From positions 620,001-684,000 of the forward strand of contig NZ_CP114542.1 of the NCBI RefSeq assembly GCF_027271155.1: DNA of 64,000 bases, read 5' to 3'. This stretch comes from Brevundimonas subvibrioides. GTDB taxonomy: Bacteria > Pseudomonadota > Alphaproteobacteria > Caulobacterales > Caulobacteraceae. Below the pieces are notes generated by a model, which worked only from the letters and a program-made list of their open reading frames with translations, was not told the DNA's origin and searched no databases. The position numbers and the translations under genes were made by a program. Each line of letters begins with the position of its first letter. The first letter of the stretch is position 1. Of the stretch, positions 1 through 64,000 are shown in pieces.

Positions 1-1
1 C

Positions 2-781
2 CTGAAGGGTCGAAACATCTCCATCCGCGCCATTGTCTACGACATCCTTGCGTGGACACAGCCGGATGCACTCAACATTACGACCGTCGGGCCGTTCAAC
101 GATTATCTCGAGTTCCTGAAGGTGACGGACGCCCGCTGCCACATCTCCAGCGCGGTGCGGGATGCCTATACGCAGAGGGTCCTGCGACGCCCGGGCACGC
201 CGGATACCGTCATCGTGCTCGGGGCCGATGCGCTCGGCCGCAGATCTGCCGACCTGCCGGTCCTCCCACAGCTGCTGTGCCCCGGGGCCCTGGACGGCCG
301 CAAGGGACAGGACCGGATCTTCGCCGCCTATATGGCGATATCCGAAGACGCCCGGCTGCCGCTCATCATCGCCGGCCGCGTCCCTCCGGAGCCGCGCGAG
401 TCCATCCGCCGCATCCTGGACTCGTCCTGCCCCACCGTATCGGTCATCGACGATCCCGACGACGCCCGCCTGTCACGGCTGATCGCATCCTCGCAGGGCT
501 GCCTGTTTCCCAGCCAGTTCGAGGGGTTCGGCCTGCCGGCGCTGGAGAGCCTGTATCTGGGAACGCCGGTCGTCATCGACGCGAACCTGCCGGCCGTCTC
601 CGGTCTGCCGGCTGCGGGCCAGATCCGACTGGAACGTCAGACCCACGACGACCTGGTACGGGCACTGCTGCAGATCAGCGATCCCGCATCGGCCAAAGTC
701 TTGCGTCAGGCCGCCGCAACGCTGCAACTGCCCACCTGGGACGACTATGCCAGCCAGGTCGCCGTCTGGGCCAGCCAATGA
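2..781 (+). CDS. Glycosyltransferase family 4, C-terminal part (5' end outside window)
   Basis: The reading frame is open from the first bases of the window, so the N-terminal acceptor domain is missing. About 259 residues remain, forming the nucleotide-sugar-binding Rossmann half of a GT-B enzyme. The signature is PSQFEGFGLPALESLYLGTP (around window codons 168-187), the usual GT4 E-x7-E motif that contacts the donor sugar phosphate. The family transfers a sugar from a nucleotide donor to a growing glycan on the cytoplasmic face of the membrane. The gene is followed after about 37 bp by a DUF4214 gene on the same strand, and capsule genes lie beyond on the other strand, so a role in surface polysaccharide assembly is inferred. 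Donor and acceptor cannot be read from the sequence. Confidence 0.85.
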   Translation: MKGRNISIRAIVYDILAWTQPDALNITTVGPFNDYLEFLKVTDARCHISSAVRDAYTQRVLRRPGTPDTVIVLGADALGRRSADLPVLPQLLCPGALDGRKGQDRIFAAYMAISEDARLPLIIAGRVPPEPRESIRRILDSSCPTVSVIDDPDDARLSRLIASSQGCLFPSQFEGFGLPALESLYLGTPVVIDANLPAVSGLPAAGQIRLERQTHDDLVRALLQISDPASAKVLRQAAATLQLPTWDDYASQVAVWASQ

Positions 782-818
782 CAGGCCGGGCCCAGACCAC
801 ACCTTCGGGGGACGTACA

Positions 819-1532
819 ATGCTGAAGAAGCGCATCAAGAGGGCTCTGCGAGCCATCGGCCTGTTGAAGCCGCACCAGGGGGCGACGCCCGGAAAACGCG
901 GTCGACCGAACCAGATGCAGGCGCAGTCCATCGTGGGCCAGCTCTATCAGGTCGTGCTCAAACGTGACCCGGGAACGGCGGAGCGGGACGGCTACGCCCG
1001 CGCGCTCGCATCCGGCGAATTGTCGGTCCCGCAGGTCGTCGAAGCGCTGATTGGGTCAGGCGAGTTCGGCAGCGCCTTCACCCGGCATGCGAATGTGGCC
1101 GAAGCCCTGGCCGCGGCGGTGCTCGGCACCCTCGCGCGGGTGACGGATGACGCAGCCATCCTGACCTATTCATCCGGGCTCATGGGCTCGATGCCGCTCA
1201 CCGACTTTTTGCGCGAGATTTGCGAGTCGCCGGATTTCCGCTCGACCTGGGGCGTCGGGGGGGCGGCGAGCGGCGGTGCGAGGGCCGTGACGTCAAAAGG
1301 GTTGGCATCCAGCGCGACGGTGACCGTGCCGGGCGGACTGGGCGAAATGGTGGAAGGTCTCATTGCTGCGCGGATGATCGGCCAGGGGACGGTCCTGGGC
1401 TTGCCGCCGATCCGCGATTTCGACCGTCCTCCGATCCCGCTCGGTCATCTGGTGGCGCTTATCCGCACGCTCGACATGCTGGGAGATGGAGAGGCGGCCA
1501 GACCCGCGTCTGGTGTGTCTCAGCCCGCGTGA
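819..1532 (+). CDS. DUF4214 domain-containing protein
   Basis: A protein of 237 residues. I chose the ATG at 819 because a GGGGGA ribosome-binding site lies about 7 bp upstream; earlier starts in the frame overlap the glycosyltransferase. The N-terminus is basic (MLKKRIKRAL), with no clear signal peptide. Residues about 35-120 (SIVGQLYQVVLKRDPGTAER onward, then SELSV-like and SGEF-like stretches) match the DUF4214 pattern, a helical domain related to phycobilisome-linker folds and often found in RTX or S-layer-type surface proteins and beside glycosyltransferases. The rest is not recognised. It overlaps the convergent epimerase gene by 13 bp. Its position suggests a link with glycan assembly or surface-layer attachment, which is inference. 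Confidence 0.6.
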   Translation: MLKKRIKRALRAIGLLKPHQGATPGKRGRPNQMQAQSIVGQLYQVVLKRDPGTAERDGYARALASGELSVPQVVEALIGSGEFGSAFTRHANVAEALAAAVLGTLARVTDDAAILTYSSGLMGSMPLTDFLREICESPDFRSTWGVGGAASGGARAVTSKGLASSATVTVPGGLGEMVEGLIAARMIGQGTVLGLPPIRDFDRPPIPLGHLVALIRTLDMLGDGEAARPASGVSQPA

Positions 1533-2482
1533 TGCCGGTCGCGCGCGTGCTGAAGCACGTCGCTCAGCATCGTGTCCATCGACCGCGTCGGTGCCCATCC
1601 GGTGAGGCTTCGCAGCCTTGCCGAGCTGATGCTGGCCACCGGAATGTCGGCGCTTCGGAACCGGTCCGGATCCACAACGACGCGCGCCTTGCTGCCTGCC
1701 AGTTCGATCATCCGGTCCAGTAACACGCCGACGCTTCGCGATTCGCCCGAGCAGACATTCAGGGTGGTCCGGTTGCCGAAGTGCGCCAGCTCGCTCAGCA
1801 CGGCGACATAGGCATCGACGACGTCGTCGACGTGGAGAAAATCCCGGCGAGCCTCCAGGTTTCCCACGCGAATTTCATCCTGGCCCGACATGATCTGTTC
1901 GGCGAAGGATGGCAGTGCGAACTTGACCTCCTGGCCCGCACCGCTGTGGTTGGAGGGTCGGCATACGATCAGCTGCGACGTGGCTGGAAGAACGTCGTTG
2001 AACATCGCTTCGGCCGCCAGTTTGGAGCGGGAATAGGCCGACTGCGGCTGGCAGGGCGTATCCTCGGTGACCGTGCCCTGGTTGAACGCCAGGCCATAGA
2101 CTTCGGACGAACTGACATACAGGGTCTTGGCGTCCGGTACGTATCGGCCGATCGCGCGGGCCAGGTTCAGGCTCCCGGACAGATTGGTGCCCCAGGTCGC
2201 TCCAGCCGCGCCTACGGCCGATGACTGTGCGGCCAGGTGGACGATCAGGTCCGGGCGCGCTGCCGCGACGACGCCGTCGACGGAGGCGCCGTGTTCGAGA
2301 TCGAAGGCGAGGAAGTCACAATCCGGAACGATCACATTCGACCGCCCGACCACCACCACCCGCGAGGTCGGCGGGAGGGCCTCGCGAAGACGCCGGACCA
2401 TCTTGCGCCCGACGAAGCCCGCACCGCCCGTGATCAGAACGGCACCGAAATTCAGGACAGGAGACACAGGATTTTCAGGCAT
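1520..2482 (-). CDS. NAD(P)-dependent SDR, probable GDP-4-keto-6-deoxy-mannose reductase
   Basis: A 320-residue extended short-chain dehydrogenase/reductase. The N-terminal nucleotide-binding loop is GGAGFVG (about residues 19-25), and the active site is a Ser in SSSEVYG followed by YSRSK (Tyr and Lys). The stretch CRPSNHSGAGQ is typical of the GDP-4-keto-6-deoxy-D-mannose reductase (Rmd) group, which makes GDP-D-rhamnose. The gene starts 39 bp downstream of gmd on the same strand, the usual arrangement in which Gmd makes the 4-keto-6-deoxy intermediate and the second enzyme reduces it. A GDP-fucose-type or talose-type activity is possible, because these enzymes are separated by few residues. 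The product is probably a deoxyhexose donor for capsule or O-antigen. Confidence 0.7.
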   Translation of the reverse strand: MPENPVSPVLNFGAVLITGGAGFVGRKMVRRLREALPPTSRVVVVGRSNVIVPDCDFLAFDLEHGASVDGVVAAARPDLIVHLAAQSSAVGAAGATWGTNLSGSLNLARAIGRYVPDAKTLYVSSSEVYGLAFNQGTVTEDTPCQPQSAYSRSKLAAEAMFNDVLPATSQLIVCRPSNHSGAGQEVKFALPSFAEQIMSGQDEIRVGNLEARRDFLHVDDVVDAYVAVLSELAHFGNRTTLNVCSGESRSVGVLLDRMIELAGSKARVVVDPDRFRSADIPVASISSARLRSLTGWAPTRSMDTMLSDVLQHARDRHHAG

Positions 2483-2521
2483 CGGGGAGCAAGCTGCGGT
2501 CCGTCATTTCGTTGCCGGGAA

Positions 2522-3750
<1,229 letters not shown>

Positions 3751-3858
3751 TAGGGTAACTCAGTCCGCCTAGGCAAGGATTTCTGTCATCCTGCATGGTG
3801 CCCTGGACAGGCGTGTTCGGGGTCGCACCCGGCCCGGACCACTTCAGGCGATCAGGTC

Positions 3859-4686
3859 TCAGGCCGTGCGTGACACCTTGATCGATCGTATCCGCAGACT
3901 GCCGTCGAACATGGAACGGTCCAGCCAGATGCGAAGCTCCGTCGTGGTCGGCTTGTCCCATGCCTTGGCCAGGGTGACAGAATAGACGCCGGCCGCCGAC
4001 AGCCGTTGGGACGTCTCGACGATGTCGGTCCCGTCGCCCCAGTCGAATCGCAACTGGGTGAATGCCCGGTCCATCGAGAGTTCGAACACGATCTCCGCGG
4101 TCCACGTGCCCGAACTCAACAACAGATAGGGGCCGTGCTGAATCAGACGGCGCTTGCCCGTCAGGTCTGTGAAGCCGGGTTCGTGTCCGCCTTCCCAGTG
4201 AAACAGTTCGATCGGCCATGTGGCTGTCGCACCGATCGGAGGCGGCAGGCTGGCGTAAATGGCCAGGGGCTCGCCCACGGCGGTCGGCGACAAGGCCGCG
4301 GCCTCGCCACGACGGACCTCGCCCAGGCCCGGAAAGGTCAGGGCCCCCGACTCTGCGTTCAGGGGAATGGCGCGGGTCGCCGCCTCGGCCGCCTGCGCGA
4401 ACCACCATGCGACGGAGTTTAGGGCGGTCTTTCGGTCCAGGTGGTGAAGCTGGATCAGGGTATCGACTGCGCCTTGGGGAGACCCCGCGAGAATGAAGGC
4501 TGTCGAGGCGTCGGCTGGAATGAGGCCGGCATCGACGCCCTGTATCAGGGCATGGACCCCGTCGCGAAACGCCGGGACATCTTCCGCCGTCAGCGAAAAG
4601 ACGTCCCATCCCGCGCGCGCGGCGTTTTCCACCAGCGCAATCTGCCACGCCGACTGGGTCGGCGACGGCAGGTGGACGACGTACAT
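3859..4686 (-). CDS. Unrecognised capsule-cluster protein with a C-terminal beta-rich domain
   Basis: A 275-residue protein translated from ATG 4686, 14 bp after the kpsT stop, so it is probably the last gene of the kpsM-kpsE-kpsT operon. I do not recognise a named family. The N-terminal half (MYVVHLPSPTQSAWQ onward) looks alpha/beta and contains DASTAFILAGSP. The C-terminal half has alternating hydrophobic strands with QHGPYLLLSSGTW, then FDWGDGTDIVE and VTLAKAWD, resembling a carbohydrate-binding-type beta-sandwich seen beside glycosyltransferases. No signal peptide or membrane segment is visible, so a cytoplasmic role in polysaccharide synthesis or modification is inferred. Gene and reading frame are well supported by operon position; function is open. 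Confidence 0.7.
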   Translation of the reverse strand: MYVVHLPSPTQSAWQIALVENAARAGWDVFSLTAEDVPAFRDGVHALIQGVDAGLIPADASTAFILAGSPQGAVDTLIQLHHLDRKTALNSVAWWFAQAAEAATRAIPLNAESGALTFPGLGEVRRGEAAALSPTAVGEPLAIYASLPPPIGATATWPIELFHWEGGHEPGFTDLTGKRRLIQHGPYLLLSSGTWTAEIVFELSMDRAFTQLRFDWGDGTDIVETSQRLSAAGVYSVTLAKAWDKPTTTELRIWLDRSMFDGSLRIRSIKVSRTA

Positions 4687-4700
4687 CCGGATGGCCGCGG

Positions 4701-5372
4701 TCAAGCCGCCCTCAGCCAGGTGTAGATATCGATGGCTTCCTCGATGTCGTTGAACAATTTGGCGCGCCCGCTCTCGATGATCAGGGCGCGGTCGCAGTGC
4801 TGCGAGATCAGATGCGTATCGTGTGACGCCATCATATAGGCCCGGTCCGCCCGGTGCTGGAACAGCTCTTCCTGGCACTTCTGCTGAAAGCGGGCGTCGC
4901 CCACGGCGACCAGTTCGTCGATCAGATAGCAGTCGAACTCGATCGCCAGAGACAAACCGAATGCCAGCCTGGCGCGCATACCCGACGAATAGTGCTTCAC
5001 CGGCATTTTGAGCGCCGGGCCGAGCTCGGCGAAATCGTCCACGCGAAGAAGCATCTCGTCAAAGTCGCGGCGATAGACGCGCGACAGGAACTTCATGTTG
5101 TCGATGCCTGTCAGACTGCCCTGAAACGCGCCCCCGAAGCCGATCGGCCAGGAGGAGGTCATGCTCCATTTGATCTTCCCTTCGGTCGCCGGCAACACGC
5201 CGCCCAGCATCTTGATCAGCGTGGACTTGCCCTGGCCGTTGCGACCGAGGATTGCGAGCCGGCCATCGCGAGGCAGTTCGAAGTTCAGGCCGGAGAAAAG
5301 GGGTCGCTTGGCCGTCCGGTAAGTCTTGCTGACACCCTCGACGTGGAGACCGATGACTTCGGCGTCCGCCAT
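4701..5372 (-). CDS. kpsT: Capsular polysaccharide ABC transporter, ATP-binding protein
   Basis: A 223-residue ATPase of the KpsT/CtrD/Wzt type that drives export of capsular polysaccharide across the inner membrane. Walker A is GRNGQGKST (about residues 43-51), the ABC signature is HYSSGMRARLAFGLSLA, and Walker B runs into CYLIDE with a D-loop GDARF, as in KpsT. The switch His is in MASHD. The length is normal for KpsT; the C-terminal carbohydrate-binding extension of O-antigen Wzt proteins is absent. Its ATG overlaps the stop of the upstream kpsE-like gene by one base (TGATG), indicating translational coupling. It partners KpsM and KpsE from the same operon. Confidence 0.92.
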   Translation of the reverse strand: MADAEVIGLHVEGVSKTYRTAKRPLFSGLNFELPRDGRLAILGRNGQGKSTLIKMLGGVLPATEGKIKWSMTSSWPIGFGGAFQGSLTGIDNMKFLSRVYRRDFDEMLLRVDDFAELGPALKMPVKHYSSGMRARLAFGLSLAIEFDCYLIDELVAVGDARFQQKCQEELFQHRADRAYMMASHDTHLISQHCDRALIIESGRAKLFNDIEEAIDIYTWLRAA

Positions 5373-6535
5373 CAGTCCTGACCGTGTTCGCGAACGCCGG
5401 CCCAGATCAACCAGCCGACGCCGTACATCATAAGAGTGGTCAGCAGGACGGCCAGGACCGCCAGAAGCCGTTTCGGTTCTTCGGCGCGATCAGGCAGGTT
5501 GGGGCTTACTACGCGGTCGAGGTAAAGCCGCTGCCGGCGTACCTCCTGCTCGGCGCTGAGCAGGGCGCTGGTCGCCTGCGTCAGTTCCCGATCCGCCAGT
5601 TCGCGCGCCAGGACGAGGTCCTCATAGGTCCCCACCTGGGTCGCGAGCGAGCCGGTGGTGCCGGCGATCTTGGCCCGCTCGGCCGCCACCTGTCGCTGAT
5701 AGGCTGCGATCCGGCTGTCGACCGCTGCGAGCTGAGGGCTTTGCGGTGCCTGGCTCGCAATCTGCGAACGCTCGGCCTGCAGATTGGCGAGGGTTTCAAG
5801 CAGGGCCACGATAAGGGACGAACTCTCGGTCGCCGCCCGGGTGGGATCGATGTACTGCCGGTTGTTTCTGAAGGCCGCCAGCGCCTGCTGCGCCTCGGAC
5901 AGATGCTCCCTGGCCTGGCTCTGGGCGCGCAGGGCGTCGGTCACCGCATCGGTCGATGACCGCTCGTTGAGCCGGTTGACCAGGCGTTCTCCGCCCTGCA
6001 GCAGCGCTTCGGTCATGCGCTGTGCGTCCTGCGGGCTGAAGGCCTCCACGGTCAGGGTGCTGATGCCGGTCTGGGAATCGTATCCGACGGTCACGAAACG
6101 CTGAAACGCCTTGTAGAGCCCCTCGTCCGACCGGTCTTCCCACGGCCGCGGATAGCGCGAAAAGATGTCCGCCTCGGGGGCACCGAAGATCTCCCGCGGA
6201 TTGCTGATCCGGGCGAGGTCCTTCAGACCGTCGCGCGAGTTGATGTATTCGTGCACCGTAAAGGCGTCGGTCGCCCCCGATGTGATGCCGACGCCCGACA
6301 GGGCGACGCCCAGGGCCGAGGGCTGGTTCTGTGTCGGCGCGCGCACGACGAAACGCGCTTCAGAAACGTAGCGCGGCGTTGCGATCAGGAAATAGTAGAT
6401 CGCGGCGATCAGCGTCGGCAGGACGACGACGACCAGGAAGGCCTTTGGAATCCTGTTCCACCAGCGATCGTGAACGACCGCGCTCGGCAACGCCTTGGGC
6501 AGCGGTCCGAGATAGTTCAGCTTGGTGTCACTCAT
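5372..6535 (-). CDS. kpsE: Capsule export inner-membrane protein, KpsE/CtrB type (PCP family)
   Basis: A 387-residue polysaccharide co-polymerase-like protein. A first membrane helix (about residues 32-52, AFLVVVVLPTLIAAIYYFLI) is followed by a Wzz-like stretch RYVSEARFVVRAPT, a long periplasmic region rich in Ala, Gln, Arg and Glu that should form coiled coil (about residues 180-340), and a second membrane helix near the C-terminus (LLAVLAVLLTTLMMYGVGWL). This matches KpsE, which bridges the inner-membrane ABC transporter and the outer-membrane channel. The outer-membrane partner (KpsD/Wza) is not in the window. The gene lies 45 bp after kpsM and overlaps kpsT, so the three are one operon. 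Confidence 0.88.
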   Translation of the reverse strand: MSDTKLNYLGPLPKALPSAVVHDRWWNRIPKAFLVVVVLPTLIAAIYYFLIATPRYVSEARFVVRAPTQNQPSALGVALSGVGITSGATDAFTVHEYINSRDGLKDLARISNPREIFGAPEADIFSRYPRPWEDRSDEGLYKAFQRFVTVGYDSQTGISTLTVEAFSPQDAQRMTEALLQGGERLVNRLNERSSTDAVTDALRAQSQAREHLSEAQQALAAFRNNRQYIDPTRAATESSSLIVALLETLANLQAERSQIASQAPQSPQLAAVDSRIAAYQRQVAAERAKIAGTTGSLATQVGTYEDLVLARELADRELTQATSALLSAEQEVRRQRLYLDRVVSPNLPDRAEEPKRLLAVLAVLLTTLMMYGVGWLIWAGVREHGQD

Positions 6536-6580
6536 CGATGGGCTTTCGGCAAGGGTCGCGCACGGGATAGCACCCTGCGC

Positions 6581-7408
6581 CTATTCGACGTCTATTTGAT
6601 CTCTGGATGTGGCCACAAGAAGCAGGCCGACCAGATTGAGGATCATCCCGATGGTCAGAGCGTAAAACCAGTCATAGTGGGTCTCGACGAAAGGACCAAA
6701 CACGCCTGCCCTCAGCATTTCCACCGCATGCGGGAAGGGGAGGTAGAGGATGATTTCCTGGGCCCTCGGCGGCAGCCAGGACACCATGAAGAAGGCCCCG
6801 GACAGGGGAATGAGGACATACGTCAACAGCCCCACGATCCGCTCCACGGGTTCGAAACGGATCGCCAGCCCCGTCATCAGCAGGGCCAGGCCCACGGACA
6901 CCCAGGCCATCATGAGCCAGCCGCAATAGGCCAGAAGCAGATTGGCGGGCACCTCGATCAGGCCCAGGGCATAGAGGGCGAAATAGACCAGGACGAAGGT
7001 CGCGGTGGTCCCGCCCAGCTCGAGCAGATTGCGCGAGATCAGGATGTGCAGAGGTTTCACCTGGCGATGGTGCATCAGGCCGACGTTCGCCTGGATCGCC
7101 GTGAAGCTGTAGGAGATCATGTGTCGAAGCAGGATGATGCACATATAGCCTGTGAGCGAGAACGCCTGAAGCCGGATGCCGTGCTCGAACGGCGGCTTGG
7201 TCAGGCTCCACAGAACCAGGACGCCGACGCAGAACGACATCGGTTCCAGCACGATCCAGGCGAACCCCAGGCCGTCGCGGCCATAGCGCGTCGTCATTTC
7301 ACGGATCATCAGCGCGGAAATGATCCGAGTCTGTCGGGCCAGCCAGTTTTCGGGCTTCTGAGGCCTCGCAGGCGTCGAAGGCGCGTCACCTGCTTGCGTC
7401 GTCACCAT
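6581..7408 (-). CDS. kpsM: Capsular polysaccharide ABC transporter permease
   Basis: A 275-residue ABC-2-type membrane protein with about six hydrophobic segments. It is homologous in layout to KpsM/CtrC: a cytoplasmic N-terminus (LARQTRIISALMIREMTTRYG), then membrane spans with FAWIVLEPMSFCVGVLVLW, an amphipathic re-entrant part, and the C-terminal ASGVFGPFVETHYDW-like segment. It forms the channel for the lipid-linked capsule chain, powered by KpsT. It is the first gene of the kpsM-E-T operon, preceded by about 128 bp that separate it from the upstream RTX gene. I did not identify a promoter there. Confidence 0.9.
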   Translation of the reverse strand: MVTTQAGDAPSTPARPQKPENWLARQTRIISALMIREMTTRYGRDGLGFAWIVLEPMSFCVGVLVLWSLTKPPFEHGIRLQAFSLTGYMCIILLRHMISYSFTAIQANVGLMHHRQVKPLHILISRNLLELGGTTATFVLVYFALYALGLIEVPANLLLAYCGWLMMAWVSVGLALLMTGLAIRFEPVERIVGLLTYVLIPLSGAFFMVSWLPPRAQEIILYLPFPHAVEMLRAGVFGPFVETHYDWFYALTIGMILNLVGLLLVATSRDQIDVE

Positions 7409-7536
7409 GGATCAATCCAAGTCGTTCCACTGGTCGCCAGCGGCGGGGGGAACATAGCTTCCGCGTCCGTATTGGCAAGCCAATCCACGCCGATCCGGTC
7501 GGTCGACAGGACCGACGCTGGCCGCAGGCGACGGCC

Positions 7537-10500
7537 CTAGATCCAGTGATCCTGGATATGGGTCGGCATCCAGGGCAGGGCTGCGTCGTGGGGGAGGGTG
7601 GGGCCATCGTGCCAGACCGCCGTCGGGTCCCAGATGTGCAAGCCCGCGACCTTGGGCGAGGTGTCGTCGAGCGGTTCGACCGGGCTGGTCGCGGGCGCGC
7701 CGTAGAAGGCGAAATTGGCTGCGGTCAGCTGGCCCAGCTGAACGTTATCGAGGGTCAGGCTGGTCGAGGCACTCAGCGTAATGACCACATTGGCCCCGAC
7801 CTGGGTCGCGCGTGCCTGGACGGCGGCGAAATTGGCATAGATCGACGCATCCAGCACGATGACCTCGCCGGCGGTCTGGAAGTCCGTGATCCGGTCGTGG
7901 CCGGCGGCTGCGCCCAGATGCCAGAAGGTGTCGGCCCCCGCTCCGCCGACCAGGACGTCATTGCCGCCGTTGCCGTTCAGCACATTGGCACCGGCATTGC
8001 CGATCAGGGTGTTGTCACCGGCATTGCCCAGACCGATCCGCGCCGATCCGACGAGGGCCAGCGTCTCGACATTCGCTGTCAGCCCATAGGCGTCCAGATA
8101 GCTGAAGACCGTATCGCCGCCTTCGCCCGCATTTTCGATCACTGCGTCACCGGCCTCGGTCACTTCATAGACGTCGTTTCCGGCCCCGCCGATCAGGGTA
8201 TCGTTGCCGGTCCCGCCGATCAGAGTGTTGTCCAGGGCATTGCCCACCAGGGTGTTGTCCAGGCCGTTGCCGATCCCCGCCCGCGCCGATCCGACCAGGG
8301 CCAGAAGCTCCACGTTGTTGGCCAGGGCGTAGCTGTCGAGGTAGGAATAGGCGGAGTCGAACCCCTCGCCGACGTTCTCGATCAGAATGTCGCCCGCCTC
8401 GGTTACCTCATAGGCGTCGTTGCCGGCCCCGCCGATCATCGTATCGACGCCGCTGCCGCCGATCAGGGTGTTGTTCCCGGTCGTGCCGATCAGGGTGTTG
8501 TTCCCGGCGTTGCCGATCCCGAGCCGCGCCGCCCCCACCAGGGCCAGGGTCTCGACATTGGCCGTCAGGGTGTAGCTGTCGAGGTAGGAAAACACCGTGT
8601 CGGTGCCTTCGCCTGCGTTCTCGACCACCCCGTCTCCGGCCTCGGTCACCTCATAGACGTCGTTGCCGACGCCGCCGATCATCGTGTCGGCCCCGCCGCC
8701 GCCGATCAGGGTGTTGCCCAGCGCATTGCCCACCAGGGTGTTGTCCAGGGCGTTGCCGAAGCCGACCTGCGCGCCACCGACCAGGGCCAGAACCTCCACA
8801 TTGGCCGCCAGGGTGTAGCGATCGACATAGGTGAAGACGACGTCCGTTCCCTCGTCGAGCGCCTCAACCACGACATCGTAGGCTTCCGTCACCTCGTAGG
8901 CATCGTTACCGGTCCCGCCGATCATGGTGTCGTAGTCGCCACCGCCGATCAGGATGTCGTCGCCTTCGTCCCCGTACAGGGTGTCGGTGAAGCCCAGCCC
9001 GTAGATCGTGTCGTTGCCGTCATAGCCGTGAATGACGTTCGCGCCGTTGTCGCCATAGAGGGTCTCGTCCGGGCTGCCGGTGATCGACACGGTGAGGTCC
9101 GAGAACTGCAGCCTCTCCATCCCGCGCAGGGTGTCGGTGCCGTCGGGCCCGCTGACCGTGGTGACCCCACCCGACGTCGTCACCGTATAGGCGGAGCGGG
9201 CCCCGGCGTAGACCGCCGTATCGATGCCGTCGCCGCCCTCCAGCGTGTCGTTCCCTGCGCCGCCGATGAGGAAGTCGTCGCCTGCCAGCCCTGCCAGCCG
9301 GTCGCCGTTCGCACCGCCCTCCAGTCGGTTGGCCCCGGCGTCGCCCTCGATGTCGTCGGCACCGGCGGTGCCGGTCACGTTCTCGACGGAGACCAATGTG
9401 TCGGTTTCAGTCTGGACAGACCCCAGCACGCCGGAATGGCGATAGGCCGCGGTGCCGTCGACCAGACGCACGACGACGCTGGCATTGCGGTCTTCCTCAT
9501 ATCCGGCGCGGAAGGTGTCTATGCCGGCCCCGCCGTTCAGAACATCATTCTCGTAGGTCGGGTTGAAAATGCCTGGCGTGCCGATACCGCCGAACAATAT
9601 GTCGTCGCCATCTCCGCCGACCAGCAGGTCCGCGCCCGCTCCGCCGTCGAGGAAGTCGTCGCCGCCCAGACCCAGAAGGGTGTCTCCCCCACCCAGGCCA
9701 TAGAGCGTATCGGACTCGGCTGTACCGGTCAGGGTCTCGGCCGAGCCGGTCCCGGTCAGGATGGTAGACAGCACGACGACCTGATCCGCGAACTGCAGGC
9801 GCTCTACGCCCGTCAGCGTGTCGACCCCGTCCGGGCCGGTCACTGTCGTCCGTCCCTGAACGGTGGCAATCGTATAGGCCGACCGGGCTCCCGCGAAAAC
9901 GGCCACATCGAGTCCGTCCCCGCCGTCCAGGCTGTCGTCGCCTCCGCCGCCGTTCAGGGTGTCGTCACCTCCGCCCCCGGCCAGGGCATTGCCCAGGCCA
10001 TTGCCGATGATGACGTTCGCCTGGCTGTTTCCCGTACCGGCGCGCGCGGCTCCGGTCAGCGTCAGGTTTTCGACATTGGCGGCAAGCGCATAGCTGTCGA
10101 TCCCGCTGACGACCGTGTCGACGCCGTCCCCGTTGCGCTCGTCGACCGCGTCCCCGACATTGTCGACGACATAGGTGTCGTCGCCCGCGCCCCCGGTCAG
10201 GGCATCGGCCCCGGCTCCGCCGTCGAGGACGTTGCTGCCGTCGTTGCCGTAGATCAGGTTGTTCAGACCGTTGCCGATCGCCTCGCGCGCCGGACCCACC
10301 AGCACCAGGTGCTCGACGTTCGTTGCCAGCGTATAGCTGTCCAGATAGCTGTAGACGATGTCCGTGCCCTCGCCGGAGCCCTCGATCACCTGATCGCCGA
10401 CATCGGTGACTTCATAGGTGTCGTCGCCGACGCCTCCGGTCATCAGGTCCAACCCGGTGCCGCCGATCAGCCGATCGTTCCCCGCACCGCCCAGCAGGAC

Positions 10501-10902
10501 ATCGTCGCCCTCTCGTCCCTCCAGCGCATCGTTGCCGGCGAGCCCTTCAAGACGGTTGGCCCCGCCGTCGCCCTGCAGAGTGTCGCCCAGACTGGTTCCC
10601 GTCACATTCTCGATGCTGACCAGCGTATCGGTGTCCCATGTCTGGTTCAGGGACGGATAGAAATAGGTCGCGGTCCCCGTAACGAGGTCGACGCGGACCG
10701 CCTGTCCGCTCCGCGCGCCGCTGGCGTCATCGCCGGCCCGCAAGGTGTCCGTCCCCGGCCCACCGTCCAGCACGTCGTAGTCCGGCGCGTCCCCCGCCGG
10801 CCCACCGTTCAGGATGTCGTTCCCGTCGAGGCCCTGAACGAGATCGCCCTGGTTCGTTCCGACCAGGGTGTCGGCCTGCGAGGTTCCAGTAATGGTCGGC
10901 AT
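7537..10902 (-). CDS. Large RTX repeat protein, probable type I secreted surface protein
   Basis: A 1121-residue, acidic, almost cysteine-free protein made nearly entirely of calcium-binding RTX nonapeptides (GGxGxDxLx type), with no catalytic domain seen. The ATG at 10902 has an AGGAG site 6 bp upstream; the longer frame upstream runs into a repeat element. Between RTX blocks are 81-residue repeats bearing YEVTEAGD, SYLDSYTL and NVETLALVG. The C-terminal part (ADTFWHL, DRITDFQ, VVITL, SLTLDNV, NFAFYG) is like the secretion region of serralysins, then adds a tail rich in Trp, His and Pro shared with the neighbouring protease. The T1SS genes at 18.3-21.3 kb are the likely exporter. It could be an adhesin or an S-layer-like protein; the choice is inference. 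Confidence 0.85.
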   Translation of the reverse strand: MPTITGTSQADTLVGTNQGDLVQGLDGNDILNGGPAGDAPDYDVLDGGPGTDTLRAGDDASGARSGQAVRVDLVTGTATYFYPSLNQTWDTDTLVSIENVTGTSLGDTLQGDGGANRLEGLAGNDALEGREGDDVLLGGAGNDRLIGGTGLDLMTGGVGDDTYEVTDVGDQVIEGSGEGTDIVYSYLDSYTLATNVEHLVLVGPAREAIGNGLNNLIYGNDGSNVLDGGAGADALTGGAGDDTYVVDNVGDAVDERNGDGVDTVVSGIDSYALAANVENLTLTGAARAGTGNSQANVIIGNGLGNALAGGGGDDTLNGGGGDDSLDGGDGLDVAVFAGARSAYTIATVQGRTTVTGPDGVDTLTGVERLQFADQVVVLSTILTGTGSAETLTGTAESDTLYGLGGGDTLLGLGGDDFLDGGAGADLLVGGDGDDILFGGIGTPGIFNPTYENDVLNGGAGIDTFRAGYEEDRNASVVVRLVDGTAAYRHSGVLGSVQTETDTLVSVENVTGTAGADDIEGDAGANRLEGGANGDRLAGLAGDDFLIGGAGNDTLEGGDGIDTAVYAGARSAYTVTTSGGVTTVSGPDGTDTLRGMERLQFSDLTVSITGSPDETLYGDNGANVIHGYDGNDTIYGLGFTDTLYGDEGDDILIGGGDYDTMIGGTGNDAYEVTEAYDVVVEALDEGTDVVFTYVDRYTLAANVEVLALVGGAQVGFGNALDNTLVGNALGNTLIGGGGADTMIGGVGNDVYEVTEAGDGVVENAGEGTDTVFSYLDSYTLTANVETLALVGAARLGIGNAGNNTLIGTTGNNTLIGGSGVDTMIGGAGNDAYEVTEAGDILIENVGEGFDSAYSYLDSYALANNVELLALVGSARAGIGNGLDNTLVGNALDNTLIGGTGNDTLIGGAGNDVYEVTEAGDAVIENAGEGGDTVFSYLDAYGLTANVETLALVGSARIGLGNAGDNTLIGNAGANVLNGNGGNDVLVGGAGADTFWHLGAAAGHDRITDFQTAGEVIVLDASIYANFAAVQARATQVGANVVITLSASTSLTLDNVQLGQLTAANFAFYGAPATSPVEPLDDTSPKVAGLHIWDPTAVWHDGPTLPHDAALPWMPTHIQDHWI
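7541..7734 (-). repeat. 3' end direct repeat of the two RTX genes, copy a
   Basis: This 194-bp stretch encodes the last residues of the RTX protein and aligns without gaps to 11115-11308 at the end of the protease gene. By eye there are 8 differences, about 96% identity, which is far higher than the similarity of the rest of the two genes. Several differences are silent. It indicates recent duplication or gene conversion of the tail. Confidence 0.9.
8000..8970 (-). repeat. Tandem 243-bp (81-residue) repeats inside the RTX gene
   Basis: About four head-to-tail copies are in register: the codons for YEVTEAGD recur near 8160, 8403, 8646 and 8889, exactly 243 bp apart. Each unit carries an RTX run plus a conserved spacer with SYLDSYTL and NVETLALVG. 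Diverged copies occur elsewhere in this gene and in the protease gene. Such tandem units are prone to change copy number. Confidence 0.85.
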
Positions 10903-10914
10903 GGCGGGCTCCTG

Positions 10915-11048
10915 GAGCATGATCGTTCGAGATGGACCCATGTCGTGGGGCCACCCGAAACCGTGAATCATGCTCTCTCTGATATCTGGAGCCTGATCCA
11001 CGGCCTCGGCGGAATCGCGCAGCGATTCCGCTTCAGCCGATCAGGCTC
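10915..11048. repeat. 134-bp bipartite palindromic repeat, copy 2
   Basis: This is the best-preserved copy. Module A (10915-10975) runs from GAGCATGATC to ATCATGCTC; module B (10989-11048) runs from GAGCCTGATC to GATCAGGCTC with an inner GGAATCGCGCAGCGATTCC hairpin. Its edge lies only 12 bp from the start codon of the RTX gene, just outside the ribosome-binding site, so it would lie in the leader of that mRNA if transcription comes from upstream. Confidence 0.9.
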
Positions 11049-11110
11049 CAGGTCGGCACGAAAATCTCCGCCCGCCCTGGCGGTGCAACGGCCTGCCTGA
11101 CAGCGTCGTT

Positions 11111-14100
11111 CTACATCCAGTGATCCTGGATATGGGTCGGCATCCAGGGTAGGGCTGCGTCGTGAGGGAGGGTTGGGCCATCGTGCCAGACCGCCGTCGG
11201 GTCCCAGGTGTGCAAGCCCGCGACCTTGGGCGAGGTGTCGTCGAGCGGTTCGACCGGACTGGTGGCGGGCGCGCCGTAGAAGGCGAAATTGCCCGCGGTC
11301 AGCTGGCCGACGGTGACATTGCTGAGCGTCAGCGACTGGGACCCGCTGAATGTGATCACGACATTGGCCCCCGACTGGGTCATGGCGGCCTGGACGGCGG
11401 CGAAGTTGGCGAACTGGCTCTGCGACAGGACGATGATCTCGCCGCTGCCGGCCGAGAAGTCGGTGATCCGGTCCCGGCCGCCGCCGGCCAGGTGCCAGAA
11501 CTGGTCCACGCCCGCGCCACCGGTCAGGATGTCGTCGCCGGCGTTGCCGTTCAGGACGTTGTTCAGCCCGTTGCCGACGATCGTGTCGTTGCCGGCCGAG
11601 CCCAGCCCCACCCGCGCTGACCCGACCAGGAACAGGGCCTCCACGTTCAGCGACATCTGGTAGGTATCGATGTAGGAATAGACGGTGTCGGTGCCTTCGC
11701 CTGCCGCCTCATAGACGAGGTCCCCGGCCTCGGTGACCTCATAGGCGTCGTTGCCGAGCGAGCCGACCATGATGTCGTTGCCGGCTCCGCCGATCAGCAC
11801 ATTGTTGCCGTCGTTGCCCACGATCATGTTGTTCAGCGCATTGCCGGTGGCGTTGAGCGCCCCGCCCACCAGGCGCAGGTTCTCGATATTGGCCCCCAGC
11901 GCATAGGTGACGTAGCTGAAGATGGTGTCTGTGCCCTCGTTGGCGTTCTCGTTCACGACGTCCCCGGCCTCGGTGACCTCATAGGTGTCGTTGCCCGCCC
12001 CGCCATAGAAGGTGTCATTGCCACCCCCGCCGACCAGCACATTGTCCAGCCCGTTGCCGACCAGGGTGTTGTCGCCCGCATTGCCATAGCCGGTGACGGC
12101 CGAACCGACGAGGCGCAGCGATTCGGTGTTGGCGGCCAGGGTATAGCCGCTGGCATAGGCGAAGACGGTGTCGAAGCCTTCGCCGGCCCCTTCCTGGATG
12201 TTGTCGGCGACCTCGCTGACCTCATAGGTGTCGTTGCCGTCGCCGCCGACCATGATGTCCGCGCCGTCGCCCCCGATCAGGAAATCGTTGCCGCCATAGC
12301 CGAACAGGACGTCGTTGCCGCCGTTGCCGTAGATCGTGTCGTAGCTGTCCGCTCCGCTCAGGACCTCTCCGCCAGCGGTGCCCACAAGGGTCTGGTCAGG
12401 GGTCAGGACGAAAACCTGATCCGAAAACTGGATCCGCTCCACGCCGGCCAGGGTGATCGTCCGGCCCCCGCCGGTCACCGTGGTGATGCCGTTGCTGGTG
12501 GCGATCGTGAACCCGGACCGCGCCCCGCCGATCACGGCCGTGTCGTTGCCCCCGCCCCCGATCAGCACCGCAGAGCCGCCGCCCACGGTCAGGACGTTAT
12601 CCAGCGCATTGCCGACCACTGTGCCGCCCGTGGCATTGGTCGCGCCGTTCCGCGCCCGACCGGCCAGCTCCACACGCTCGATATTGGCCGCGGCCGTGTA
12701 GGTCTCCAGATAGGAGTAGACGGTGTCGGTCCCTTCGCCCGCGGCCTCGGTCACCACATCGCCCGCCTCGGTCACCTCATAGGCATCGTCGCCCGCGCCG
12801 CCGATCATCGTGTCGTTGCCGGCCCCGCCCAGAAGGATGTTGGCACCCGCACTGCCGATCAGGACATTGTCCCCGCCGTTGCCGATCGCGACACGCGCCG
12901 ATCCCACCAGCGCCAGCCGCTCCACATCGGTCGTCAGGGTATAGGTGTCCAGGTAGCTGTAGACGGTGTCGTTGCCTTCGTTGGCCAGTTCCGTGACCAA
13001 ATCCCCCGCCTCGGTCACCTCATAGGAATCGTCGCCCGATCCACCGACCATGGTGTCATTGCCGGCACCGCCAATCAGAACGTCGTTGCCGGCCAGGCCG
13101 TTCAGCGTGTCGTTGCCGCCAAGTCCATAGATCGTGTCGTCGCCCGCCGTGCCCTGAAGCGTATCGGCATTCGACGTCCCATTGATCGTGGACGAGGCCG
13201 CGCCGAGAGTGACGAGCCGATCCGTGAACTGGATCTGTTCGACATTGGTCAGCGTATCGATGCCGGTCGCGCCGCCGTTTCCGCTGATGGTTGTGACCCC
13301 ATTGACCGTCGTAATGGTGTAGGCCGTCGAAGCGGCGTTGTAGAAGACAGTGTCGGATCCCGTCCCCCCGTCGATGGTGTCGCTTCCGCTACCCGTGTTC
13401 GCGGCGTCGGTTGTGTAGCCCTGATAGAAGCTGTCGTCGCCGCCCTCTCCGTAAAGCGACGAGCCCGTATTCACGATCGGCACGACCGAATGGCCTGAAA
13501 CGGACACGTGGAGCGTATAGAGCCCGCCCGCGGGAACCGCTTCGGTGACCAGCGTCGTGGTTCCCGAAACCCACTTGGAAACCTGAACATAGTAGACGCC
13601 GTTCGACGGGATGATGAACGTCAAGGCCGAGTCCGTCGAGTTTCCGGTGTCGGCACCCTCGGTCGTGCCATCGTCGTTCTCGGCCAGCACATTGCCGGCG
13701 GCATCGAGAATGCGCACAACGCTGTCGAACGAGGCGTTGTCGATATCGATCGTGATCGAAGATCCGGCCGCAGCCGTGAAGCTGTACCATTCAAGATTGC
13801 CGCTGCCCGTCGCAGTCACCGTGGCGTGCGGCGTATTCCCAGGGTCGAAGACGTCGTTCCGGACGCCGATGTCGAAGCCGTCATCAAGGGAAACGGCAGT
13901 GCCCTGACTGGAGTTGGCCGTGGTCTGGCTCTTGACGATGTCGGGAGCGCCGCCGCTCAGGCCACCGGCCCCGCTGTAGAAGGTGTCGTTGCCACCCCCG
14001 CCGAAGATGGTATCCACGCCGGATCCGCCGTAAAAAACGTTGTTTCCTCCGTCGCCGGTCAGGGTGTCGTTGAATCCGGAGCCGCGTAGGTTCTCGATCC

Positions 14101-15841
14101 CGGTGAGCGTATCGGTGCCTGCGCCACCGCTGGCCGTCCCGTTGGCAAGGCTGACGGTAACGCCCGATGTGGCCGTGTTGTAACTGGCGAAATCGATTCC
14201 GGCGCCGCCATCGATGCCGTCGTTTCCGGCCCCGCCAATCAGGTTGTCGTCACCGTTTCCGCCGGACAGTGTGTCGTTGCCCGACCCGCCATCCAGGACG
14301 TCGTTGCCATCCAGCCCGCTTATGATGTCATTGCCGCCGCCGCCGCCGATCGTATCCGCCAATCCGGTCCCGTTGATGGTTTCGTTCGTCAGATCGCCGG
14401 ATACCGTCAAGCCGCCCGTTGGCGCGGCAGCGATCGTCTGGTCCGTGAATTGAAGGAATTCGACGTTGGTCACAGTGACGGTCTGGCCGTTGCCGACGAT
14501 CGATCCGGTCTGGCCGTTCCAGGTGATGGAATAGGCCGCGCGCGCACCGCTGAAGATCACCGTGTCGGTCCCCAGCCCACCGTCGATTGTGTCGGTTCCG
14601 CCGTTCCCGGTGAGCCGGTTGTCGGCCGAGTTCCCGCGGATCGTGTCGTTGCCTGAACCGCCGATCGCATTCTCGATCACGGTGCCGGCCGCGATGGCGA
14701 TATTGCCGATCAGTCCGCCGACGTTTGAAAACGCCCCTTGCCGCAGGTCGATGACCTGGGCCTGGCTGTAGCCGGAAAAGTCGAACGTGTCGTTTCCACC
14801 GGCGTCCCAGACAGCGAAGATCAGGCTGGTGGTCGCCGAGGTCGCGATGAACCAGTCACGGTCGGCCGTGGAGTTGAAACCATACACCGTGTCCCCGGTC
14901 CGCGTCGTGGTGTTCGCGCCGTACAGCCGTTGAGCGGCCGCGATATCATCGAGCAAGGGCACTGCTGAATACTGTGCGGGGCCGTTGTTCAGCCTGAAAT
15001 TGCCACCAGTATTGCTCTCGCCAAAGTAGCTCATGATCGAGTACTGGCGCGAGTCCTCGTAATAGCTCGCATCGTTGGCGTAGGTGATCGAGACGCCTGC
15101 GGAGGCATTGTAACCGGACGGGTGGCTCAATCCGATGGCATGGCCGATCTCATGTGTCAGCGTCTGCTGTCCGTAGTTCAGCAGCGCCGGGGTCGTGTTG
15201 ACCGCGATGCTGGAGTTGACCCAGACATCCCCGGTCACCGAAGACGCGCTCGCGTTGCCCGGTTGGTAGGCGAAAGCTGCGGCGGCGCTCTGCCCGCTGG
15301 AATAGTTGCCGAACAGCATTGTGGCGTTGTCGCTGTATCCCGTCGCGTCCTGCACGCGGGTGAAGGTAATGTTCGCCACGTCCGACCAGGCCTGCAGAGC
15401 CAGCAGGACGGCGGATATCTGCGTCGCCGTGAACTGGGTGAATCCGGCCGTGTCGGTCGGCATGGTCGCCGGTGCCGTGCTGCGGAAGGCATAGGTGACG
15501 GTCGCCGCCGTTCCCAGGCCGGATGCCCAGCTCAGGCCGGAACGCGTCAACTGCGTGCCCGCACCACCGATCGTGAGCGAAGGCTTTCCGATGTTACCGC
15601 CGGTCCCGCCGCGATCGTCACCGTTCAGGAAAGCCAGTGGGCCAAAGTCCGTGCTGTCGAAATTTGCATGCGATTGACCGCAGCAGGGGCAGGCCGACGA
15701 CCAGGCTCCTTCGGCGAACAGGCCGCTGCCTGCCGATCGTCCCGTATCCATCACGCGGGAGGGACCGTCGTCCTGCCGGAGATCGAAATCCGGGGAGTTC
15801 CAGGTGTCGCGAGCCACAGCACCGTTCAACATCGATCCCAC
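11111..15841 (-). CDS. Serralysin-type M10 metalloprotease with RTX repeats and an internal PPC domain
   Basis: A 1576-residue secreted zinc protease. The catalytic motif HEIGHAIGLSH (residues 230-240) gives three zinc ligands and the catalytic Glu; the Met-turn SIMSYF follows at about 268. RTX blocks begin near residue 400. A PPC (bacterial pre-peptidase C-terminal) domain lies within them at about 655-750 (SASFDSVVRILDAAG-like and YYVQVSKW elements). More RTX units and a serralysin-like C-terminal region end in the tail shared with the other RTX protein. It is about three times longer than classic serralysins. The start is a GTG with GAGGAAAC upstream; an ATG three codons later (15832) is an alternative. 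The N-terminus holds an unusual CPCCGQSH cluster. T1SS genes and an inhibitor lie nearby. Confidence 0.9.
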   Translation of the reverse strand: MGSMLNGAVARDTWNSPDFDLRQDDGPSRVMDTGRSAGSGLFAEGAWSSACPCCGQSHANFDSTDFGPLAFLNGDDRGGTGGNIGKPSLTIGGAGTQLTRSGLSWASGLGTAATVTYAFRSTAPATMPTDTAGFTQFTATQISAVLLALQAWSDVANITFTRVQDATGYSDNATMLFGNYSSGQSAAAAFAYQPGNASASSVTGDVWVNSSIAVNTTPALLNYGQQTLTHEIGHAIGLSHPSGYNASAGVSITYANDASYYEDSRQYSIMSYFGESNTGGNFRLNNGPAQYSAVPLLDDIAAAQRLYGANTTTRTGDTVYGFNSTADRDWFIATSATTSLIFAVWDAGGNDTFDFSGYSQAQVIDLRQGAFSNVGGLIGNIAIAAGTVIENAIGGSGNDTIRGNSADNRLTGNGGTDTIDGGLGTDTVIFSGARAAYSITWNGQTGSIVGNGQTVTVTNVEFLQFTDQTIAAAPTGGLTVSGDLTNETINGTGLADTIGGGGGNDIISGLDGNDVLDGGSGNDTLSGGNGDDNLIGGAGNDGIDGGAGIDFASYNTATSGVTVSLANGTASGGAGTDTLTGIENLRGSGFNDTLTGDGGNNVFYGGSGVDTIFGGGGNDTFYSGAGGLSGGAPDIVKSQTTANSSQGTAVSLDDGFDIGVRNDVFDPGNTPHATVTATGSGNLEWYSFTAAAGSSITIDIDNASFDSVVRILDAAGNVLAENDDGTTEGADTGNSTDSALTFIIPSNGVYYVQVSKWVSGTTTLVTEAVPAGGLYTLHVSVSGHSVVPIVNTGSSLYGEGGDDSFYQGYTTDAANTGSGSDTIDGGTGSDTVFYNAASTAYTITTVNGVTTISGNGGATGIDTLTNVEQIQFTDRLVTLGAASSTINGTSNADTLQGTAGDDTIYGLGGNDTLNGLAGNDVLIGGAGNDTMVGGSGDDSYEVTEAGDLVTELANEGNDTVYSYLDTYTLTTDVERLALVGSARVAIGNGGDNVLIGSAGANILLGGAGNDTMIGGAGDDAYEVTEAGDVVTEAAGEGTDTVYSYLETYTAAANIERVELAGRARNGATNATGGTVVGNALDNVLTVGGGSAVLIGGGGNDTAVIGGARSGFTIATSNGITTVTGGGRTITLAGVERIQFSDQVFVLTPDQTLVGTAGGEVLSGADSYDTIYGNGGNDVLFGYGGNDFLIGGDGADIMVGGDGNDTYEVSEVADNIQEGAGEGFDTVFAYASGYTLAANTESLRLVGSAVTGYGNAGDNTLVGNGLDNVLVGGGGNDTFYGGAGNDTYEVTEAGDVVNENANEGTDTIFSYVTYALGANIENLRLVGGALNATGNALNNMIVGNDGNNVLIGGAGNDIMVGSLGNDAYEVTEAGDLVYEAAGEGTDTVYSYIDTYQMSLNVEALFLVGSARVGLGSAGNDTIVGNGLNNVLNGNAGDDILTGGAGVDQFWHLAGGGRDRITDFSAGSGEIIVLSQSQFANFAAVQAAMTQSGANVVITFSGSQSLTLSNVTVGQLTAGNFAFYGAPATSPVEPLDDTSPKVAGLHTWDPTAVWHDGPTLPHDAALPWMPTHIQDHWM
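11115..11308 (-). repeat. 3' end direct repeat of the two RTX genes, copy b
   Basis: Gap-free partner of 7541-7734, about 96% identical over 194 bp, and encoding the C-terminal tail of the protease. The two copies are 3574 bp apart in direct orientation, so recombination between them would delete one RTX gene and leave a chimera with an intact tail. Confidence 0.9.
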
Positions 15842-15934
15842 CTTGTTTCCTCGTTTCCACCTACCCTAGCGCGCCCGGACATGAGGGCAAGCCGGAGCGA
15901 TGCAACTTCGCGGGAACGTGTCCTCGCGTCGCCC

Positions 15935-18148
15935 TTAGTCAAGGGCGATCAGGTCGCCCCCGTCGAGGCCAAGGACCTGCAATGTCCCGCTGACCTGCTG
16001 GAAGGCAGCCATGATATGATAGAAGGAACTCGCGGGCGCGGGCTCGTCCAGGAAGGTGCCGTCGGGCAGACGCTTGTCGTGCCAGAGGCCGTCCGGTTCC
16101 AGATACAACCAGAGTGCGCGCAGCGCTGTGGCCGCGTCGGCCAGAAGTCCGGCCCGATCGCCGTCGCGTGCAGTCTCTGCGAGGATCAGCGACGCCTTCA
16201 GCCATTCGGTCTGGGGCCACAGGCGGGCTCTGGCACTGCGAAGGGTCAGGTCCTGGTTCATGGCATCCACGGCGACGCCCGGACGGCCCGCCACGCCGAC
16301 GCGACCGCGCGCGTAAAGGGTTCTGGCTGCCAACAGCGCCCTGTCGTCTCCGCGCGCCAGGCCATAGCGTGTCAGCAGCCACGCCCATTCGAACTGGTGG
16401 CCCGGCTCGACCAGCGATCCGTTCTCGCCGGCGGCGGGCGTCCAGTCCTCGGCGAAGAATTCACGCAGGAACCCGCCCTCGCGGTCGATGAAGATGCGGG
16501 TGGCGAGATCGGCAATCCGGTCCGAGAGCGCGGACCACTGGCCATCCTCATCGAAGGCTTCCCACGCGAGGCAGGCCTCGAGCAGATGCATGTGTGCATT
16601 GGACTGAAACGGCTGATCACCCGCCTCCGGGATGGCTCCGTTCGGCAGCGCACGCGCCACCAGGGCGTTACGCAACATAGCGGCCCGGTGTGCCAGATCA
16701 GATGGTCCGGTTTCCGCCTTGCGGGCGGCCGCCATGGCAAAAAGCACGAAGGCCTGATCGTAGACCATAGTCGTCTCGTCGAGCGGATGTCCGTCCGCCG
16801 TCAACAGGGTTCGCGCCTGACCGTCGGCTCGCATAAAGGCCTGAAACAGGTGGTCCAGACCTGCCGATACGATCTGCCGCGACGGCCCGGCCCAGCCCAG
16901 AACGCCGGCCTGGGCATAGACGTAGATTTGACGGGTCTGGACCCGGGCACGCCTGGGCCCAGCGACCGGCCGTCCCGACTGGCTGAGGGCCTCGGCGAAG
17001 CCGCCATTGCCGTTCATCCCGAGGCTCGACCAGGTCGGCAAGGCCCGCAATCGGAGCCATTCCGCAAAGCGTCGGGCCCCTGCCTCCAGCGGCTCAGGAG
17101 TCGTGCGGACAAAATCGAGGTGATTGGGAGACGTGGTCCTGACGCGGTCGACGATCCGCTTGACCCCTTGCGACTTCGACAGGTCGCACACCAGGACGGC
17201 ATCGGACTCGACGATGATGGCGATGTCGTTGACCCCCAGCGCAGCGACCAGGACGCCATCCGGTGCTCGCGCGAGGCAACGCTCTGCGTCCTCGAAGATG
17301 TGGATGCCGGTGTTGCCGACGCCACTCGAAGCGATGGAATCCCAGGCCCCGAGATCGGACCAGGCGAACGATACCTCCAGCACCGAGGCGAGATGGGTCT
17401 TTTCCATCACCGCATAGTCGATCGAGATTTTCGGCGCATCGGTGAACGCCGGGCCGAATGTCAGGGTCGTGCTGTCGCTTTCCGGGGGCAGGGCGGCCAC
17501 CGCGGCTGCCTGCACGCCCGGGGCGTAACGGGCCAGTTCGTCGCCCAATGTGCGGGCGCTGACGATGAAGTTGCCGCTGTTCCAGAGATAGCCGGCCTGC
17601 ATATAGCCCAGCGCCGTCTCTGCGTCGGGCTTCTCGCAGAAGGTCTCGATCGCCGACAATCCCGGGCCGGTGGGCTTGATGTAGCCATAGGCCGAGGACG
17701 CTTCGGTCGGCTTGATCCCAAGGGTGACGATCCTGCCGGCACGCGCGCCCTGGACGGCATCGAGGATCGAACGACGAAATCCCTCGTCGTCGGGGATGTA
17801 GTGGTCGGACGCCACGAACGCCAGAATGCCGTCGGGATCGTTACGCGCCACCCATGCAGCAGCTGCGGCCATGGCGGCGGCCGAATCGCGCGCTTCGGGC
17901 TCCAGCAGCAACTGCGCCGATGTGTCGATCTCGACCAGTTGGGCATCGATCACATCGCGATGGCCCTGCCCGGCAACGACGAGGAGCTTGCCTTCGTTCT
18001 CGACCAGCCTGGCGACCCTTATCACCGTGTCCTGGAACAGCGAGCGATTACCGGCGAGGCGGATGAATTGCTTGGGGCGCGACGGCCGGGACGCCGGCCA
18101 CAGGCGAGTGCCGGAGCCGCCACAGAGGATAACGGGATAGATGGCCAT
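15935..18148 (-). CDS. Mannose-1-phosphate guanylyltransferase / AGE-type sugar isomerase fusion
   Basis: A 737-residue two-domain protein. Residues about 1-350 are a ManC-type nucleotidyltransferase: GGSGTRLWPASRPSRPKQF at the start, then FVASDHYIP and FCEKPDAETA. It makes GDP-mannose from mannose-1-phosphate and GTP. Residues about 370-737 look like the N-acylglucosamine 2-epimerase (AGE) superfamily alpha-barrel, with EPGHQFEWAWLL and LWPQTEWLKASL; such domains in this context probably isomerise fructose-6-phosphate to mannose-6-phosphate. In classic type II ManC proteins the second activity is a cupin, which is absent here. The fusion would supply GDP-mannose to Gmd and glycosyltransferases. 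It sits between the T1SS genes and the protease gene, all on one strand. Confidence 0.88.
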   Translation of the reverse strand: MAIYPVILCGGSGTRLWPASRPSRPKQFIRLAGNRSLFQDTVIRVARLVENEGKLLVVAGQGHRDVIDAQLVEIDTSAQLLLEPEARDSAAAMAAAAAWVARNDPDGILAFVASDHYIPDDEGFRRSILDAVQGARAGRIVTLGIKPTEASSAYGYIKPTGPGLSAIETFCEKPDAETALGYMQAGYLWNSGNFIVSARTLGDELARYAPGVQAAAVAALPPESDSTTLTFGPAFTDAPKISIDYAVMEKTHLASVLEVSFAWSDLGAWDSIASSGVGNTGIHIFEDAERCLARAPDGVLVAALGVNDIAIIVESDAVLVCDLSKSQGVKRIVDRVRTTSPNHLDFVRTTPEPLEAGARRFAEWLRLRALPTWSSLGMNGNGGFAEALSQSGRPVAGPRRARVQTRQIYVYAQAGVLGWAGPSRQIVSAGLDHLFQAFMRADGQARTLLTADGHPLDETTMVYDQAFVLFAMAAARKAETGPSDLAHRAAMLRNALVARALPNGAIPEAGDQPFQSNAHMHLLEACLAWEAFDEDGQWSALSDRIADLATRIFIDREGGFLREFFAEDWTPAAGENGSLVEPGHQFEWAWLLTRYGLARGDDRALLAARTLYARGRVGVAGRPGVAVDAMNQDLTLRSARARLWPQTEWLKASLILAETARDGDRAGLLADAATALRALWLYLEPDGLWHDKRLPDGTFLDEPAPASSFYHIMAAFQQVSGTLQVLGLDGGDLIALD

Positions 18149-18265
18149 GCGGCCGTTTAGACATAATGCCGCGCTTCATGGAAGCGCAATTCCCGCCTCC
18201 GAAGGCGTCGAATTCTTGATCAGTTTACGATGTTCGTCAGTGGAGTGATGGCGTGCGGGCCGTCT

Positions 18266-19603
18266 CTACTGCTCTGACCCGCTGCGCCACAGGCCGCTCG
18301 TCAGGGGCTCGATCAGATATTGCAGCGCCGTTCGCTTTCGCAGAAGGACAACGACCTCCACGGGCATGCCCGGACGGATGTTCTGAGCGGACGCGCCGAG
18401 TTTCCGGAGTTCGTCCGGCGGGATAACGACCTCCGCCCGATAAAAGGTCCGGCCTGATTTCTCGTCGGTGAAACTGTCCGGAGACAGCCGCGTGACCGTG
18501 CCATGCAGCAGCGGCGTGGACCGTTCGCGCAGCCCTGGAAACTTGACCTCTGTGGACAGTCCCAGCCGCAGATTGTCGATGTCCGGCGGGTTGATCGACG
18601 CGATGATCACCTGAGAGGCATCCTCGGGCACGATGTCCATCAGGGTCTGGCCCGGCGCTATCACCCCGCCGACAGTGAAGGTGGTCAGCCCCACCACTTC
18701 GCCCGTTGCAGGTGCCCGAACGCGCGATCGCGCGATCTGGGCTCTCAGTTCGACCATTCGCGGCCGCAACTCGTTGAGCGAGACTTCCGTCTGTCTCAGC
18801 TGATCGGCAACGTCCTCCTCCATGGTCGTGGAGACACCCAGCATTTGCAGACGCGTTTGCCCGATGGTTTCGTTGGTTCCTGCGATCTGGGCACGAAGGG
18901 AGCCCAGTTCCCCGTCCAGCGCGACGGCCGACCGTTCCAGTGCCATGACCCGGGTCTGGGGCGCGAACCCGCGGGCCGCCAGACTGCGCACGCCGTCCAG
19001 TTCCCTTTCGATCAACTGCCGCTGCGCCAGGTTGGATTCGATCTGCCGCTGCAATCCCTCGACCTGCTGGTTCAACTGTCCGATCCGCTGTGTCAGCACA
19101 CCGGTCTCTGTCGATCTGCCGTTTCTCCGCGCCATGAACTGGAGCCGCTGCAGACGCATCGCATCCCGGGCCAGCACCAGATCGGGACCGACATAGGCTG
19201 CAAACTCGGTCGGCATGGCGATCGACGCCAGTCCATCCCGCTCAGCGATCAGGCGCGCGCGCTGCGCCAGCAGCGAAACGACCTGGCCCGTCACGCCGCG
19301 CTCGGTCGCCTGCAGTTCGCCCGTCGCAAGCTCTACGAGGATTTGTCCACGGTGGACGCGGTCGCCTTCGGCAACGTGCAGAGCGCTGACGACGCCACCC
19401 TGCTGGTGCTGCACGGCCTGCCGGTTGCCCGAAATGGCGACCTGACCCGAGGCATAGGCACCGGCATCAAGGGGTGCGATGGCGGCCCAGCCCAGAAACA
19501 GCACGAAGAACAGTCCGATCACAGCAGCGCCGATCCGCATGTCGCCCGACGGCGAATCGGACACCGGACTCGTGACCGGGGGGAGGGTGGGAGCATCGGT
19601 CAT
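18266..19603 (-). CDS. prtE: Type I secretion periplasmic adaptor, HlyD/PrtE family
   Basis: A 445-residue membrane fusion protein linking the ABC exporter to an outer-membrane TolC-type channel. One membrane helix lies near the N-terminus (IGAAVIGLFFVLFLGWAAIAPL, about residues 22-43), followed by a barrel-sandwich segment (VQHQQGGVVSALHVAEGDRV), a long coiled-coil hairpin (about residues 110-290), and the C-terminal beta-barrel with GMPVEVVVLLRKRTALQYLI, typical of PrtE/AprE adaptors. Its ATG overlaps the stop of the ABC gene (ATGA), so the two are co-translated. No TolC-like gene is in the window, so the outer channel must be encoded elsewhere. The substrates are probably the two RTX proteins. 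Confidence 0.92.
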   Translation of the reverse strand: MTDAPTLPPVTSPVSDSPSGDMRIGAAVIGLFFVLFLGWAAIAPLDAGAYASGQVAISGNRQAVQHQQGGVVSALHVAEGDRVHRGQILVELATGELQATERGVTGQVVSLLAQRARLIAERDGLASIAMPTEFAAYVGPDLVLARDAMRLQRLQFMARRNGRSTETGVLTQRIGQLNQQVEGLQRQIESNLAQRQLIERELDGVRSLAARGFAPQTRVMALERSAVALDGELGSLRAQIAGTNETIGQTRLQMLGVSTTMEEDVADQLRQTEVSLNELRPRMVELRAQIARSRVRAPATGEVVGLTTFTVGGVIAPGQTLMDIVPEDASQVIIASINPPDIDNLRLGLSTEVKFPGLRERSTPLLHGTVTRLSPDSFTDEKSGRTFYRAEVVIPPDELRKLGASAQNIRPGMPVEVVVLLRKRTALQYLIEPLTSGLWRSGSEQ

Positions 19604-21336
19604 TGCGGGCGTGTCAGCACCTGGGGAGAGGTACTGCGCAACCGCGCCAGGACGTCCTCTCGCCGGCCTTCCATCGTGATGGCACCATCGGCCATGGTCG
19701 CCAGTCGATCGACACGGGACAGGACGCCGGCGCGGTGAGCCACCAGGACCACCGCGGCACCCCGGGCGGCCGCCGAGAGGATTGCGGTCATGAGGGCGGC
19801 CTCGCCTTCCTGGTCGAGGTTGGAGTTGGGTTCGTCCAGAACGAGCAGCACGGGATCGCCATAAAGGGCGCGGGCCAGGGCGATCCTCTGTGCCTGCCCT
19901 GCGGAAACCCCCGATCCCATAGGCCCCAGCTGGGTGTCATATCCCTGGGGCAGGCGCTGGATGAGGTCGTGGGCCCCGGCGGCCCTGGCCGCCGCGACGG
20001 CCTTGAGATCGACGTCGCCCGCCTCGCTCCCGAGCGAGGCCGAAAAGCGCGATATATTGTCCTTGATCGAGCCTGCCAGAAGACTGGGTGCCTGTGGCAG
20101 ATAGCCGATGTGACGGGCCAGGTCGTCGGACGTCCGGGCCATATAATCCGCCCCGTCAAGCCGGATGGCACCGGACGTCGGCGCAAGCCCGCCCGCCAGA
20201 ACTCTAGCCAGGGTGGTCTTCCCCGATCCGCTGGGGCCGACGATGCCCAGGGTCTGACCCGGTTCCAGCGACAGAGAGATCTGGCGTATCTGCGGGGCCT
20301 CCGTGCCGGGTAGCCGAACGGTCACGTCCTCGACCTGCAGCTTGCCTTTCGGAGCCGGCAGCGCCGTCCGATCCCGATCGATGCCTGACGTCGATCTGAA
20401 AAGGTCCACCAGGGCTGACCAGCTGGACCGCGCCTGGTTCAGACCGGGCCAGGCCCCGACCAGCATTTCGATCGGGGCCACGGTCCGGCTCAACAGAACC
20501 GAAGCCGCGATGATCGATCCCGGTGAAATCTGGCCCTTCACGGCGAGAAAGGCCGCAAGTCCCAGTGAGCCGGACTGCATGACGAGTCTCAGGAACTTGA
20601 TCGCCCCGGAGTATTTGCCGCCGTTCAGCTGTGCGTCCGCGTAGTGCGCAACGCCGCTGGCGCGCTCGGTGATCTGTCGGTTTACGCTGGCCTGCCGCAT
20701 GCCAAGCGCACGCACGACCTCGCTCTGGGCGATGATGCCTTCCTGCGCCGCATAGGCAGTGGCTGTGGATTGGATGGCGCGCTTCAGTCTCGGTCGGCTG
20801 TCGCGCTCGTTGAGGACCGCCAGGGCGAACAGCAGGGCACCTCCGGCCATTGTCAGGATACCGATGGCCGGGTGAAGCAGAAAGCAGCATGCCAGATAAA
20901 GCGGTGTCCATGGCGCATCCAGCAGGGCCAGAATTCCCTGGCCGGACACCGCCCCCCGCACCGTATCGAACTCTCGCATCGCCTGTGTCGCCGCGCGCGG
21001 CGTCTGTATCTCGACAAGCCTTGTCAGGATGACCGGTGCCAGCAGGCGATCGAGCCTCAGGCTGGCTCGCAGCAGCAATCGCGCACGCAGCCAATCCAGC
21101 AGGGCCAGCGTCCCCAGGGCGAACACCGCCACTGCAGAGATCAGCACAAGCGTCAGCAGGCCCCCGGTCGGGACGACGCGGTCGTAAACCTGCATCATGT
21201 AGAGGGTCGGGGCCAGGTACAGCAGGTTGGCCAGGGCGCTGAAGACCAGCGCGCCGATCAGATGCAGGCGACAGGCTCGAAACGCCTCGGCCAGCGGCTC
21301 GGTACCCGGCTGTCTGGGAAGCAGGTGGCTGAACAC
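19600..21336 (-). CDS. prtD: Type I secretion ABC transporter/permease, PrtD family
   Basis: A 578-residue fused membrane and ATPase subunit. The N-terminal half has about six helices (ALVFSALANLLYLAPTLYMM and later spans) without a peptidase C39 domain, as in PrtD/AprD/RsaD exporters of RTX proteins lacking cleaved leaders. The ATPase half has Walker A GPSGSGKT, a Q-loop in YLPQAP, signature VSAGQAQRIALARAL, Walker B VLLVLDEP and switch VAHR. The signature begins SAGQ rather than the usual SGGQ, which is a tolerated variant. It forms an operon with the HlyD-type adaptor. An inhibitor lipoprotein is divergently transcribed 140 bp away. Confidence 0.93.
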   Translation of the reverse strand: MFSHLLPRQPGTEPLAEAFRACRLHLIGALVFSALANLLYLAPTLYMMQVYDRVVPTGGLLTLVLISAVAVFALGTLALLDWLRARLLLRASLRLDRLLAPVILTRLVEIQTPRAATQAMREFDTVRGAVSGQGILALLDAPWTPLYLACCFLLHPAIGILTMAGGALLFALAVLNERDSRPRLKRAIQSTATAYAAQEGIIAQSEVVRALGMRQASVNRQITERASGVAHYADAQLNGGKYSGAIKFLRLVMQSGSLGLAAFLAVKGQISPGSIIAASVLLSRTVAPIEMLVGAWPGLNQARSSWSALVDLFRSTSGIDRDRTALPAPKGKLQVEDVTVRLPGTEAPQIRQISLSLEPGQTLGIVGPSGSGKTTLARVLAGGLAPTSGAIRLDGADYMARTSDDLARHIGYLPQAPSLLAGSIKDNISRFSASLGSEAGDVDLKAVAAARAAGAHDLIQRLPQGYDTQLGPMGSGVSAGQAQRIALARALYGDPVLLVLDEPNSNLDQEGEAALMTAILSAAARGAAVVLVAHRAGVLSRVDRLATMADGAITMEGRREDVLARLRSTSPQVLTRPQ

Positions 21337-21476
21337 GCGGATCGGACTCCTTCCAGGCCACCCTAGCCGCTGGACGCCGTCTCATAAAGGTGGTGGCACG
21401 CCGGTCCCGTTTTGGCTATGGAGGACGGGCGGTTGTGAGCGCGGATCGCGTGGGACTCCGGACACGAGGACGAGGC

Positions 21477-21884
21477 ATGACTTTCGCTTCAGCCCTGCCC
21501 CTGGCACTGTGTCTTTCCCTCCTGCCTGTCGTCGCCGGCGCCTGTCATTCCAAGGAGCAGCCAGCCGTGTCGCAATCCCGGGTGCCGGAGCCGTCAGGCG
21601 ATATCGAGGCCGCAATCGGCCTGTGGGCTTTCACGCCGGCCGACGGATCGAAAGGTTGCGTCCTGGCCCTGAACCGGCAGCCCCTACCACATGGCTACGG
21701 CTTGCATATCGAGCATTGCGCCCTGGCGTCGCTGGCGGCCGCCACGCACTGGCGCCCCACGGCTCAGGGATTCGGGATCGCGAACGAAGCGGACTCGGTG
21801 ATTCTCGAATTCCGCCAGACTGGTGTCGATACCTTCGTCGCCGTCGACGGCAGCCTTCGGGTCGAACGCGCGCCGTCGACCTGA
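21477..21884 (+). CDS. inh: Lipoprotein of the AprI/Inh metalloprotease-inhibitor family
   Basis: A 135-residue protein from ATG 21477, with GAGG upstream. A signal peptide ends in a lipobox at LPVVAGAC, giving lipidated Cys23. The mature part resembles the AprI/Inh inhibitors of serralysins: a Trp followed by a strand (IGLWAFTPADG), two cysteines 20 residues apart (C61, C81) as in the family disulfide, HWRPTAQGFGI matching the family WRPTPDGL motif, and a final VDGSLRVER strand. Known Inh proteins are soluble periplasmic proteins that protect the cell from its own protease, so lipidation is unusual. The gene is divergent from prtD/prtE and near an M10 protease, as in apr and prt loci. The family call rests on motif matching by eye. 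Confidence 0.72.
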   Translation: MTFASALPLALCLSLLPVVAGACHSKEQPAVSQSRVPEPSGDIEAAIGLWAFTPADGSKGCVLALNRQPLPHGYGLHIEHCALASLAAATHWRPTAQGFGIANEADSVILEFRQTGVDTFVAVDGSLRVERAPST

Positions 21885-21885
21885 G

Positions 21886-23217
21886 TCAGGTGGTGTCCCC
21901 GGGGGCCAGGCGAAGGCCCAGTCGTGTGTAGAGATCCGTCAGACGAGCCTCATAGGCCTGCGGCGAGAAAAGCCGCGCCTGCACAGTGCCACGCTCCACC
22001 ATGGCGTCACGAAGGCCCTCGTCCCCATCCAGGGCCAGGATGCCCTTGCGGATGCTGTTGACGTCGTAAGGATCGACCAGGACAGCGGCTCCACCGGCGA
22101 CCTCGGGCAGCGAGCCGGAGGTCGACGTCAGGACAGCGGTTCCCATGCTCATGGCTTCCAGGACCGGCAGGCCGAATCCCTCATACAGGGAAGGGAACAG
22201 CAGGGCCCTCGCCCCCCGCACCAGGCTGGCCAGCAGACCGGCCGGCAGATACTTCAGTTTGATGATCCGCCCCGCTGCCGCCCCCTGGCCGGCGCGCACC
22301 TGATCCAGAACGGCTGTTTCCGGCTCGAACAGCCAGCCGTCGCCACCCGCGATCACCAACGGTGTCGTCACGCCTGAAGCCAGATAGGCCTCCACCGTCC
22401 GGCCCAGGTTCTTGCGCGGCTCGATCGTGCCGTAGTGGAGGAAATAGCCCTTCCACGGAAGTCCGAACGCACCCTCGATTTCCACGGCGATCTCGTCGTC
22501 GGACCGCTCCATGTGCCCGGACGGCAGCTGCACGGCGTGGTAGGTGTTGGTGATCCGATCCGGCGACACGCCGATCATGTCGACGATGTCGGCCTTCGCC
22601 GATTCGGAGCCGACGATGATGTGGTCAGCTCCGTCCGCGATGGCGCGGCAAATGGCCAGATAATGCTCCTTGTTGCTCAGCGACAGGTGGGGCAGTCGCA
22701 ACGGGATCAGGTCGTGCATCGTGTAGAGATTCAGGGCGTCCTTGCCCCGCAGCGGCATGATCGCGGTCCAGTGACAGACGTCCGGCGCGGGAACGTCACG
22801 GTCGCATTTGAAGTGGATTTGCGTCAGCCGACCCGTCTTCACGAAGGAGCGATGGGCCGTCCGGAACACGTCCTGGCTCGCCCAGTATGAGTCCGTTGCC
22901 GGCGGGGCGGCCCCGTCGCGGGGCCAGATCACCTGGCCCGGCTGGACAGGCACGGCGGGCAGGCCCCACCGCGCGCGCGTCGTCCGCACGAGGCGTTTCC
23001 ACGCCGTCGGGTTTCCCGCCCTTGCGTCAGGATTCGCCAACATGATCTCGTCAAGCAGCGGGTCCGACCGGACGGGCGTTGGAGGGCCGTAAAGCACCTG
23101 GGTTCCGACACCCATGCGCGAGAGGGTCGTCAGCAGGTTGCGTCCGTAGGTCGCAATTCCGGATCCTTGCGTCAGGGACAGGTCGCGGCCGTCCACACAG
23201 GCGATGGTCTCGGGCAT
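21886..23217 (-). CDS. Glycosyltransferase family 4
   Basis: A 443-residue GT-B enzyme, probably retaining. The start is taken as ATG 23217; a TTG one codon earlier is possible. The N-terminus is ETIACVDGRDLSLTQGSGIA, with the glycine-rich loop common in family members that act on polysaccharide precursors. The donor-binding part has YGTIEPRKNLGRTVEAYL and then FPSLYEGFGLPVLEAMSMGT with the E-x7-E signature. The stop lies one base from the convergent inhibitor gene. Context (capsule, nonulosonic acid and GDP-sugar genes) suggests a role in surface glycan assembly; the sugar is unknown. Confidence 0.88.
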   Translation of the reverse strand: MPETIACVDGRDLSLTQGSGIATYGRNLLTTLSRMGVGTQVLYGPPTPVRSDPLLDEIMLANPDARAGNPTAWKRLVRTTRARWGLPAVPVQPGQVIWPRDGAAPPATDSYWASQDVFRTAHRSFVKTGRLTQIHFKCDRDVPAPDVCHWTAIMPLRGKDALNLYTMHDLIPLRLPHLSLSNKEHYLAICRAIADGADHIIVGSESAKADIVDMIGVSPDRITNTYHAVQLPSGHMERSDDEIAVEIEGAFGLPWKGYFLHYGTIEPRKNLGRTVEAYLASGVTTPLVIAGGDGWLFEPETAVLDQVRAGQGAAAGRIIKLKYLPAGLLASLVRGARALLFPSLYEGFGLPVLEAMSMGTAVLTSTSGSLPEVAGGAAVLVDPYDVNSIRKGILALDGDEGLRDAMVERGTVQARLFSPQAYEARLTDLYTRLGLRLAPGDTT

Positions 23218-23315
23218 CAAGGATCGATCCGCAAGGTTTCAGATCGACCGCTTTTAGACTCGCAAGGCCTAATCACAAGGCGGCGATGGGCTCGTCCGAA
23301 AATGGTCGCCAGACG

Positions 23316-24386
23316 TCAGTCAATCCGACCATCCAGGGGAAAGCTCACGGCTGCCGCCTGCGCGCTCTCGAAGTCCGGCGGCCGGCCGATGTCCAGCCAG
23401 TATTCGTGCATCGGATAGGCGCAGACCCGCTCGCCGTCTCCGGCCAGTGCCGACAGGAGTTCCGGCATGTCGAACGGCCCGTCCCGCGGAATCCGCGACA
23501 GCAGCGTGCCGTCCAGGCAATAGATTCCCGCATTGGCCTGCCAGCGGAAGGTCGGCTTTTCGCGCAGGCTGGTCAGGCGAACACCGTCGATCTCCGCCAC
23601 GCCGTGCGGGGCCTGGAACTGGTGTTCGCGCACGCACAGGGTCGCCACGGCCCCGTGCTCCTGGTGAAAATCGATCAGGTCCCCGAAGGCCAGACGCGTC
23701 AGGACGTCGCCGTTCAGCACCACCAGGGGGGCGGTCACTGGTTCGCGCAGCAGCGACAGCGCGCCGGCCGTCCCGCGCGGATGGTCCTCGCGCAGATAGT
23801 CGATCTCCACGCCCATGGACGACCCGTCGCCGAAATGGTCGGTGATGACTTCGGCCAGATAGTTCACCGCGAGGCGGAACCGGCTGAACCCCTGATCCCG
23901 CAGGCGCTCGATGATGCTCTCCAGCAGGGGGCGGCCCGCCACCTTCAGCATCGGCTTGGGGCAGGTCTGCGTCAGGGGGGCCAGACGCACGCCGCGCCCG
24001 CCGGCCATGATGACCACCAGATTGTCCCGTGCCTTCGTGGCGATGGCGGTGTCGGGATACAGGCCGACCACCCGGCCGTGGTCGTCCAGCAAGGGGGCCA
24101 GGGACACACCCCGCTCGGCCAGGCGCGCCATGGCATCGGCCTCGGTCCCCGCGACCGCGACCGCCACGGGATCGCGGTTCATCACGGCGCTGACCGCCGC
24201 GTCCATGGCCAGACGCCGCATCAGACCGCGCCGGATGTCGCCATCCGACACCGTGCCCAGCAGACGGCGGTCGTCGTCCACGACGACGATCAGCTTGCGT
24301 CGCACGGCGTCCATCCGCTCGATGGCCTCCAGCAGACGGGTGTCGGGGTGCAGCAGATTGCCGGCGATCGGATCGAGAGAGGTCAC
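23316..24386 (-). CDS. ptmE: CBS-domain sugar nucleotidyltransferase, PtmE-like
   Basis: A 356-residue protein starting at GTG 24386, which overlaps the legB stop in a GTGA junction; GGAGGAG lies 7 bp upstream. Residues about 15-115 form two CBS motifs (VVVDDDRRLLGTVSDGDIRR). The rest is a sugar-1-phosphate nucleotidyltransferase: VVIMAGGRGVRLAPLTQTCP with the CPKPML motif, VVLNGDVLT for metal binding, and a C-terminal WLDIGRP. The same order is found in PtmE/LegX of legionaminic acid pathways, which activates an amino-sugar-1-phosphate with GTP to feed LegB. That role is inferred from architecture and the adjoining legB; substrate preference is not readable. Confidence 0.82.
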   Translation of the reverse strand: MTSLDPIAGNLLHPDTRLLEAIERMDAVRRKLIVVVDDDRRLLGTVSDGDIRRGLMRRLAMDAAVSAVMNRDPVAVAVAGTEADAMARLAERGVSLAPLLDDHGRVVGLYPDTAIATKARDNLVVIMAGGRGVRLAPLTQTCPKPMLKVAGRPLLESIIERLRDQGFSRFRLAVNYLAEVITDHFGDGSSMGVEIDYLREDHPRGTAGALSLLREPVTAPLVVLNGDVLTRLAFGDLIDFHQEHGAVATLCVREHQFQAPHGVAEIDGVRLTSLREKPTFRWQANAGIYCLDGTLLSRIPRDGPFDMPELLSALAGDGERVCAYPMHEYWLDIGRPPDFESAQAAAVSFPLDGRID

Positions 24387-25387
24387 ACCGCATACTCCTC
24401 CGGGCGATACAGCCCCGGATTGGCGCGGATGAAGGCCACCACCCTGGCCAGGCCCTCCTCGACACCGGTCCGGGGCTGCCATCCCAGGCGCGCCCGGGCC
24501 AGAGACGCATCGGCGATCAGCCGCTCGACCTCGCTGGCGGCGGGCCGCAGGCGCTGCGGATCGATCTCGACCTCGACCGGCAGGTCCGCCGCCGCGCCGA
24601 TCAGGGCCGGCAGGTCGCCGATCGCGATCTCGCGCCCGCCGCCGAAATGGATCGTCAGCCCCTCGATGCCGGTGGCCGTCGCGGCCCGGACGAAGGCATC
24701 CACCGTGTCGTCGACGAAGACGAAGTCCCGCGTCGGCCGGGTGTCGCCCAGCCGGATCGTCCGCCCCGTCAGCAACTGCATCGTGATCGACGGGATCACC
24801 GCCCGTGCGCTCTGGCGCGGCCCGAAGGTATTGAACGGCCGCAGCGTCACGACCGGGGTCTCGAACGACCGATGATAGCTTTCCGCCAGCTTGTCCGCCC
24901 CGATCTTGGAGGCGGAGTAGGGCGACTGTCCCACCAGCGGGTGGGCCTCCGTCATCGGCACGGTCTGGGCCGAGCCATAGACCTCGCTGGTGGAGGTGTG
25001 GACCAGACGGCCGACCGCCAGCTCCCGCACGGCCTGCAGCACGTTCAGCGTGCCCAGGATATTGGTCCGGACATAGCTCTCCGGGGCCTCGTAGGAATAG
25101 GGAATGGCGATCAGGGCCCCCAGATGGAACACGACCTCCCTGCCGCGACAGGCGGCAAATACGCTGTCGCGATCCGCAAGGTCGCCGCGCACGACCTCGA
25201 TGTCCTTGCGGATCGACGACCGGTCCAGCCAGCCCGCGTCGCCGTCCGACGTATAGCGGACCAGGGCCCGCACCTCGGCCCCGTCGGCGACCAGTCGCTC
25301 GCACAGCTGGCTGCCGATGAACCCGCCCGCGCCGGTCACCAGCACGGGCCGTCCCGCCAATGACCCGTGGGCCTGGCCGCTCTCCAT
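24383..25387 (-). CDS. legB: NAD-dependent 4,6-dehydratase, LegB-like
   Basis: A 334-residue extended SDR. The loop VTGAGGFIGSQLCERLV is followed by the LegB-type features GDAGWLD, FHLGALIAIPYSY, HTSTSEVYGSAQ, SPYSASKIGADKLAESYHRS (catalytic Tyr and Lys) and RPFNTFGPRQSARAVIP. LegB dehydrates a nucleotide-activated GlcNAc as the first committed step of legionaminic acid synthesis, a sialic-acid-like sugar used on flagellin or surface glycans. The ATG at 25387 gives a normal N-terminus; an upstream ATG at 25438 with GGAGG close by would add an Arg-rich 17-residue leader. It is coupled to the PtmE-like gene and divergent from legF. Confidence 0.87.
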   Translation of the reverse strand: MESGQAHGSLAGRPVLVTGAGGFIGSQLCERLVADGAEVRALVRYTSDGDAGWLDRSSIRKDIEVVRGDLADRDSVFAACRGREVVFHLGALIAIPYSYEAPESYVRTNILGTLNVLQAVRELAVGRLVHTSTSEVYGSAQTVPMTEAHPLVGQSPYSASKIGADKLAESYHRSFETPVVTLRPFNTFGPRQSARAVIPSITMQLLTGRTIRLGDTRPTRDFVFVDDTVDAFVRAATATGIEGLTIHFGGGREIAIGDLPALIGAAADLPVEVEIDPQRLRPAASEVERLIADASLARARLGWQPRTGVEEGLARVVAFIRANPGLYRPEEYAV

Positions 25388-25514
25388 AGTCTGATCCACC
25401 CGATGCGCTCCGTGACGACGCGGACGCCGACGGGCCATGTTCCTCCGCACAGGGTTAACCGCCCGTAAGGCCCCCGTCCGTCACTTATCCGGTGAACGCG
25501 AAGGGGGAGGCGAC

Positions 25515-26213
25515 ATGATCGACGGAAAGACCGTGCTCGGCATCGTCCCCGCCAGGGCCGGGTCCCAGGGCCTGCCCGGAAAGAATCTGCGCCCGCTGGC
25601 GGGGCGGCCCATGACGGCCTGGACGCTCGAGGCGGGCCTGACCTCGCAGACGCTGGATCATCTGGTGGTCAGCACCGACGACGCGGCGGTGGCCGCGCTT
25701 GCACGACAGGCGGGTGTCGCGGTGATCGATCGCCCCCCGGAACTGGCCGGCCCCCAGGCCTCGGTCCTGGATGCGATCGCGCATGTGCTGGAGGTGCTGG
25801 ACCGGGCCTGGGACTATGTCGTGCTGCTTCAGCCGACTTCGCCCCTGAGACTGGCGAGCGACATCGATGCGGCTGTCCGCCTCTGCCATGAACGGGATGC
25901 GCCTTCGGTGATCGGCGTGTCGCCGATGCTGAAGCCGGCCACCTTCTACGGCCAGGTCGATGGCGCCGGGGCGTTCAGCCGGACCCCGGGGAACGGCGAC
26001 GAGGCCGTGGTCATCAACGGCGCCGTCTATGTCGCCCGGCCCGGGACCCTTTTCGGTATCGGCGGCTTCGCAGGTCCCGGTGCCCTGGCGCATGTGATGC
26101 CCCCCGAGCGGGGCTGGGATGTCGATACGGCCTTCGACTTCGCGGTTTGCGAGGCCCTGTGGCCCCACGTCCGGGGCGATGCGGCCCGGCCGTTGGACAG
26201 CATCAGGCGCTGA
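25515..26213 (+). CDS. legF: CMP-nonulosonic acid synthetase (NeuA/LegF-like cytidylyltransferase)
   Basis: A 232-residue cytidylyltransferase from ATG 25515, with GGGGGAGG directly upstream. The CTP-binding motif IVPARAGSQGLPGKNL lies at residues about 10-25, then STDD, LLQPTSPLR and a C-terminal DVDTAFDFAVCE metal-binding region, all typical of CMP-sialic acid synthetases. In the neighbourhood of legB- and legG-like genes it most probably activates legionaminic acid as CMP-Leg. A CMP-pseudaminic or CMP-Neu5Ac role cannot be excluded from sequence alone. It overlaps the convergent legG-like gene by 11 bp. Confidence 0.85.
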   Translation: MIDGKTVLGIVPARAGSQGLPGKNLRPLAGRPMTAWTLEAGLTSQTLDHLVVSTDDAAVAALARQAGVAVIDRPPELAGPQASVLDAIAHVLEVLDRAWDYVVLLQPTSPLRLASDIDAAVRLCHERDAPSVIGVSPMLKPATFYGQVDGAGAFSRTPGNGDEAVVINGAVYVARPGTLFGIGGFAGPGALAHVMPPERGWDVDTAFDFAVCEALWPHVRGDAARPLDSIRR

Positions 26214-27390
26214 GGCGTCCGTCGGCCGGACGATCGACGAAGGGCTTGCGCGCCAGTCCCGCCAGATCGATCGTCTCCAGGACGTCCACGATCCTCTGGC
26301 CCGCATTCCCATCCCCGAAGATCGGCGGCTGAGCCCTGGCCATCCGGCGAAAGGCGGGATCCAGCGCCCGGGTCAGCGCGTCGCCGATGGCATCGGGGGT
26401 CAGGTCGCAGTCGATCACCGAGGGGGACCGCAGCCGTCCCTCCTGGCGGGTCCCGACATTGACGGTCGGCACGCCTGCCGCCGGGGCCTCGACCATGCCG
26501 CTGGAGGAGTTGCCGACCACGGCGGCACAGGCCGTCAGGGCGGCGGCATAGCCTTTGGCCCCCAGGGAGGTAGCCAGCCGGATCCGCCCGGGAGCCCGGG
26601 CTGCGAAGGCTTCGAGCGCCGTCCGGATCGCCTCCGATCCGGCATCGGCATTGGGCATGGTGATCAGGACGGTCCGGTCTGCGACCCGCCCCAGCCCGGC
26701 GACGAAGGCCGCGACCTGATCCCCCGGCACCGTCGTCCCAAGGGTCTCCGGGTGGAAGGTCGCCAGGATGAAGCCTTCCGGCAAATCCAGTCCCGTGATG
26801 GCCGAGGCCTGGGCAGCCGTGCTGACACCAAAGGCCTTCAGATTGTCGACGCCGGTCGCGCCGACGGTGAAGACCCGGTCTTCGGCCTCGCCCATCTGCA
26901 GCAGGCGCTGGCGATAGGGCTCGGCGCTGGTGAAATGCAGGGCTGCCAGCTTGGAGACGGCATGGCGGATGGCGTCGTCTATGGCCCCGGCGGTCCGGTG
27001 ACCGCCCTCCAGATGCAGGATCGGCAGAGCAAGGGGGATCGCCGCCGCCGCAGCCGCCAGGGCCTCGGTCCGGTCGCCCAGGATCAGAACGGCGTCGAGG
27101 TCCAGCGCCAGATAGGCCTGGCTCGCGCCGTCCAGCGCCGCTGCCATGTCGGCGGCGATGGATGCTGCCGAGTCATCCTGCATCGGCAGGGGCACGCACG
27201 CCGCCGGATCTCGGCCGTCCGCCCGGATTTCGGTCAGGGTGCTGCCATGTCGCTCCGAAAGGTGCGTCCCGGACACGATCAACCGCGGGACCAGGGTCTG
27301 AGATTTCTCCAATGCCGACAGGACGGGCCGCAACAGACCATATTCAGCGCGCGTGGCGGTAAAGACGCCGACCGGGCGGCTCGACCGCAT
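26203..27390 (-). CDS. legG: Hydrolysing UDP-GlcNAc 2-epimerase family enzyme (NeuC/LegG-like)
   Basis: A 395-residue GT-B-fold enzyme, ATG 27390 (GTG 27393 is possible). The start VGVFTATRAEYGLLRPVLSA is the NeuC signature; later come ILGDRTEALAAA, HLEGGHRTAGAIDD, FHPETLGTT and GNSSSGMVEAPAAGVP. NeuC/LegG removes the nucleotide and inverts C2, giving the free ManNAc-type sugar that condenses with phosphoenolpyruvate. Beside LegB and LegF it is probably LegG (GDP- or UDP-diNAc-bacillosamine-type substrate). The aminotransferase (LegC), acetyltransferase (LegH) and synthase (LegI) of the pathway are not seen in this window. Confidence 0.85.
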   Translation of the reverse strand: MRSSRPVGVFTATRAEYGLLRPVLSALEKSQTLVPRLIVSGTHLSERHGSTLTEIRADGRDPAACVPLPMQDDSAASIAADMAAALDGASQAYLALDLDAVLILGDRTEALAAAAAAIPLALPILHLEGGHRTAGAIDDAIRHAVSKLAALHFTSAEPYRQRLLQMGEAEDRVFTVGATGVDNLKAFGVSTAAQASAITGLDLPEGFILATFHPETLGTTVPGDQVAAFVAGLGRVADRTVLITMPNADAGSEAIRTALEAFAARAPGRIRLATSLGAKGYAAALTACAAVVGNSSSGMVEAPAAGVPTVNVGTRQEGRLRSPSVIDCDLTPDAIGDALTRALDPAFRRMARAQPPIFGDGNAGQRIVDVLETIDLAGLARKPFVDRPADGRLSA

Positions 27391-27715
27391 CACAACGCCC
27401 GTTCGACGTCGGTTTGTCGGGCGTGAGCGTCGCCTTCGGTGTCACGGCACCGGTCGGGGGTCGTCCTGGCGCGGGCAAGGCTGCTGGTCATGCGACAAAG
27501 TCATTAGAACGGTTTTCCCCGCCTTGCCACGGGGCCCGGAGATCCGCGATCCGGACGTCCGGCCGGATTTCTTCTGTAGCTTCAACGCCACGGTCCACAC
27601 GTCGCCTTGGTTCGAGGCAATCGGGGTATCGACCTTGTGCGGCAACGCTGTTATGACGCCCGTTGGCGGTGAGACCGCCGCATTGATCAATTATGGCTGC
27701 GGAGGGCTCACACCC
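27391..27715. other. Intergenic region between legG-like and OmpA-like genes
   Basis: About 325 bp between divergent genes. It must hold the promoters of both, but no -35/-10 pair stood out convincingly. A GGAGGG ribosome-binding site for the OmpA-like gene lies at its right end, 9 bp before the ATG. No conserved small ORF is supported. Confidence 0.5.
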
Positions 27716-28879
27716 ATGCGTTTCAAGACTTTGTTCCTGGCTTCCAGCGCGGCGGCGGCTCTTGCCCTGTCGGCTGGTGCTGCATCGGCTGAGCCGGATG
27801 GCTGGTATGGGGCGGTAGACGCCGGTTACCAGGTCATTGACGACATCAACACCGAGTCTTCGGTGACGGGTCAGAACTTCAATTTTGAAGTGAACGACGG
27901 CTGGGCAGCGTTTGCGCGTCTGGGCTACCGTTTTGACGCCAACTGGCGTGTGGAACTGGAGGGCGGCTATCGCTCGGGCGACATCGGCAAGGTTCGCGCG
28001 GTGTCGGGTTCGAACGGCATCTGCAACCTGACGCCGGCGTCGGGTCCCTGCTTCTCGCCTGCAGGCGACATCGAGTCCGCCACGCTGATGGCCAATGTCA
28101 TCTATGACATCGGTGGCGAGTACTGGGGCATCCGTCCGTTCGTGGGCGTGGGCGTCGGTGTGAACCGCGTCGACACCAGCTTCGTGGGAGCCTATCGCGC
28201 GACCCGTTCGGCGACGGTGGTGGGCGACGATTCGTCGACCAAGTTCGCGGCCCAGGCCATTGCCGGCCTGAGCTATGCCGTGGGTGACCGCGCCAACATC
28301 GACCTGACCTATCGCTATCTGACGGGCGATGCCGAGTTCGCCACCGTGTCGAGCCCGACGTCGTTCAACCAGGGCACGTTCGAAGGCGACTACGACCAGT
28401 CGCACACCCTGACGCTGGGCCTGCGCTATGCGTTCGGTGCCGAAGAAGCGGCCCCGCCGCCGCCTCCGCCCCCGCCGCCGCCGCCTCCGCCCCCGCCGCC
28501 TCCCCCGCCGCCTCCGCCCCCGCCGCCGCCTCCGCCGGCTCCGACGGCGCGTGAGTTCGTGGTCTATTTCGACTGGGATCGTTCGGACCTGACGGCCGAA
28601 GCCCGCTCGGTGGTGACCCAGGCGGCGACCTACGCCAAGTCGGGTCGTCCGACGCGCGTTCTGGTCGTCGGTTACGCCGATACGTCCGGCTCGGCGGCCT
28701 ACAATGTGGGCCTGTCGAACCGTCGTTCGCGCACCGTGGCCGATGCTCTGGTCGCCCAGGGCGTCAACGGCGGCGTGATCGCCCTGGACGGCAAGGGTGA
28801 AACCAACCTGGCCCGTGCGACCGCCGACGGCGTTCGCGAGCCTCTGAACCGTCGCGCCACCATCGGCATCAACTTCTAG
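27716..28879 (+). CDS. OmpA-family outer-membrane protein with poly-proline linker
   Basis: A 387-residue protein from ATG 27716 (GGAGGG upstream). A signal peptide (MRFKTLFLASSAAAALALSA, cleavage near ASA-EP) leads into an 8-stranded beta-barrel like OmpA (VDAGYQVIDD, RVELEGGYRSG, LTLGLRYAFG). A run of 28 prolines follows, then a C-terminal OmpA/MotB peptidoglycan-binding domain: VVYFDWDRSDLT, VVGYADTSGSAAYNVGLSNRR and LNRRATIGINF. Such proteins tie the outer membrane to the peptidoglycan and are abundant. Codon choice looks strongly biased to C-ending codons, as expected for high expression. Two hairpins follow the stop, the second a plausible terminator. Confidence 0.93.
   Translation: MRFKTLFLASSAAAALALSAGAASAEPDGWYGAVDAGYQVIDDINTESSVTGQNFNFEVNDGWAAFARLGYRFDANWRVELEGGYRSGDIGKVRAVSGSNGICNLTPASGPCFSPAGDIESATLMANVIYDIGGEYWGIRPFVGVGVGVNRVDTSFVGAYRATRSATVVGDDSSTKFAAQAIAGLSYAVGDRANIDLTYRYLTGDAEFATVSSPTSFNQGTFEGDYDQSHTLTLGLRYAFGAEEAAPPPPPPPPPPPPPPPPPPPPPPPPPPPPAPTAREFVVYFDWDRSDLTAEARSVVTQAATYAKSGRPTRVLVVGYADTSGSAAYNVGLSNRRSRTVADALVAQGVNGGVIALDGKGETNLARATADGVREPLNRRATIGINF
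28454..28537 (+). repeat. Poly-proline coding tract (28 CCN codons)
   Basis: Twenty-eight consecutive proline codons between the barrel and the peptidoglycan-binding domain of the OmpA-like protein. The DNA is built from near-identical units of the type CCGCCGCCTCCGCCC, so copy number could vary by slippage without changing the frame. Such a run usually needs EF-P for translation. Confidence 0.95.
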
Positions 28880-28894
28880 GACCGCTTCGATGGC

Positions 28895-28924
28895 CCGGCT
28901 CCGGATCTGACGATCCGGGGCCGG
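28895..28924. other. 13-bp stem hairpin after the OmpA-like gene
   Basis: Inverted repeat CCGGCTCCGGATC-TGAC-GATCCGGGGCCGG, 13 pairs with one G-T wobble and a 4-base loop, 15 bp after the stop codon. It lacks a T run, so it may protect the mRNA 3' end rather than terminate transcription on its own. Confidence 0.6.
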
Positions 28925-28970
28925 TCGCCGACGAACGGTTGCCGATGACGCAACACACTCAGCCGCCGAT

Positions 28971-28998
28971 TCTCGAAAGAGGGTCGGCGGCTTTGTTC
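28971..28998 (+). terminator. Probable Rho-independent terminator of the OmpA-like gene
   Basis: Stem AGCCGCCGA (28971-28979) pairs with TCGGCGGCT (28984-28992), followed by TTGTTCT. The 9-bp GC-rich stem and T-rich tail lie about 90 bp after the stop codon. The T run is interrupted by one G, so termination may be partial. Confidence 0.65.
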
Positions 28999-29062
28999 TG
29001 TCCGGGGCCGGACAGGCGGCTGTGGTCGATCCCGGCCGGTTCCGACCGTTCCGTGAAACCTC

Positions 29063-29196
29063 GAGCATGATCGTTGGAGGTGGACCCCCGTCGTGGGTCC
29101 AGCCGAAAGCGTGGATCAGGCTCTCGCCCATCTCTGGAGCCTGATTCACGGCATCGGTGGAATCGCGAAGCGTTTCCCCCTCAGCCGATCAGGCTC
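29063..29196. repeat. 134-bp bipartite palindromic repeat, copy 3
   Basis: Same layout and length as copies 1 and 2. Module A occupies 29063-29123 (GAGCATGATC to GATCAGGCTC); module B occupies 29137-29196 (GAGCCTGATT to GATCAGGCTC). The inner hairpin of module B is mutated on its right arm (GCGTTTCC). It lies between the OmpA terminator and the KpsS-like gene. Confidence 0.88.
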
Positions 29197-29343
29197 TTGC
29201 CGATTGCGCGCGCTTTTTTGGACAAGCCGGTTGATCCGCGCGGTTCCGGGCGCGACAAGGAGACCCATGTCAAAGCGCCGCGCCTCGAGGATCGTGATTC
29301 CGACCGAAGCCGCTTTCGACGTCCGTGCGAGTCACGCCTGAGC

Positions 29344-30951
29344 ATGGCCGACGTCCGCATTCCCTCGCGCCGCGCCGCTCTGCCTGTCGATCGACGCATC
29401 CGCCCGGATCGTCGGGTGGCCGATACCGGTGCCCCCGTCCTCCGGCCACTCCCGGCCCCGATCCCCGTCCCGGCCGCGCGCCACCGGGTCGCGCGCGGCA
29501 GCGCCACCGACCTGTCGTCGCGCCGCTTTCTGATCGTGACCGCGCCGTTCGGTCCGTTCGGCCGGGTGCTGGCGGGCGAGCTGGAGGCGCGGGGGGCCCG
29601 GGTTCTGCGCATGATCTTCAACATCGGCGATCTGGTCTACTGGCGTCGCAAGGGGGGGCTGACCTTCGACGGCGACGTACGCGACTGGCCCGCCCATCTG
29701 GCCGGGCTGGTGGCCACCCATGGCCTGACCGACCTGATCGTGTTCGGCGAGGGCGGCCCCTACAACCAGGCCGTCCTGACCCGCGCCGCCGAACTCAAGG
29801 CCCTGGCGGCGGAGGCCGGTGGCGAGGGACGAGGGACGAGCGACGCCGACCCCATCGACGGGCGTTCTCCCGGCCAGGACGCGATCGACCGCATCACCCG
29901 TGATGGCGACCGCAAAGAGACGTCTCGCCACTCGCCACTCGCCACTCGCCACCCGGACCTCCGCGAGCCGGTCGGTAGCGGTGCGGCGTCAGCCGCCCAC
30001 GACCGCGCTCAGGCAGCGAGGCTCCGCGAGCCGAGCGGTAGCGCCCTCAGAATCTGGGTCCTCGAAAACGGCTACTTCCGGCCGGACTGGATCACGGTCG
30101 AGCAGGACGGGGTCAATGCCCGCTCCGGCCTGGCCCGCCACCGCTCGGCCTATGACCCGCCCATTCCCGAGATCGTCCCGGCCCGGCCGGTGGGGCGCGC
30201 CCTGCCGCACCATGTGGCCAACATCAGCTGGTATCACTTCCTGCAGTTCCTGGTCCGGCCGTTCGCCTTCCGGCACTATGCCCAGCCCTATACGACCCCG
30301 GCCTGGCTGCAGTGCGCCAGCCATATCCGGCGCTACTTCGGCCTGATGCTGCGGTCCTCACATGAGGCCGATGCCCGGGTGATCCGGGCCCGCGGGCCCT
30401 TCTTCATCGCCTGTCTGCAGCGCGAGGGCGACGCCCAGCTGCTGCGCTACTCCCACTATGCCGACAACACCGCCTTCCTCGCCGAGGTCCTGACCTCCTT
30501 CGCCGGACATGCGCCCGCCGACGCCCGGCTGGTGGTCAAGAACCATCCGCTGGATCCCGGCCTGGTCGACCTGCGCCGCATGACCCGGGTCCTGGCCATC
30601 GAGCGCGGCATCGCCGATCGCGTCGACTTCATCGACGGCGGAAACCTGGCCCAGCTGTGCCGCGCCTCCAACGGCATGGTGGTCAACAACTCATCGGCCG
30701 CCCTGTCGGCCCTGGGCTTCAAAACACCCGTCAAGGTCCTCGGACAGGCCTTCTTCGACTTCGACGGCCTCACCGACCAGCAAACCATCGACGCCTTCTG
30801 GACCAACCCCAGAACCCCCGACCCCGACCTGTTCATCCGCTTCCGGGCCCACGTCATCCAGCAGACACAGGTCAACGGAAACTACCACGAACCCAAGGCC
30901 CTCTCACCCACCGCAAAAGCCGTCGCAAACCGATTCCAGGACGCAGGGTAG
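29344..30951 (+). CDS. KpsS-like capsule polysaccharide synthesis protein with an in-frame insertion
   Basis: A 535-residue protein of the capsule-synthesis (KpsS/KpsC, beta-Kdo transferase-related) type. ATG 29344 is the likely start; the open frame continues upstream through a repeat and was not used. Residues about 60-160 match the N-terminal KpsS region (RRFLIVTAPFGPFGRVLAGE, IFNIGDLVYWR, IVFGEGGPYN). After residue 160 an Arg/Ser/Asp-rich low-complexity stretch (about 160-237) interrupts the fold. It then resumes with WVLENGYFRPDWITVE, NISWYHFLQF, HYADNTAFL, VVKNHPLDPG and VNNSSAALSALGFKTPVKVLG. KpsS-type enzymes build the Kdo-lipid linker of ABC-dependent capsules, which fits the kpsMET genes in the window. 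The insertion may or may not allow function. Confidence 0.82.
   Translation: MADVRIPSRRAALPVDRRIRPDRRVADTGAPVLRPLPAPIPVPAARHRVARGSATDLSSRRFLIVTAPFGPFGRVLAGELEARGARVLRMIFNIGDLVYWRRKGGLTFDGDVRDWPAHLAGLVATHGLTDLIVFGEGGPYNQAVLTRAAELKALAAEAGGEGRGTSDADPIDGRSPGQDAIDRITRDGDRKETSRHSPLATRHPDLREPVGSGAASAAHDRAQAARLREPSGSALRIWVLENGYFRPDWITVEQDGVNARSGLARHRSAYDPPIPEIVPARPVGRALPHHVANISWYHFLQFLVRPFAFRHYAQPYTTPAWLQCASHIRRYFGLMLRSSHEADARVIRARGPFFIACLQREGDAQLLRYSHYADNTAFLAEVLTSFAGHAPADARLVVKNHPLDPGLVDLRRMTRVLAIERGIADRVDFIDGGNLAQLCRASNGMVVNNSSAALSALGFKTPVKVLGQAFFDFDGLTDQQTIDAFWTNPRTPDPDLFIRFRAHVIQQTQVNGNYHEPKALSPTAKAVANRFQDAG
29819..30043 (+). repeat. Repeat-rich in-frame insertion inside the KpsS-like gene
   Basis: The left edge has tandem 7-mers of the form GGCGAGG/GACGAGG (29819-29843). 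Four exact copies of CTCGCCA lie at 29924-29951, in inverted orientation to the left array. A 22-bp direct repeat CTCCGCGAGCCG-n-CGGTAGCG lies at 29959-29980 and 30022-30043 with two differences. The block adds about 75 codons without a stop and separates two halves of a conserved domain, which suggests a mobile or palindromic element read through in frame. Confidence 0.7.
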
Positions 30952-31045
30952 GCACAACAATCAATCGCCGGCGTGGCGATGTATCCCGTGGCGGGTGCCA
31001 GGCGTATCGGGTTCAATCCATTCGGCCTTTCCGGAGTATTCGCCC

Positions 31046-31672
31046 ATGTCCGCCCTGACCCGATTCGCCGTCGCCGCCACCGTTCTGCTGGGGGCGTGTT
31101 CGCAGGGCGAGCCGGCGGGCGCCCAGCCGCCGGTCGTCCAGACCGGGCCGGACAGCGGCCGACGCGAGGTTGCGGTCTTCGCCGGGGGCTGCTTCTGGTC
31201 GGTGGAATCGAACTTCGAACACATGCCGGGCGTGGTCTCGGCCGTGTCGGGCTATGCGGGCGGCACTTCCCCGAACCCGACCTATGAAGCGGTGTCGCGC
31301 GGCAATGACTATGTCGAGGCGGTGCAGGTGACCTATGATCCGGCGCGCATTTCCTATCGCCAGCTGGTCGACCGGTTCTGGCGCACGATCGATCCGACCG
31401 ATGCCAACGGCCAGTTCTGCGACACCGGACCGGCCTATGGCACCGCCGTCTTCGCCACACCGTCCCAGCGGCCGATCGCCGACGCCTCCCGTGCCGCCGC
31501 TGTCGCCGTGATCGGGGCGCGCCGGTTCACCACGCCGGTGCGCGCGGCCGGGCGCTTCTGGCCGGCGGAGGCCTATCACCAGGACTTCGCACGGCTGAAC
31601 CCGGTGAGATACGGCGGCTACAGCCGGTTCTGCGGCCGCGCGGCGCGACTGCGGGCGGTCTGGGGCGGCTGA
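31046..31672 (+). CDS. msrA: Peptide-methionine (S)-S-oxide reductase, lipoprotein form
   Basis: A 208-residue enzyme that reduces methionine-S-sulfoxide in proteins. ATG 31046 begins a lipoprotein signal peptide (MSALTRFAVAATVLLGACS) with lipobox LLGAC, so the enzyme should sit on the periplasmic side of a membrane. The catalytic motif is GGCFWSVE, followed by VVSAVSGYAGG, VEAVQVTYDP, FWRTIDPTDANGQFCD and AYHQDFARLNP. GCFWS replaces the more common GCFWG or GCFWC, and the usual QYRS segment is AYGT here. Two extra cysteines (in QFCDTG and RFCGRA) could act in recycling. It stands alone, with no msrB beside it. Confidence 0.88.
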   Translation: MSALTRFAVAATVLLGACSQGEPAGAQPPVVQTGPDSGRREVAVFAGGCFWSVESNFEHMPGVVSAVSGYAGGTSPNPTYEAVSRGNDYVEAVQVTYDPARISYRQLVDRFWRTIDPTDANGQFCDTGPAYGTAVFATPSQRPIADASRAAAVAVIGARRFTTPVRAAGRFWPAEAYHQDFARLNPVRYGGYSRFCGRAARLRAVWGG

Positions 31673-31848
31673 TACACCCCCGGGCCAGCGAGTGTGGCCT
31701 GCGGGCCACCCCCGGCCGCTGTCACACGTTCGTCATATCACTGTCGTCCGACGTTCTGACTTGGGTCGTAGAGGGGGCGGGATTTAGTCCGATGCGGCCG
31801 ATCCGGCTGCTTTTCGCGCCGCACAGTGGCATTCTCTGGGGATAGACA

Positions 31849-34365
31849 ATGAACTTTCGCACTCGCGTGCTCTGGGCGACGACCGCCCTCGTCGGCGGCA
31901 TGGTCCTGGCCGGCGCCGCTTCGGCCCAATCGACCGGTACCGAAGCGACCGAAGTCGAGGAGGTCGTGGTCACGGGCACTCGTGGACCGGTGACGTCCGG
32001 CGTGGCCGTTGCCGAAACCGTTGCCAAGACGCGCAACACCGTCAATCAGCAGTTCATCTCGACCCAGCAGGCCGGTCAGACCATCCTGCAGACGCTGAAC
32101 CTGACGCCGGGCCTCAGCTTCGCCAACGCCGACCCCTACGGCTCCTCCGGCGGCAACATCCGCCTGCGCGGCTTTGACGGCAACCGGGTGTCGCTGACCT
32201 TCGACGGCATTCCGCTGAACGACACCGGCAACTACGCCACCTACACGAACCAGCAGCTGGACCCGGAACTGATCGAGCGCGCCTCGGTCAACACCGGCTC
32301 CACCGACGTCGACAGCCCCACGGCCTCGGCGACCGGCGGCGTCATCAACTACACGGTTCGCCGTCCCGCCAGCGAATTCGGCGGCTGGGTCAAGGGTTCG
32401 CTGGGCGATTTCAACTATCGCCGCATCATGGGTCTGATCGACACCGGCGAGATCGGCCCCTGGGGCACCGCGGCCTGGTTCTCTGCTTCCTATCAGAACT
32501 ACGACAAGTTCAAGGGTATCGGCGAACTTGAGAAGATCCAGTACAACGCCCGTATCTACCAGCCGCTGGGCAGCAACGGCGACTTCATCTCGCTCGCGGG
32601 ACACTACAACGAGAACCGCAACAACAACTACAATGGTCCGAACCTCGGCACCTCGACGGGCTTCTGCGACGTCGCCCGGACCCAGGTGTGTATCGATCAG
32701 GTCAACGATCCGGCGAATCCCTTCGGCTGGAACATCGACTTCGACCGTACCTACACGGCGCCGACGTTCCGCAACGGCGTGGCCGACAACGATGCGAACG
32801 GTACCGGATACTGGGGTCTGCGGATCAACCCGTCGAACACCGGCAACGTGCGCGGCAACTCACGCTTCACGCTCGGCCACGGCCTGACGCTGACGGTTGA
32901 CCCCTCGTTCCAGTACACCCTGGCTGACGGCGGCACCCAGCAAGCCGTGCTGTCCGAAACCGACCAGCTGCTTCGCGGCACCAATACGACCGGTGGCGTT
33001 GACCTGAACGGCGACGGCGACACCCTGGACCGTGTGCGTGTCATGACGCCGTCGATCACGAACACGCATCGCTATGGCCTCAACTCCTCGCTGATCTGGG
33101 ATCTCAACGAGAGCCATCGTCTTCGCGTCGCCTATGCCCTGGATTACGGCCGTCACCGCCAGACGGGCAACTACGGGTTCGTGGACTTCTCCAACCCGTC
33201 CGCCCCGACGTTCGTGGACCCCTTCGGCGGGCGCAACGAAGAGGGCAATCGCGTCGTCAACCTCGACGGCTACGCCCTTCAGGCCCGCGACCGCAAGTCG
33301 ATCGCCGAGCTTAACCAGGTCTCGCTGGAATATCGCGGCCGCTTCCTTCAGGACGCGCTGACGGTGAGCATCGGCGTTCGCGCGCCCTACTTCACCCGGG
33401 ACCTGAACCAGAACTGCTTCTCGCAGAACTCCTCCTCGAACGTGCTCTGCACGTCGGAAGTGCCGAACGCGACGCTTGCCAACGGCAACGTGACCTTCGC
33501 GGGCCGTGGTGTGACCCAGTACATCCGTCCCTATTCGCTGACCCGGAAGTACGACGACATTCTGCCGAACGTCGGTGCGACCTATCGTTTCGGCGAAGGT
33601 CAGTCGATCTATGGCAGCTATTCGGAATCCCTGTCCGCTCCGCGGACCGACAGCCTCTACACCGTCCGCAGGCTTGCGGATGGTTCGATCGGCAACCCCG
33701 GCGTGCAGCCGGAGACGTCGAAGAACTATGACCTGGGCTATCGCTACACGGCGTCGAGCCTGATCGTTCAGGCTTCGGTTTTCTACAACGAGTTCGACAA
33801 CCGGATCGTCTCGACCTACGACCCCGACCTCGACACCTTCGTCGATCGCAACGTGGGTTCTGTCCGCTCGCAGGGTGCCGAGTTCTCGGCAGGCTGGGAA
33901 CCGGTTGAAAACCTGAACCTGTATGCCACGGCCTCGTTCCTCGACAGCGAGCTTCAGGACAACTACGTCTTCAACGCGGCCGGTAACCTGCTGATGACGG
34001 CGGGCAAGAAGCAGGTCGAGAGCCCCGAACAGATGTACTCGGCGCGCGCCAGCTACAAGTTCAACGATGTGTTCGCGGCCGGGATTCAGGCCAAATACAC
34101 CGGCGAACGCTGGGTGACCGACGTCAATGATCTGAAGGTCGATGCCTTCACGGTTGTCGATCTGGATGCCCGCATCGACTTCGCAACCTTCGGACTGGAC
34201 GGCACCTACCTTCAACTCAACGTGAGCAACCTGCTCGACGAGCAATACTACAGCACGCTGGGTACCGGCGCTTCGTCGACCCCGGGCGAACTGGGCTACG
34301 GTCGTCGCTTCGCCGGTGTCGGTTCGCCGCGAACGGTTTCGGCTTCGCTGCGTTACGCCTTCTAG
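31849..34365 (+). CDS. TonB-dependent outer-membrane receptor
   Basis: An 838-residue receptor from ATG 31849 with GGGGAT upstream. The signal peptide ends near ASAQS. The TonB box and early plug carry EVEEVVVTGTRGP, then the plug with ILQTLNLTPGLSF, NIRLRGFDGNRVSLTFDGIP and ATGGVINYTVRRP. The remainder is a 22-strand barrel ending in VSASLRYAF with the terminal aromatic residue. It actively imports a ligand across the outer membrane with energy from TonB-ExbBD. No ligand-specific neighbour is present (the next genes make polyamines), so the substrate is unknown. The gene is monocistronic, with a strong terminator right after it. Confidence 0.92.
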   Translation: MNFRTRVLWATTALVGGMVLAGAASAQSTGTEATEVEEVVVTGTRGPVTSGVAVAETVAKTRNTVNQQFISTQQAGQTILQTLNLTPGLSFANADPYGSSGGNIRLRGFDGNRVSLTFDGIPLNDTGNYATYTNQQLDPELIERASVNTGSTDVDSPTASATGGVINYTVRRPASEFGGWVKGSLGDFNYRRIMGLIDTGEIGPWGTAAWFSASYQNYDKFKGIGELEKIQYNARIYQPLGSNGDFISLAGHYNENRNNNYNGPNLGTSTGFCDVARTQVCIDQVNDPANPFGWNIDFDRTYTAPTFRNGVADNDANGTGYWGLRINPSNTGNVRGNSRFTLGHGLTLTVDPSFQYTLADGGTQQAVLSETDQLLRGTNTTGGVDLNGDGDTLDRVRVMTPSITNTHRYGLNSSLIWDLNESHRLRVAYALDYGRHRQTGNYGFVDFSNPSAPTFVDPFGGRNEEGNRVVNLDGYALQARDRKSIAELNQVSLEYRGRFLQDALTVSIGVRAPYFTRDLNQNCFSQNSSSNVLCTSEVPNATLANGNVTFAGRGVTQYIRPYSLTRKYDDILPNVGATYRFGEGQSIYGSYSESLSAPRTDSLYTVRRLADGSIGNPGVQPETSKNYDLGYRYTASSLIVQASVFYNEFDNRIVSTYDPDLDTFVDRNVGSVRSQGAEFSAGWEPVENLNLYATASFLDSELQDNYVFNAAGNLLMTAGKKQVESPEQMYSARASYKFNDVFAAGIQAKYTGERWVTDVNDLKVDAFTVVDLDARIDFATFGLDGTYLQLNVSNLLDEQYYSTLGTGASSTPGELGYGRRFAGVGSPRTVSASLRYAF

Positions 34366-34387
34366 TCGAGACCCGATCAGACAACGG

Positions 34388-34419
34388 AAAGGGCGACCCC
34401 TGGTGGGTCGCCCTTTTTT
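34388..34419 (+). terminator. Rho-independent terminator after the TonB receptor
   Basis: Stem AAAGGGCGACCC (34388-34399), loop CTGGT, stem GGGTCGCCCTTT, then further Ts. The 12-bp perfect stem and T tract form the clearest intrinsic terminator in the window, starting 23 bp after the receptor stop codon. Confidence 0.92.
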
Positions 34420-34455
34420 GTTTTGCGCCCGGCGACGTTGATTCGACGGGGCTTC

Positions 34456-35507
34456 ATGCTTACCTGCCGCCGCCTTCCACGTTCCAGATCGAGAGACCGA
34501 GCCATCCCAAGCCACCGCCCAATCCCCGCCGAATGGTCGCCCCACCGGGCGATGTGGGTCGGATGGCCCAGTCATGCGGACCTGTGGGAGGATAACCTCG
34601 CCCCGGCCCAGGCGGAGGTGGAGGCCCTGGTGCGGGCCCTCGTCGGACCGGGGCGTGAGCAGGTGAAGTTGATGATCGGTAACGACGAGGCCCTGGCAGA
34701 CGCACAGGCCCGGTTCGGCGGCGTGGCGAATGTCGAGGTCGTGGCCGGTCGGTTCGGCGATATCTGGCTGAGGGACACCGGGCCGATCTTCGGTGCGGGC
34801 TCGACGCGGGCCGCCGCCTTCCGCTTCAACGGCTGGGGCGGGAAATACGACCTGCCCCACGACGACACGGTGGCGGGACAGATCGGCGCGGCGTCCGGCG
34901 TTCCGCTGGACCGCCACGATTTCGTGCTGGAGGGCGGGGCGCTGGATCACGACGGCGCGGGCACCATCCTGACCACGCGCCAGTGTCTGCTGAACCCCAA
35001 TCGCAACCCCGGCTGGACCGGGGCGGCGGCCGAGGCGGCGCTCGCAGAGGCTCTCGGGGCCCGCAAGGTCGTCTGGCTGGGCGACGGCCTGCTGAACGAC
35101 CACACCGACGGCCATGTCGACAATCTGGCCCGCTTCGTCGCCCCCGGCGTCGTCGCCCTGCCCATGGCCTTCGGGCGCAACGATCCGAACGACGACGTCT
35201 TCGACGCCGCCGCCGCCGCCCTCTCGGCCGCGACCGATGCCGAAGGCCGCCCCCTGACGCTGCTGCGCCTCCCGTCCCCCGGCTTCGTCGGTGACGAGGA
35301 CGAGCGCCCGGTGCCGGCCAGCCACATGAATTTCCTGATCGCCAACGGCGCGGTCATCGTCCCGACCTATGGCAATGCCACGGCCGCGCGCCTGGCCTGC
35401 GAGGGTCTGGCGACCGTCTTCCCGGACCGCGAGATCATCCCGTTGCCGTCCACCGCCATCCTGTCGGGCGGCGGCTCCTTCCACTGCATCACCCAGCAGG
35501 AGCCGGA

Positions 35508-35511
<4 letters not shown>
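34456..35511 (+). CDS. aguA: Agmatine deiminase
   Basis: A 351-residue enzyme that hydrolyses agmatine to N-carbamoylputrescine and ammonia. The fold is the guanidino-group-modifying pentein, with WLRDTGPIF (substrate Asp), LNDHTDGHVDN (catalytic His and Asp) and the nucleophile Cys in SGGGSFHCITQQEP near the C-terminus. ATG 34456 is the only ATG ahead of the conserved IPAEWSPHRAMWVGWPSH; an upstream TTG overlaps the tail of the terminator. The stop overlaps aguB by 4 bp (ATGA). Together they convert arginine-derived agmatine to putrescine, but no arginine decarboxylase gene is seen here. Confidence 0.94.
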
Positions 35512-36380
<869 letters not shown>

Positions 36381-36677
36381 GGCAATCGGCGCTTCCGTTG
36401 ACGCATGGGCGTCCAGCGAGACGGGTTCATCACAGCGCGCACAACGGGCCACAGCGAACACGACGGGATCGAGTCCGTGGTGCCATCGCCTTTCGCTTCC
36501 GTCAGGCTCGATTTTTCGTCGAAGGGAGGATCGGCGGCAAAGCCGCCCTTGTCTCGTATCAATGCCGGGAAGGATCGACAAACGCGACAACCGCCCGGTT
36601 CCGTCGTGTCCGCTGTGACTTCGTTGTGCTCGTCGTGATGAACCTTCCGACCCGCGCTAACTTAGCCGACGAACGGT
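36381..36677. other. Intergenic region after aguB
   Basis: About 297 bp between convergent genes. It contains a short hairpin GGCGGC-AAA-GCCGCC at 36531-36545 and repeat-like G+C-rich sequence. A possible 61-codon minus-strand frame here has no start context or recognisable family, so I read the region as non-coding. Confidence 0.5.
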
Positions 36678-37631
36678 CTAGAAGGGTCGCCAACCGAAGC
36701 GGATGAGGTTGTCTCCGACGACGTTGCGATCGGCGTGGTCGCCGTCGTCGGCGCTGGATCCGAACGACCAGCCGGTGTCGGCCGCACAATAGCGCCTTCG
36801 CCCTTCGCGCGACCCGACCACCACGGCCTTGGGCCACAGCCAGCGCGCGCCGGTGAAGGTATTGCCGGTGATGACGTTGTCGGACGGGGTCTGGTGCCGG
36901 ATGATGCCGTCCTCGCCACAGTTGCGATACAGGAACACCCCGCCGCGTCCGCCCAGGGCGAAGCTGTTCGCCTCGATCCGGTTGCGCGCCGAACCGTCGA
37001 CGGCGATCTGCTCGCGACCCGTGCGGACGCGAAAGGACACATTACGAATGATGTTCCCGGCGCTTTCCGCATCCAGATAGACGGCCGTCGAGACCGACCG
37101 TCCGGAGACGCGCGAACCCTCGAACGTCAGGTCCGTCACGCCGGGTCCGACATAGAGGGGGATCGATCCGGTCGCGATCAGGGTCAGGTCCGTCAGCCGG
37201 ATGCGCGTCGGTGCGGCCGCCTGGGCCGTCGTCGTATGGTCCGGTGTCCGCGAGGAGGCCCGCAGACGGTCCACCTCCGCACCCGCCCCCAGGCCGCGCA
37301 CCCGGATATTGCCATGGACCACGCAGCCATCCAGCGTGACGTCGGACGGTCGGCTCCACCCTGAGGAGGTCGTCACCGCCTGGATCAGGACCGTCGGGGC
37401 CTGAACGCTGGAGGCCAGGCCCGGTCGCCCGATCTGTGCGCCATTGCAGGCGATCCCCGCGCCGGACGATGCGGCCCCCTCGAACACGACCCGCCGCGTC
37501 ACCGACTGTCCGGCCCTCAGGGTCGCGCGACAGGTCAGAACGATCGGCACGGGCGCATCAGCCGTCAGGGCGGCGATCTCGTCGCCCGTACAGGCGCGCG
37601 CCTCGACGACGGGAGGAAGGGCCGGCGGCAT
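36678..37631 (-). CDS. Right-handed beta-helix (pectate-lyase-like) protein
   Basis: A 317-residue protein with short repeated beta-strand turns typical of parallel beta-helices: DVTLDGCVVHGNIRVRG, RLTDLTLIATGSIPLYV, DLTFEGSRVSGRSV, NIIRNVSFRV, NRIEANSFALGGRGG and NVITGNTFTG. Four or more cysteines suggest an exported protein, but no signal peptide is evident at the annotated start (MPPALPPVVEARACTGDE). The family includes polysaccharide lyases and hydrolases as well as non-catalytic binding proteins; no catalytic set is identified. It starts 7 bp after the PAP2-like gene, so it is the last of three genes in an apparent operon. Confidence 0.7.
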   Translation of the reverse strand: MPPALPPVVEARACTGDEIAALTADAPVPIVLTCRATLRAGQSVTRRVVFEGAASSGAGIACNGAQIGRPGLASSVQAPTVLIQAVTTSSGWSRPSDVTLDGCVVHGNIRVRGLGAGAEVDRLRASSRTPDHTTTAQAAAPTRIRLTDLTLIATGSIPLYVGPGVTDLTFEGSRVSGRSVSTAVYLDAESAGNIIRNVSFRVRTGREQIAVDGSARNRIEANSFALGGRGGVFLYRNCGEDGIIRHQTPSDNVITGNTFTGARWLWPKAVVVGSREGRRRYCAADTGWSFGSSADDGDHADRNVVGDNLIRFGWRPF

Positions 37632-37638
37632 CAGGCGG

Positions 37639-38457
37639 TCAGGGCAGGGGCGTGGCCAAGGCCAGCCGCTCGGCCGCGCAGGCGGGGCTGGTCAGGCCGG
37701 TGGCGCGCGCGCGATCCAGATCGGCCCGGGCGGCGTCAATGGCGGGCGCGAAGGCCGGATCGGTGGCCTCGGCCGCGACGACGGCGATCCCCAGGGCCCG
37801 GCCCGCTTCCACGTCCGACGGGTAGTGCATGGCGCAGACCAGGCGACTGATCCCGATCTGGCGGCCCATCTCGCGCGCCTCGGCGGCGCGTTCCGGGGCC
37901 AGCCGGGCGAACACCTCGCCATAGGCCGCACCCACCGACGCGCTACCGGAGGGGTAGGAGGCGCTGGCGCGTCCGGCTGCGGAGACGACCTGACAGGACC
38001 GGCGCCCGGCATCGACACCGACGGGCCGCGGCCGGAACGCGCGAGCCTTGCCCAGTTCCGCCGCGGCATTGGCATCGACCAGCACCCGGTCCAGCAGGGC
38101 GACCAGCGACGGGGTCGCCTCGGCCGTCAGTTGCGCGCCGACGACGCAATCGAAATGGGCGACGGCGATCGCGGGGCGCAGCTCGGCGTGGCGCGTGGCC
38201 AGGGTCCAGCGGTCGGTATCTTCCAGCGCCCGCAGCCGTTCGGAGGCCGCCGCATCGGCCAGGGCCCCGGGCGATCCCTCGGCGGGCGGCGGTGGCACGG
38301 CATCGACCAGGGTCTGCAGCGCGCCCGACCCGAGAAACCCTGCGGGGGTGGCGGCGGTCACCCGCATCGCCGACGGGGCCTGGGCCGCGCAGGCCCCCCC
38401 GAGGCCGCTGAGTGCGATGACGGCGGCGACGACGCACCGGTTCGCGTACCGGTTCAC
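37639..38457 (-). CDS. PAP2/class A acid phosphatase-like exported protein, altered active site
   Basis: A 272-residue exported protein; the signal peptide (AAVIALSGLGGACAAQA) could be processed by signal peptidase I or as a lipoprotein. The vanadium-haloperoxidase/PAP2 signature is mostly present: K-x6-RP at residues 137-145 and SR-x5-H-x3-D at 204-215 (SRLVCAMHYPSD, with the phosphoryl-accepting His). The middle motif reads YPSGS (169-172) where active enzymes have PSGH, so the His that protonates the leaving group is replaced by Ser. It may have lost phosphatase activity or act on a special substrate. It is coupled to the preceding lipoprotein gene by an ATGA overlap. Confidence 0.8.
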   Translation of the reverse strand: MNRYANRCVVAAVIALSGLGGACAAQAPSAMRVTAATPAGFLGSGALQTLVDAVPPPPAEGSPGALADAAASERLRALEDTDRWTLATRHAELRPAIAVAHFDCVVGAQLTAEATPSLVALLDRVLVDANAAAELGKARAFRPRPVGVDAGRRSCQVVSAAGRASASYPSGSASVGAAYGEVFARLAPERAAEAREMGRQIGISRLVCAMHYPSDVEAGRALGIAVVAAEATDPAFAPAIDAARADLDRARATGLTSPACAAERLALATPLP

Positions 38458-38954
38458 CCGCCGGCGCTCCAGCTCAGCTGCACCGACGTCTGGCCCCCTT
38501 CGACGGGCGATGCGACCACCTGCAGGTTCGCCCCCGCATCGGCCTTGGCCGCGCCATAGGACCGGGCGTCACCCATGTTCATCGCCATGACCGACGACAG
38601 GCCCGCCGCCTCGGCCCGGGCGCGATAGAATTCGACGACGGTCGCGGGGTCCGCGTCGGTGCGGAAGGCCACCAGCCCGCCGGGGCCGGCCGCGCTCGTG
38701 GCGACCGTGGGCGGTGCCTCGATCTCTCCGCCGGGATACAGGACGGCAAAGGCCGGTGCCCCCTCGACAATCGGCCGGGCTGCGGGGGAGGCGGTATCGT
38801 CGGGGGGTGTCATCGGGGTTTCCGACGCGACCGTCGCCGTCGGGGCCGCTGCGGGCGGTGCCTCTACGGTCGCCGTTGAATCGGCCGCCGTCCGGTCACA
38901 GCCCGCCAGTCCGACCGCGCCCGCCATCCATGCGACCGCTACAATACGCTTCAT
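38454..38954 (-). CDS. Small lipoprotein of unknown function
   Basis: A 166-residue protein with signal peptide MKRIVAVAWMAGAVGLAGC and lipobox GLAGC. A disordered Ala/Pro/Thr-rich spacer follows (about residues 22-65). The C-terminal part (FAVLYPGGEIEAPPTVATS, TVVEFYRARAEAAGL, GANLQVVASPVEGGQTSV) forms a compact alpha/beta domain found in hypothetical proteins of this bacterial group. It is first of the set lipoprotein, PAP2-like protein, beta-helix protein, all predicted to be exported. Function is unknown. Confidence 0.75.
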   Translation of the reverse strand: MKRIVAVAWMAGAVGLAGCDRTAADSTATVEAPPAAAPTATVASETPMTPPDDTASPAARPIVEGAPAFAVLYPGGEIEAPPTVATSAAGPGGLVAFRTDADPATVVEFYRARAEAAGLSSVMAMNMGDARSYGAAKADAGANLQVVASPVEGGQTSVQLSWSAGG

Positions 38955-39022
38955 CCCGGGACGTCCTGAAAGACTTTTCGTTGCGGTTACCGTGACCTAT
39001 CGGTGCGGCGACAGCAAGGCGA

Positions 39023-39289
39023 TCAGCCCCTGACGGGATCGGTCTCGTCGTCGCGTTTGCTCCCGGCCCGTCCCTCCTCGGCCATGGTGCGATCCACGGA
39101 CGCCTGATCCGGGTCGTCGTCCGAACCGCTCGCGGCTCCGCCCTCCAGTGAACCCGCGCGCGTATCCGATCCCATGCCGCTGCCGGACAGGGCCTCGATC
39201 AGGGCATCGGGCGTCCGACCCAGATCGGGGTGCTCGCCCGATGCCTCCGCTTCGATGGCTTCACGGGTGGTGGGGGTCTTGTCGGTCAT
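39023..39289 (-). CDS. Small acidic hydrophilic protein of unknown function
   Basis: An 88-residue protein from ATG 39289, chosen for the AAGGAGA site 8 bp upstream. It is rich in Asp, Glu, Gly, Ser and Arg (EAIEAEASGEHPDLG, GSDDDPDQASVDRT), with no hydrophobic core, so probably disordered and soluble. It may be a stress-related small protein, but no family is recognised. Confidence 0.6.
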   Translation of the reverse strand: MTDKTPTTREAIEAEASGEHPDLGRTPDALIEALSGSGMGSDTRAGSLEGGAASGSDDDPDQASVDRTMAEEGRAGSKRDDETDPVRG

Positions 39290-39350
39290 GGGGTGATCTC
39301 CTTCGACACCGGGGGAAAGCGTCGCCATCCCCCCGGTTCCGAATGCGCCC

Positions 39351-40403
39351 CTACTTCCCGAACAGCTTGGCCCAGCGGCGCTTGTCGCGTGCCTTCCAGG
39401 CACCCCGGTGCCAGGCGTCCGAGCCGATCAGCGGCACGACCGTGGTGGCCTCGGCGAACACCATCTGTTCGTGGGTGGTCTGGACCTTGCCCCACGACGC
39501 CGCTTCCTTCAGCGTCGAGGACGAGCAGGCTCCGTCGCGGACGTCGGCGACCGTGATCTGGACCGCATAGCGGTGCATCTCGGCCTCGATGCCCAGGATC
39601 TCGGCGCAGACGACCGTGTCCTGGGCGAAATTCTTGGGCACACCCCCGCCGACCATGAACAGGCCGGTGACGCCCGCCGCGATCTTGATGTCGGTCAGTT
39701 CGCGGAAGTCGGCGACCGCGTCGATCATCAGATAGGGCTTGCCCTCCGCGATCCGCTCCTTCTGGTGCTTGACCAGACCGAAGCCGGCCGAGGAGTCCAC
39801 GAAAGCCGGGCAGAAGATCGGCACGCCCTCTTCATAGGCGGTCTGGATCAGCGAGCCCTCTTTCTTGGCGTTCCCTTCCGACAGCCACTTGCCCATCTCC
39901 CAGATGAACTCGCGGCTGGAATAGCCGCGCGGCTCCAGCCGGTTGCAGATCTCCAGGATGGTGTGGTCGCAGGCCTGGAGCTCTTCCTCGTCGATATAGG
40001 TGTCGTAGATCCGGTCGATGTAGTTGTCGCGCAGGACGTTGTCGTCCACCTCGCCGGCGGCCTGGTAGTGTTTGAAGCCCAGGGCCTCGAAGAAATCCAT
40101 GTCGACGATGGAGGCACCCGTGGCCACCACGGCGTCGATCATGCCGAACTTCACCATGTCGCGGTACACGTGCATGCAGCCGCCGGCCGAGGTCGAGCCG
40201 GCCAGGATCAGCCAGGGCGAGCAGTCCTTGTCTTCCAGCGCCATGTTGAAGATGTCGGCCGCGCGGGCCGTGTCGCGCGAGCTGAACGACATCTTGCGCA
40301 TCGAATCGATGATCGGCCGCGCGTCGAAGCTGGTGATGTCGACATGCTCGACGACGTTCTGCAGCAGCTCGGCCTTGGTGTTCTTCTGAACGGGAGCGTT
40401 CAT
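39351..40403 (-). CDS. Deoxyhypusine-synthase-like polyamine enzyme
   Basis: A 350-residue protein from ATG 40403 (AAGGGAAACC upstream). It has the deoxyhypusine synthase fold signatures: AGSTSAGGCMHVYRDM, NLLRD-like DDNVLRDNYIDRIYDTY, VDSSAGFG and the lysine motif EAASWGKVQ, matching the catalytic Lys of eukaryotic DHS that holds the aminobutyl group. Bacteria have no eIF5A, so such proteins are thought to transfer aminobutyl groups to free amines, giving homospermidine or spermidine. The nearby agmatine and ornithine routes to putrescine support a polyamine role. The exact product cannot be read from sequence. Confidence 0.85.
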   Translation of the reverse strand: MNAPVQKNTKAELLQNVVEHVDITSFDARPIIDSMRKMSFSSRDTARAADIFNMALEDKDCSPWLILAGSTSAGGCMHVYRDMVKFGMIDAVVATGASIVDMDFFEALGFKHYQAAGEVDDNVLRDNYIDRIYDTYIDEEELQACDHTILEICNRLEPRGYSSREFIWEMGKWLSEGNAKKEGSLIQTAYEEGVPIFCPAFVDSSAGFGLVKHQKERIAEGKPYLMIDAVADFRELTDIKIAAGVTGLFMVGGGVPKNFAQDTVVCAEILGIEAEMHRYAVQITVADVRDGACSSSTLKEAASWGKVQTTHEQMVFAEATTVVPLIGSDAWHRGAWKARDKRRWAKLFGK

Positions 40404-40543
40404 TGCAAGGGTTTCCCTTTGGTTTGAGCGCCCGTCGGATTGACACATCCAGCCTCGGGACGGAGCGACCGGGCCGTTGCGTTTCTAGGAAAGTTAGCGC
40501 AGTTTATCAAGCCAGAAGATAAACAGTAGTAAGAAGCCTAAAA

Positions 40544-41722
40544 ATGGATCCCGTCCGGAACCCGTTCGTCCCTGGAGCCGGTTCTCCACCGCCGGCTTTG
40601 GCCGGACGAGCCGACATCCTCGAGCAGGCACGGATTACCCTGGCGCGCGTCGCCCAGAGCCGGTCGGCCAAGAGTTTGATGCTGGTGGGGCTTCGCGGCG
40701 TCGGTAAGACGGTGCTCCTGAACCGTGTCCACGAGATGGCCGAAGCCGAAGGTTATCAGGCCCTGATGATCGAGACTCCCGAGACCAAGCGTCTCGCGTC
40801 CCTGCTCGTTCCGCCGCTTCGCAGTCTGTTGTTCCGGCTGGACCGCCTTGAAAACATCAGTGAGCAGGTCAAGCGGGCCATGCGGGTGCTGAAGAGTTTC
40901 GCAGGCGCGGTGAGCCTCAAATACGGCGAGGTCGAGATCGGGCTGGATATCGACCCGGAACGCGGCACCGCCGACAGCGGCGACATCGAGTCCGACTTGG
41001 CGGAACTGTTCGTGGCTGTGGCTGAGGCGGCGAAATCGCGCGGCACGGCGGTCGCGATCATCATCGACGAGTTGCAGTATCTCACCGAGGACGAGTTGAG
41101 CGCCATCATCATGGCCCTTCATCGCGTTTCGCAAAGGCAGCTCCCGCTGGTTCTGATCGGCGCGGGTCTGCCCCAGCTCGTCGGCCTTGCCGGACGATCG
41201 AAATCCTATGCAGAGCGGCTGTTCGATTATCCGGTGGTGGGTGCGCTGTCCCGTCTGGACGCGATCCTGGCCCTCGCCGAGCCGATGCGCCGGGAGGATG
41301 CCGAGTTTGAAGCAGACGCGCTTGAGGAGATCATTCGTCTGACCCAGGGCTATCCCTACTTTCTTCAGGAGTGGGGCTACCACGCCTGGAACCTGTCCGC
41401 CGATCGCCTGATCACTGAAGAAGACATTCATCGCGCAACACGCGCAGCCATCGCCAACCTGGACCAAAGTTTCTTCCGTGTCCGCCTGGACCGGCTGACG
41501 CCGAGGGAAAAGGCATATCTCCGCGCAATGGCCGAGCTTGGCCCTGGTCCGCACCGGTCGGGCGATATTGCCGAGAAAATGGGCTCGGCGGTCGCTTCGG
41601 TCGCCCCACTCCGAGGCGGCCTGATCAAAAAGGGCATGATCTACAGCCCGACCCACGGGGACACAGCTTTCACCGTGCCCCTGTTCGATCAGTTCATGCG
41701 ACGAACCATGCCGGGCGTTTAG
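40544..41722 (+). CDS. AAA-type ATP-binding protein with C-terminal winged-helix region
   Basis: A 392-residue STAND/AAA-like ATPase. Walker A is LVGLRGVGKTVLL (residues about 47-59), Walker B VAIIIDELQYL, and a sensor region follows at LPLVLIGAGLPQL. The layout resembles the archaeal-type ATPase and Orc1/Cdc6-like group often annotated only as ATP-binding protein. The last 100 residues (LTPREKAYLRAMAELG, SGDIAEKMG, SVAPLRGGLIKKGMIY) look like a winged helix. It may be a regulator or defence-related; function is unknown. It is divergent from the DHS-like gene across 140 bp of AT-richer DNA and overlaps the convergent decarboxylase by 4 bp. Confidence 0.75.
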   Translation: MDPVRNPFVPGAGSPPPALAGRADILEQARITLARVAQSRSAKSLMLVGLRGVGKTVLLNRVHEMAEAEGYQALMIETPETKRLASLLVPPLRSLLFRLDRLENISEQVKRAMRVLKSFAGAVSLKYGEVEIGLDIDPERGTADSGDIESDLAELFVAVAEAAKSRGTAVAIIIDELQYLTEDELSAIIMALHRVSQRQLPLVLIGAGLPQLVGLAGRSKSYAERLFDYPVVGALSRLDAILALAEPMRREDAEFEADALEEIIRLTQGYPYFLQEWGYHAWNLSADRLITEEDIHRATRAAIANLDQSFFRVRLDRLTPREKAYLRAMAELGPGPHRSGDIAEKMGSAVASVAPLRGGLIKKGMIYSPTHGDTAFTVPLFDQFMRRTMPGV

Positions 41723-42984
41723 CGACGTGCCTTCTTGCGTTGACCCGCCTTGCCCTTGGGACGTGACAGCCGCACGACCTTCCTGGCCTGCTCTTCCGCC
41801 GTGGTGCGCACGGTCGGGATGGAGCGGGGGGCCAGGCCGTACAGTGAGGCCATCGGGGCGTCCTCGACCGCGGCGAGATCGTGCTCGCCATAGCCGTTGA
41901 AGCCGGTCGACATGGCCACGCCATAGGCGCCCAGCATGCCGATCTCGATGAAGTCGCCTTCACGGATGTCGGCCGGCAGCCAGAACGGACCCGGCATGTG
42001 GTCGATCGAATCGCAGGTCGGGCCATAGAACTGGAACGGCTTCAGATCGGCCGAGGCCTCGCCGTCCCGGACCAGCTTGGTCGGGAAGGGCCAGCGCGAG
42101 TGCGTCGCATCGAACAGCGAGCCATAGGACCCGTCGTTCAGATACAGGGCGTCGCCCTTGCGCAGGTCCACGCGGGCCAGGATCGACGAGGATTCGGCGA
42201 CCAGCGCCCGGCCGGGCTCGCACCACAGCTCGGTCGTTTCCGACACGGGCATGTCGTTGAAGCCGCGATGGATGGCGTCGGCGTATTCACTCATGTCCGG
42301 CGGGACCATGCCCGGATAGACGGACGGGAAGCCGCCGCCGATGTCGACGATGTCTACGATCACGCCCGCGCGCAGGATGGCACGACCGACCTGGGCCATG
42401 GCGGCCTGATAGGCGGTCGGGCGCATGCACTGCGACCCGACGTGGAAGCAGACGCCCATCAGCCCGTCCTTGACCGCCCGGCGCGTGGCCAGCAGCAGGG
42501 CCGGAGCCTGATCGGTGGAGACGCCGAACTTGCCCGACAGCGAATAGGCCGCGCCGTCGGCCGAGACCGCCATGCGCACGAGCAGGTTCAGATCGCTCGC
42601 CCCGCCGGTGGCGTCGAGGATCTTCTGCAACTCGTCCTCGCAGTCGAGCGAGAAGGTGCGGACGCCGTGGTCGAAATAGGCCCGGGTGATCGCGGACCGG
42701 CTCTTGACCGGATGCATGAAGGCGATGCGCGCGTCGGGATCGACGGAGCGCACGAGTTCGATCTCGGCGATCGAAGCCGCATCATAGCCTTTGACGCCGG
42801 CATCCCGCAGGGTCTCGATGACCCAGCGCGAAGGGTTTGCCTTCACGGCATAGAAGACGTCAGCCTTGAGATTATCCTGGAACCAGCGCGCCGCTACGGA
42901 AACCGAACGCGGCCGCACGAGTGCGACTGGACGTTCAGGGGACCGCTCGCGGACCAGGTCCAGGGGAAATTGATACGTGCGCAA
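41719..42984 (-). CDS. PLP-dependent ornithine/lysine decarboxylase (group IV)
   Basis: A 421-residue alanine-racemase-fold decarboxylase that forms putrescine from ornithine, or cadaverine from lysine in bifunctional members. The PLP lysine is in FYAVKANPSRWV, the phosphate-binding glycines in DIGGGFPSVYPG, the PLP-contacting Glu-Pro-Gly in WCEPGRALV, and the active-site Cys-Asp in YGPTCDSIDHM. A TTG start at 42984 has AGGGG about 10 bp upstream and no better ATG exists before conserved residues. The C-terminus ends in a basic tail (RPKGKAGQRKKARR). With AguA/AguB and the DHS-like protein it makes this region a polyamine group. Confidence 0.92.
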   Translation of the reverse strand: MRTYQFPLDLVRERSPERPVALVRPRSVSVAARWFQDNLKADVFYAVKANPSRWVIETLRDAGVKGYDAASIAEIELVRSVDPDARIAFMHPVKSRSAITRAYFDHGVRTFSLDCEDELQKILDATGGASDLNLLVRMAVSADGAAYSLSGKFGVSTDQAPALLLATRRAVKDGLMGVCFHVGSQCMRPTAYQAAMAQVGRAILRAGVIVDIVDIGGGFPSVYPGMVPPDMSEYADAIHRGFNDMPVSETTELWCEPGRALVAESSSILARVDLRKGDALYLNDGSYGSLFDATHSRWPFPTKLVRDGEASADLKPFQFYGPTCDSIDHMPGPFWLPADIREGDFIEIGMLGAYGVAMSTGFNGYGEHDLAAVEDAPMASLYGLAPRSIPTVRTTAEEQARKVVRLSRPKGKAGQRKKARR

Positions 42985-43287
42985 TTCACGTAAACCCCTG
43001 TAATTGTTAAACCCAGCCGGCGTTAGCAGCGCAAACGTGTAGACCTACGGGGTCCGCCGGAAGGCGCGATGTAGGGTCACGGGACTGTCATGTAAAGAGG
43101 TTTTTTTGTGGCAGGATGTCGCTGACGATCCGCTGCTCCGAACCCGGATTGTCTTTGATTTCAACGTCGCATCTCCGTCGACGCCGTCATGCTGGACGAC
43201 GGTGCGATCCCCGTGGCATGAAGACTTGCCGGACCGCGTCGCTCGCGGCATTCGGCGCCTGTTTCCACAGCCGCCGTCAGCGAGTTC
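42985..43287. other. Divergent intergenic region between decarboxylase and phnC
   Basis: About 303 bp. On the minus strand it holds a candidate promoter and a leader of about 77 nt with a CGCC-TTCC-GGCG hairpin and a GGACC/GGTCT hairpin just before the decarboxylase. This position is where alphaproteobacterial speF leader RNAs lie. On the plus strand there is one CTGTCAT half-site (43085-43091) of a Pho box, without a second half at the right distance. Confidence 0.4.
43068..43096 (-). promoter_or_regulatory. Candidate promoter of the decarboxylase gene
   Basis: Read on the minus strand: TTTACA (43096-43091), 17-bp spacer, TACATC (43073-43068). The -35 match is good and the -10 is weak. It predicts a start near 43061 and a structured leader of about 77 nt. 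Confidence 0.3.
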
Positions 43288-44097
43288 ATGAGTTCATCCG
43301 CCGTCAGCTCCGCGCCCGGCCTCGTAGTGGTCCGCGACGTGTCCAAGACCTTCGGGGTCCGCAAGGCGCTGGACGGTGTCAGTGTATCCGTCGCCGCTGG
43401 AGAGATGGTCGCCCTGATCGGTCCGTCCGGATCGGGCAAGTCGACCCTGCTCCGCTCCATCACCGGCATGCAGTCGATCGACGCCGGCAAGGGCCAGATC
43501 GATGTCTTCGGCGTTTGCGTGCAGAAGAACGGTCGCCTCACCGGGGCCGTCCGCGCCGCACGTCAGAAGGTCGGCATGATCTTCCAGCAGTTCAACCTGG
43601 TCGGTCGGCTCACCCTGTTCTCCAATGTCATGCTGGGCGCGCTCGGCCGCCTGCCGGCCTGGCAGGGTATCCTCGGTGCCTGGCCGTCCGCCGACAAGGA
43701 CAAGGCCATGGCGGCCCTGCACCGCGTCGGCGTCTCGGACTATGCCGCCCAGCGCGCCAACACCCTGTCGGGCGGCCAGCAGCAGCGCGGCGCCATCGCC
43801 CGGGCCCTGGTCCAGGGCGCCAAAGGCATCCTGGCCGACGAACCCGTCGCCTCTCTCGACCCCGTCTCGGCCCGCAAGGTGATGGAACTACTGGTCGAGC
43901 TGAACCGGCGCGATGGCCTCGGCGTCATCGTCACCCTGCACCAGGTCGACTATGCCATCCGGTACTGCGACCGGGTCATCGCCCTGAAGGCCGGCAAGAT
44001 CGTCTATGACGGACCCTCGACCGGCCTCGACACCCCCACCCTCATCGACATCTACGGTCCCGAGTTCGAGGACGCGTTCTGGGAAACCAAGGCATGA
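43288..44097 (+). CDS. phnC: Phosphonate/phosphate-type ABC transporter ATP-binding protein
   Basis: A 269-residue ATPase of the PhnC/PhoC family. Walker A GPSGSGKST, Q-loop MIFQQFNL, signature TLSGGQQQRGAIARAL, Walker B ILADEPVASLDP, switch His in VTLHQVDYA. It energises uptake of phosphonate, phosphite or phosphate with PhnE and PhnD, whose genes follow with 4-bp overlaps. No C-P lyase genes are present, so phosphate or phosphite import like the rhizobial PhoCDET system is as likely as phosphonate use. Confidence 0.92.
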   Translation: MSSSAVSSAPGLVVVRDVSKTFGVRKALDGVSVSVAAGEMVALIGPSGSGKSTLLRSITGMQSIDAGKGQIDVFGVCVQKNGRLTGAVRAARQKVGMIFQQFNLVGRLTLFSNVMLGALGRLPAWQGILGAWPSADKDKAMAALHRVGVSDYAAQRANTLSGGQQQRGAIARALVQGAKGILADEPVASLDPVSARKVMELLVELNRRDGLGVIVTLHQVDYAIRYCDRVIALKAGKIVYDGPSTGLDTPTLIDIYGPEFEDAFWETKA

Positions 44098-45104
44098 GCA
44101 TCGCCCGCATCACCCGTCGTCTCGGGATCATGGCCGCCTCGGCCGTCCTGCTGGGTCTGTCCGCCTGCGGCAACGGCGACGACTCCGCGACGGGGGCTGC
44201 GCCGACCGAAATCGACTTCGCCATCCTGTCGGCAGAAAGCCAGGCCTCGGCCGGCCCCCTGTGGCAGCCGTTGCTGGATGACATGTCGAAGGCCATCGGC
44301 GTCCCGGTCAAACCCTTCTTCGGCTCCAACTACACCGTCCTGGTCGAGGCCATGAAGGGCAACCAGACCCAGGTCGCCTGGCTGTCGGCCAAGCCCTCGG
44401 TCGAGGCCATCGACCGCGCCGACGCCGAGGTCATCGCCCGCACGGTCAACAAGGAAGGCGCCGACAGCTATCGCTCCACCCTGATCGTCAAGGCGGGCTC
44501 GGGCATCACGCTGCAACAGGTCCTGGCCTGCGGAAAGCGGTTCAACTTCGGCATCGGCGACGCCGTGTCGACTTCGGGCACGCTGGCCCCCATGACCTTC
44601 CTGTTCAATGCGCAGACCCCGCCGATTGACCCGGCGGTGTGTTTCAAGACGGTCCGGTCCGCCAATCACCAGGCCAATGCCTTCGCCGTGGCGACCGGCG
44701 TGGTGGATGTGGCCACCTCCAACACTGTCAACACCGTCTTCCTGACGCGCGAGAATCCGCAGATCGCCGCCCAGATCCAGGAAATCTGGCAGTCCCCGCC
44801 GATCCCGGAATCCGGCATCGTCCTGCGATCGGACCTGGATCCCGCCATCAAGGAAAAGATCCGCAGCTTCTTCCTGACCTATGGCCAGGGCGAGGGCGTG
44901 GAGGCCGATCGTCAGCGTCAGGTCCTGGCGGGCCTGGAGTATTCGCAGTTCCGCGCCGCCGACAACAGCTACCTCAATCCGGTCCGGGAGATGATCGCCG
45001 ATCAGCAGCTTTCCGACGCCCGCAGGTCGGGTGATGCGGCGGGGGTGGCAACCGCCCAGGCTGAACTGCAACGTCTGCGCTCGTTGCGCGAGGTCCAGCC
45101 TTGA
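44094..45104 (+). CDS. phnD: Phosphonate/phosphate ABC transporter substrate-binding lipoprotein
   Basis: A 336-residue periplasmic binding protein with lipobox LGLSAC (Cys near residue 25). The PhnD core includes EIDFAILSAESQASAG, LWQPLLDDMSKAIGVPVKPF, DYSTLVEA-like NYTVLVEAMKGNQTQVAWL, and SANHQANAFAVATGVVDVAT, the family region that contacts the oxyanion. Its ATG overlaps the phnC stop (ATGA). It captures the ligand and delivers it to PhnE. Ligand type is not readable. Confidence 0.9.
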   Translation: MSIARITRRLGIMAASAVLLGLSACGNGDDSATGAAPTEIDFAILSAESQASAGPLWQPLLDDMSKAIGVPVKPFFGSNYTVLVEAMKGNQTQVAWLSAKPSVEAIDRADAEVIARTVNKEGADSYRSTLIVKAGSGITLQQVLACGKRFNFGIGDAVSTSGTLAPMTFLFNAQTPPIDPAVCFKTVRSANHQANAFAVATGVVDVATSNTVNTVFLTRENPQIAAQIQEIWQSPPIPESGIVLRSDLDPAIKEKIRSFFLTYGQGEGVEADRQRQVLAGLEYSQFRAADNSYLNPVREMIADQQLSDARRSGDAAGVATAQAELQRLRSLREVQP

Positions 45105-45907
45105 GCGTCACGCCGGCCGCCGTCATTCCGAACGCCCCGTCCAGATCTCTTGGCGCGTGGGGGCTCGACGTCCTGGTCTGGGGCGGCGTGGCGGCCGTCC
45201 TCATCTACAGCTTCGGCGACGTCGATCTGAAGAATGTGACCCGCTTGTTCGCCAACAACGAGGCGACCCGAAGTTTTGCACTCGAGCTCCTTCGACCCGA
45301 TTTCACGGACTGGAAGCTGTTCGTCGAAAAGATGTGGGAAACGGTCCAGATCGCCCTGTGGGGCACGTTCCTGGCCGTGTTTGCGGCTGTGCCGATGGGT
45401 CTTGCGGCGGCCCGCAACGTGTCGCCGATATGGGTGGTGACGCCGGTGCGTCTGGTGATGAACCTGCTGCGTTCGGTGCCGGATCTGGTCATCGGCCTTC
45501 TGTTCGTGGTCGCGGTGGGTCTGGGACCGCTGCCCGGCGTTCTGGCCATTGCGCTGAACACGGCCGGCGTCCTCGCCAAGCTGTTTTCCGAAGCCGTCGA
45601 GTCGATCGACAAGGGTCCGGTCGAGGGCGTGCGGGCGACCGGGGCGACCGGTCTGCACGAGATCGTCTGGGGCATTATTCCCCAGGTGGCGCCGCTCTGG
45701 ACCTCGTTCGCCCTTTATCGCTTCGAATCGAACAGCCGGTCCGCGACGATCCTGGGCGTGATCGGGGCCGGGGGCATCGGCCAGCTTCTGTATGACCGGA
45801 TGAACGGTTTCCGGTTCAACGAGGTCTCGGCCATCGTGGTCGTCGTGGTCATCGCGGTGACCCTGATCGACATGCTGTCACAGGCCATGCGCAAACGTCT
45901 GCTTTAA
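45101..45907 (+). CDS. phnE: Phosphonate/phosphate ABC transporter permease
   Basis: A 268-residue inner-membrane protein with about six helices (VLVWGGVAAVLIYSF, QIALWGTFLAVFAAVPMGLA, IGLLFVVAVGLGPLPGVLAI, and two near the C-terminus). The EAA-type coupling loop reads GVRATGATGLHEIVWGIIPQ. A TTG start at 45101 overlaps the phnD stop (TTGA) and keeps the operon tightly coupled. It is a single permease, so the transporter is probably a PhnE homodimer with PhnC. Confidence 0.92.
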   Translation: MSVTPAAVIPNAPSRSLGAWGLDVLVWGGVAAVLIYSFGDVDLKNVTRLFANNEATRSFALELLRPDFTDWKLFVEKMWETVQIALWGTFLAVFAAVPMGLAAARNVSPIWVVTPVRLVMNLLRSVPDLVIGLLFVVAVGLGPLPGVLAIALNTAGVLAKLFSEAVESIDKGPVEGVRATGATGLHEIVWGIIPQVAPLWTSFALYRFESNSRSATILGVIGAGGIGQLLYDRMNGFRFNEVSAIVVVVVIAVTLIDMLSQAMRKRLL

Positions 45908-45942
45908 GCGTCGCAGATTCGTCGCTTCGAAAGACTGTGCTG

Positions 45943-47016
45943 ATGTCGACCACCCTGCCTCGCCGCCTCTCCGTCACCGTTGCCGCGGTGCTGGCGCTGT
46001 CCGTCGCCGCCTGCGGCCAGGGCGGTCCCCAGACTGCGCGCGACGGTATCTGGGCGGCCGGATCGTCCACCGTCTTCCCGTTCGCCACCCGGGTGGCGGA
46101 GAATTTCGCCCGGAACAATCCCGATGCCTCGGCCCCGCGCGTGGAAGCGCTAGGCACCGGCGGCGGCATTCAGGCCTTCTGTCAGGGTGTCGGTCCCTCG
46201 ACGCCCGACATCGCCAACGCCTCGCGCCCGATGAAGAAGTCGGAGTTCGACAAATGCGCCGAGAACGGCGTCACCGAGATCGTCGAACTGCGCATCGGCT
46301 ATGACGGCATCGTCATCGCCACCTCGCGCACCGGCAACAGCTTCAATTTCGAATTGAACGACCTGTACGAGGGCCTGGCCAAGGAAGTTCCGGGCCCGAA
46401 CGGCACCTTCGTCCTGAACCCGGCCCGCACCTGGGACCAGGTCAACCCCGGCCTGCCGGGTCAGCGGATCCAGGTCTATGGCCCGCCGCCCACCTCAGGC
46501 ACCCGCGACGCCTTTCTGGAACTCGGCATGACGCCGGGGGCCAAACTGGTCCCGGCGGCCGCCGCCGTCGAAGCCGGGGACAAGGACCGGTTCGAAAGCC
46601 TGGCCCATACGGTGCGCGAGGATGGGGCCTGGATCGACTCGGGCGAGAACGACAACGCCATCCTCCAGACCCTGACCCGCACCCCCGGCTCGCTGGGCGT
46701 GTTCGGCTTTTCCTTCCTGGAGCAGAACCTGGACACGGTGAAGGCCGAGACCATCGACGGCGTCTATCCGACCGCCGCCGCCATCGCCGATGGCTCCTAT
46801 CCACTGGCCCGCAGCCTCTTCATCTATGTGAAGAAGGCCCATATCGGCGTGACGCCCGGCCTGCAGGAGTTCCTGATCGAGTTCACGTCCGAGGCAGCGG
46901 TGGGGCAGGGCGGCTATCTGCAGGATCGCGGTCTGGTGCCCCTGCCGGAATCCGAATTGGTGGCCCAGCGCGGGATCGCCACGGCCCTGACGCCGATGGC
47001 GCGTCCGGCGAAATAG
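45943..47016 (+). CDS. pstS: PstS-like phosphate-binding protein
   Basis: A 357-residue periplasmic binding protein. ATG 45943 is preferred (a GTG two codons earlier is possible). A signal peptide with lipobox SVAAC is followed by PstS features: GIWAAGSSTVFPFATRVAE (phosphate loop), GTGGGIQAFCQG, DIANASRPMK, ELRIGYDGIVIA and TSGTRDAFLELG. It binds phosphate with high affinity. It lies 35 bp after phnE on the same strand, so both phosphate-type systems are probably co-expressed. No pstCAB genes follow; they may be elsewhere or this protein may serve as a sensor. Confidence 0.88.
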   Translation: MSTTLPRRLSVTVAAVLALSVAACGQGGPQTARDGIWAAGSSTVFPFATRVAENFARNNPDASAPRVEALGTGGGIQAFCQGVGPSTPDIANASRPMKKSEFDKCAENGVTEIVELRIGYDGIVIATSRTGNSFNFELNDLYEGLAKEVPGPNGTFVLNPARTWDQVNPGLPGQRIQVYGPPPTSGTRDAFLELGMTPGAKLVPAAAAVEAGDKDRFESLAHTVREDGAWIDSGENDNAILQTLTRTPGSLGVFGFSFLEQNLDTVKAETIDGVYPTAAAIADGSYPLARSLFIYVKKAHIGVTPGLQEFLIEFTSEAAVGQGGYLQDRGLVPLPESELVAQRGIATALTPMARPAK

Positions 47017-47019
47017 GCC

Positions 47020-48105
47020 TCAGGCCGCCGCGCGACGACGGACCCGCGCGATCCGCCTCAGCCGCCGCCAGAACCGCCCGCGCTGCGGCTCCGGATAGGG
47101 TTCCAGATTCTGCACGAACTGCTCGGCCGAGGCGCGCCAGCTGAAGGTCTCGGCATAGGCGCGGACCACGTCGCGGTCGCACTCCAGCGCCTTCATGCAG
47201 GCCACCTTCAGATCCTCGTCGATCGCCCCGGCGTTCGATCCGGGGATCAGGTCGATCGGCCCGTGGGCCGGATAGGCGGCGACCGGCGTGCCGGCGGCCA
47301 TGGCCTCCAGGATGACCAGACCGAAGGTGTCGGTCCAGCTGGGGAAGACGAAGACGTCCGCATCCCGGAAACAGCGCGCCAGCTCCTCGCCGAACCGCGC
47401 CCCCAGGAACCGGGCCTCCGGATAGCGGGTTTCCAGATCGGCGCGCGCCGGCCCGTCGCCGACGATGATCTTGGTGCCCGGCAGGTCGGTCTCCAGGAAG
47501 GCCTCGATATTCTTCTCGACCGCCACCCGTCCGACGTTCAGCCAGAACGGCCGCGCCCATTGCTTGCCGCCCAGACTGTCGAAGATCCGCTCCAGATCGG
47601 GCCGGAACTGTTCGGTGTCCACGCCCCGGGTCCAGGGCGAGATGTTCTTGAACCCGTGCTCTTCCAGCTCGGCCTTCAGCGTTGGCGTGGCCACCATCAG
47701 CCGTCCCGACGGCTTGTGGAACCACTTCATATAGGCATAGCCGACCTGCACCGGCACCGGGAAGCGCGCGGAGATATATTCAGGGAATTTCGTATGATAG
47801 CTGGTGGTGAAGGGCAGTTTCCACTCCACGCAGATGCGTCGCGTGGCGATGCCGATCGGCCCTTCGGTGGCGATATGGACGGCTTCCGGCTCGATGGCCC
47901 TCAGCCGCTCGCGGATTTCCTCTTCCGCGCCCAGGGCCAGGCGAATCTCCGGATAGGTGGGGGCCGGAATGGTGCGGAACTGGCTGGGCTCGATGACCTC
48001 GATCTCATGGCCCATCGCGCGGCACTCGGCCACTGTGCGGGTCAGGGTACGGACGACGCCGTTGACCTGGGGCTCCCAGGCGTCAGTGGCCAGAACGATG
48101 CGCAT
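47020..48105 (-). CDS. Glycosyltransferase family 4, glycolipid-type
   Basis: A 361-residue GT-B enzyme starting MRIVLATDAWEPQVNGVVRT, a start shared by mannosyl-, sulfoquinovosyl- and glucuronosyl-transferases that act on diacylglycerol or polyprenol acceptors. Further features are TSYHTKFPEYI, WTRGVDTEQFRP, NVGRVAVEKNIEAFL and FPSWTDTFGLVILEAMAAGTP with the E-x7-E pair. It lies 3 bp from the convergent pstS gene. A role in making phosphorus-free glycolipids under phosphate limitation would fit its neighbours but is only inference. The C-terminus is strongly basic (RRRLRRIARVRRRAAA-like), suggesting membrane contact. Confidence 0.85.
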   Translation of the reverse strand: MRIVLATDAWEPQVNGVVRTLTRTVAECRAMGHEIEVIEPSQFRTIPAPTYPEIRLALGAEEEIRERLRAIEPEAVHIATEGPIGIATRRICVEWKLPFTTSYHTKFPEYISARFPVPVQVGYAYMKWFHKPSGRLMVATPTLKAELEEHGFKNISPWTRGVDTEQFRPDLERIFDSLGGKQWARPFWLNVGRVAVEKNIEAFLETDLPGTKIIVGDGPARADLETRYPEARFLGARFGEELARCFRDADVFVFPSWTDTFGLVILEAMAAGTPVAAYPAHGPIDLIPGSNAGAIDEDLKVACMKALECDRDVVRAYAETFSWRASAEQFVQNLEPYPEPQRGRFWRRLRRIARVRRRAAA

Positions 48106-48200
48106 GGGTGGGCGGTGGCTCGTGCCGAGTTAACAAGGCAGAAACCTCTAGCGGCTTGCGGGCCGGAAGGCGAGATGGATCACCGCGCGGCCTTCGCGGC

Positions 48201-48523
48201 CTATTCATTGAAGAGATCGGCGTGGGTTCCGATGCGCGTGAAAACGATCTTGCCGGATTTGCCTACGGTGTCATCGACTTCATAAATCAACAGGCAATCG
48301 CCGCCGATGTGACACTCTCGATAGCCAAGCCACCGGCCCTTGAGAGGATGGTCCTTCCATTCGGGTCCCAAAGGGGCGTCGTTGGCAATCAGTGCCAGCA
48401 CGACACCCTTGAGACGCCGCATATCCTAGCGCCCGGACCCCGACAGACGATCCCAATCCTTGGAGAAGGTCCTGGCAAAATCGCAGGCGCGGGGTTGGCC
48501 GCCCGTTTGTCAGTCTTCGCCAT
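48201..48523 (-). pseudogene. YafQ/RelE-type mRNA interferase toxin, broken by frameshift and stop
   Basis: The C-terminal part reads intact as MRRLKGVVLALIANDAPLGP onward, with RECHIGGDCLLIYEVD and TRIGTHADLF, matching YafQ toxins. Upstream in the same frame CDFARTFSKDWDRLSGSGR is followed by TAG (48428-48426) where the family has Tyr in GRYD. Further upstream the natural start, ATG 48523 inside the antitoxin end (MAKTDKRAANP), is in another frame; one missing base in a C run near 48496-48499 would rejoin them. The 323-bp length is one base short of a multiple of three. Two independent lesions indicate a dead toxin, barring sequencing error. Confidence 0.8.
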
Positions 48524-48782
48524 CGAGGGCCCGGAACATGGCTTTCGCGTCGGCGAAGCCGGGCTCGCCGCTCCTCATCAACGCCTCCGTCTCCGCCATC
48601 GCCTCGAGGGTCGTGGCATTGGGAACCTTGAGTTCCAGCGGGAAGGCCTGATCCGCCACGATGCGGTGGTACAGCAACCTCACGGCGTCGGCCGCCGACA
48701 GCCCGATGGCGGCCAGGGCGGCATTGCCCCGGGCCTTGAGGTCTTTGTCCATCCGGACGTGCAGCATCGCGGTCGCGGCCAT
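48510..48782 (-). CDS. DinJ/RelB-type antitoxin
   Basis: A 90-residue ribbon-helix-helix antitoxin. ATG 48782 is chosen because AGGAG lies 6 bp upstream; the ATG at 48788 abuts the site. The N-terminal MLHVRMDKDLKARGNAALAA is the DNA-binding strand and first helix, followed by GLSAADAVRLLYHRI, as in RelB/DinJ. The C-terminal half binds and neutralises the toxin. The frame is intact although the downstream toxin gene is damaged. It probably still represses its own promoter through the adjacent palindrome, and could buffer related toxins encoded elsewhere. Confidence 0.85.
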   Translation of the reverse strand: MAATAMLHVRMDKDLKARGNAALAAIGLSAADAVRLLYHRIVADQAFPLELKVPNATTLEAMAETEALMRSGEPGFADAKAMFRALDGED

Positions 48783-48796
48783 GACCATCTCCTGTA

Positions 48797-48808
48797 TCTC
48801 AAATGAGA
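48797..48808. promoter_or_regulatory. Candidate autoregulatory operator of the antitoxin gene
   Basis: Palindrome TCTCA-AA-TGAGA directly upstream of the ribosome-binding site. Ribbon-helix-helix antitoxins of the RelB/DinJ type bind short inverted repeats at this position. Function is inferred from location and symmetry only. Confidence 0.5.
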
Positions 48809-48881
48809 GACATAATCCCGGCGTCGCGTGGCGGCAATCGGGTCGGTGGCGCCGACCATTTGATCGGGGTAAGAGCCCGCC

Positions 48882-51800
48882 ATGCACGCACACGTCACGC
48901 CCCCGGTCGCGCTCTCGCAGGACTGGGACACCCTGGACCACGGCAAGTTCGCCGACGAGCCGACGCGCATCGCCGCCCTGCTGGCCACCGCGCCCCTGAC
49001 CGGCTCTGACCGTGCCGCCGTCGTCGCCGACGCCGTGGCCCTGGTCGAGCACGCGCGTCGCAGCCAGAAGAAGCAGGGCGTGGTCGAAAGCTTCCTGCAG
49101 GAGTTCAGCCTCGGCACCCGCGAGGGTCTGGCCCTGATGTGTCTGGCCGAGGCCCTGCTGCGCACCCCCGACGAGGACACCCGCGACCGCCTGATCGCCG
49201 AGAAGATCGGTTCCGCCGACTGGGCCAGCCATCTGGGCCAGTCCGACAGCCTGTTCGTCAACGCCTCCACCTGGGGGCTGATGCTGACCGGGCGGCTGGT
49301 CGATGCCGACGAACAGGCCAAGACCGACCTGCCGGGCTTTCTCACTCGCGTCGCCGGCCGTCTGGGCGAGCCGGTGATCCGTCAGGCCGTCGCCGCCGCC
49401 GTCCGCATCATGGGCGAACAGTTCGTCGTCGGCCGCACCATCGAGGCGGCCCTGAAGCGCGCGAACCGCGAGGGCTGGCTGTGCAGCTTCGACATGCTGG
49501 GCGAGGGGGCCCGCACGGCCGCCGACGCCGAACGCTATGAAACCATCTATGCCGACGCCATCACCGCCGTCGGGCGGACGGCGAAGGGGCAGGGGCCGGA
49601 AGTCGGCCACGGCGTCTCGGTCAAGCTGTCGGCCCTGTCGCCCCGCTATGAGGCCACGCACGAGGACCGCGTCTGGACCGAGCTCTATCCCCGCATCCTG
49701 CGTCTGGCCCGGATCGCGGCGGCCGCCGACATCAACTTCACCATGGATGCGGAGGAGGCCGACCGCCTGGCCCTGTCGCTGAAGCTGCTGGACCGGCTGG
49801 CGCACGAACCGTCGCTGGGCAGCTGGACCGGCCTGGGTCTGGCCGTCCAGGCCTATCAGAAGCGCGGACCCGAGGTCATCGCCCGCGTCGCCGACCTCGC
49901 CCGGACCTCCGGCCGTCGCCTGATGGTCCGTCTGGTCAAGGGTGCCTACTGGGACACCGAGATCAAGCGCGCCCAGGTCATGGGCCGCACCGACTATCCG
50001 GTCTTCACCACCAAGGCCGCGACCGACCTGAACTACCTCGTCTGCGCCCGCGCCATGATCGAGGCGGCCCCGCATCTCTATGCCCAGTTCGCCACCCACA
50101 ACGCCCACTCCCTGGCCGCCGTCCACCGCATGGCCCGGGACGCCGGTGTGAAGATCGAGTTCCAGCGCCTGCACGGCATGGGCGAGGCCCTGTATGAGGC
50201 CGCCGCCGATACCTTCGGCACCGCTGGACAGCAGATGACCGTCCGCGCCTACGCCCCCGTTGGCGGCCATGAGGATCTGCTGCCCTATCTGGTCCGTCGC
50301 CTGCTGGAGAACGGCGCCAACTCGTCGTTCGTGCACGCCCTGCTGGACGAGCGGGTGCCCGCCTCCGCCGTCGCCGCTGACCCCGTCGCCGTAGTCGAGG
50401 CCCACCCCGACCGCCACGCGAAAATCCCGACCCCCAAGGACATGTATATGGACCGCCAGAACTCGCTCGGCCGCGACTACTCGCAAAAGGCGGACCGCGA
50501 TCGCCATGCGGCCGCCCTGGCCCGCGTCGACGCCGAACGCTTCCTGTCCGGCCCCCTGATCGAGGGCGCCCTGGCGGCGGGCGAGAACCCCCGTGACGTC
50601 ACCAATCCCTACGACCGGTCCCGGGTCATCGGCCGGGTGTCGGAGGCCACGACCGGCGATATCGACCATGCCGTCGAGCGGGCCGGGCGCGCCCAGGTCG
50701 CCTGGGACCGGTCGGGCGGCACCCGCCGCGCCCCGGTGCTGCGCGCCATGGCCGATGCGCTGGAGGCTGACCTCGACCGCCTGGTCGCCCTGCTGTCGCG
50801 CGAGGCCGGCAAGACCCTGAACGACGGCGTGGCCGAGGTGCGGGAGGCGGCCGACTTCTGCCGCTACTATGCCCTGCTGGCCGAACGGGACTTCGGCGGC
50901 CCGACGACCCTGACCGGCCCGGTCGGCGAAACGAACAGACTGGTCCTGCACGGCCGCGGCGTCTTCGCCGCCATCAGCCCGTGGAACTTCCCGCTGGCCA
51001 TCTTCACCGGCCAGATCGCCGCGGCCCTGGCCGCCGGCAACGCGGTCCTCGCCAAGCCCGCCGAACAGACCCCGCTGATCGCGGCCGAGGCCGTGCGCCT
51101 GTATCACAGGGCGGGTCTGAACCCCGACCTTCTGGCCCTCGTCCCCGGCCGGGGCGAGACGGTCGGCGCGGCGCTCGTCAGCCACCCCGGCATCGACGGC
51201 GTTGCCTTCACCGGCGGCACCGATACGGCCAGCGCCATCAACCGCGCCATCGCCGCCCGGTCCGGCCCGATCATCCCTTTCATCGCCGAGACGGGCGGGC
51301 TGAACGGCATGTTCGTCGACACCACGGCGCTGCGAGAACAGGTCATCGACGACGTCATCGGCTCCGCCTTCGGCAGCGCCGGCCAGCGCTGCTCGGCCCT
51401 GCGCATCCTCTATGCGCCCCGGGATTCCGCCGACAGTCTGATCGAGGGGCTGAAGGGCGCGCTGGCGGCCCAGGTCCTGGGCGACCCCGCCGATCCGTCC
51501 ACGGACATCGGCCCCGTCATCGACACCGAGAGCCGCCAGGCGCTGGAGGCCCACATCGTCCGCCTGTCGAAAGAGGCGAAGATCCTCGCCCGCGCCACCC
51601 TGCCGTCGGGCACCGAACGCGGCGACCTGTTCGCCCCCACCATCGCCGAGATTCCGTCCCCGGACTATCTGGAACGCGAGGTCTTCGGCCCCATCCTGCA
51701 CATCTACCGCTACGACCCCGCCGAGCTGAAATCCGTCGCGGGCAGGTTGGCCGCGCGCGGCTACGGCCTGACCCTGGGCATCCACAGCCGCATCGAGGCC

Positions 51801-52022
51801 TTCGCCGAGGAAGTCACCGCCCTCGTCCCCGCCGGCAACGTCTACATCAACCGCGGCATCACCGGCGCCGTGGTCGGCGTCCAGCCCTTCGGCGGCGAGG
51901 GCCTGTCGGGCACCGGCCCGAAGGCGGGCGGGCCCAACAGCCTGATCCGCTATGCGTCAGAAAAGGCGATCTCGAACAACATCTCGGCCCAGGGCGGGGA
52001 CCCGGCGCTGTTGAATTTGTAG
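48882..52022 (+). CDS. putA: Bifunctional proline dehydrogenase / glutamate-semialdehyde dehydrogenase
   Basis: A 1046-residue enzyme oxidising proline to glutamate. The PRODH barrel (residues about 80-480) shows VKLSALSPRYEATHEDRVW, FTMDAEEADRL, RLMVRLVKGAYWDTEIKRA for FAD and proline binding, and FATHNAHS. The aldehyde dehydrogenase half (about 530-1040) has SPWNFPLAIFTGQIAAALAAGN, ETGGLNGMFVD and the catalytic Cys in SAGQRCSALRILY, with YINRGITGAVVGVQPFGGEG near the end. The N-terminus (VALSQDWDTLDHGKFADEPT) lacks the ribbon-helix-helix DNA-binding domain, so this is a short-type PutA that cannot repress its own gene. It is transcribed away from the antitoxin gene. Confidence 0.95.
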   Translation: MHAHVTPPVALSQDWDTLDHGKFADEPTRIAALLATAPLTGSDRAAVVADAVALVEHARRSQKKQGVVESFLQEFSLGTREGLALMCLAEALLRTPDEDTRDRLIAEKIGSADWASHLGQSDSLFVNASTWGLMLTGRLVDADEQAKTDLPGFLTRVAGRLGEPVIRQAVAAAVRIMGEQFVVGRTIEAALKRANREGWLCSFDMLGEGARTAADAERYETIYADAITAVGRTAKGQGPEVGHGVSVKLSALSPRYEATHEDRVWTELYPRILRLARIAAAADINFTMDAEEADRLALSLKLLDRLAHEPSLGSWTGLGLAVQAYQKRGPEVIARVADLARTSGRRLMVRLVKGAYWDTEIKRAQVMGRTDYPVFTTKAATDLNYLVCARAMIEAAPHLYAQFATHNAHSLAAVHRMARDAGVKIEFQRLHGMGEALYEAAADTFGTAGQQMTVRAYAPVGGHEDLLPYLVRRLLENGANSSFVHALLDERVPASAVAADPVAVVEAHPDRHAKIPTPKDMYMDRQNSLGRDYSQKADRDRHAAALARVDAERFLSGPLIEGALAAGENPRDVTNPYDRSRVIGRVSEATTGDIDHAVERAGRAQVAWDRSGGTRRAPVLRAMADALEADLDRLVALLSREAGKTLNDGVAEVREAADFCRYYALLAERDFGGPTTLTGPVGETNRLVLHGRGVFAAISPWNFPLAIFTGQIAAALAAGNAVLAKPAEQTPLIAAEAVRLYHRAGLNPDLLALVPGRGETVGAALVSHPGIDGVAFTGGTDTASAINRAIAARSGPIIPFIAETGGLNGMFVDTTALREQVIDDVIGSAFGSAGQRCSALRILYAPRDSADSLIEGLKGALAAQVLGDPADPSTDIGPVIDTESRQALEAHIVRLSKEAKILARATLPSGTERGDLFAPTIAEIPSPDYLEREVFGPILHIYRYDPAELKSVAGRLAARGYGLTLGIHSRIEAFAEEVTALVPAGNVYINRGITGAVVGVQPFGGEGLSGTGPKAGGPNSLIRYASEKAISNNISAQGGDPALLNL

Positions 52023-52166
52023 GAAGTTAGGGCGCGACTTGTGGGGCGGTCGCGTTTGATGTCGGCGTGGTCCAGCTTCGAAACTGGAAGCGTTGCGTTG
52101 AGGGCGTTGCCGACATTGGTGCGGTGCCTGATAACCACTAATCAACCGCACTTTTGAGCTTGAGCA

Positions 52167-53045
52167 GTGGCAGGCCCCATTCGATTCTACGAGGTCGTAT
52201 ACCGCAAAGCTGATTTGCTTCGCATGCCGCCCCTTGAGCGGCGATATTTCGTCATGCTGGGCCAGCTGTACAACGACTTGGCACAGCTGCTGATGCAGCT
52301 CCTATACCACTACCCTTTAGCGTGGTCTGACACTGATCCGATCCCGCTCCGAGCTCGCCGCTCCATCGCGGCCCTGATGACTCTCAGGCACCTCTCAGCA
52401 CGCCTTTGGGAAGTAAACAGTCTCATTGACGGCCGGTTCAATCAGTTCGTGAAGGGGTATGATACCGACGAAAAGATCAAACCCCTTGTCGGCCGCGTCC
52501 GGAGCTATCTGCAAGCTCCCAACGCAGCTAAGGCAGTGCGGCACGCGGCCGCGTCACACTTCGACCAGGCGATGATCGACGCCGGAATCGAAGCGATGGA
52601 TGACGACGCAGATCTTCGAGATTTTTTCACCCACTCGGCAGGCAACATGACGTTCGACGGGGCCGATACCGTTCTGTTGTGGGGAATAATGCAGGAGCTA
52701 GCCAAAGTCTGGGGCGAAACGAGTAGGGAGCCTTTTGCAGTTCTACAGAAGCTGGCGTTAGAGCTGCGGGACGCATCGAGCTGGGTTCTCGACATGGCGG
52801 TGCCTCTCTTATCAGCCATTTATAAGCGCCATTTGGCTGACCCTTTCAAAATATCGTCCGTCAAGATCCTCTTAGATCAGCCGGAAGCCGAAGAAATTTC
52901 GGCGCCGGTTTTCCTCCACGGCCCGAACGAGAAAAGCGATGAAGCACAGGCAGTCTTGAACGCAGCTGCCCGTCGTGCAGCCTTACAATATCCGGGCGAG
53001 GGTATGACGCCTTGGGAGCTGTTTCAGGCCGATGCTGGTCGATAA
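52167..53045 (+). CDS. Lower-GC orphan protein of unknown function
   Basis: A 292-residue protein with a GTG start at 52167. Base composition and codon use are visibly more AT-rich than the flanking genes (codons such as TTT, TTA, ATA and AGT occur), suggesting acquisition by transfer. The sequence is largely helical: FYEVVYRKADLLRMPPLERR, RRYFVMLGQLYNDLAQLLMQ, HLSARLWEVNSLIDGRF and REPFAVLQKLALEL. No catalytic motif, membrane span or signal peptide is visible. The style is that of cytoplasmic hypothetical proteins in accessory islands. I do not recognise the family. Confidence 0.65.
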   Translation: MAGPIRFYEVVYRKADLLRMPPLERRYFVMLGQLYNDLAQLLMQLLYHYPLAWSDTDPIPLRARRSIAALMTLRHLSARLWEVNSLIDGRFNQFVKGYDTDEKIKPLVGRVRSYLQAPNAAKAVRHAAASHFDQAMIDAGIEAMDDDADLRDFFTHSAGNMTFDGADTVLLWGIMQELAKVWGETSREPFAVLQKLALELRDASSWVLDMAVPLLSAIYKRHLADPFKISSVKILLDQPEAEEISAPVFLHGPNEKSDEAQAVLNAAARRAALQYPGEGMTPWELFQADAGR

Positions 53046-53144
53046 GGCCGCGTGCCATTGGCACTCCACTTCGCACACGCGGTTGGCCGCCGGTCGCAAA
53101 ACCCGAGACTTCAAGAAGGTTGGGCCGCGGAGGTCTCTCCTACC

Positions 53145-53310
53145 CCCCGACCGATTCTGATGCGCCCCCGTGCCATCCTCCCGGCATGTCCGACCCTTAC
53201 CGCATCCGCAGCCCCGAGACCTGGGAGGTCGCGCGTCTGGCCTATCTGGAGGGGTGCAGTGCCTACGCGGTCTGCGGGCGGTTCGATCCGGGGCCGTCAT
53301 CCATTCGCAG
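53145..53310 (+). repeat. Duplicated segment, truncated copy
   Basis: About 165 bp beginning CCCGACCGATTCTGA and covering the leader and first 40 or so codons of the gene at 55233. It matches 55191-55356 closely (roughly 85% by eye), including the promoter-side sequence and start codon. The similarity fades just before the arsR promoter. Confidence 0.85.
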
Positions 53311-53365
53311 GCGCGCGCGCCCAAATCCGATTGCACGATCCAACATTTCTAGTATTGTCGAATAA
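53186..53365 (+). pseudogene. Truncated copy of the 193-residue HTH-like gene at 55233
   Basis: The frame from ATG 53186 reads MSDPYRIRSPETWEVARLAY, nearly the same as the intact gene further on. After about 40 residues the match stops and the frame runs through unrelated sequence to a stop overlapping the arsR start. This is a 5' remnant left by a duplication, not a working gene. Confidence 0.8.
53331..53358 (+). promoter_or_regulatory. Candidate promoter/operator of arsR
   Basis: TTGCAC (53331-53336), 16-bp spacer, TATTGT (53353-53358). The predicted start of transcription lies at or next to the ATG at 53365, so the mRNA may be leaderless; no ribosome-binding site is visible. An imperfect inverted repeat (AACATTTCTAGTATTGTCGA) overlaps it and could be the ArsR operator. 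Confidence 0.4.
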
Positions 53366-53715
53366 TGGAATCGAAAGCTGCCGTCTTCAGCCTGTCCGCC
53401 CTCGCCCACGAAGGCCGTCTGGCGGTCTACCGGATGCTCATCCAGGCGGGGCGGGACGGTATGGCGGCGGGCGAGATCGCGCGCCGGCTGGGCTCGCCGC
53501 CGAACACCCTGTCGTCCAACCTCAACATCCTGTCCCACGCCGGCCTCGTGGACAGCCGGCGTGACGGCCGGTCCATCATCTACACCGCCCGGTACGAGAC
53601 GATGACCCGGCTGCTGGCCTTCCTGATGGAGGACTGCTGCGACGGCTCGCCCGAAATCTGCGCCCCGCTGACCGACCGGGTCGCCCGCAGCCAATGCCTC
53701 GCCGACGTCGCGTGA
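53365..53715 (+). CDS. ArsR/SmtB-family transcriptional repressor
   Basis: A 116-residue winged-helix regulator. The helix-turn-helix is GMAAGEIARRLGSPPNTLSS followed by NLNILSHAGLVDSRRDGRSI, with the wing. Near the C-terminus EDCCDGSPEICAP carries three cysteines that could bind arsenite, antimonite or another thiophilic metal; the position resembles C-terminal As(III) sites of some alphaproteobacterial ArsR proteins. The gene starts directly after a candidate operator and runs 7 bp ahead of a porin gene, so it probably controls itself and the porin. No arsenate reductase or efflux pump gene is adjacent. Confidence 0.88.
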   Translation: MESKAAVFSLSALAHEGRLAVYRMLIQAGRDGMAAGEIARRLGSPPNTLSSNLNILSHAGLVDSRRDGRSIIYTARYETMTRLLAFLMEDCCDGSPEICAPLTDRVARSQCLADVA

Positions 53716-53722
53716 TCTGACC

Positions 53723-55147
53723 ATGCCCCTGTTAAAGCGTCGTTCGACCGGCGCGGCGGTGTGCGCCGTATTGTGCAGCCTTCCGGGCTTGACGTCGGCG
53801 GGTGCCGCCCGGGCGCAGACCGCCAGTCCCCAGACGGCGGTGTCGCCCTGGTCGCTCCGGCGGGTCGTCGGTGCCGATGACCGTCTGAAGCTGTCCGCCA
53901 CCGCGCGCTTCCGCTTCGATACGATCGACGGGCAACCACGCCCCGGCTTCAACGCCAGCGACGACGTCCGGAACCTGCGCACGACCCTGTTCGCCGAATA
54001 CGACGCCGGCCCGGTCCGGTTCGGTACCGAGCTGTACGACAGCCGGGCCTACGGCGGCGATGCCCGTACGCCGATCAGCACCAATGAGGTCAATGTCGCC
54101 GAGGTCGTCCAGGCCTATGCCGCCGTCGACCTTGATGCGCCCTTTGGAACCGGAACGACGGCGACCGTTCAGGCGGGACGGTTCGTCCTGAACCTCGGCT
54201 CGCGCCGGCTGGTCGCCGCCGACGACTATCGCAACACGACCAATGGCTACACGGGCGTTCGCGCCGACATCACAGGGCGGGATGGTCTGCGGGCCACCGT
54301 CCTGTATGTCCTGCCGACGCAACGCCTGCCGGACGACCTGCCGTCCCTTCTCGACAACGCCTACGGGGCCGACCGCGAAGGGTCCGACACCCGGCTCTGG
54401 GGCGGTGTCGCGACCCGGAACGGCCTGGTCGGACGGGTCGCCGCCGAGGTTTCCTACCTCCGGTTCGACGAGCGGGACAATGACACCCGACCCACACGCG
54501 ACAGGGCGCTCGATACGTTCGGCGGTCGCGTCTTCAGGCCGGCCTCGGTGGGCTCCTGGGATTTCGAGGTCGAGGCCTTCCGGCAGTGGGGTTCGATCAG
54601 CGCCAGTAATGCCCCGACGGCGGCGACGCTGGACGTGTCGGCCGGGTTCTTTCATGCCGATGTCGGCTACAGTTTCGACCGGCCCATGAAGCCGCGGATT
54701 TCGCTCCGTTATGACTGGGTCAGCGGCGACCGGCCTGGCCAGACCTACGAACGGTTCGACACCCTCTACGGAATGCGCCGCGCCGAGATCGCGCCATCCG
54801 GCCTCTACAATGCGGTGGGCCGCGCGAACCTGTCGTCGCCCGCCGTCAGGGTGGAATGGCTGCCGACGCCCGCGACGGATGTCTTCATCAGCTATCGGCC
54901 CCTGTGGCTGGCGTCCCGGACGGACAGCTTTTCGACCAGTTCGGTAAGGGATGTCACCGGCCGCTCGGGCGCATTCGCTGGCCACCAGATCGAACTTCGT
55001 GTGCGGCACTGGCTGGTGCGTGACGCGCTTCGGCTGGAGGTCGGGACGCTCCACCTCGCCAGGGGTCAGTTCCTGAAGACCGCACCGAACGCGCCGGATA
55101 CCGGCGACACGACCTACAGCTCGCTGAACGTCACGGCATTCTTCTGA
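53723..55147 (+). CDS. Outer-membrane porin, alginate-export (AlgE-like) family
   Basis: A 474-residue beta-barrel protein with signal peptide ending near ARAQT. The first strands RLKLSATARFRFDTIDGQ and RNLRTTLFAEYDAG and the motif VQAGRFVLNLGSRRLVAADDYRNT match the alginate-export porin group, which in many bacteria moves small anions rather than alginate. It ends in LNVTAFF with the terminal Phe needed for barrel assembly. No alginate genes are near. Control by the ArsR-type repressor is likely, so it may admit or release a metal oxyanion or its conjugate; this is inference. Confidence 0.82.
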   Translation: MPLLKRRSTGAAVCAVLCSLPGLTSAGAARAQTASPQTAVSPWSLRRVVGADDRLKLSATARFRFDTIDGQPRPGFNASDDVRNLRTTLFAEYDAGPVRFGTELYDSRAYGGDARTPISTNEVNVAEVVQAYAAVDLDAPFGTGTTATVQAGRFVLNLGSRRLVAADDYRNTTNGYTGVRADITGRDGLRATVLYVLPTQRLPDDLPSLLDNAYGADREGSDTRLWGGVATRNGLVGRVAAEVSYLRFDERDNDTRPTRDRALDTFGGRVFRPASVGSWDFEVEAFRQWGSISASNAPTAATLDVSAGFFHADVGYSFDRPMKPRISLRYDWVSGDRPGQTYERFDTLYGMRRAEIAPSGLYNAVGRANLSSPAVRVEWLPTPATDVFISYRPLWLASRTDSFSTSSVRDVTGRSGAFAGHQIELRVRHWLVRDALRLEVGTLHLARGQFLKTAPNAPDTGDTTYSSLNVTAFF

Positions 55148-55190
55148 ACTTCGGGTGTTTTCGGACAGAGCCCCGTCAGCCTCACGGTTG

Positions 55191-55356
55191 CCCCGACCGA
55201 TTCTGACGCACCCCCGTGCCATCCTTCCCGGCATGTCCGAGCCCTATCGCATCCGCAGCGCCGAGACCTGGGACGCCGCGCGTCTGGCCTATCTCGACGG
55301 GTGCAGTGCCGACGAGGTGTGCGGGCGGTTCGATCTGGGGCTGTCGGCCTTCAGGA
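55191..55356 (+). repeat. Duplicated segment, parent copy
   Basis: Partner of 53145-53310 in direct orientation. It contains the leader and first part of the gene at 55233. The pair brackets the arsR-porin genes, 2046 bp apart. Confidence 0.85.
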
Positions 55357-55814
55357 AGCGGGCTAAGGCGGAGGGCTGGCGCCGGGCCGATCAGGCGGAG
55401 GCCGAACCCTTCGATGATGCGGACGCCGCCGCGGACAACGGGGACGACCTGCCCGATATGGACGATCAGGCCCTGGCCGATCTGGCCCGTCGCCGGATGG
55501 GGGTGGCGGCGCGGCGCGGGGCGGTGACCGAGGCCCTGCGCTGGGCGCGTCTGCGCGATTTCGCCCTGCGCCAGATGCGGGATCAGCAACGGCTCTCTGC
55601 CCGCCTCGCGGCCCCCGATCCCGACGACCCCCCGCCGCCCCTGCCTCAACCCGTCGAAAAACAACGCGAAAACGCCGTGGCCATCCTCGCCCGCGCCCGC
55701 GCCGATCTGCAGAAAGTGCACAAAGTCCACTCGAATTCGGGCGAGGCGCCGCGCCTCAACCGCACCGAACGCCGCCGCCTCAAGCGGATGAAGAAACAGA
55801 CCGGCCCGCCGTGA
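55233..55814 (+). CDS. Hypothetical protein with HTH-like N-terminus
   Basis: A 193-residue soluble protein from ATG 55233. Residues about 8-50 (ETWDAARLAYLDGCSADEVC and then GRFDLGLSAFRKRAKAEGWR) look like a helix-turn-helix of the kind found in phage terminase small subunits and some transposase relatives. The middle is acidic (DDADAAADNGDDLPDMDD). The C-terminal part is helical (RARADLQKVHKVH) and ends basic (RTERRRLKRMKKQ). No phage genes are near, so a packaging role is not supported. Its 5' end is duplicated upstream of arsR. It is convergent with the lyase gene 10 bp away. Confidence 0.7.
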   Translation: MSEPYRIRSAETWDAARLAYLDGCSADEVCGRFDLGLSAFRKRAKAEGWRRADQAEAEPFDDADAAADNGDDLPDMDDQALADLARRRMGVAARRGAVTEALRWARLRDFALRQMRDQQRLSARLAAPDPDDPPPPLPQPVEKQRENAVAILARARADLQKVHKVHSNSGEAPRLNRTERRRLKRMKKQTGPP

Positions 55815-55824
55815 TGGCGGACCG

Positions 55825-56757
55825 TCAGACCCCCCAACCGCCCGCCCGGCTGAGCGCGCTCGGCGTCGGGCGACCGATCCTTTCGCCGATCCACCGCGCG
55901 GTGCGGATCAGCGCGTCCAGGTCATAGCCGGTCGCATAGCCGGCTCGCTCCAGCATATAGACCAGGTCCTCGGTGGCGACGTTGCCGGTGGCGCCCGGCG
56001 CGAACGGGCAGCCGCCGATGCCGCCGACCGAGGCGTCCAGCACATCGACCCCCGCCTCGACCGCCGCATAGGCATTGGCCACCCCGGTGTTCCGGGTGTC
56101 GTGGAAATGCAGGCGCAGGGTCGCCTCGGGCGCGGCGGCGCGGGCCGCCTCGATCTTCCGGGTCACGCTCCACGGATCGCCGACGCCGATGGTGTCGGCC
56201 AGACCGATCTCGACGACCCCCAGCGCACCGAGCGCGCCGACCAGATCGGCGACCTGACCCACGGACACCTCCCCGTCGAACGGACAGCCCCAGACGCACG
56301 ACAGGGTCGCCGACAGCCCCGGCACCGGCGTCTCCGCCCCGTCCGAATTGTGCCGACGCGCCAGAATCTCCGACAGCATGGCCACCTGGGCCCGCACATC
56401 CAGCCCCTGGTTCTTCAGCCCGAAGCCGTCGGTGACCGACAGGGACACATTGACCTCGTCCACCCCGGTCCCCAGCGCCCGGTCGTATCCCTTGCCGTTC
56501 AGCACCAGGCCGATGCGGCTGCGACCGGGGGTGGGGGCCCCGTCTTCACGAGAGAGCGCGGCCATGACCTCTTCGGCCCCCGCCATCTGGGGCACCCGCC
56601 CGGGATGGACGAAGCTGACCGCCTCGATCCGCCGCGCGCCCGCCGCCTCCAGCCGCGTGACCAGCTCCGCGCGCGTGGCGGGGTCCAGCACCGCCGTCTC
56701 GTTCTGCAGCCCGTCGCGGGGGCCGACCTCGACGATCTGGATCGGACGCGGGCTCAT
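55825..56757 (-). CDS. Hydroxymethylglutaryl-CoA lyase family protein
   Basis: A 310-residue TIM-barrel lyase. The signature EVGPRDGLQNE (catalytic Arg-Asp) lies at residues 10-20; LHFHDTRNTG supplies metal-binding His residues, and GGIGGCPFAPGATGNVATED carries the reactive Cys of HMG-CoA lyases. These enzymes cleave HMG-CoA to acetoacetate and acetyl-CoA in leucine breakdown. The start overlaps the stop of an ArnT-like glycosyltransferase gene (ATGA), an unusual partner. Other leucine-degradation genes are not in the window. Confidence 0.9.
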   Translation of the reverse strand: MSPRPIQIVEVGPRDGLQNETAVLDPATRAELVTRLEAAGARRIEAVSFVHPGRVPQMAGAEEVMAALSREDGAPTPGRSRIGLVLNGKGYDRALGTGVDEVNVSLSVTDGFGLKNQGLDVRAQVAMLSEILARRHNSDGAETPVPGLSATLSCVWGCPFDGEVSVGQVADLVGALGALGVVEIGLADTIGVGDPWSVTRKIEAARAAAPEATLRLHFHDTRNTGVANAYAAVEAGVDVLDASVGGIGGCPFAPGATGNVATEDLVYMLERAGYATGYDLDALIRTARWIGERIGRPTPSALSRAGGWGV

Positions 56758-58442
56758 GGCCTCGGCTCCGTCCCCGCCCCGGGCGGCGCATAGACGGTCA
56801 GGCGCACGTCGTCGCCGCTGGAATAGTTGTGGCCCGTCACCACCGCCACCGCCCGGCCCGGCACGGCGGTCCCGGCCGTCGCCGCGCGAAAGGCGTCCGC
56901 GTCCCCGTCCTCGACGATGGCGGGCCGCCCCTCGGCCAGGGCTCTGGCCGCCCCCGCCGCGTCGGTCAGTTCGGTGGCGCGTCCGTTCAGGAAGACGAAG
57001 CTGGGCTCATGGAAGCTGGTGATCGCCACCGGCCCGGGGACCAGGCCCTGCTTGGGGGCCAGGCCGTGGTCGATCAGCGCCGCCTCCAGCCGGGGCGCGA
57101 TGGCCAGCGGCCGCAGCTGCCGGATCGTCCCGGCCAGCGCCGCATGGGCCAGAACACCGAAGCCGATGGCGACCAGCAGCCCGGTGACCGCCGCCCGGTT
57201 CAGCAGCAGGAAGCCGCCGATCAGCGCTGCCGTGACCGCGCTGACGATGGTGATGGTCGCCCAGGTCTGGGCCGTGGAGGTCCCGTAGGCCGTCAGGCCA
57301 TAGACGGTGATCCCGCTGACCACGACGGCCCCGAACACTGCCAGCCCCGCCCCGGACCTGCGTGACACCTTGCCGATCGGCCGCGTCAGGGCCGCGGCCA
57401 TCAGCAGGGCGAGGGCCCCGAAGGTCGGCAGCGTATAGTGGGGCAGCTTGGTCGGCGTGGCCTCGAAGATCAGCCAGGCCGGCACCAGCCAGCAGACCAG
57501 GAACCGGATCGCCGGCTCGGCCCGACGGCTCCACCCGCTCGACAGGGCCGCCGGCAGCAACAGGGTCGCCGGAAACAGCAGCAGCGGCGACAGCAGCAGA
57601 TAGGAGCCGGGCCAGGCTCCGTGGCTCTCCTGACCGCCCGCGACCTTGGACGCCATGTCGCCGATCAGGGCGTCGCGCCAGAAACCGCCGTCGGTGGCGA
57701 TGGTCACCGCGATGGCCCAGGGCCCCACGATCAGCACGACCAGTGGAATGCCCCAGCCCCAGCCCAGCCGCTTCAGCCAGGCCCAGCTGCGATCCCAGAT
57801 CGACAGCGACAGGGCGGCGGGCACGATGACCAGCAGGCCGATCGGACCCTTGATGAGGATGGACAGCCCCAGCCCCAGCCACAGCATCAGCTTGTAGGGC
57901 CGCTGCACCGGATCGCCCTTCACCAGCGGCGCGACCTTCGAGGCCATATACAGCCGCGCCAGTCCGGCCATAGCCAGGGTCACCGACCCGCACAGCATGG
58001 CGTCGGTCTTGGCGATCCCGGCCTCGGACGACAGCAGGAAGGTGGTCCCGAGGATCGCCCCCGCCAGGAATCCCGCCCGCGCCCCGAACAGGGCCGACCC
58101 CATCCAGGCGCAGGCCCAGGCCGCCAGCATGGCCCCCAGCAAGGACGGGATGCGATAGGGGGCGATGTCCCGGTTCTCGACCCTCGACGTCAGGGAGACG
58201 GCCGCCGCCTGCATCCAGTAGATGCCGACCGGCTTCTTCCAGCGCGGCTCGTCCTGGAAGCGGATGTCGACATAGTCGCCGCTCTCCAGCATCTGCGAGG
58301 TCGCCTGGGCATAGCGGCTCTCGTCGCGGTCCAGCGGCGGCAGCAGCAGCAGCGACGGCAGGCCGGCGATCAGCGCCAGCAGCGCCGCCAGCAGCGGCCC
58401 ACGCCATCCGGCGATATAGCGATCCAGGTCGGGTCGGGTCAT
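56754..58442 (-). CDS. ArnT-like integral-membrane glycosyltransferase
   Basis: A 562-residue GT-C protein with about 11-12 membrane helices. The first periplasmic loop has LPPLDRDESRYAQAT with the catalytic Asp-Glu pair, then RFQDEPRWKKPVGIYWMQA, and later KLPHYTLPTFGALALL, as in ArnT and related PMT-family enzymes that move a sugar from a polyprenyl-phosphate carrier onto lipid A or other acceptors. The C-terminal soluble part is about 110 residues (AITSFHEPSFVFLNGRATEL). A GT2 polyprenyl-phosphate sugar synthase candidate is divergently encoded 96 bp away, and the two probably act in sequence. Confidence 0.88.
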   Translation of the reverse strand: MTRPDLDRYIAGWRGPLLAALLALIAGLPSLLLLPPLDRDESRYAQATSQMLESGDYVDIRFQDEPRWKKPVGIYWMQAAAVSLTSRVENRDIAPYRIPSLLGAMLAAWACAWMGSALFGARAGFLAGAILGTTFLLSSEAGIAKTDAMLCGSVTLAMAGLARLYMASKVAPLVKGDPVQRPYKLMLWLGLGLSILIKGPIGLLVIVPAALSLSIWDRSWAWLKRLGWGWGIPLVVLIVGPWAIAVTIATDGGFWRDALIGDMASKVAGGQESHGAWPGSYLLLSPLLLFPATLLLPAALSSGWSRRAEPAIRFLVCWLVPAWLIFEATPTKLPHYTLPTFGALALLMAAALTRPIGKVSRRSGAGLAVFGAVVVSGITVYGLTAYGTSTAQTWATITIVSAVTAALIGGFLLLNRAAVTGLLVAIGFGVLAHAALAGTIRQLRPLAIAPRLEAALIDHGLAPKQGLVPGPVAITSFHEPSFVFLNGRATELTDAAGAARALAEGRPAIVEDGDADAFRAATAGTAVPGRAVAVVTGHNYSSGDDVRLTVYAPPGAGTEPRP

Positions 58443-58538
58443 GCGACGTTGCTAACACGAAGATCGACGGGGCGTCATGGCTCAAGCCGCGCGCGTGCAC
58501 CGTGGCGCTGATCCCCGATTCCCGGTTAGACACGAACC

Positions 58539-59270
58539 ATGAGCAGCGCCGAGACCCCCGATATCTCCGTCGTCGTCCCCGTCCACAACGAGGCGGGTGC
58601 CGCCGGACCGCTGGCGCGCGAGATCGCGGCCGCCTTCGCCGGGCGGTCCTACGAGATGATCTTCGTCGACGACGCCAGCCGCGACACCACCCTGGCCGAG
58701 CTCCGGGCCCTCGGCACCGAACTGCCGACCCTGCGCGTCCTGGCGCACCAGACCAATGCGGGCCAGAGCCGGGCCGTCCGCACCGGCGTGCTGGCGGCCA
58801 GGGGCGCGATCGTCGTCACCCTGGACGGCGACGGCCAGAATCCGCCCGCCGATGCCCCCGGCCTCGCCGATGCCCTGATCGCCGCCCCGCCCCAGGTCGC
58901 CCTGGTCGGCGGGGTGCGCCAGAAGCGTCAGGATTCCGAGGCCAAGCTGTGGGCCTCGCGCTGGGCCAACCGGATTCGCAAGAACCTGCTGGGCGACGAC
59001 GCCGACGACACGGGCTGCGGGCTCAAGGCCTTCCGCCGCGACGTCTTCCTGCGGCTCCCGTATTTCGATCACATCCACCGCTACCTCCCGGCCCTGGTGA
59101 TCCGCGAGGGGTATGAGAACCGCTACCTGCCCATCAGCCACCGCCACCGCGAGACGGGCCAGTCGAAATACACCAACTGGGGCCGGCTGCGGGCCTCGTT
59201 CACCGACCTGCTGGGCGTGATGTGGCTGAAGTCGCGGTCGCGAAAGCCCGGGCCTGTCACGGAATTCTGA
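58539..59270 (+). CDS. Glycosyltransferase family 2, polyprenyl-phosphate sugar synthase type
   Basis: A 243-residue GT-A enzyme like dolichol-phosphate mannosyltransferase and ArnC. The donor motif is ISVVVPVHNEAGA, followed by MIFVDDASRDTT, LDGDGQNPP (metal-binding DxD-type) and the acceptor-side DTGCGLKAFRRDVF, with HRHRETGQSKY near the C-terminus. It lacks the long C-terminal membrane pair of ArnC, so it is a soluble or peripheral enzyme. It probably charges undecaprenyl phosphate with a sugar for the divergent ArnT-like transferase. Confidence 0.88.
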   Translation: MSSAETPDISVVVPVHNEAGAAGPLAREIAAAFAGRSYEMIFVDDASRDTTLAELRALGTELPTLRVLAHQTNAGQSRAVRTGVLAARGAIVVTLDGDGQNPPADAPGLADALIAAPPQVALVGGVRQKRQDSEAKLWASRWANRIRKNLLGDDADDTGCGLKAFRRDVFLRLPYFDHIHRYLPALVIREGYENRYLPISHRHRETGQSKYTNWGRLRASFTDLLGVMWLKSRSRKPGPVTEF

Positions 59271-59364
59271 CTTCGTCTGTCAGGCGAGCGAGCATGGCCG
59301 TATGCATCGAACCGGGGTATGTATCGTTAACAAGCTCGGCTGTTGAACCCCGAAGGACCGATCC

Positions 59365-59790
59365 ATGCTGATTGCCCTGCCTCTGCTGGCCATCCCGGTG
59401 GTGCTCTACAATCTGGTGGTCCTGTTCGGAGCCGGGAACGGAGGGCTGGCCGCCGCCGACGAGACCCTGCATCAGGCGATGTTCTCCATCCCCATGGCGT
59501 CGGGGGCCAGCTGGAACGTGAGCGTGGGCGACCTGATCCTGTTCCTGTCGCTGATCCTGCTGTTCTTCGAGCTCTTGAAGTCGACCTCGAGCCAGAAGGT
59601 CGCCATCGTCAATCACGCCCTGTCGATGGTCGTGTTCGTGGTCTGCCTGGTGGAGTTCCTGCTGGTGCGCGGCTTTGCGACCTCGACCTTCTTCCTGATC
59701 ATCACCATGGTGCTGCTGGACGTCCTGGCCGGCTTCATCGTCACCATCATCTCGGCCCGCAAGGACCTCGACTTCGGCGGCGGTCACTGA
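59365..59790 (+). CDS. Small four-helix membrane protein
   Basis: A 141-residue protein with hydrophobic stretches at about residues 1-22 (MLIALPLLAIPVVLYNLVVL), 50-68, 80-100 (NHALSMVVFVVCLVEFLLVR) and 105-125. ATG 59365 follows CGAAGGA. Proteins of this size and layout occur widely in alphaproteobacteria as hypothetical inner-membrane proteins. No catalytic residues are evident and no function is assigned. It stands alone between the GT2 gene and the minus-strand PhaR genes. Confidence 0.78.
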   Translation: MLIALPLLAIPVVLYNLVVLFGAGNGGLAAADETLHQAMFSIPMASGASWNVSVGDLILFLSLILLFFELLKSTSSQKVAIVNHALSMVVFVVCLVEFLLVRGFATSTFFLIITMVLLDVLAGFIVTIISARKDLDFGGGH

Positions 59791-59793
59791 GGT

Positions 59794-59865
59794 CTAAAGC
59801 AGCGCCGTGAACAGCAGCGAGACGACGATTACGTCAAAGGCGCGGGCGGCGAAGGACAGGGTCAT
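59794..59865 (-). CDS. Possible 23-residue membrane microprotein
   Basis: The frame MTLSFAARAFDVIVVSLLFTALL lies in the otherwise empty 141-bp gap between the four-helix protein and the minus-strand gene at 59932. It would be one short hydrophobic helix. The ribosome-binding site is weak and no homologue could be checked, so this is only a candidate. Confidence 0.25.
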   Translation of the reverse strand: MTLSFAARAFDVIVVSLLFTALL

Positions 59866-59931
59866 GGCGAGGTCCGAAAGGCGACAGGTCGCCTGACCGA
59901 CTGCAAGGTCCGGGCCAGCCCGGCCGGGGCG

Positions 59932-60279
59932 TCAGACGTCCGTCTTCCTGACCAGGCCCGACGGCGGGCGGCGGTCGTTCTCGCCCGAATATTCGTTGCC
60001 CAGATAGCTGGCGCGGGCCGAATTCAGCACCGGCGGCCCGCCCTTCAGACCCTTCCGCTGCCCCGTCTGACCCATCAGCTGGGCAGAGAAGGCCGCCGCC
60101 GGATCGGCCGGCGCCGTCGCCTCGGCAGCCCTTGCCGGGTGGGGTGGTTCATCCACGACCTCGCCGACCGGCACCAGCTCGCGGCTGTTCGAGCCCGCCC
60201 GCCGTTCCGCCTCGCGCCGCTGGGCTTCGCGGCGATCGCGCTCTGCCACCGGGCGGACGGGGCGGACGCCGTCGGTCAT
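59932..60279 (-). CDS. Hypothetical protein coupled to phaR
   Basis: A 115-residue protein from ATG 60279, which overlaps the phaR stop (ATGA). It is charged and low-complexity at the N-terminus (AERDRREAQRREAERRAG) and more conserved-looking at the C-terminus (LKGGPPVLNSARASYLGNEY). No membrane segment or catalytic motif is seen. Tight coupling suggests a partner of PhaR or of granule biology, which is inference. Confidence 0.6.
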   Translation of the reverse strand: MTDGVRPVRPVAERDRREAQRREAERRAGSNSRELVPVGEVVDEPPHPARAAEATAPADPAAAFSAQLMGQTGQRKGLKGGPPVLNSARASYLGNEYSGENDRRPPSGLVRKTDV

Positions 60280-60929
60280 GCCTTGTCCGGGCCCCTCGGA
60301 GCAGAGGCGAGGCGGTCGATCTGGGCCCGCATCTCGTCCATCTGGCGACGCATCTCGTCCAGCGGATTGGCCGCCGCCGGCTCGGCCGGAGCGGACGCGG
60401 GGGTCTCGCCCCCGGGACGGCCATAGGCGAAGGCCGGGAACATCTTCATCGCGTTCTCGAACATGGCCATGTTCTGCTTGACCGCCGCCTCCATCAGGCT
60501 GCCGCCCATCAGGCCACCGGCGGGCGTGGCCCCGAAGGCCCTGGTCATCTGGTCGCGGAACTGTTCCTGCTGACGCGAGAAGCTCTCCAGCGACATCTCC
60601 AGATAGCTGGGCAGGACCCCTTCCATCTGGCCGCCGTAGAAGCCGATCAGCTGGCGCAGGAACTGGACCGGCAGCAGGGCCTGGCCCCGGCTTTCCTCCT
60701 CGAAGATGATCTGGGTCAGGATCTGGCGCGTCAGTTCCTCGTTGGTCTTGGCGTCGAACACCACGAAATCGGTGCCCTCGCGGACCATGGTCGCCAGATC
60801 CTCCAGCGTCACATAGGCCGAGGTCGAGGTGTTGTAGAGGCGGCGGTTGGCGTATTTCTTGATGACCACGGCCTCGCCGGCCTTGCCGGTGTCCTTGGTC
60901 TTCCTGCCGGGGGTATTGCTGTCGGCCAC
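60276..60929 (-). CDS. phaR: Polyhydroxyalkanoate synthesis repressor
   Basis: A 217-residue regulator. The N-terminal PhaR DNA-binding domain reads VVIKKYANRRLYNTSTSAYV, followed by LEDLATMVREGTDFVVFDAK and LTRQILTQIIFEEE, which are strongly conserved. The C-terminal part (FSRQQEQFRDQMTRAF, KQNMAMFENAMKMF) is helical and binds the polymer in characterised members. PhaR represses phasin and synthesis genes until PHB granules titrate it. The thiolase PhaA is encoded 1 kb away on the other strand. Confidence 0.93.
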   Translation of the reverse strand: MADSNTPGRKTKDTGKAGEAVVIKKYANRRLYNTSTSAYVTLEDLATMVREGTDFVVFDAKTNEELTRQILTQIIFEEESRGQALLPVQFLRQLIGFYGGQMEGVLPSYLEMSLESFSRQQEQFRDQMTRAFGATPAGGLMGGSLMEAAVKQNMAMFENAMKMFPAFAYGRPGGETPASAPAEPAAANPLDEMRRQMDEMRAQIDRLASAPRGPDKA

Positions 60930-61009
60930 GGGGGCGCATCCTCGCTGTTGCAGCCCGCGTTATCCCGCAGCGCGAAGCGGGACGCCAGTGGGCATGTGAC
61001 GGTTCGGTA

Positions 61010-61720
61010 TCAGGCCAGGTTGGGGGCCAGGACCACACCGACCAGCACGGCCGCCCAGTGGACGCCAGCGCCCGCCACGACGAATCCGTGCCAGATGGCC
61101 CGGCGATACTTCACCTTGGGCGAGATGAAGATCAGCACGCCCGACGTATAGATCAGCCCGCCCAGCACCAGCAGGGCCAGGGCGACCGGATTGACGGTGT
61201 CGATCATGGGCTTCAGCGCGATCACGGCCAGCCAGCCGAAGACGACATAGACGCCGCTCCAGAAGGTGTCCGAGATCCGGGGCGCGACCAGCTTGGCGCC
61301 GACGCCGGCAAAGGCGATGGCCCAGACCATGACCGTGAAGCCGATGGCCCACCATCCCTCGAAACGCTGGGTCGTGAAGGGGGTGTAGCTGCCCGCGATC
61401 ATCAGGAAGATCGCCGCCTCGTCCAGCCGCCTCAGCACCGGCCGCGCCTTGCCGGGTCGGGTCAGGTTGTAGACGGTGGAGGCTGTCAGCATGGCCACCA
61501 GACACAGGGCATAGATGCCGGTCGCCGTCGCGGCGCCCACCCCGCCGTAGATCGCCGACAGGATGGCCAGGACCAGACCGCCGACAGCCGCCAGGGTCAG
61601 GCCGACGACATGGACGACCAGATCGGCGGTGTGTTCGGCGCGCGACTGGTAGTGCTCCTCCAGATCGATCTGATCGGGGGTGCAGATGCGGGCGGCGTGG
61701 CGCTTCAGAGTATTCAGCAT
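61010..61720 (-). CDS. Hemolysin III family (PAQR-type) membrane protein
   Basis: A 236-residue protein with seven predicted helices. Family marks are ADLVVHVVGLTLAAVGGLVL (first helix with His), LDEAAIFLMIAGSYTPF with the conserved Ser/Asp zinc-site region, and AIWHGFVVAGAGVHWAAV with paired His residues near the C-terminus. These match the YqfA/HlyIII branch of the PAQR superfamily, thought to be zinc-dependent hydrolases acting on membrane lipids; haemolysis is shown only for a few members. It is monocistronic between phaR and phaA. Confidence 0.88.
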   Translation of the reverse strand: MLNTLKRHAARICTPDQIDLEEHYQSRAEHTADLVVHVVGLTLAAVGGLVLAILSAIYGGVGAATATGIYALCLVAMLTASTVYNLTRPGKARPVLRRLDEAAIFLMIAGSYTPFTTQRFEGWWAIGFTVMVWAIAFAGVGAKLVAPRISDTFWSGVYVVFGWLAVIALKPMIDTVNPVALALLVLGGLIYTSGVLIFISPKVKYRRAIWHGFVVAGAGVHWAAVLVGVVLAPNLA

Positions 61721-61902
61721 GGGTCACCAGTTCGGCGGTTCTGCCTGATGTTCCCCGGATAGTGACGCAACCTCATGACTTTCACCTGAACGAGAATCGT
61801 ACAGGTGACGAATGCCGCGCGATGCGGCAGAAACGCCACGAAACCCTACCCCCGGCCTAACGGGCACCCCGCCCGTCAAGACCCGATCAAGGACTCCCAG
61901 CC

Positions 61903-63078
61903 ATGACCGACGTCGTCATCGTCTCCGCCGCCCGCACCCCCGTGGGTTCCTTCCTCGGCACCCTGTCGTCCCTGCCGGCTTCCAGGCTGGGCGAGATCGC
62001 CATCAGGGCCGCGCTGGAGCGGGCGGGGGTCGATCCGGGCGAGGTGGACGAGGTCATCCTGGGCCACGTTCTGCAGGCCGCCGCCGGTCAGGGGCCTGCG
62101 CGCCAGGCCTCGATGGGGGCGGGCATCCCGAAGGAGACGCCGGCCTGGAGCCTGAACCAGATCTGCGGCTCGGGCCTGAGGGCGGTGGCGCTCGGCTATC
62201 AGCAGATCGCCTTGGGGGACGCCAGGATCATCGTCGCCGGCGGACAGGAGAGCATGAGCCAGGCGCCGCACGCCCAGCACCTGCGCACCGGCCACAAGAT
62301 GGGCGACCTCGCCTTCACCGACACCATGATCAAGGACGGCCTGTGGGACGCCTTCAACGGCTACCACATGGGTCAGACGGCAGAGAACATCGCCGAAAAG
62401 CATCAGATCAGCCGCGCCGCCCAGGACGCCTTCGCCCTGGCCAGCCAGCACAAGGCCGAGGCTGCCCAGACGTCCGGCAAGTTCGACGAGGAGATCGTCC
62501 CGGTCGTGATCGCGGGAAAGAAGGGCGACGTCACCGTCGACAGGGACGAATACATCCGCCACGGCGCGACGCTGGAATCGATGGAAAAACTGCGTCCGGC
62601 CTTCACCCGGGACGGCTCGGTCACCGCTGCCAACGCCTCCGGGCTCAACGACGGTGCGGCGGCGCTGGTGCTCATGTCGGCCGATGACGCGAAGGCGCGA
62701 GGTCTGGAACCTCTGGCCACCATCCGGTCATGGGCCACCGCCGGCGTCGATCCGGCCATCATGGGCACGGGGCCTATCCCGGCGTCCCGCAAGGCGCTGG
62801 AAAAGGCCGGCTGGACCGTCGCCGACCTCGACCGCGTCGAATCCAACGAGGCCTTCGCCGCCCAGAGCCTGTGCGTGCTGAAGGAACTGGGCCTCGATCC
62901 AGCGAAGGTGAACGTCAACGGCGGGGCCATCGCCATCGGCCACCCGATCGGGGCCTCGGGCGCCCGCATCCTGACGACACTGCTGCATGAGCTGAAGCGT
63001 TCGGGCGGCGGAAAGGGTCTGGCGACCCTGTGCATCGGCGGCGGCATGGGCGTGGCCATGTGCGTGGAGCGGGCTTGA
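61903..63078 (+). CDS. phaA: Acetyl-CoA acetyltransferase (thiolase)
   Basis: A 391-residue biosynthetic-type thiolase that joins two acetyl-CoA into acetoacetyl-CoA. The nucleophile Cys is in [13 protein letters not shown] (about residue 88), with [29 protein letters not shown] (catalytic His) and [11 protein letters not shown] (second catalytic Cys). Length matches PhaA. The reductase gene phaB, which often follows, is not here; the next gene is a methyltransferase overlapping the stop. It could serve PHB synthesis or degradation of acetoacetyl-CoA. Confidence 0.94.
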
Positions 63079-63974
63079 CCTCCATCCTCTACGGTCGCCC
63101 GCCGCTGGTCTTCGATCCGCCCGGTGCCGCGACCCAGACCTCGCCCCTGATCCCCGGCTCGACGTCGCTGGAAAGCCTGCCGGACGGCGCGGTCGAGGGC
63201 GCCATGATCTACGCCCCGCCCGGTGTGCTGGAGCGACGCTACACCCTGGCCCAGACCCTGCGCGTCCTTAAGGTCGGCGGGCGGCTCGACGTGGTGGCCC
63301 CCAAGGACCGGGGCGGGTCTCGCCTGAAGAAGGAACTCGAGGCCTTCGGGCTGGAGGTCGGCGAAACCGCCAAGGCGCACCACCGGCGTTGCGTGGTGGT
63401 GAAGCCCGGGCGCGTGACCGGGATCGACGCGGCGATCCGCGCCGGGGCCTTGCAGCAGGTCGAGGGACTGGAGGCCTGGTCCCAGCCCGGCCTCTTCGCC
63501 TGGGACCGGATCGACGCCGGCTCGGCCCAGCTGGCGGCGCACGTGCCACCGCTGAAGGGCGCGGGTGCCGATCTGGGCTGCGGCCACGGGGCGCTGGCCA
63601 CCGTCGTCCTGCGATCCGGTGCCGTGACCGCGCTCCGGCTGATCGACCTCGACCGACGCGCGATCGAGGCGGCGCGGCGCAATGTCGGGGACCCGCGCGC
63701 CACCTTCGAATGGGCCGATGTCCGCACGCTGGCGGCGGCGGGCGATCTGGACTTCATCGTCTCCAACCCGCCGTTCCACGACGGCGGTGCCGAGGACCGG
63801 CGGCTGGGCCAGGCCTTCATCCGCAAGGCGGCAGAGATGCTGAAAAAGGGCGGCAGCCTGTGGCTCGTCGCCAACCGGCACCTGCCCTATGAGGCCGAAC
63901 TGAAGACCGCCTTCCGCCGCGTGACGCCGGTCACGGACGGCGGAGGATACAAACTGTTCGAGGCGGTGAAGTGA
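63075..63974 (+). CDS. Class I SAM-dependent methyltransferase, RsmC-like
   Basis: A 299-residue protein with a TTG start at 63075 overlapping the phaA stop (TTGA). An N-terminal half of degenerate methyltransferase fold (about 1-140) is followed by the catalytic half: [16 protein letters not shown] for SAM binding, [15 protein letters not shown], and the NPPFHDGG motif that positions a target base nitrogen. The two-half layout and NPPF place it with RsmC/RlmG rRNA guanine-N2 methyltransferases (16S G1207 in E. coli). The target here is inferred from the family only. Confidence 0.85.
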
Positions 63975-64000
63975 ACATGACCCGCCCGGGCTCGACTGGC

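Follow-up and report, generated by a model that had tools for sequence, protein, structure and literature searches.

How does a bacterium that makes a type I-secreted metalloprotease of 1576 residues protect itself from this enzyme, and could a single inhibitor gene serve more than one compartment of the cell? Protection from a cell's own secreted proteases is usually told as the combination of a zymogen state with a periplasmic inhibitor. The window analysed here, the whole stretch of 64,000 nucleotides from Brevundimonas subvibrioides, contains a protease locus in which the inhibitor gene has two candidate in-frame starts. From the family of the product, its genetic linkage, its lipobox motif and the second Shine-Dalgarno (SD) sequence with its start, all of which can be read directly in the sequence, we infer how the starts are used, where the products reside and that they inhibit. 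The gene rather likely yields an outer-membrane lipoprotein as well as an unlipidated cytoplasmic form, both predicted, and the membrane-tethered form is probably not its sole product.

The protease genes form a row on the minus strand of a 2.97 Mb single-contig genome. In order, these are a type I secretion system (T1SS) ABC transporter of the PrtD type (19600–21336; TIGR01842, 555.6 bits against a cut-off of 510.15), a T1SS membrane-fusion protein, or adaptor, of the PrtE/HlyD type (18266–19603; TIGR01843, 355.5 bits, cut-off 208.65), a fusion of mannose-1-phosphate guanylyltransferase with N-acylglucosamine 2-epimerase (15935–18148; PF00483, 1.8e-32, and PF07221, 2.4e-63) that lies between the exporter genes and the protease gene, the M10 serralysin-type protease itself (11111–15841, identified by profiles, start codon provisional) and a second RTX protein (7537–11001), likely a second T1SS substrate. 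The inhibitor gene (21477–21884, plus strand) is divergent from prtD. The protease, the PrtD/PrtE-type pair and the small divergent inhibitor recognized in the initial annotation are all borne out at these coordinates, with profile scores over the cut-offs. Profile searches of the whole genome find the PrtD cut-off exceeded at this locus only, a single Inh match (30.3 bits) and a single M10 match at E <= 1e-10. As to membership in the PrtDEF systems, the PrtD-type ATPase and the HlyD-type adaptor are present over their cut-offs and the channel gene is absent from the locus: there is no match to the outer-membrane channel (OEP) family within the window, three OEP genes being located at other genomic sites, so that the system is not self-contained, contrary to what had been claimed. 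An unlinked outer-membrane channel is common among such type I systems. RsaFb is a described example (PMC3034196).

Genes that by eye resemble those for capsule export come after the second RTX gene and, judging from these and the fusion gene, the protease row seems to be embedded in a polysaccharide locus. A 144-nt repeat with inverted parts is found at positions 3611–3754, 10909–11052 and 29057–29200 of the window, the other copies being 82–85% alike to the first; its 31-nt core is present in 11 exact copies and three more with two or three mismatches in the same genome, a copy number that marks the repeat as a dispersed element. The near-identical C-termini of the two RTX proteins (7537–7758 and 11111–11332; final 51 amino acids, 98% identical) are found at only these two genomic places at E <= 0.01; placed after the usual RTX end, this common C-terminus may serve both proteins as an export signal or reflect gene conversion.

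The protease matches Peptidase_M10_C (E 2.7e-36) and contains 13 RTX stretches and a PPC domain (PF04151, E 1.4e-9). Its score of 534.5 bits exceeds the cut-off of the NCBIfam model Zn_serralysin (500) and places it with the serralysins (M10B), and its translation contains HEIGHAIGLSHP, of the HExxHxxGxxH type, and the Met-turn SIMSYF. The top-scoring named protease model is that of SapA, the S-layer-associated protease of Caulobacter (NF051884), with 581.5 bits, which does not reach the cut-off of 1200; this best NCBIfam score extends over the catalytic domain, but the SapA model has 644 positions compared with the 1576 residues and the additional PPC domain of the window protease. The initial annotation described the enzyme as about three times larger than its counterparts, which holds against the typical RTX protease of ~480 aa (PMC3034196) but not within the genus, where M10 open frames mostly span ~700 to 2200 codons and this size is ordinary. 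The pro-region, upstream of the catalytic domain, contains SSACPCCGQSH; among 30 M10 loci examined (L032–L061), a CxxC-like motif ahead of this domain is shared by all 16 of the genus and by two of 14 from other genera, and is possibly a latency or metal-binding motif. At one locus (L093, genome G225), the match to M10 is split between two reading frames, one piece in each, such that the protease gene is apparently broken, and the linked Inh and prtDE genes are kept.

What kind of inhibitor is encoded next to this system? The long form of the product, 135 amino acids with a putative signal peptide and a lipobox motif, matches the Pfam family Inh (PF02974) with 30 bits (cut-off 25, E 5.5e-7). 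A direct search of PDB sequences with the window protein alone gave no matches; the family profile did match solved structures, namely those of AprI (2.6e-12) and the Erwinia inhibitor (9.7e-12). The predicted fold is an eight-stranded beta barrel, closest to Omp19 and APRin among the folds listed in the structure comparison, and both the two barrel cysteines and the WRP motif are present, C61 and C81 being invariant in alignments of 17 and 19 sequences. NCBI labels the protein of a Brevundimonas relative as an AprI/Inh family inhibitor. By profile, by the profile match to solved structures and by predicted fold, the assignment to the Inh/AprI family is sound, and the relationship suspected in the initial annotation is upheld by the search against PF02974 and by the fold alike.

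The candidate lipobox, VVAGAC, read by eye, ends with the Cys codon at 21543–21545 (plus strand), and the predicted mature +2 residue is His. Its variants, also read by eye, include LTSAC in G139, LTGGC in G210 and AAGAC in others; on inspection, the lipobox Cys is present in 20 of 24 protease-linked genes and absent in four (G278, G199, G236 and G200). The region from the Cys to the barrel comprises ~25 residues here and is modelled with low confidence. The initial annotation saw a new variant in the membrane-tethered inhibitor, a claim of novelty that, for lipidation in itself, has to be abandoned, given that Omp19 of Brucella is an outer-membrane-anchored lipoprotein of the same I38 family (PMC9486555). 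Its disordered N-terminal region (residues 20–60) is reported to be required for inhibition (PMC9486555).

If the inhibitor acts on the neighbouring protease, the two should be associated beyond a single genome. Of 131 genomes from the genus, 36 contain a PF02974 match at E <= 0.01 (34 exceed the Pfam cut-off; G210 and G243 fall below it and are counted among the 36) and 62 contain an M10 catalytic domain; M10 is present in 29 of the 36 Inh-bearing genomes vs 33 of the 95 without Inh (Fisher 3.6e-6, kinship ignored). A family-specific profile matched 36 genomes, missing G037, G107, G147, G217 and G264, and added four Inh genomes at E < 1e-10 (G267, G230, G245 and G286), all M10-positive, for 40 in all; a weak match in G221 was left uncounted. 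In 17 of the 40, Inh and prtDE are divergently arranged, and in seven the divergent partner is the M10 gene, within ~1.2 kb; a different ABC ATPase gene follows Inh in 11 (group C), and the remaining five have Inh at other places. Divergent adjacency in 24 of 40 indicates that the pairing recurs in diverged species, and the arrangement of inhibitor and exporter first pointed out for this locus is thus shared with relatives. Occurrence of the inhibitor in many genomes without M10 had been named as evidence against the association: the linkage stands genus-wide, and seven of the 36 genomes are indeed M10-less, three of these seven having an unlike, longer Inh. Spread of Inh independently of the protease was considered and rejected, with only these seven of 36 Inh genomes lacking M10. 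The same seven fit the proposal that the inhibitor targets foreign or host proteases and not the neighbouring M10, as does the precedent of Omp19, whose reported targets are host proteases and for which the study describes no metalloprotease target found in Brucella (PMC9486555); the genus-wide co-occurrence and the divergent adjacency to prtDE or M10 make this proposal decidedly improbable.

Several features of the distribution of Inh are worth recording. Loci L100, L101 and L103, from three M10-less genomes, encode longer exported proteins in which, by eye, another Inh-like stretch precedes the Inh domain. The genes of group C (L102, L104, L105, L107, L108, L111, L113, L116, L119, L120 and L121) encode a lipidated Inh with a 21-residue linker; prtDE is absent from the fetched stretch, no internal start qualifies under the rule given below, and 10 of the 11 genomes have M10 elsewhere. 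Inh is rare outside the bacterial family, being found in six of 385 genomes in a class-wide search.

The feature that suggests more than one product lies between the lipobox and the barrel. The first start, ATG at 21477, has its own SD, AGGA, at 21467–21470. A further, internal SD, AAGGAG (21552–21557, plus strand; identical in G139), is located 9 nt ahead of an in-frame GTG, giving AAGGAG-N9-GTG-TCG (21552–21569), in which the second codon is compatible with Met removal by MetAP. Initiation at this GTG would produce a predicted short form of 105 amino acids (21567–21884, plus strand), M-SQSRVPEPSGDIEAAIGLW..., without a signal peptide. For two close relatives, public annotations begin the gene at the aligned position and give a product of 105 amino acids. 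G139 has AAGGAG-N9-GTG too; ATG stands in its place in all other genes having the internal start, for example GAGGAGGGTGTC-ATG-AGC in G278 and GGGAGGAACCTCG-ATG-ACG in G282.

So is such a start more than a chance occurrence? We applied a strict rule, namely a start codon with an SD 4-mer at 3–10 nt and a second codon that allows Met removal; the rule was formulated after the first 19 genes, the four held-out genes being two new clusters and a sister of G243, and it excludes three double-stretch Inh genes with no visible lipobox (G037, G147 and G264). The rule is satisfied by 21 of the 24 protease-linked inhibitor genes, the exceptions being G269 (no SD), G083 (second codon His) and G159 (no qualifying start, in an M10-less genome). 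None of the 13 unlinked lipidated Inh genes qualifies; G202, one of these, has ATG and an SD and fails solely by its second codon, Arg. The internal start is present in all four later-found genes (L131, L171, L138 and G267). When counted by cluster, 13 of 16 linked clusters qualify. Among 44 clusters of other lipoproteins, the share is ~8% when any start is allowed and 2.3% when ATG alone is, a control in which averaging gives 3.5/44, another comparison with clusters grouped by hand used 4/44, clusters are treated as independent, and the lipoproteins were chosen by a simple motif rule that itself misses some Inh genes. This control superseded an initial one of 11 clusters, one with a start, which was too small. 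Random coding windows qualify in 2–4% of cases. Of 2864 ATG and 4159 GTG codons internal to the coding sequence of the same loci, 8.7% and 7.2%, respectively, have such an SD core. In other genera of the bacterial family, two of 20 Inh genes qualify (20 of 22 loci, L013 and L014 being left out). A qualifying start as a common trait of lipoproteins of the genus, or of Inh genes from other genera, was accordingly rejected (~8% of 44 and 2/20, respectively).

These counts weigh against a first alternative, that the gene makes a lipoprotein only, an Omp19-like tethered inhibitor that guards the periplasm from leaked protease while the internal start goes unused. Much is compatible with this alternative: the lipobox in most linked genes, an upstream part conserved as coding sequence, the anchoring of Omp19 in the outer membrane (PMC9486555) and the periplasmic location of Erwinia Inh, presumed to be a guard against leakage (PMC3034196). 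Codon choice also leaves room for it. When the codons are synonymously recoded with the protein fixed, a qualifying start appears with a probability of 0.057–1.0 in 17 of 20 qualifying genes and of 0.001–0.003 in G049, G002 and G254; because random synonymous codons often recreate the SD, codon choice alone is weak evidence, not striking save in these three genes, and a purely synonymous-codon explanation is compatible with the recoding null, which is weak for the 17. What this alternative leaves unexplained is that the internal SD and start are about tenfold commoner than in other lipoproteins, that no unlinked lipidated Inh gene qualifies, and that the SD occurs in two codon registers, with GGA as a Gly codon in nine genes and out of that frame in 13. 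The SD, 5–9 nt from the start, encodes GD, GA, GN, GG, KE, RE, EE, ED or ET depending on the lineage; with two registers and differing residues, a single shared amino-acid motif does not explain it. We therefore consider production of the lipoprotein alone unlikely, if still deserving serious attention.

Could the SD-like sequence serve some purpose other than initiation? Translational pauses have been proposed shortly after signal peptides, and an SD-like sequence shortly downstream of the signal peptide might act as such a pause, aiding Sec engagement and lipoprotein processing, with the following ATG being incidental. This possibility appears quite improbable because it does not account for an ATG or GTG with a second codon for Ser, Thr, Pro or Gly within 5–9 nt, nor for why the 11 Inh genes of group C and most other lipoproteins have no qualifying start.

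At the other extreme, the gene would encode no lipoprotein at all, only the short cytoplasmic form, with the upstream part being an untranslated leader. The public gene calls of the close relatives P0002 and P0003 (105 aa) begin at the internal site, as do those of P0007 and P0014; longer sisters such as P0004 and P0013 are called from the first site. Some of the public contigs are short (1,087 bases for P0007), such that a few internal-site calls may reflect contig ends; P0015, which starts near the internal position and is without a longer sister in the set, was left uncounted. In six pairs of genes (one gene used twice), the upstream part is of equal length and shows 25/18/41 changes, mostly at third positions, a pattern by which this region is true coding sequence. 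Retention of the length, the hydrophobic core and the lipobox upstream in these pairs, together with the SD of the first ATG, leaves production of the short form alone with only a slight probability.

We return, then, to the two-form reading, in which the gene would encode a dual-compartment antidote: a lipidated guard in the envelope and a cytoplasmic inhibitor whose Ser or Thr N-terminus, exposed by MetAP, plugs the zinc site of the protease, a scheme to which we give about even chances. The catalytic domain of the 1576-residue protease would be made first and the C-terminal secretion signal last, and the catalytic domain would thus sit in the cytoplasm before export of this very long chain can begin. 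By the title of a 2001 report by Hege, AprI reportedly inhibits via a zinc-NH2 bond. In the inhibitors of this family, the first five residues are described as blocking the protease (PMC9486555, PMC3034196). The N-terminal segment is present in the window inhibitor, and a free N-terminus only in the predicted short form; given that the lipidated N-terminus is blocked, the free-amino-group mechanism would be possible for the short form only. After Met removal, the short forms would begin with Ser, Thr, Pro or Gly 15–25 residues ahead of the barrel Trp, the distance being 19 in the window and, in APRin/AprI, 15 residues from Ser1. The short form would lose its Met, leaving a free N-terminal Ser, and might occupy the active site in the manner of APRin. 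The long form, anchored in the outer membrane, would intercept protease leaking into the periplasm or returning there or to the cell surface, and would act through its linker and barrel, not through its blocked N-terminus. The four linked genes without a lipobox (G278, G199, G236 and G200) speak against the internal start as a mere replacement for the blocked terminus, for their products would have a free N-terminus after signal peptidase anyway; because these genes keep the internal start, a cytoplasmic role of the short form is favoured. Some facts count against the two-form reading. The 9 nt between the SD and the GTG are rather a long spacing, formation of the barrel disulphide is not expected in the cytoplasm, and serralysins are made as zymogens, with activation taking place outside the cell (PMC3034196), which lessens the need for a cytoplasmic guard.

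If this scheme is true, Brevundimonas shields cytoplasm and envelope alike from the giant T1SS metalloprotease that it makes, and the cytoplasm, too, would need a guard in the case of very long T1SS proteases. Lipidation, which blocks an N-terminus of the AprI type, would then be combinable with an unlipidated form, and databases would represent such genes by one of their two halves only, as is already the case for some public calls. By title and abstract, the open-access literature yields no report of a two-form I38 inhibitor or of a lipidated I38 protein beside its own serralysin; the window gene would be the first case of two translational forms for an I38 inhibitor, and also the first of a lipidated member adjoining its own serralysin.

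Among known systems, the staphostatins act in the cytoplasm and are unrelated to Inh/AprI proteins. They are co-expressed with the secreted staphopains and protect the producer (PMC8443034); the likeness thus consists in a producer-protecting inhibitor co-encoded with a secreted protease, and the difference in the single location of the staphostatins. N-terminal proteoforms from in-frame internal starts have been described in bacteria, for example for YfhG and PagC of Salmonella, and include a truncated lipoprotein form that may lose its outer-membrane location (PMC11005335); unlike the window gene, these involve no protease inhibitor and no logic of self-protection. Within the family itself, Omp19, as described, has no metalloprotease of its own species among its known targets (PMC9486555), in contrast to the window inhibitor, whose gene adjoins a serralysin and its exporter. 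Inh of Erwinia chrysanthemi is a Sec-exported, soluble periplasmic protein (PMC3034196), and APRin/AprI of Pseudomonas aeruginosa belongs to the same family (MEROPS I38, PF02974); unlike these AprI/Inh proteins, the window gene has a lipobox and extra linker residues before the inhibitory segment, with the second SD and start in between.
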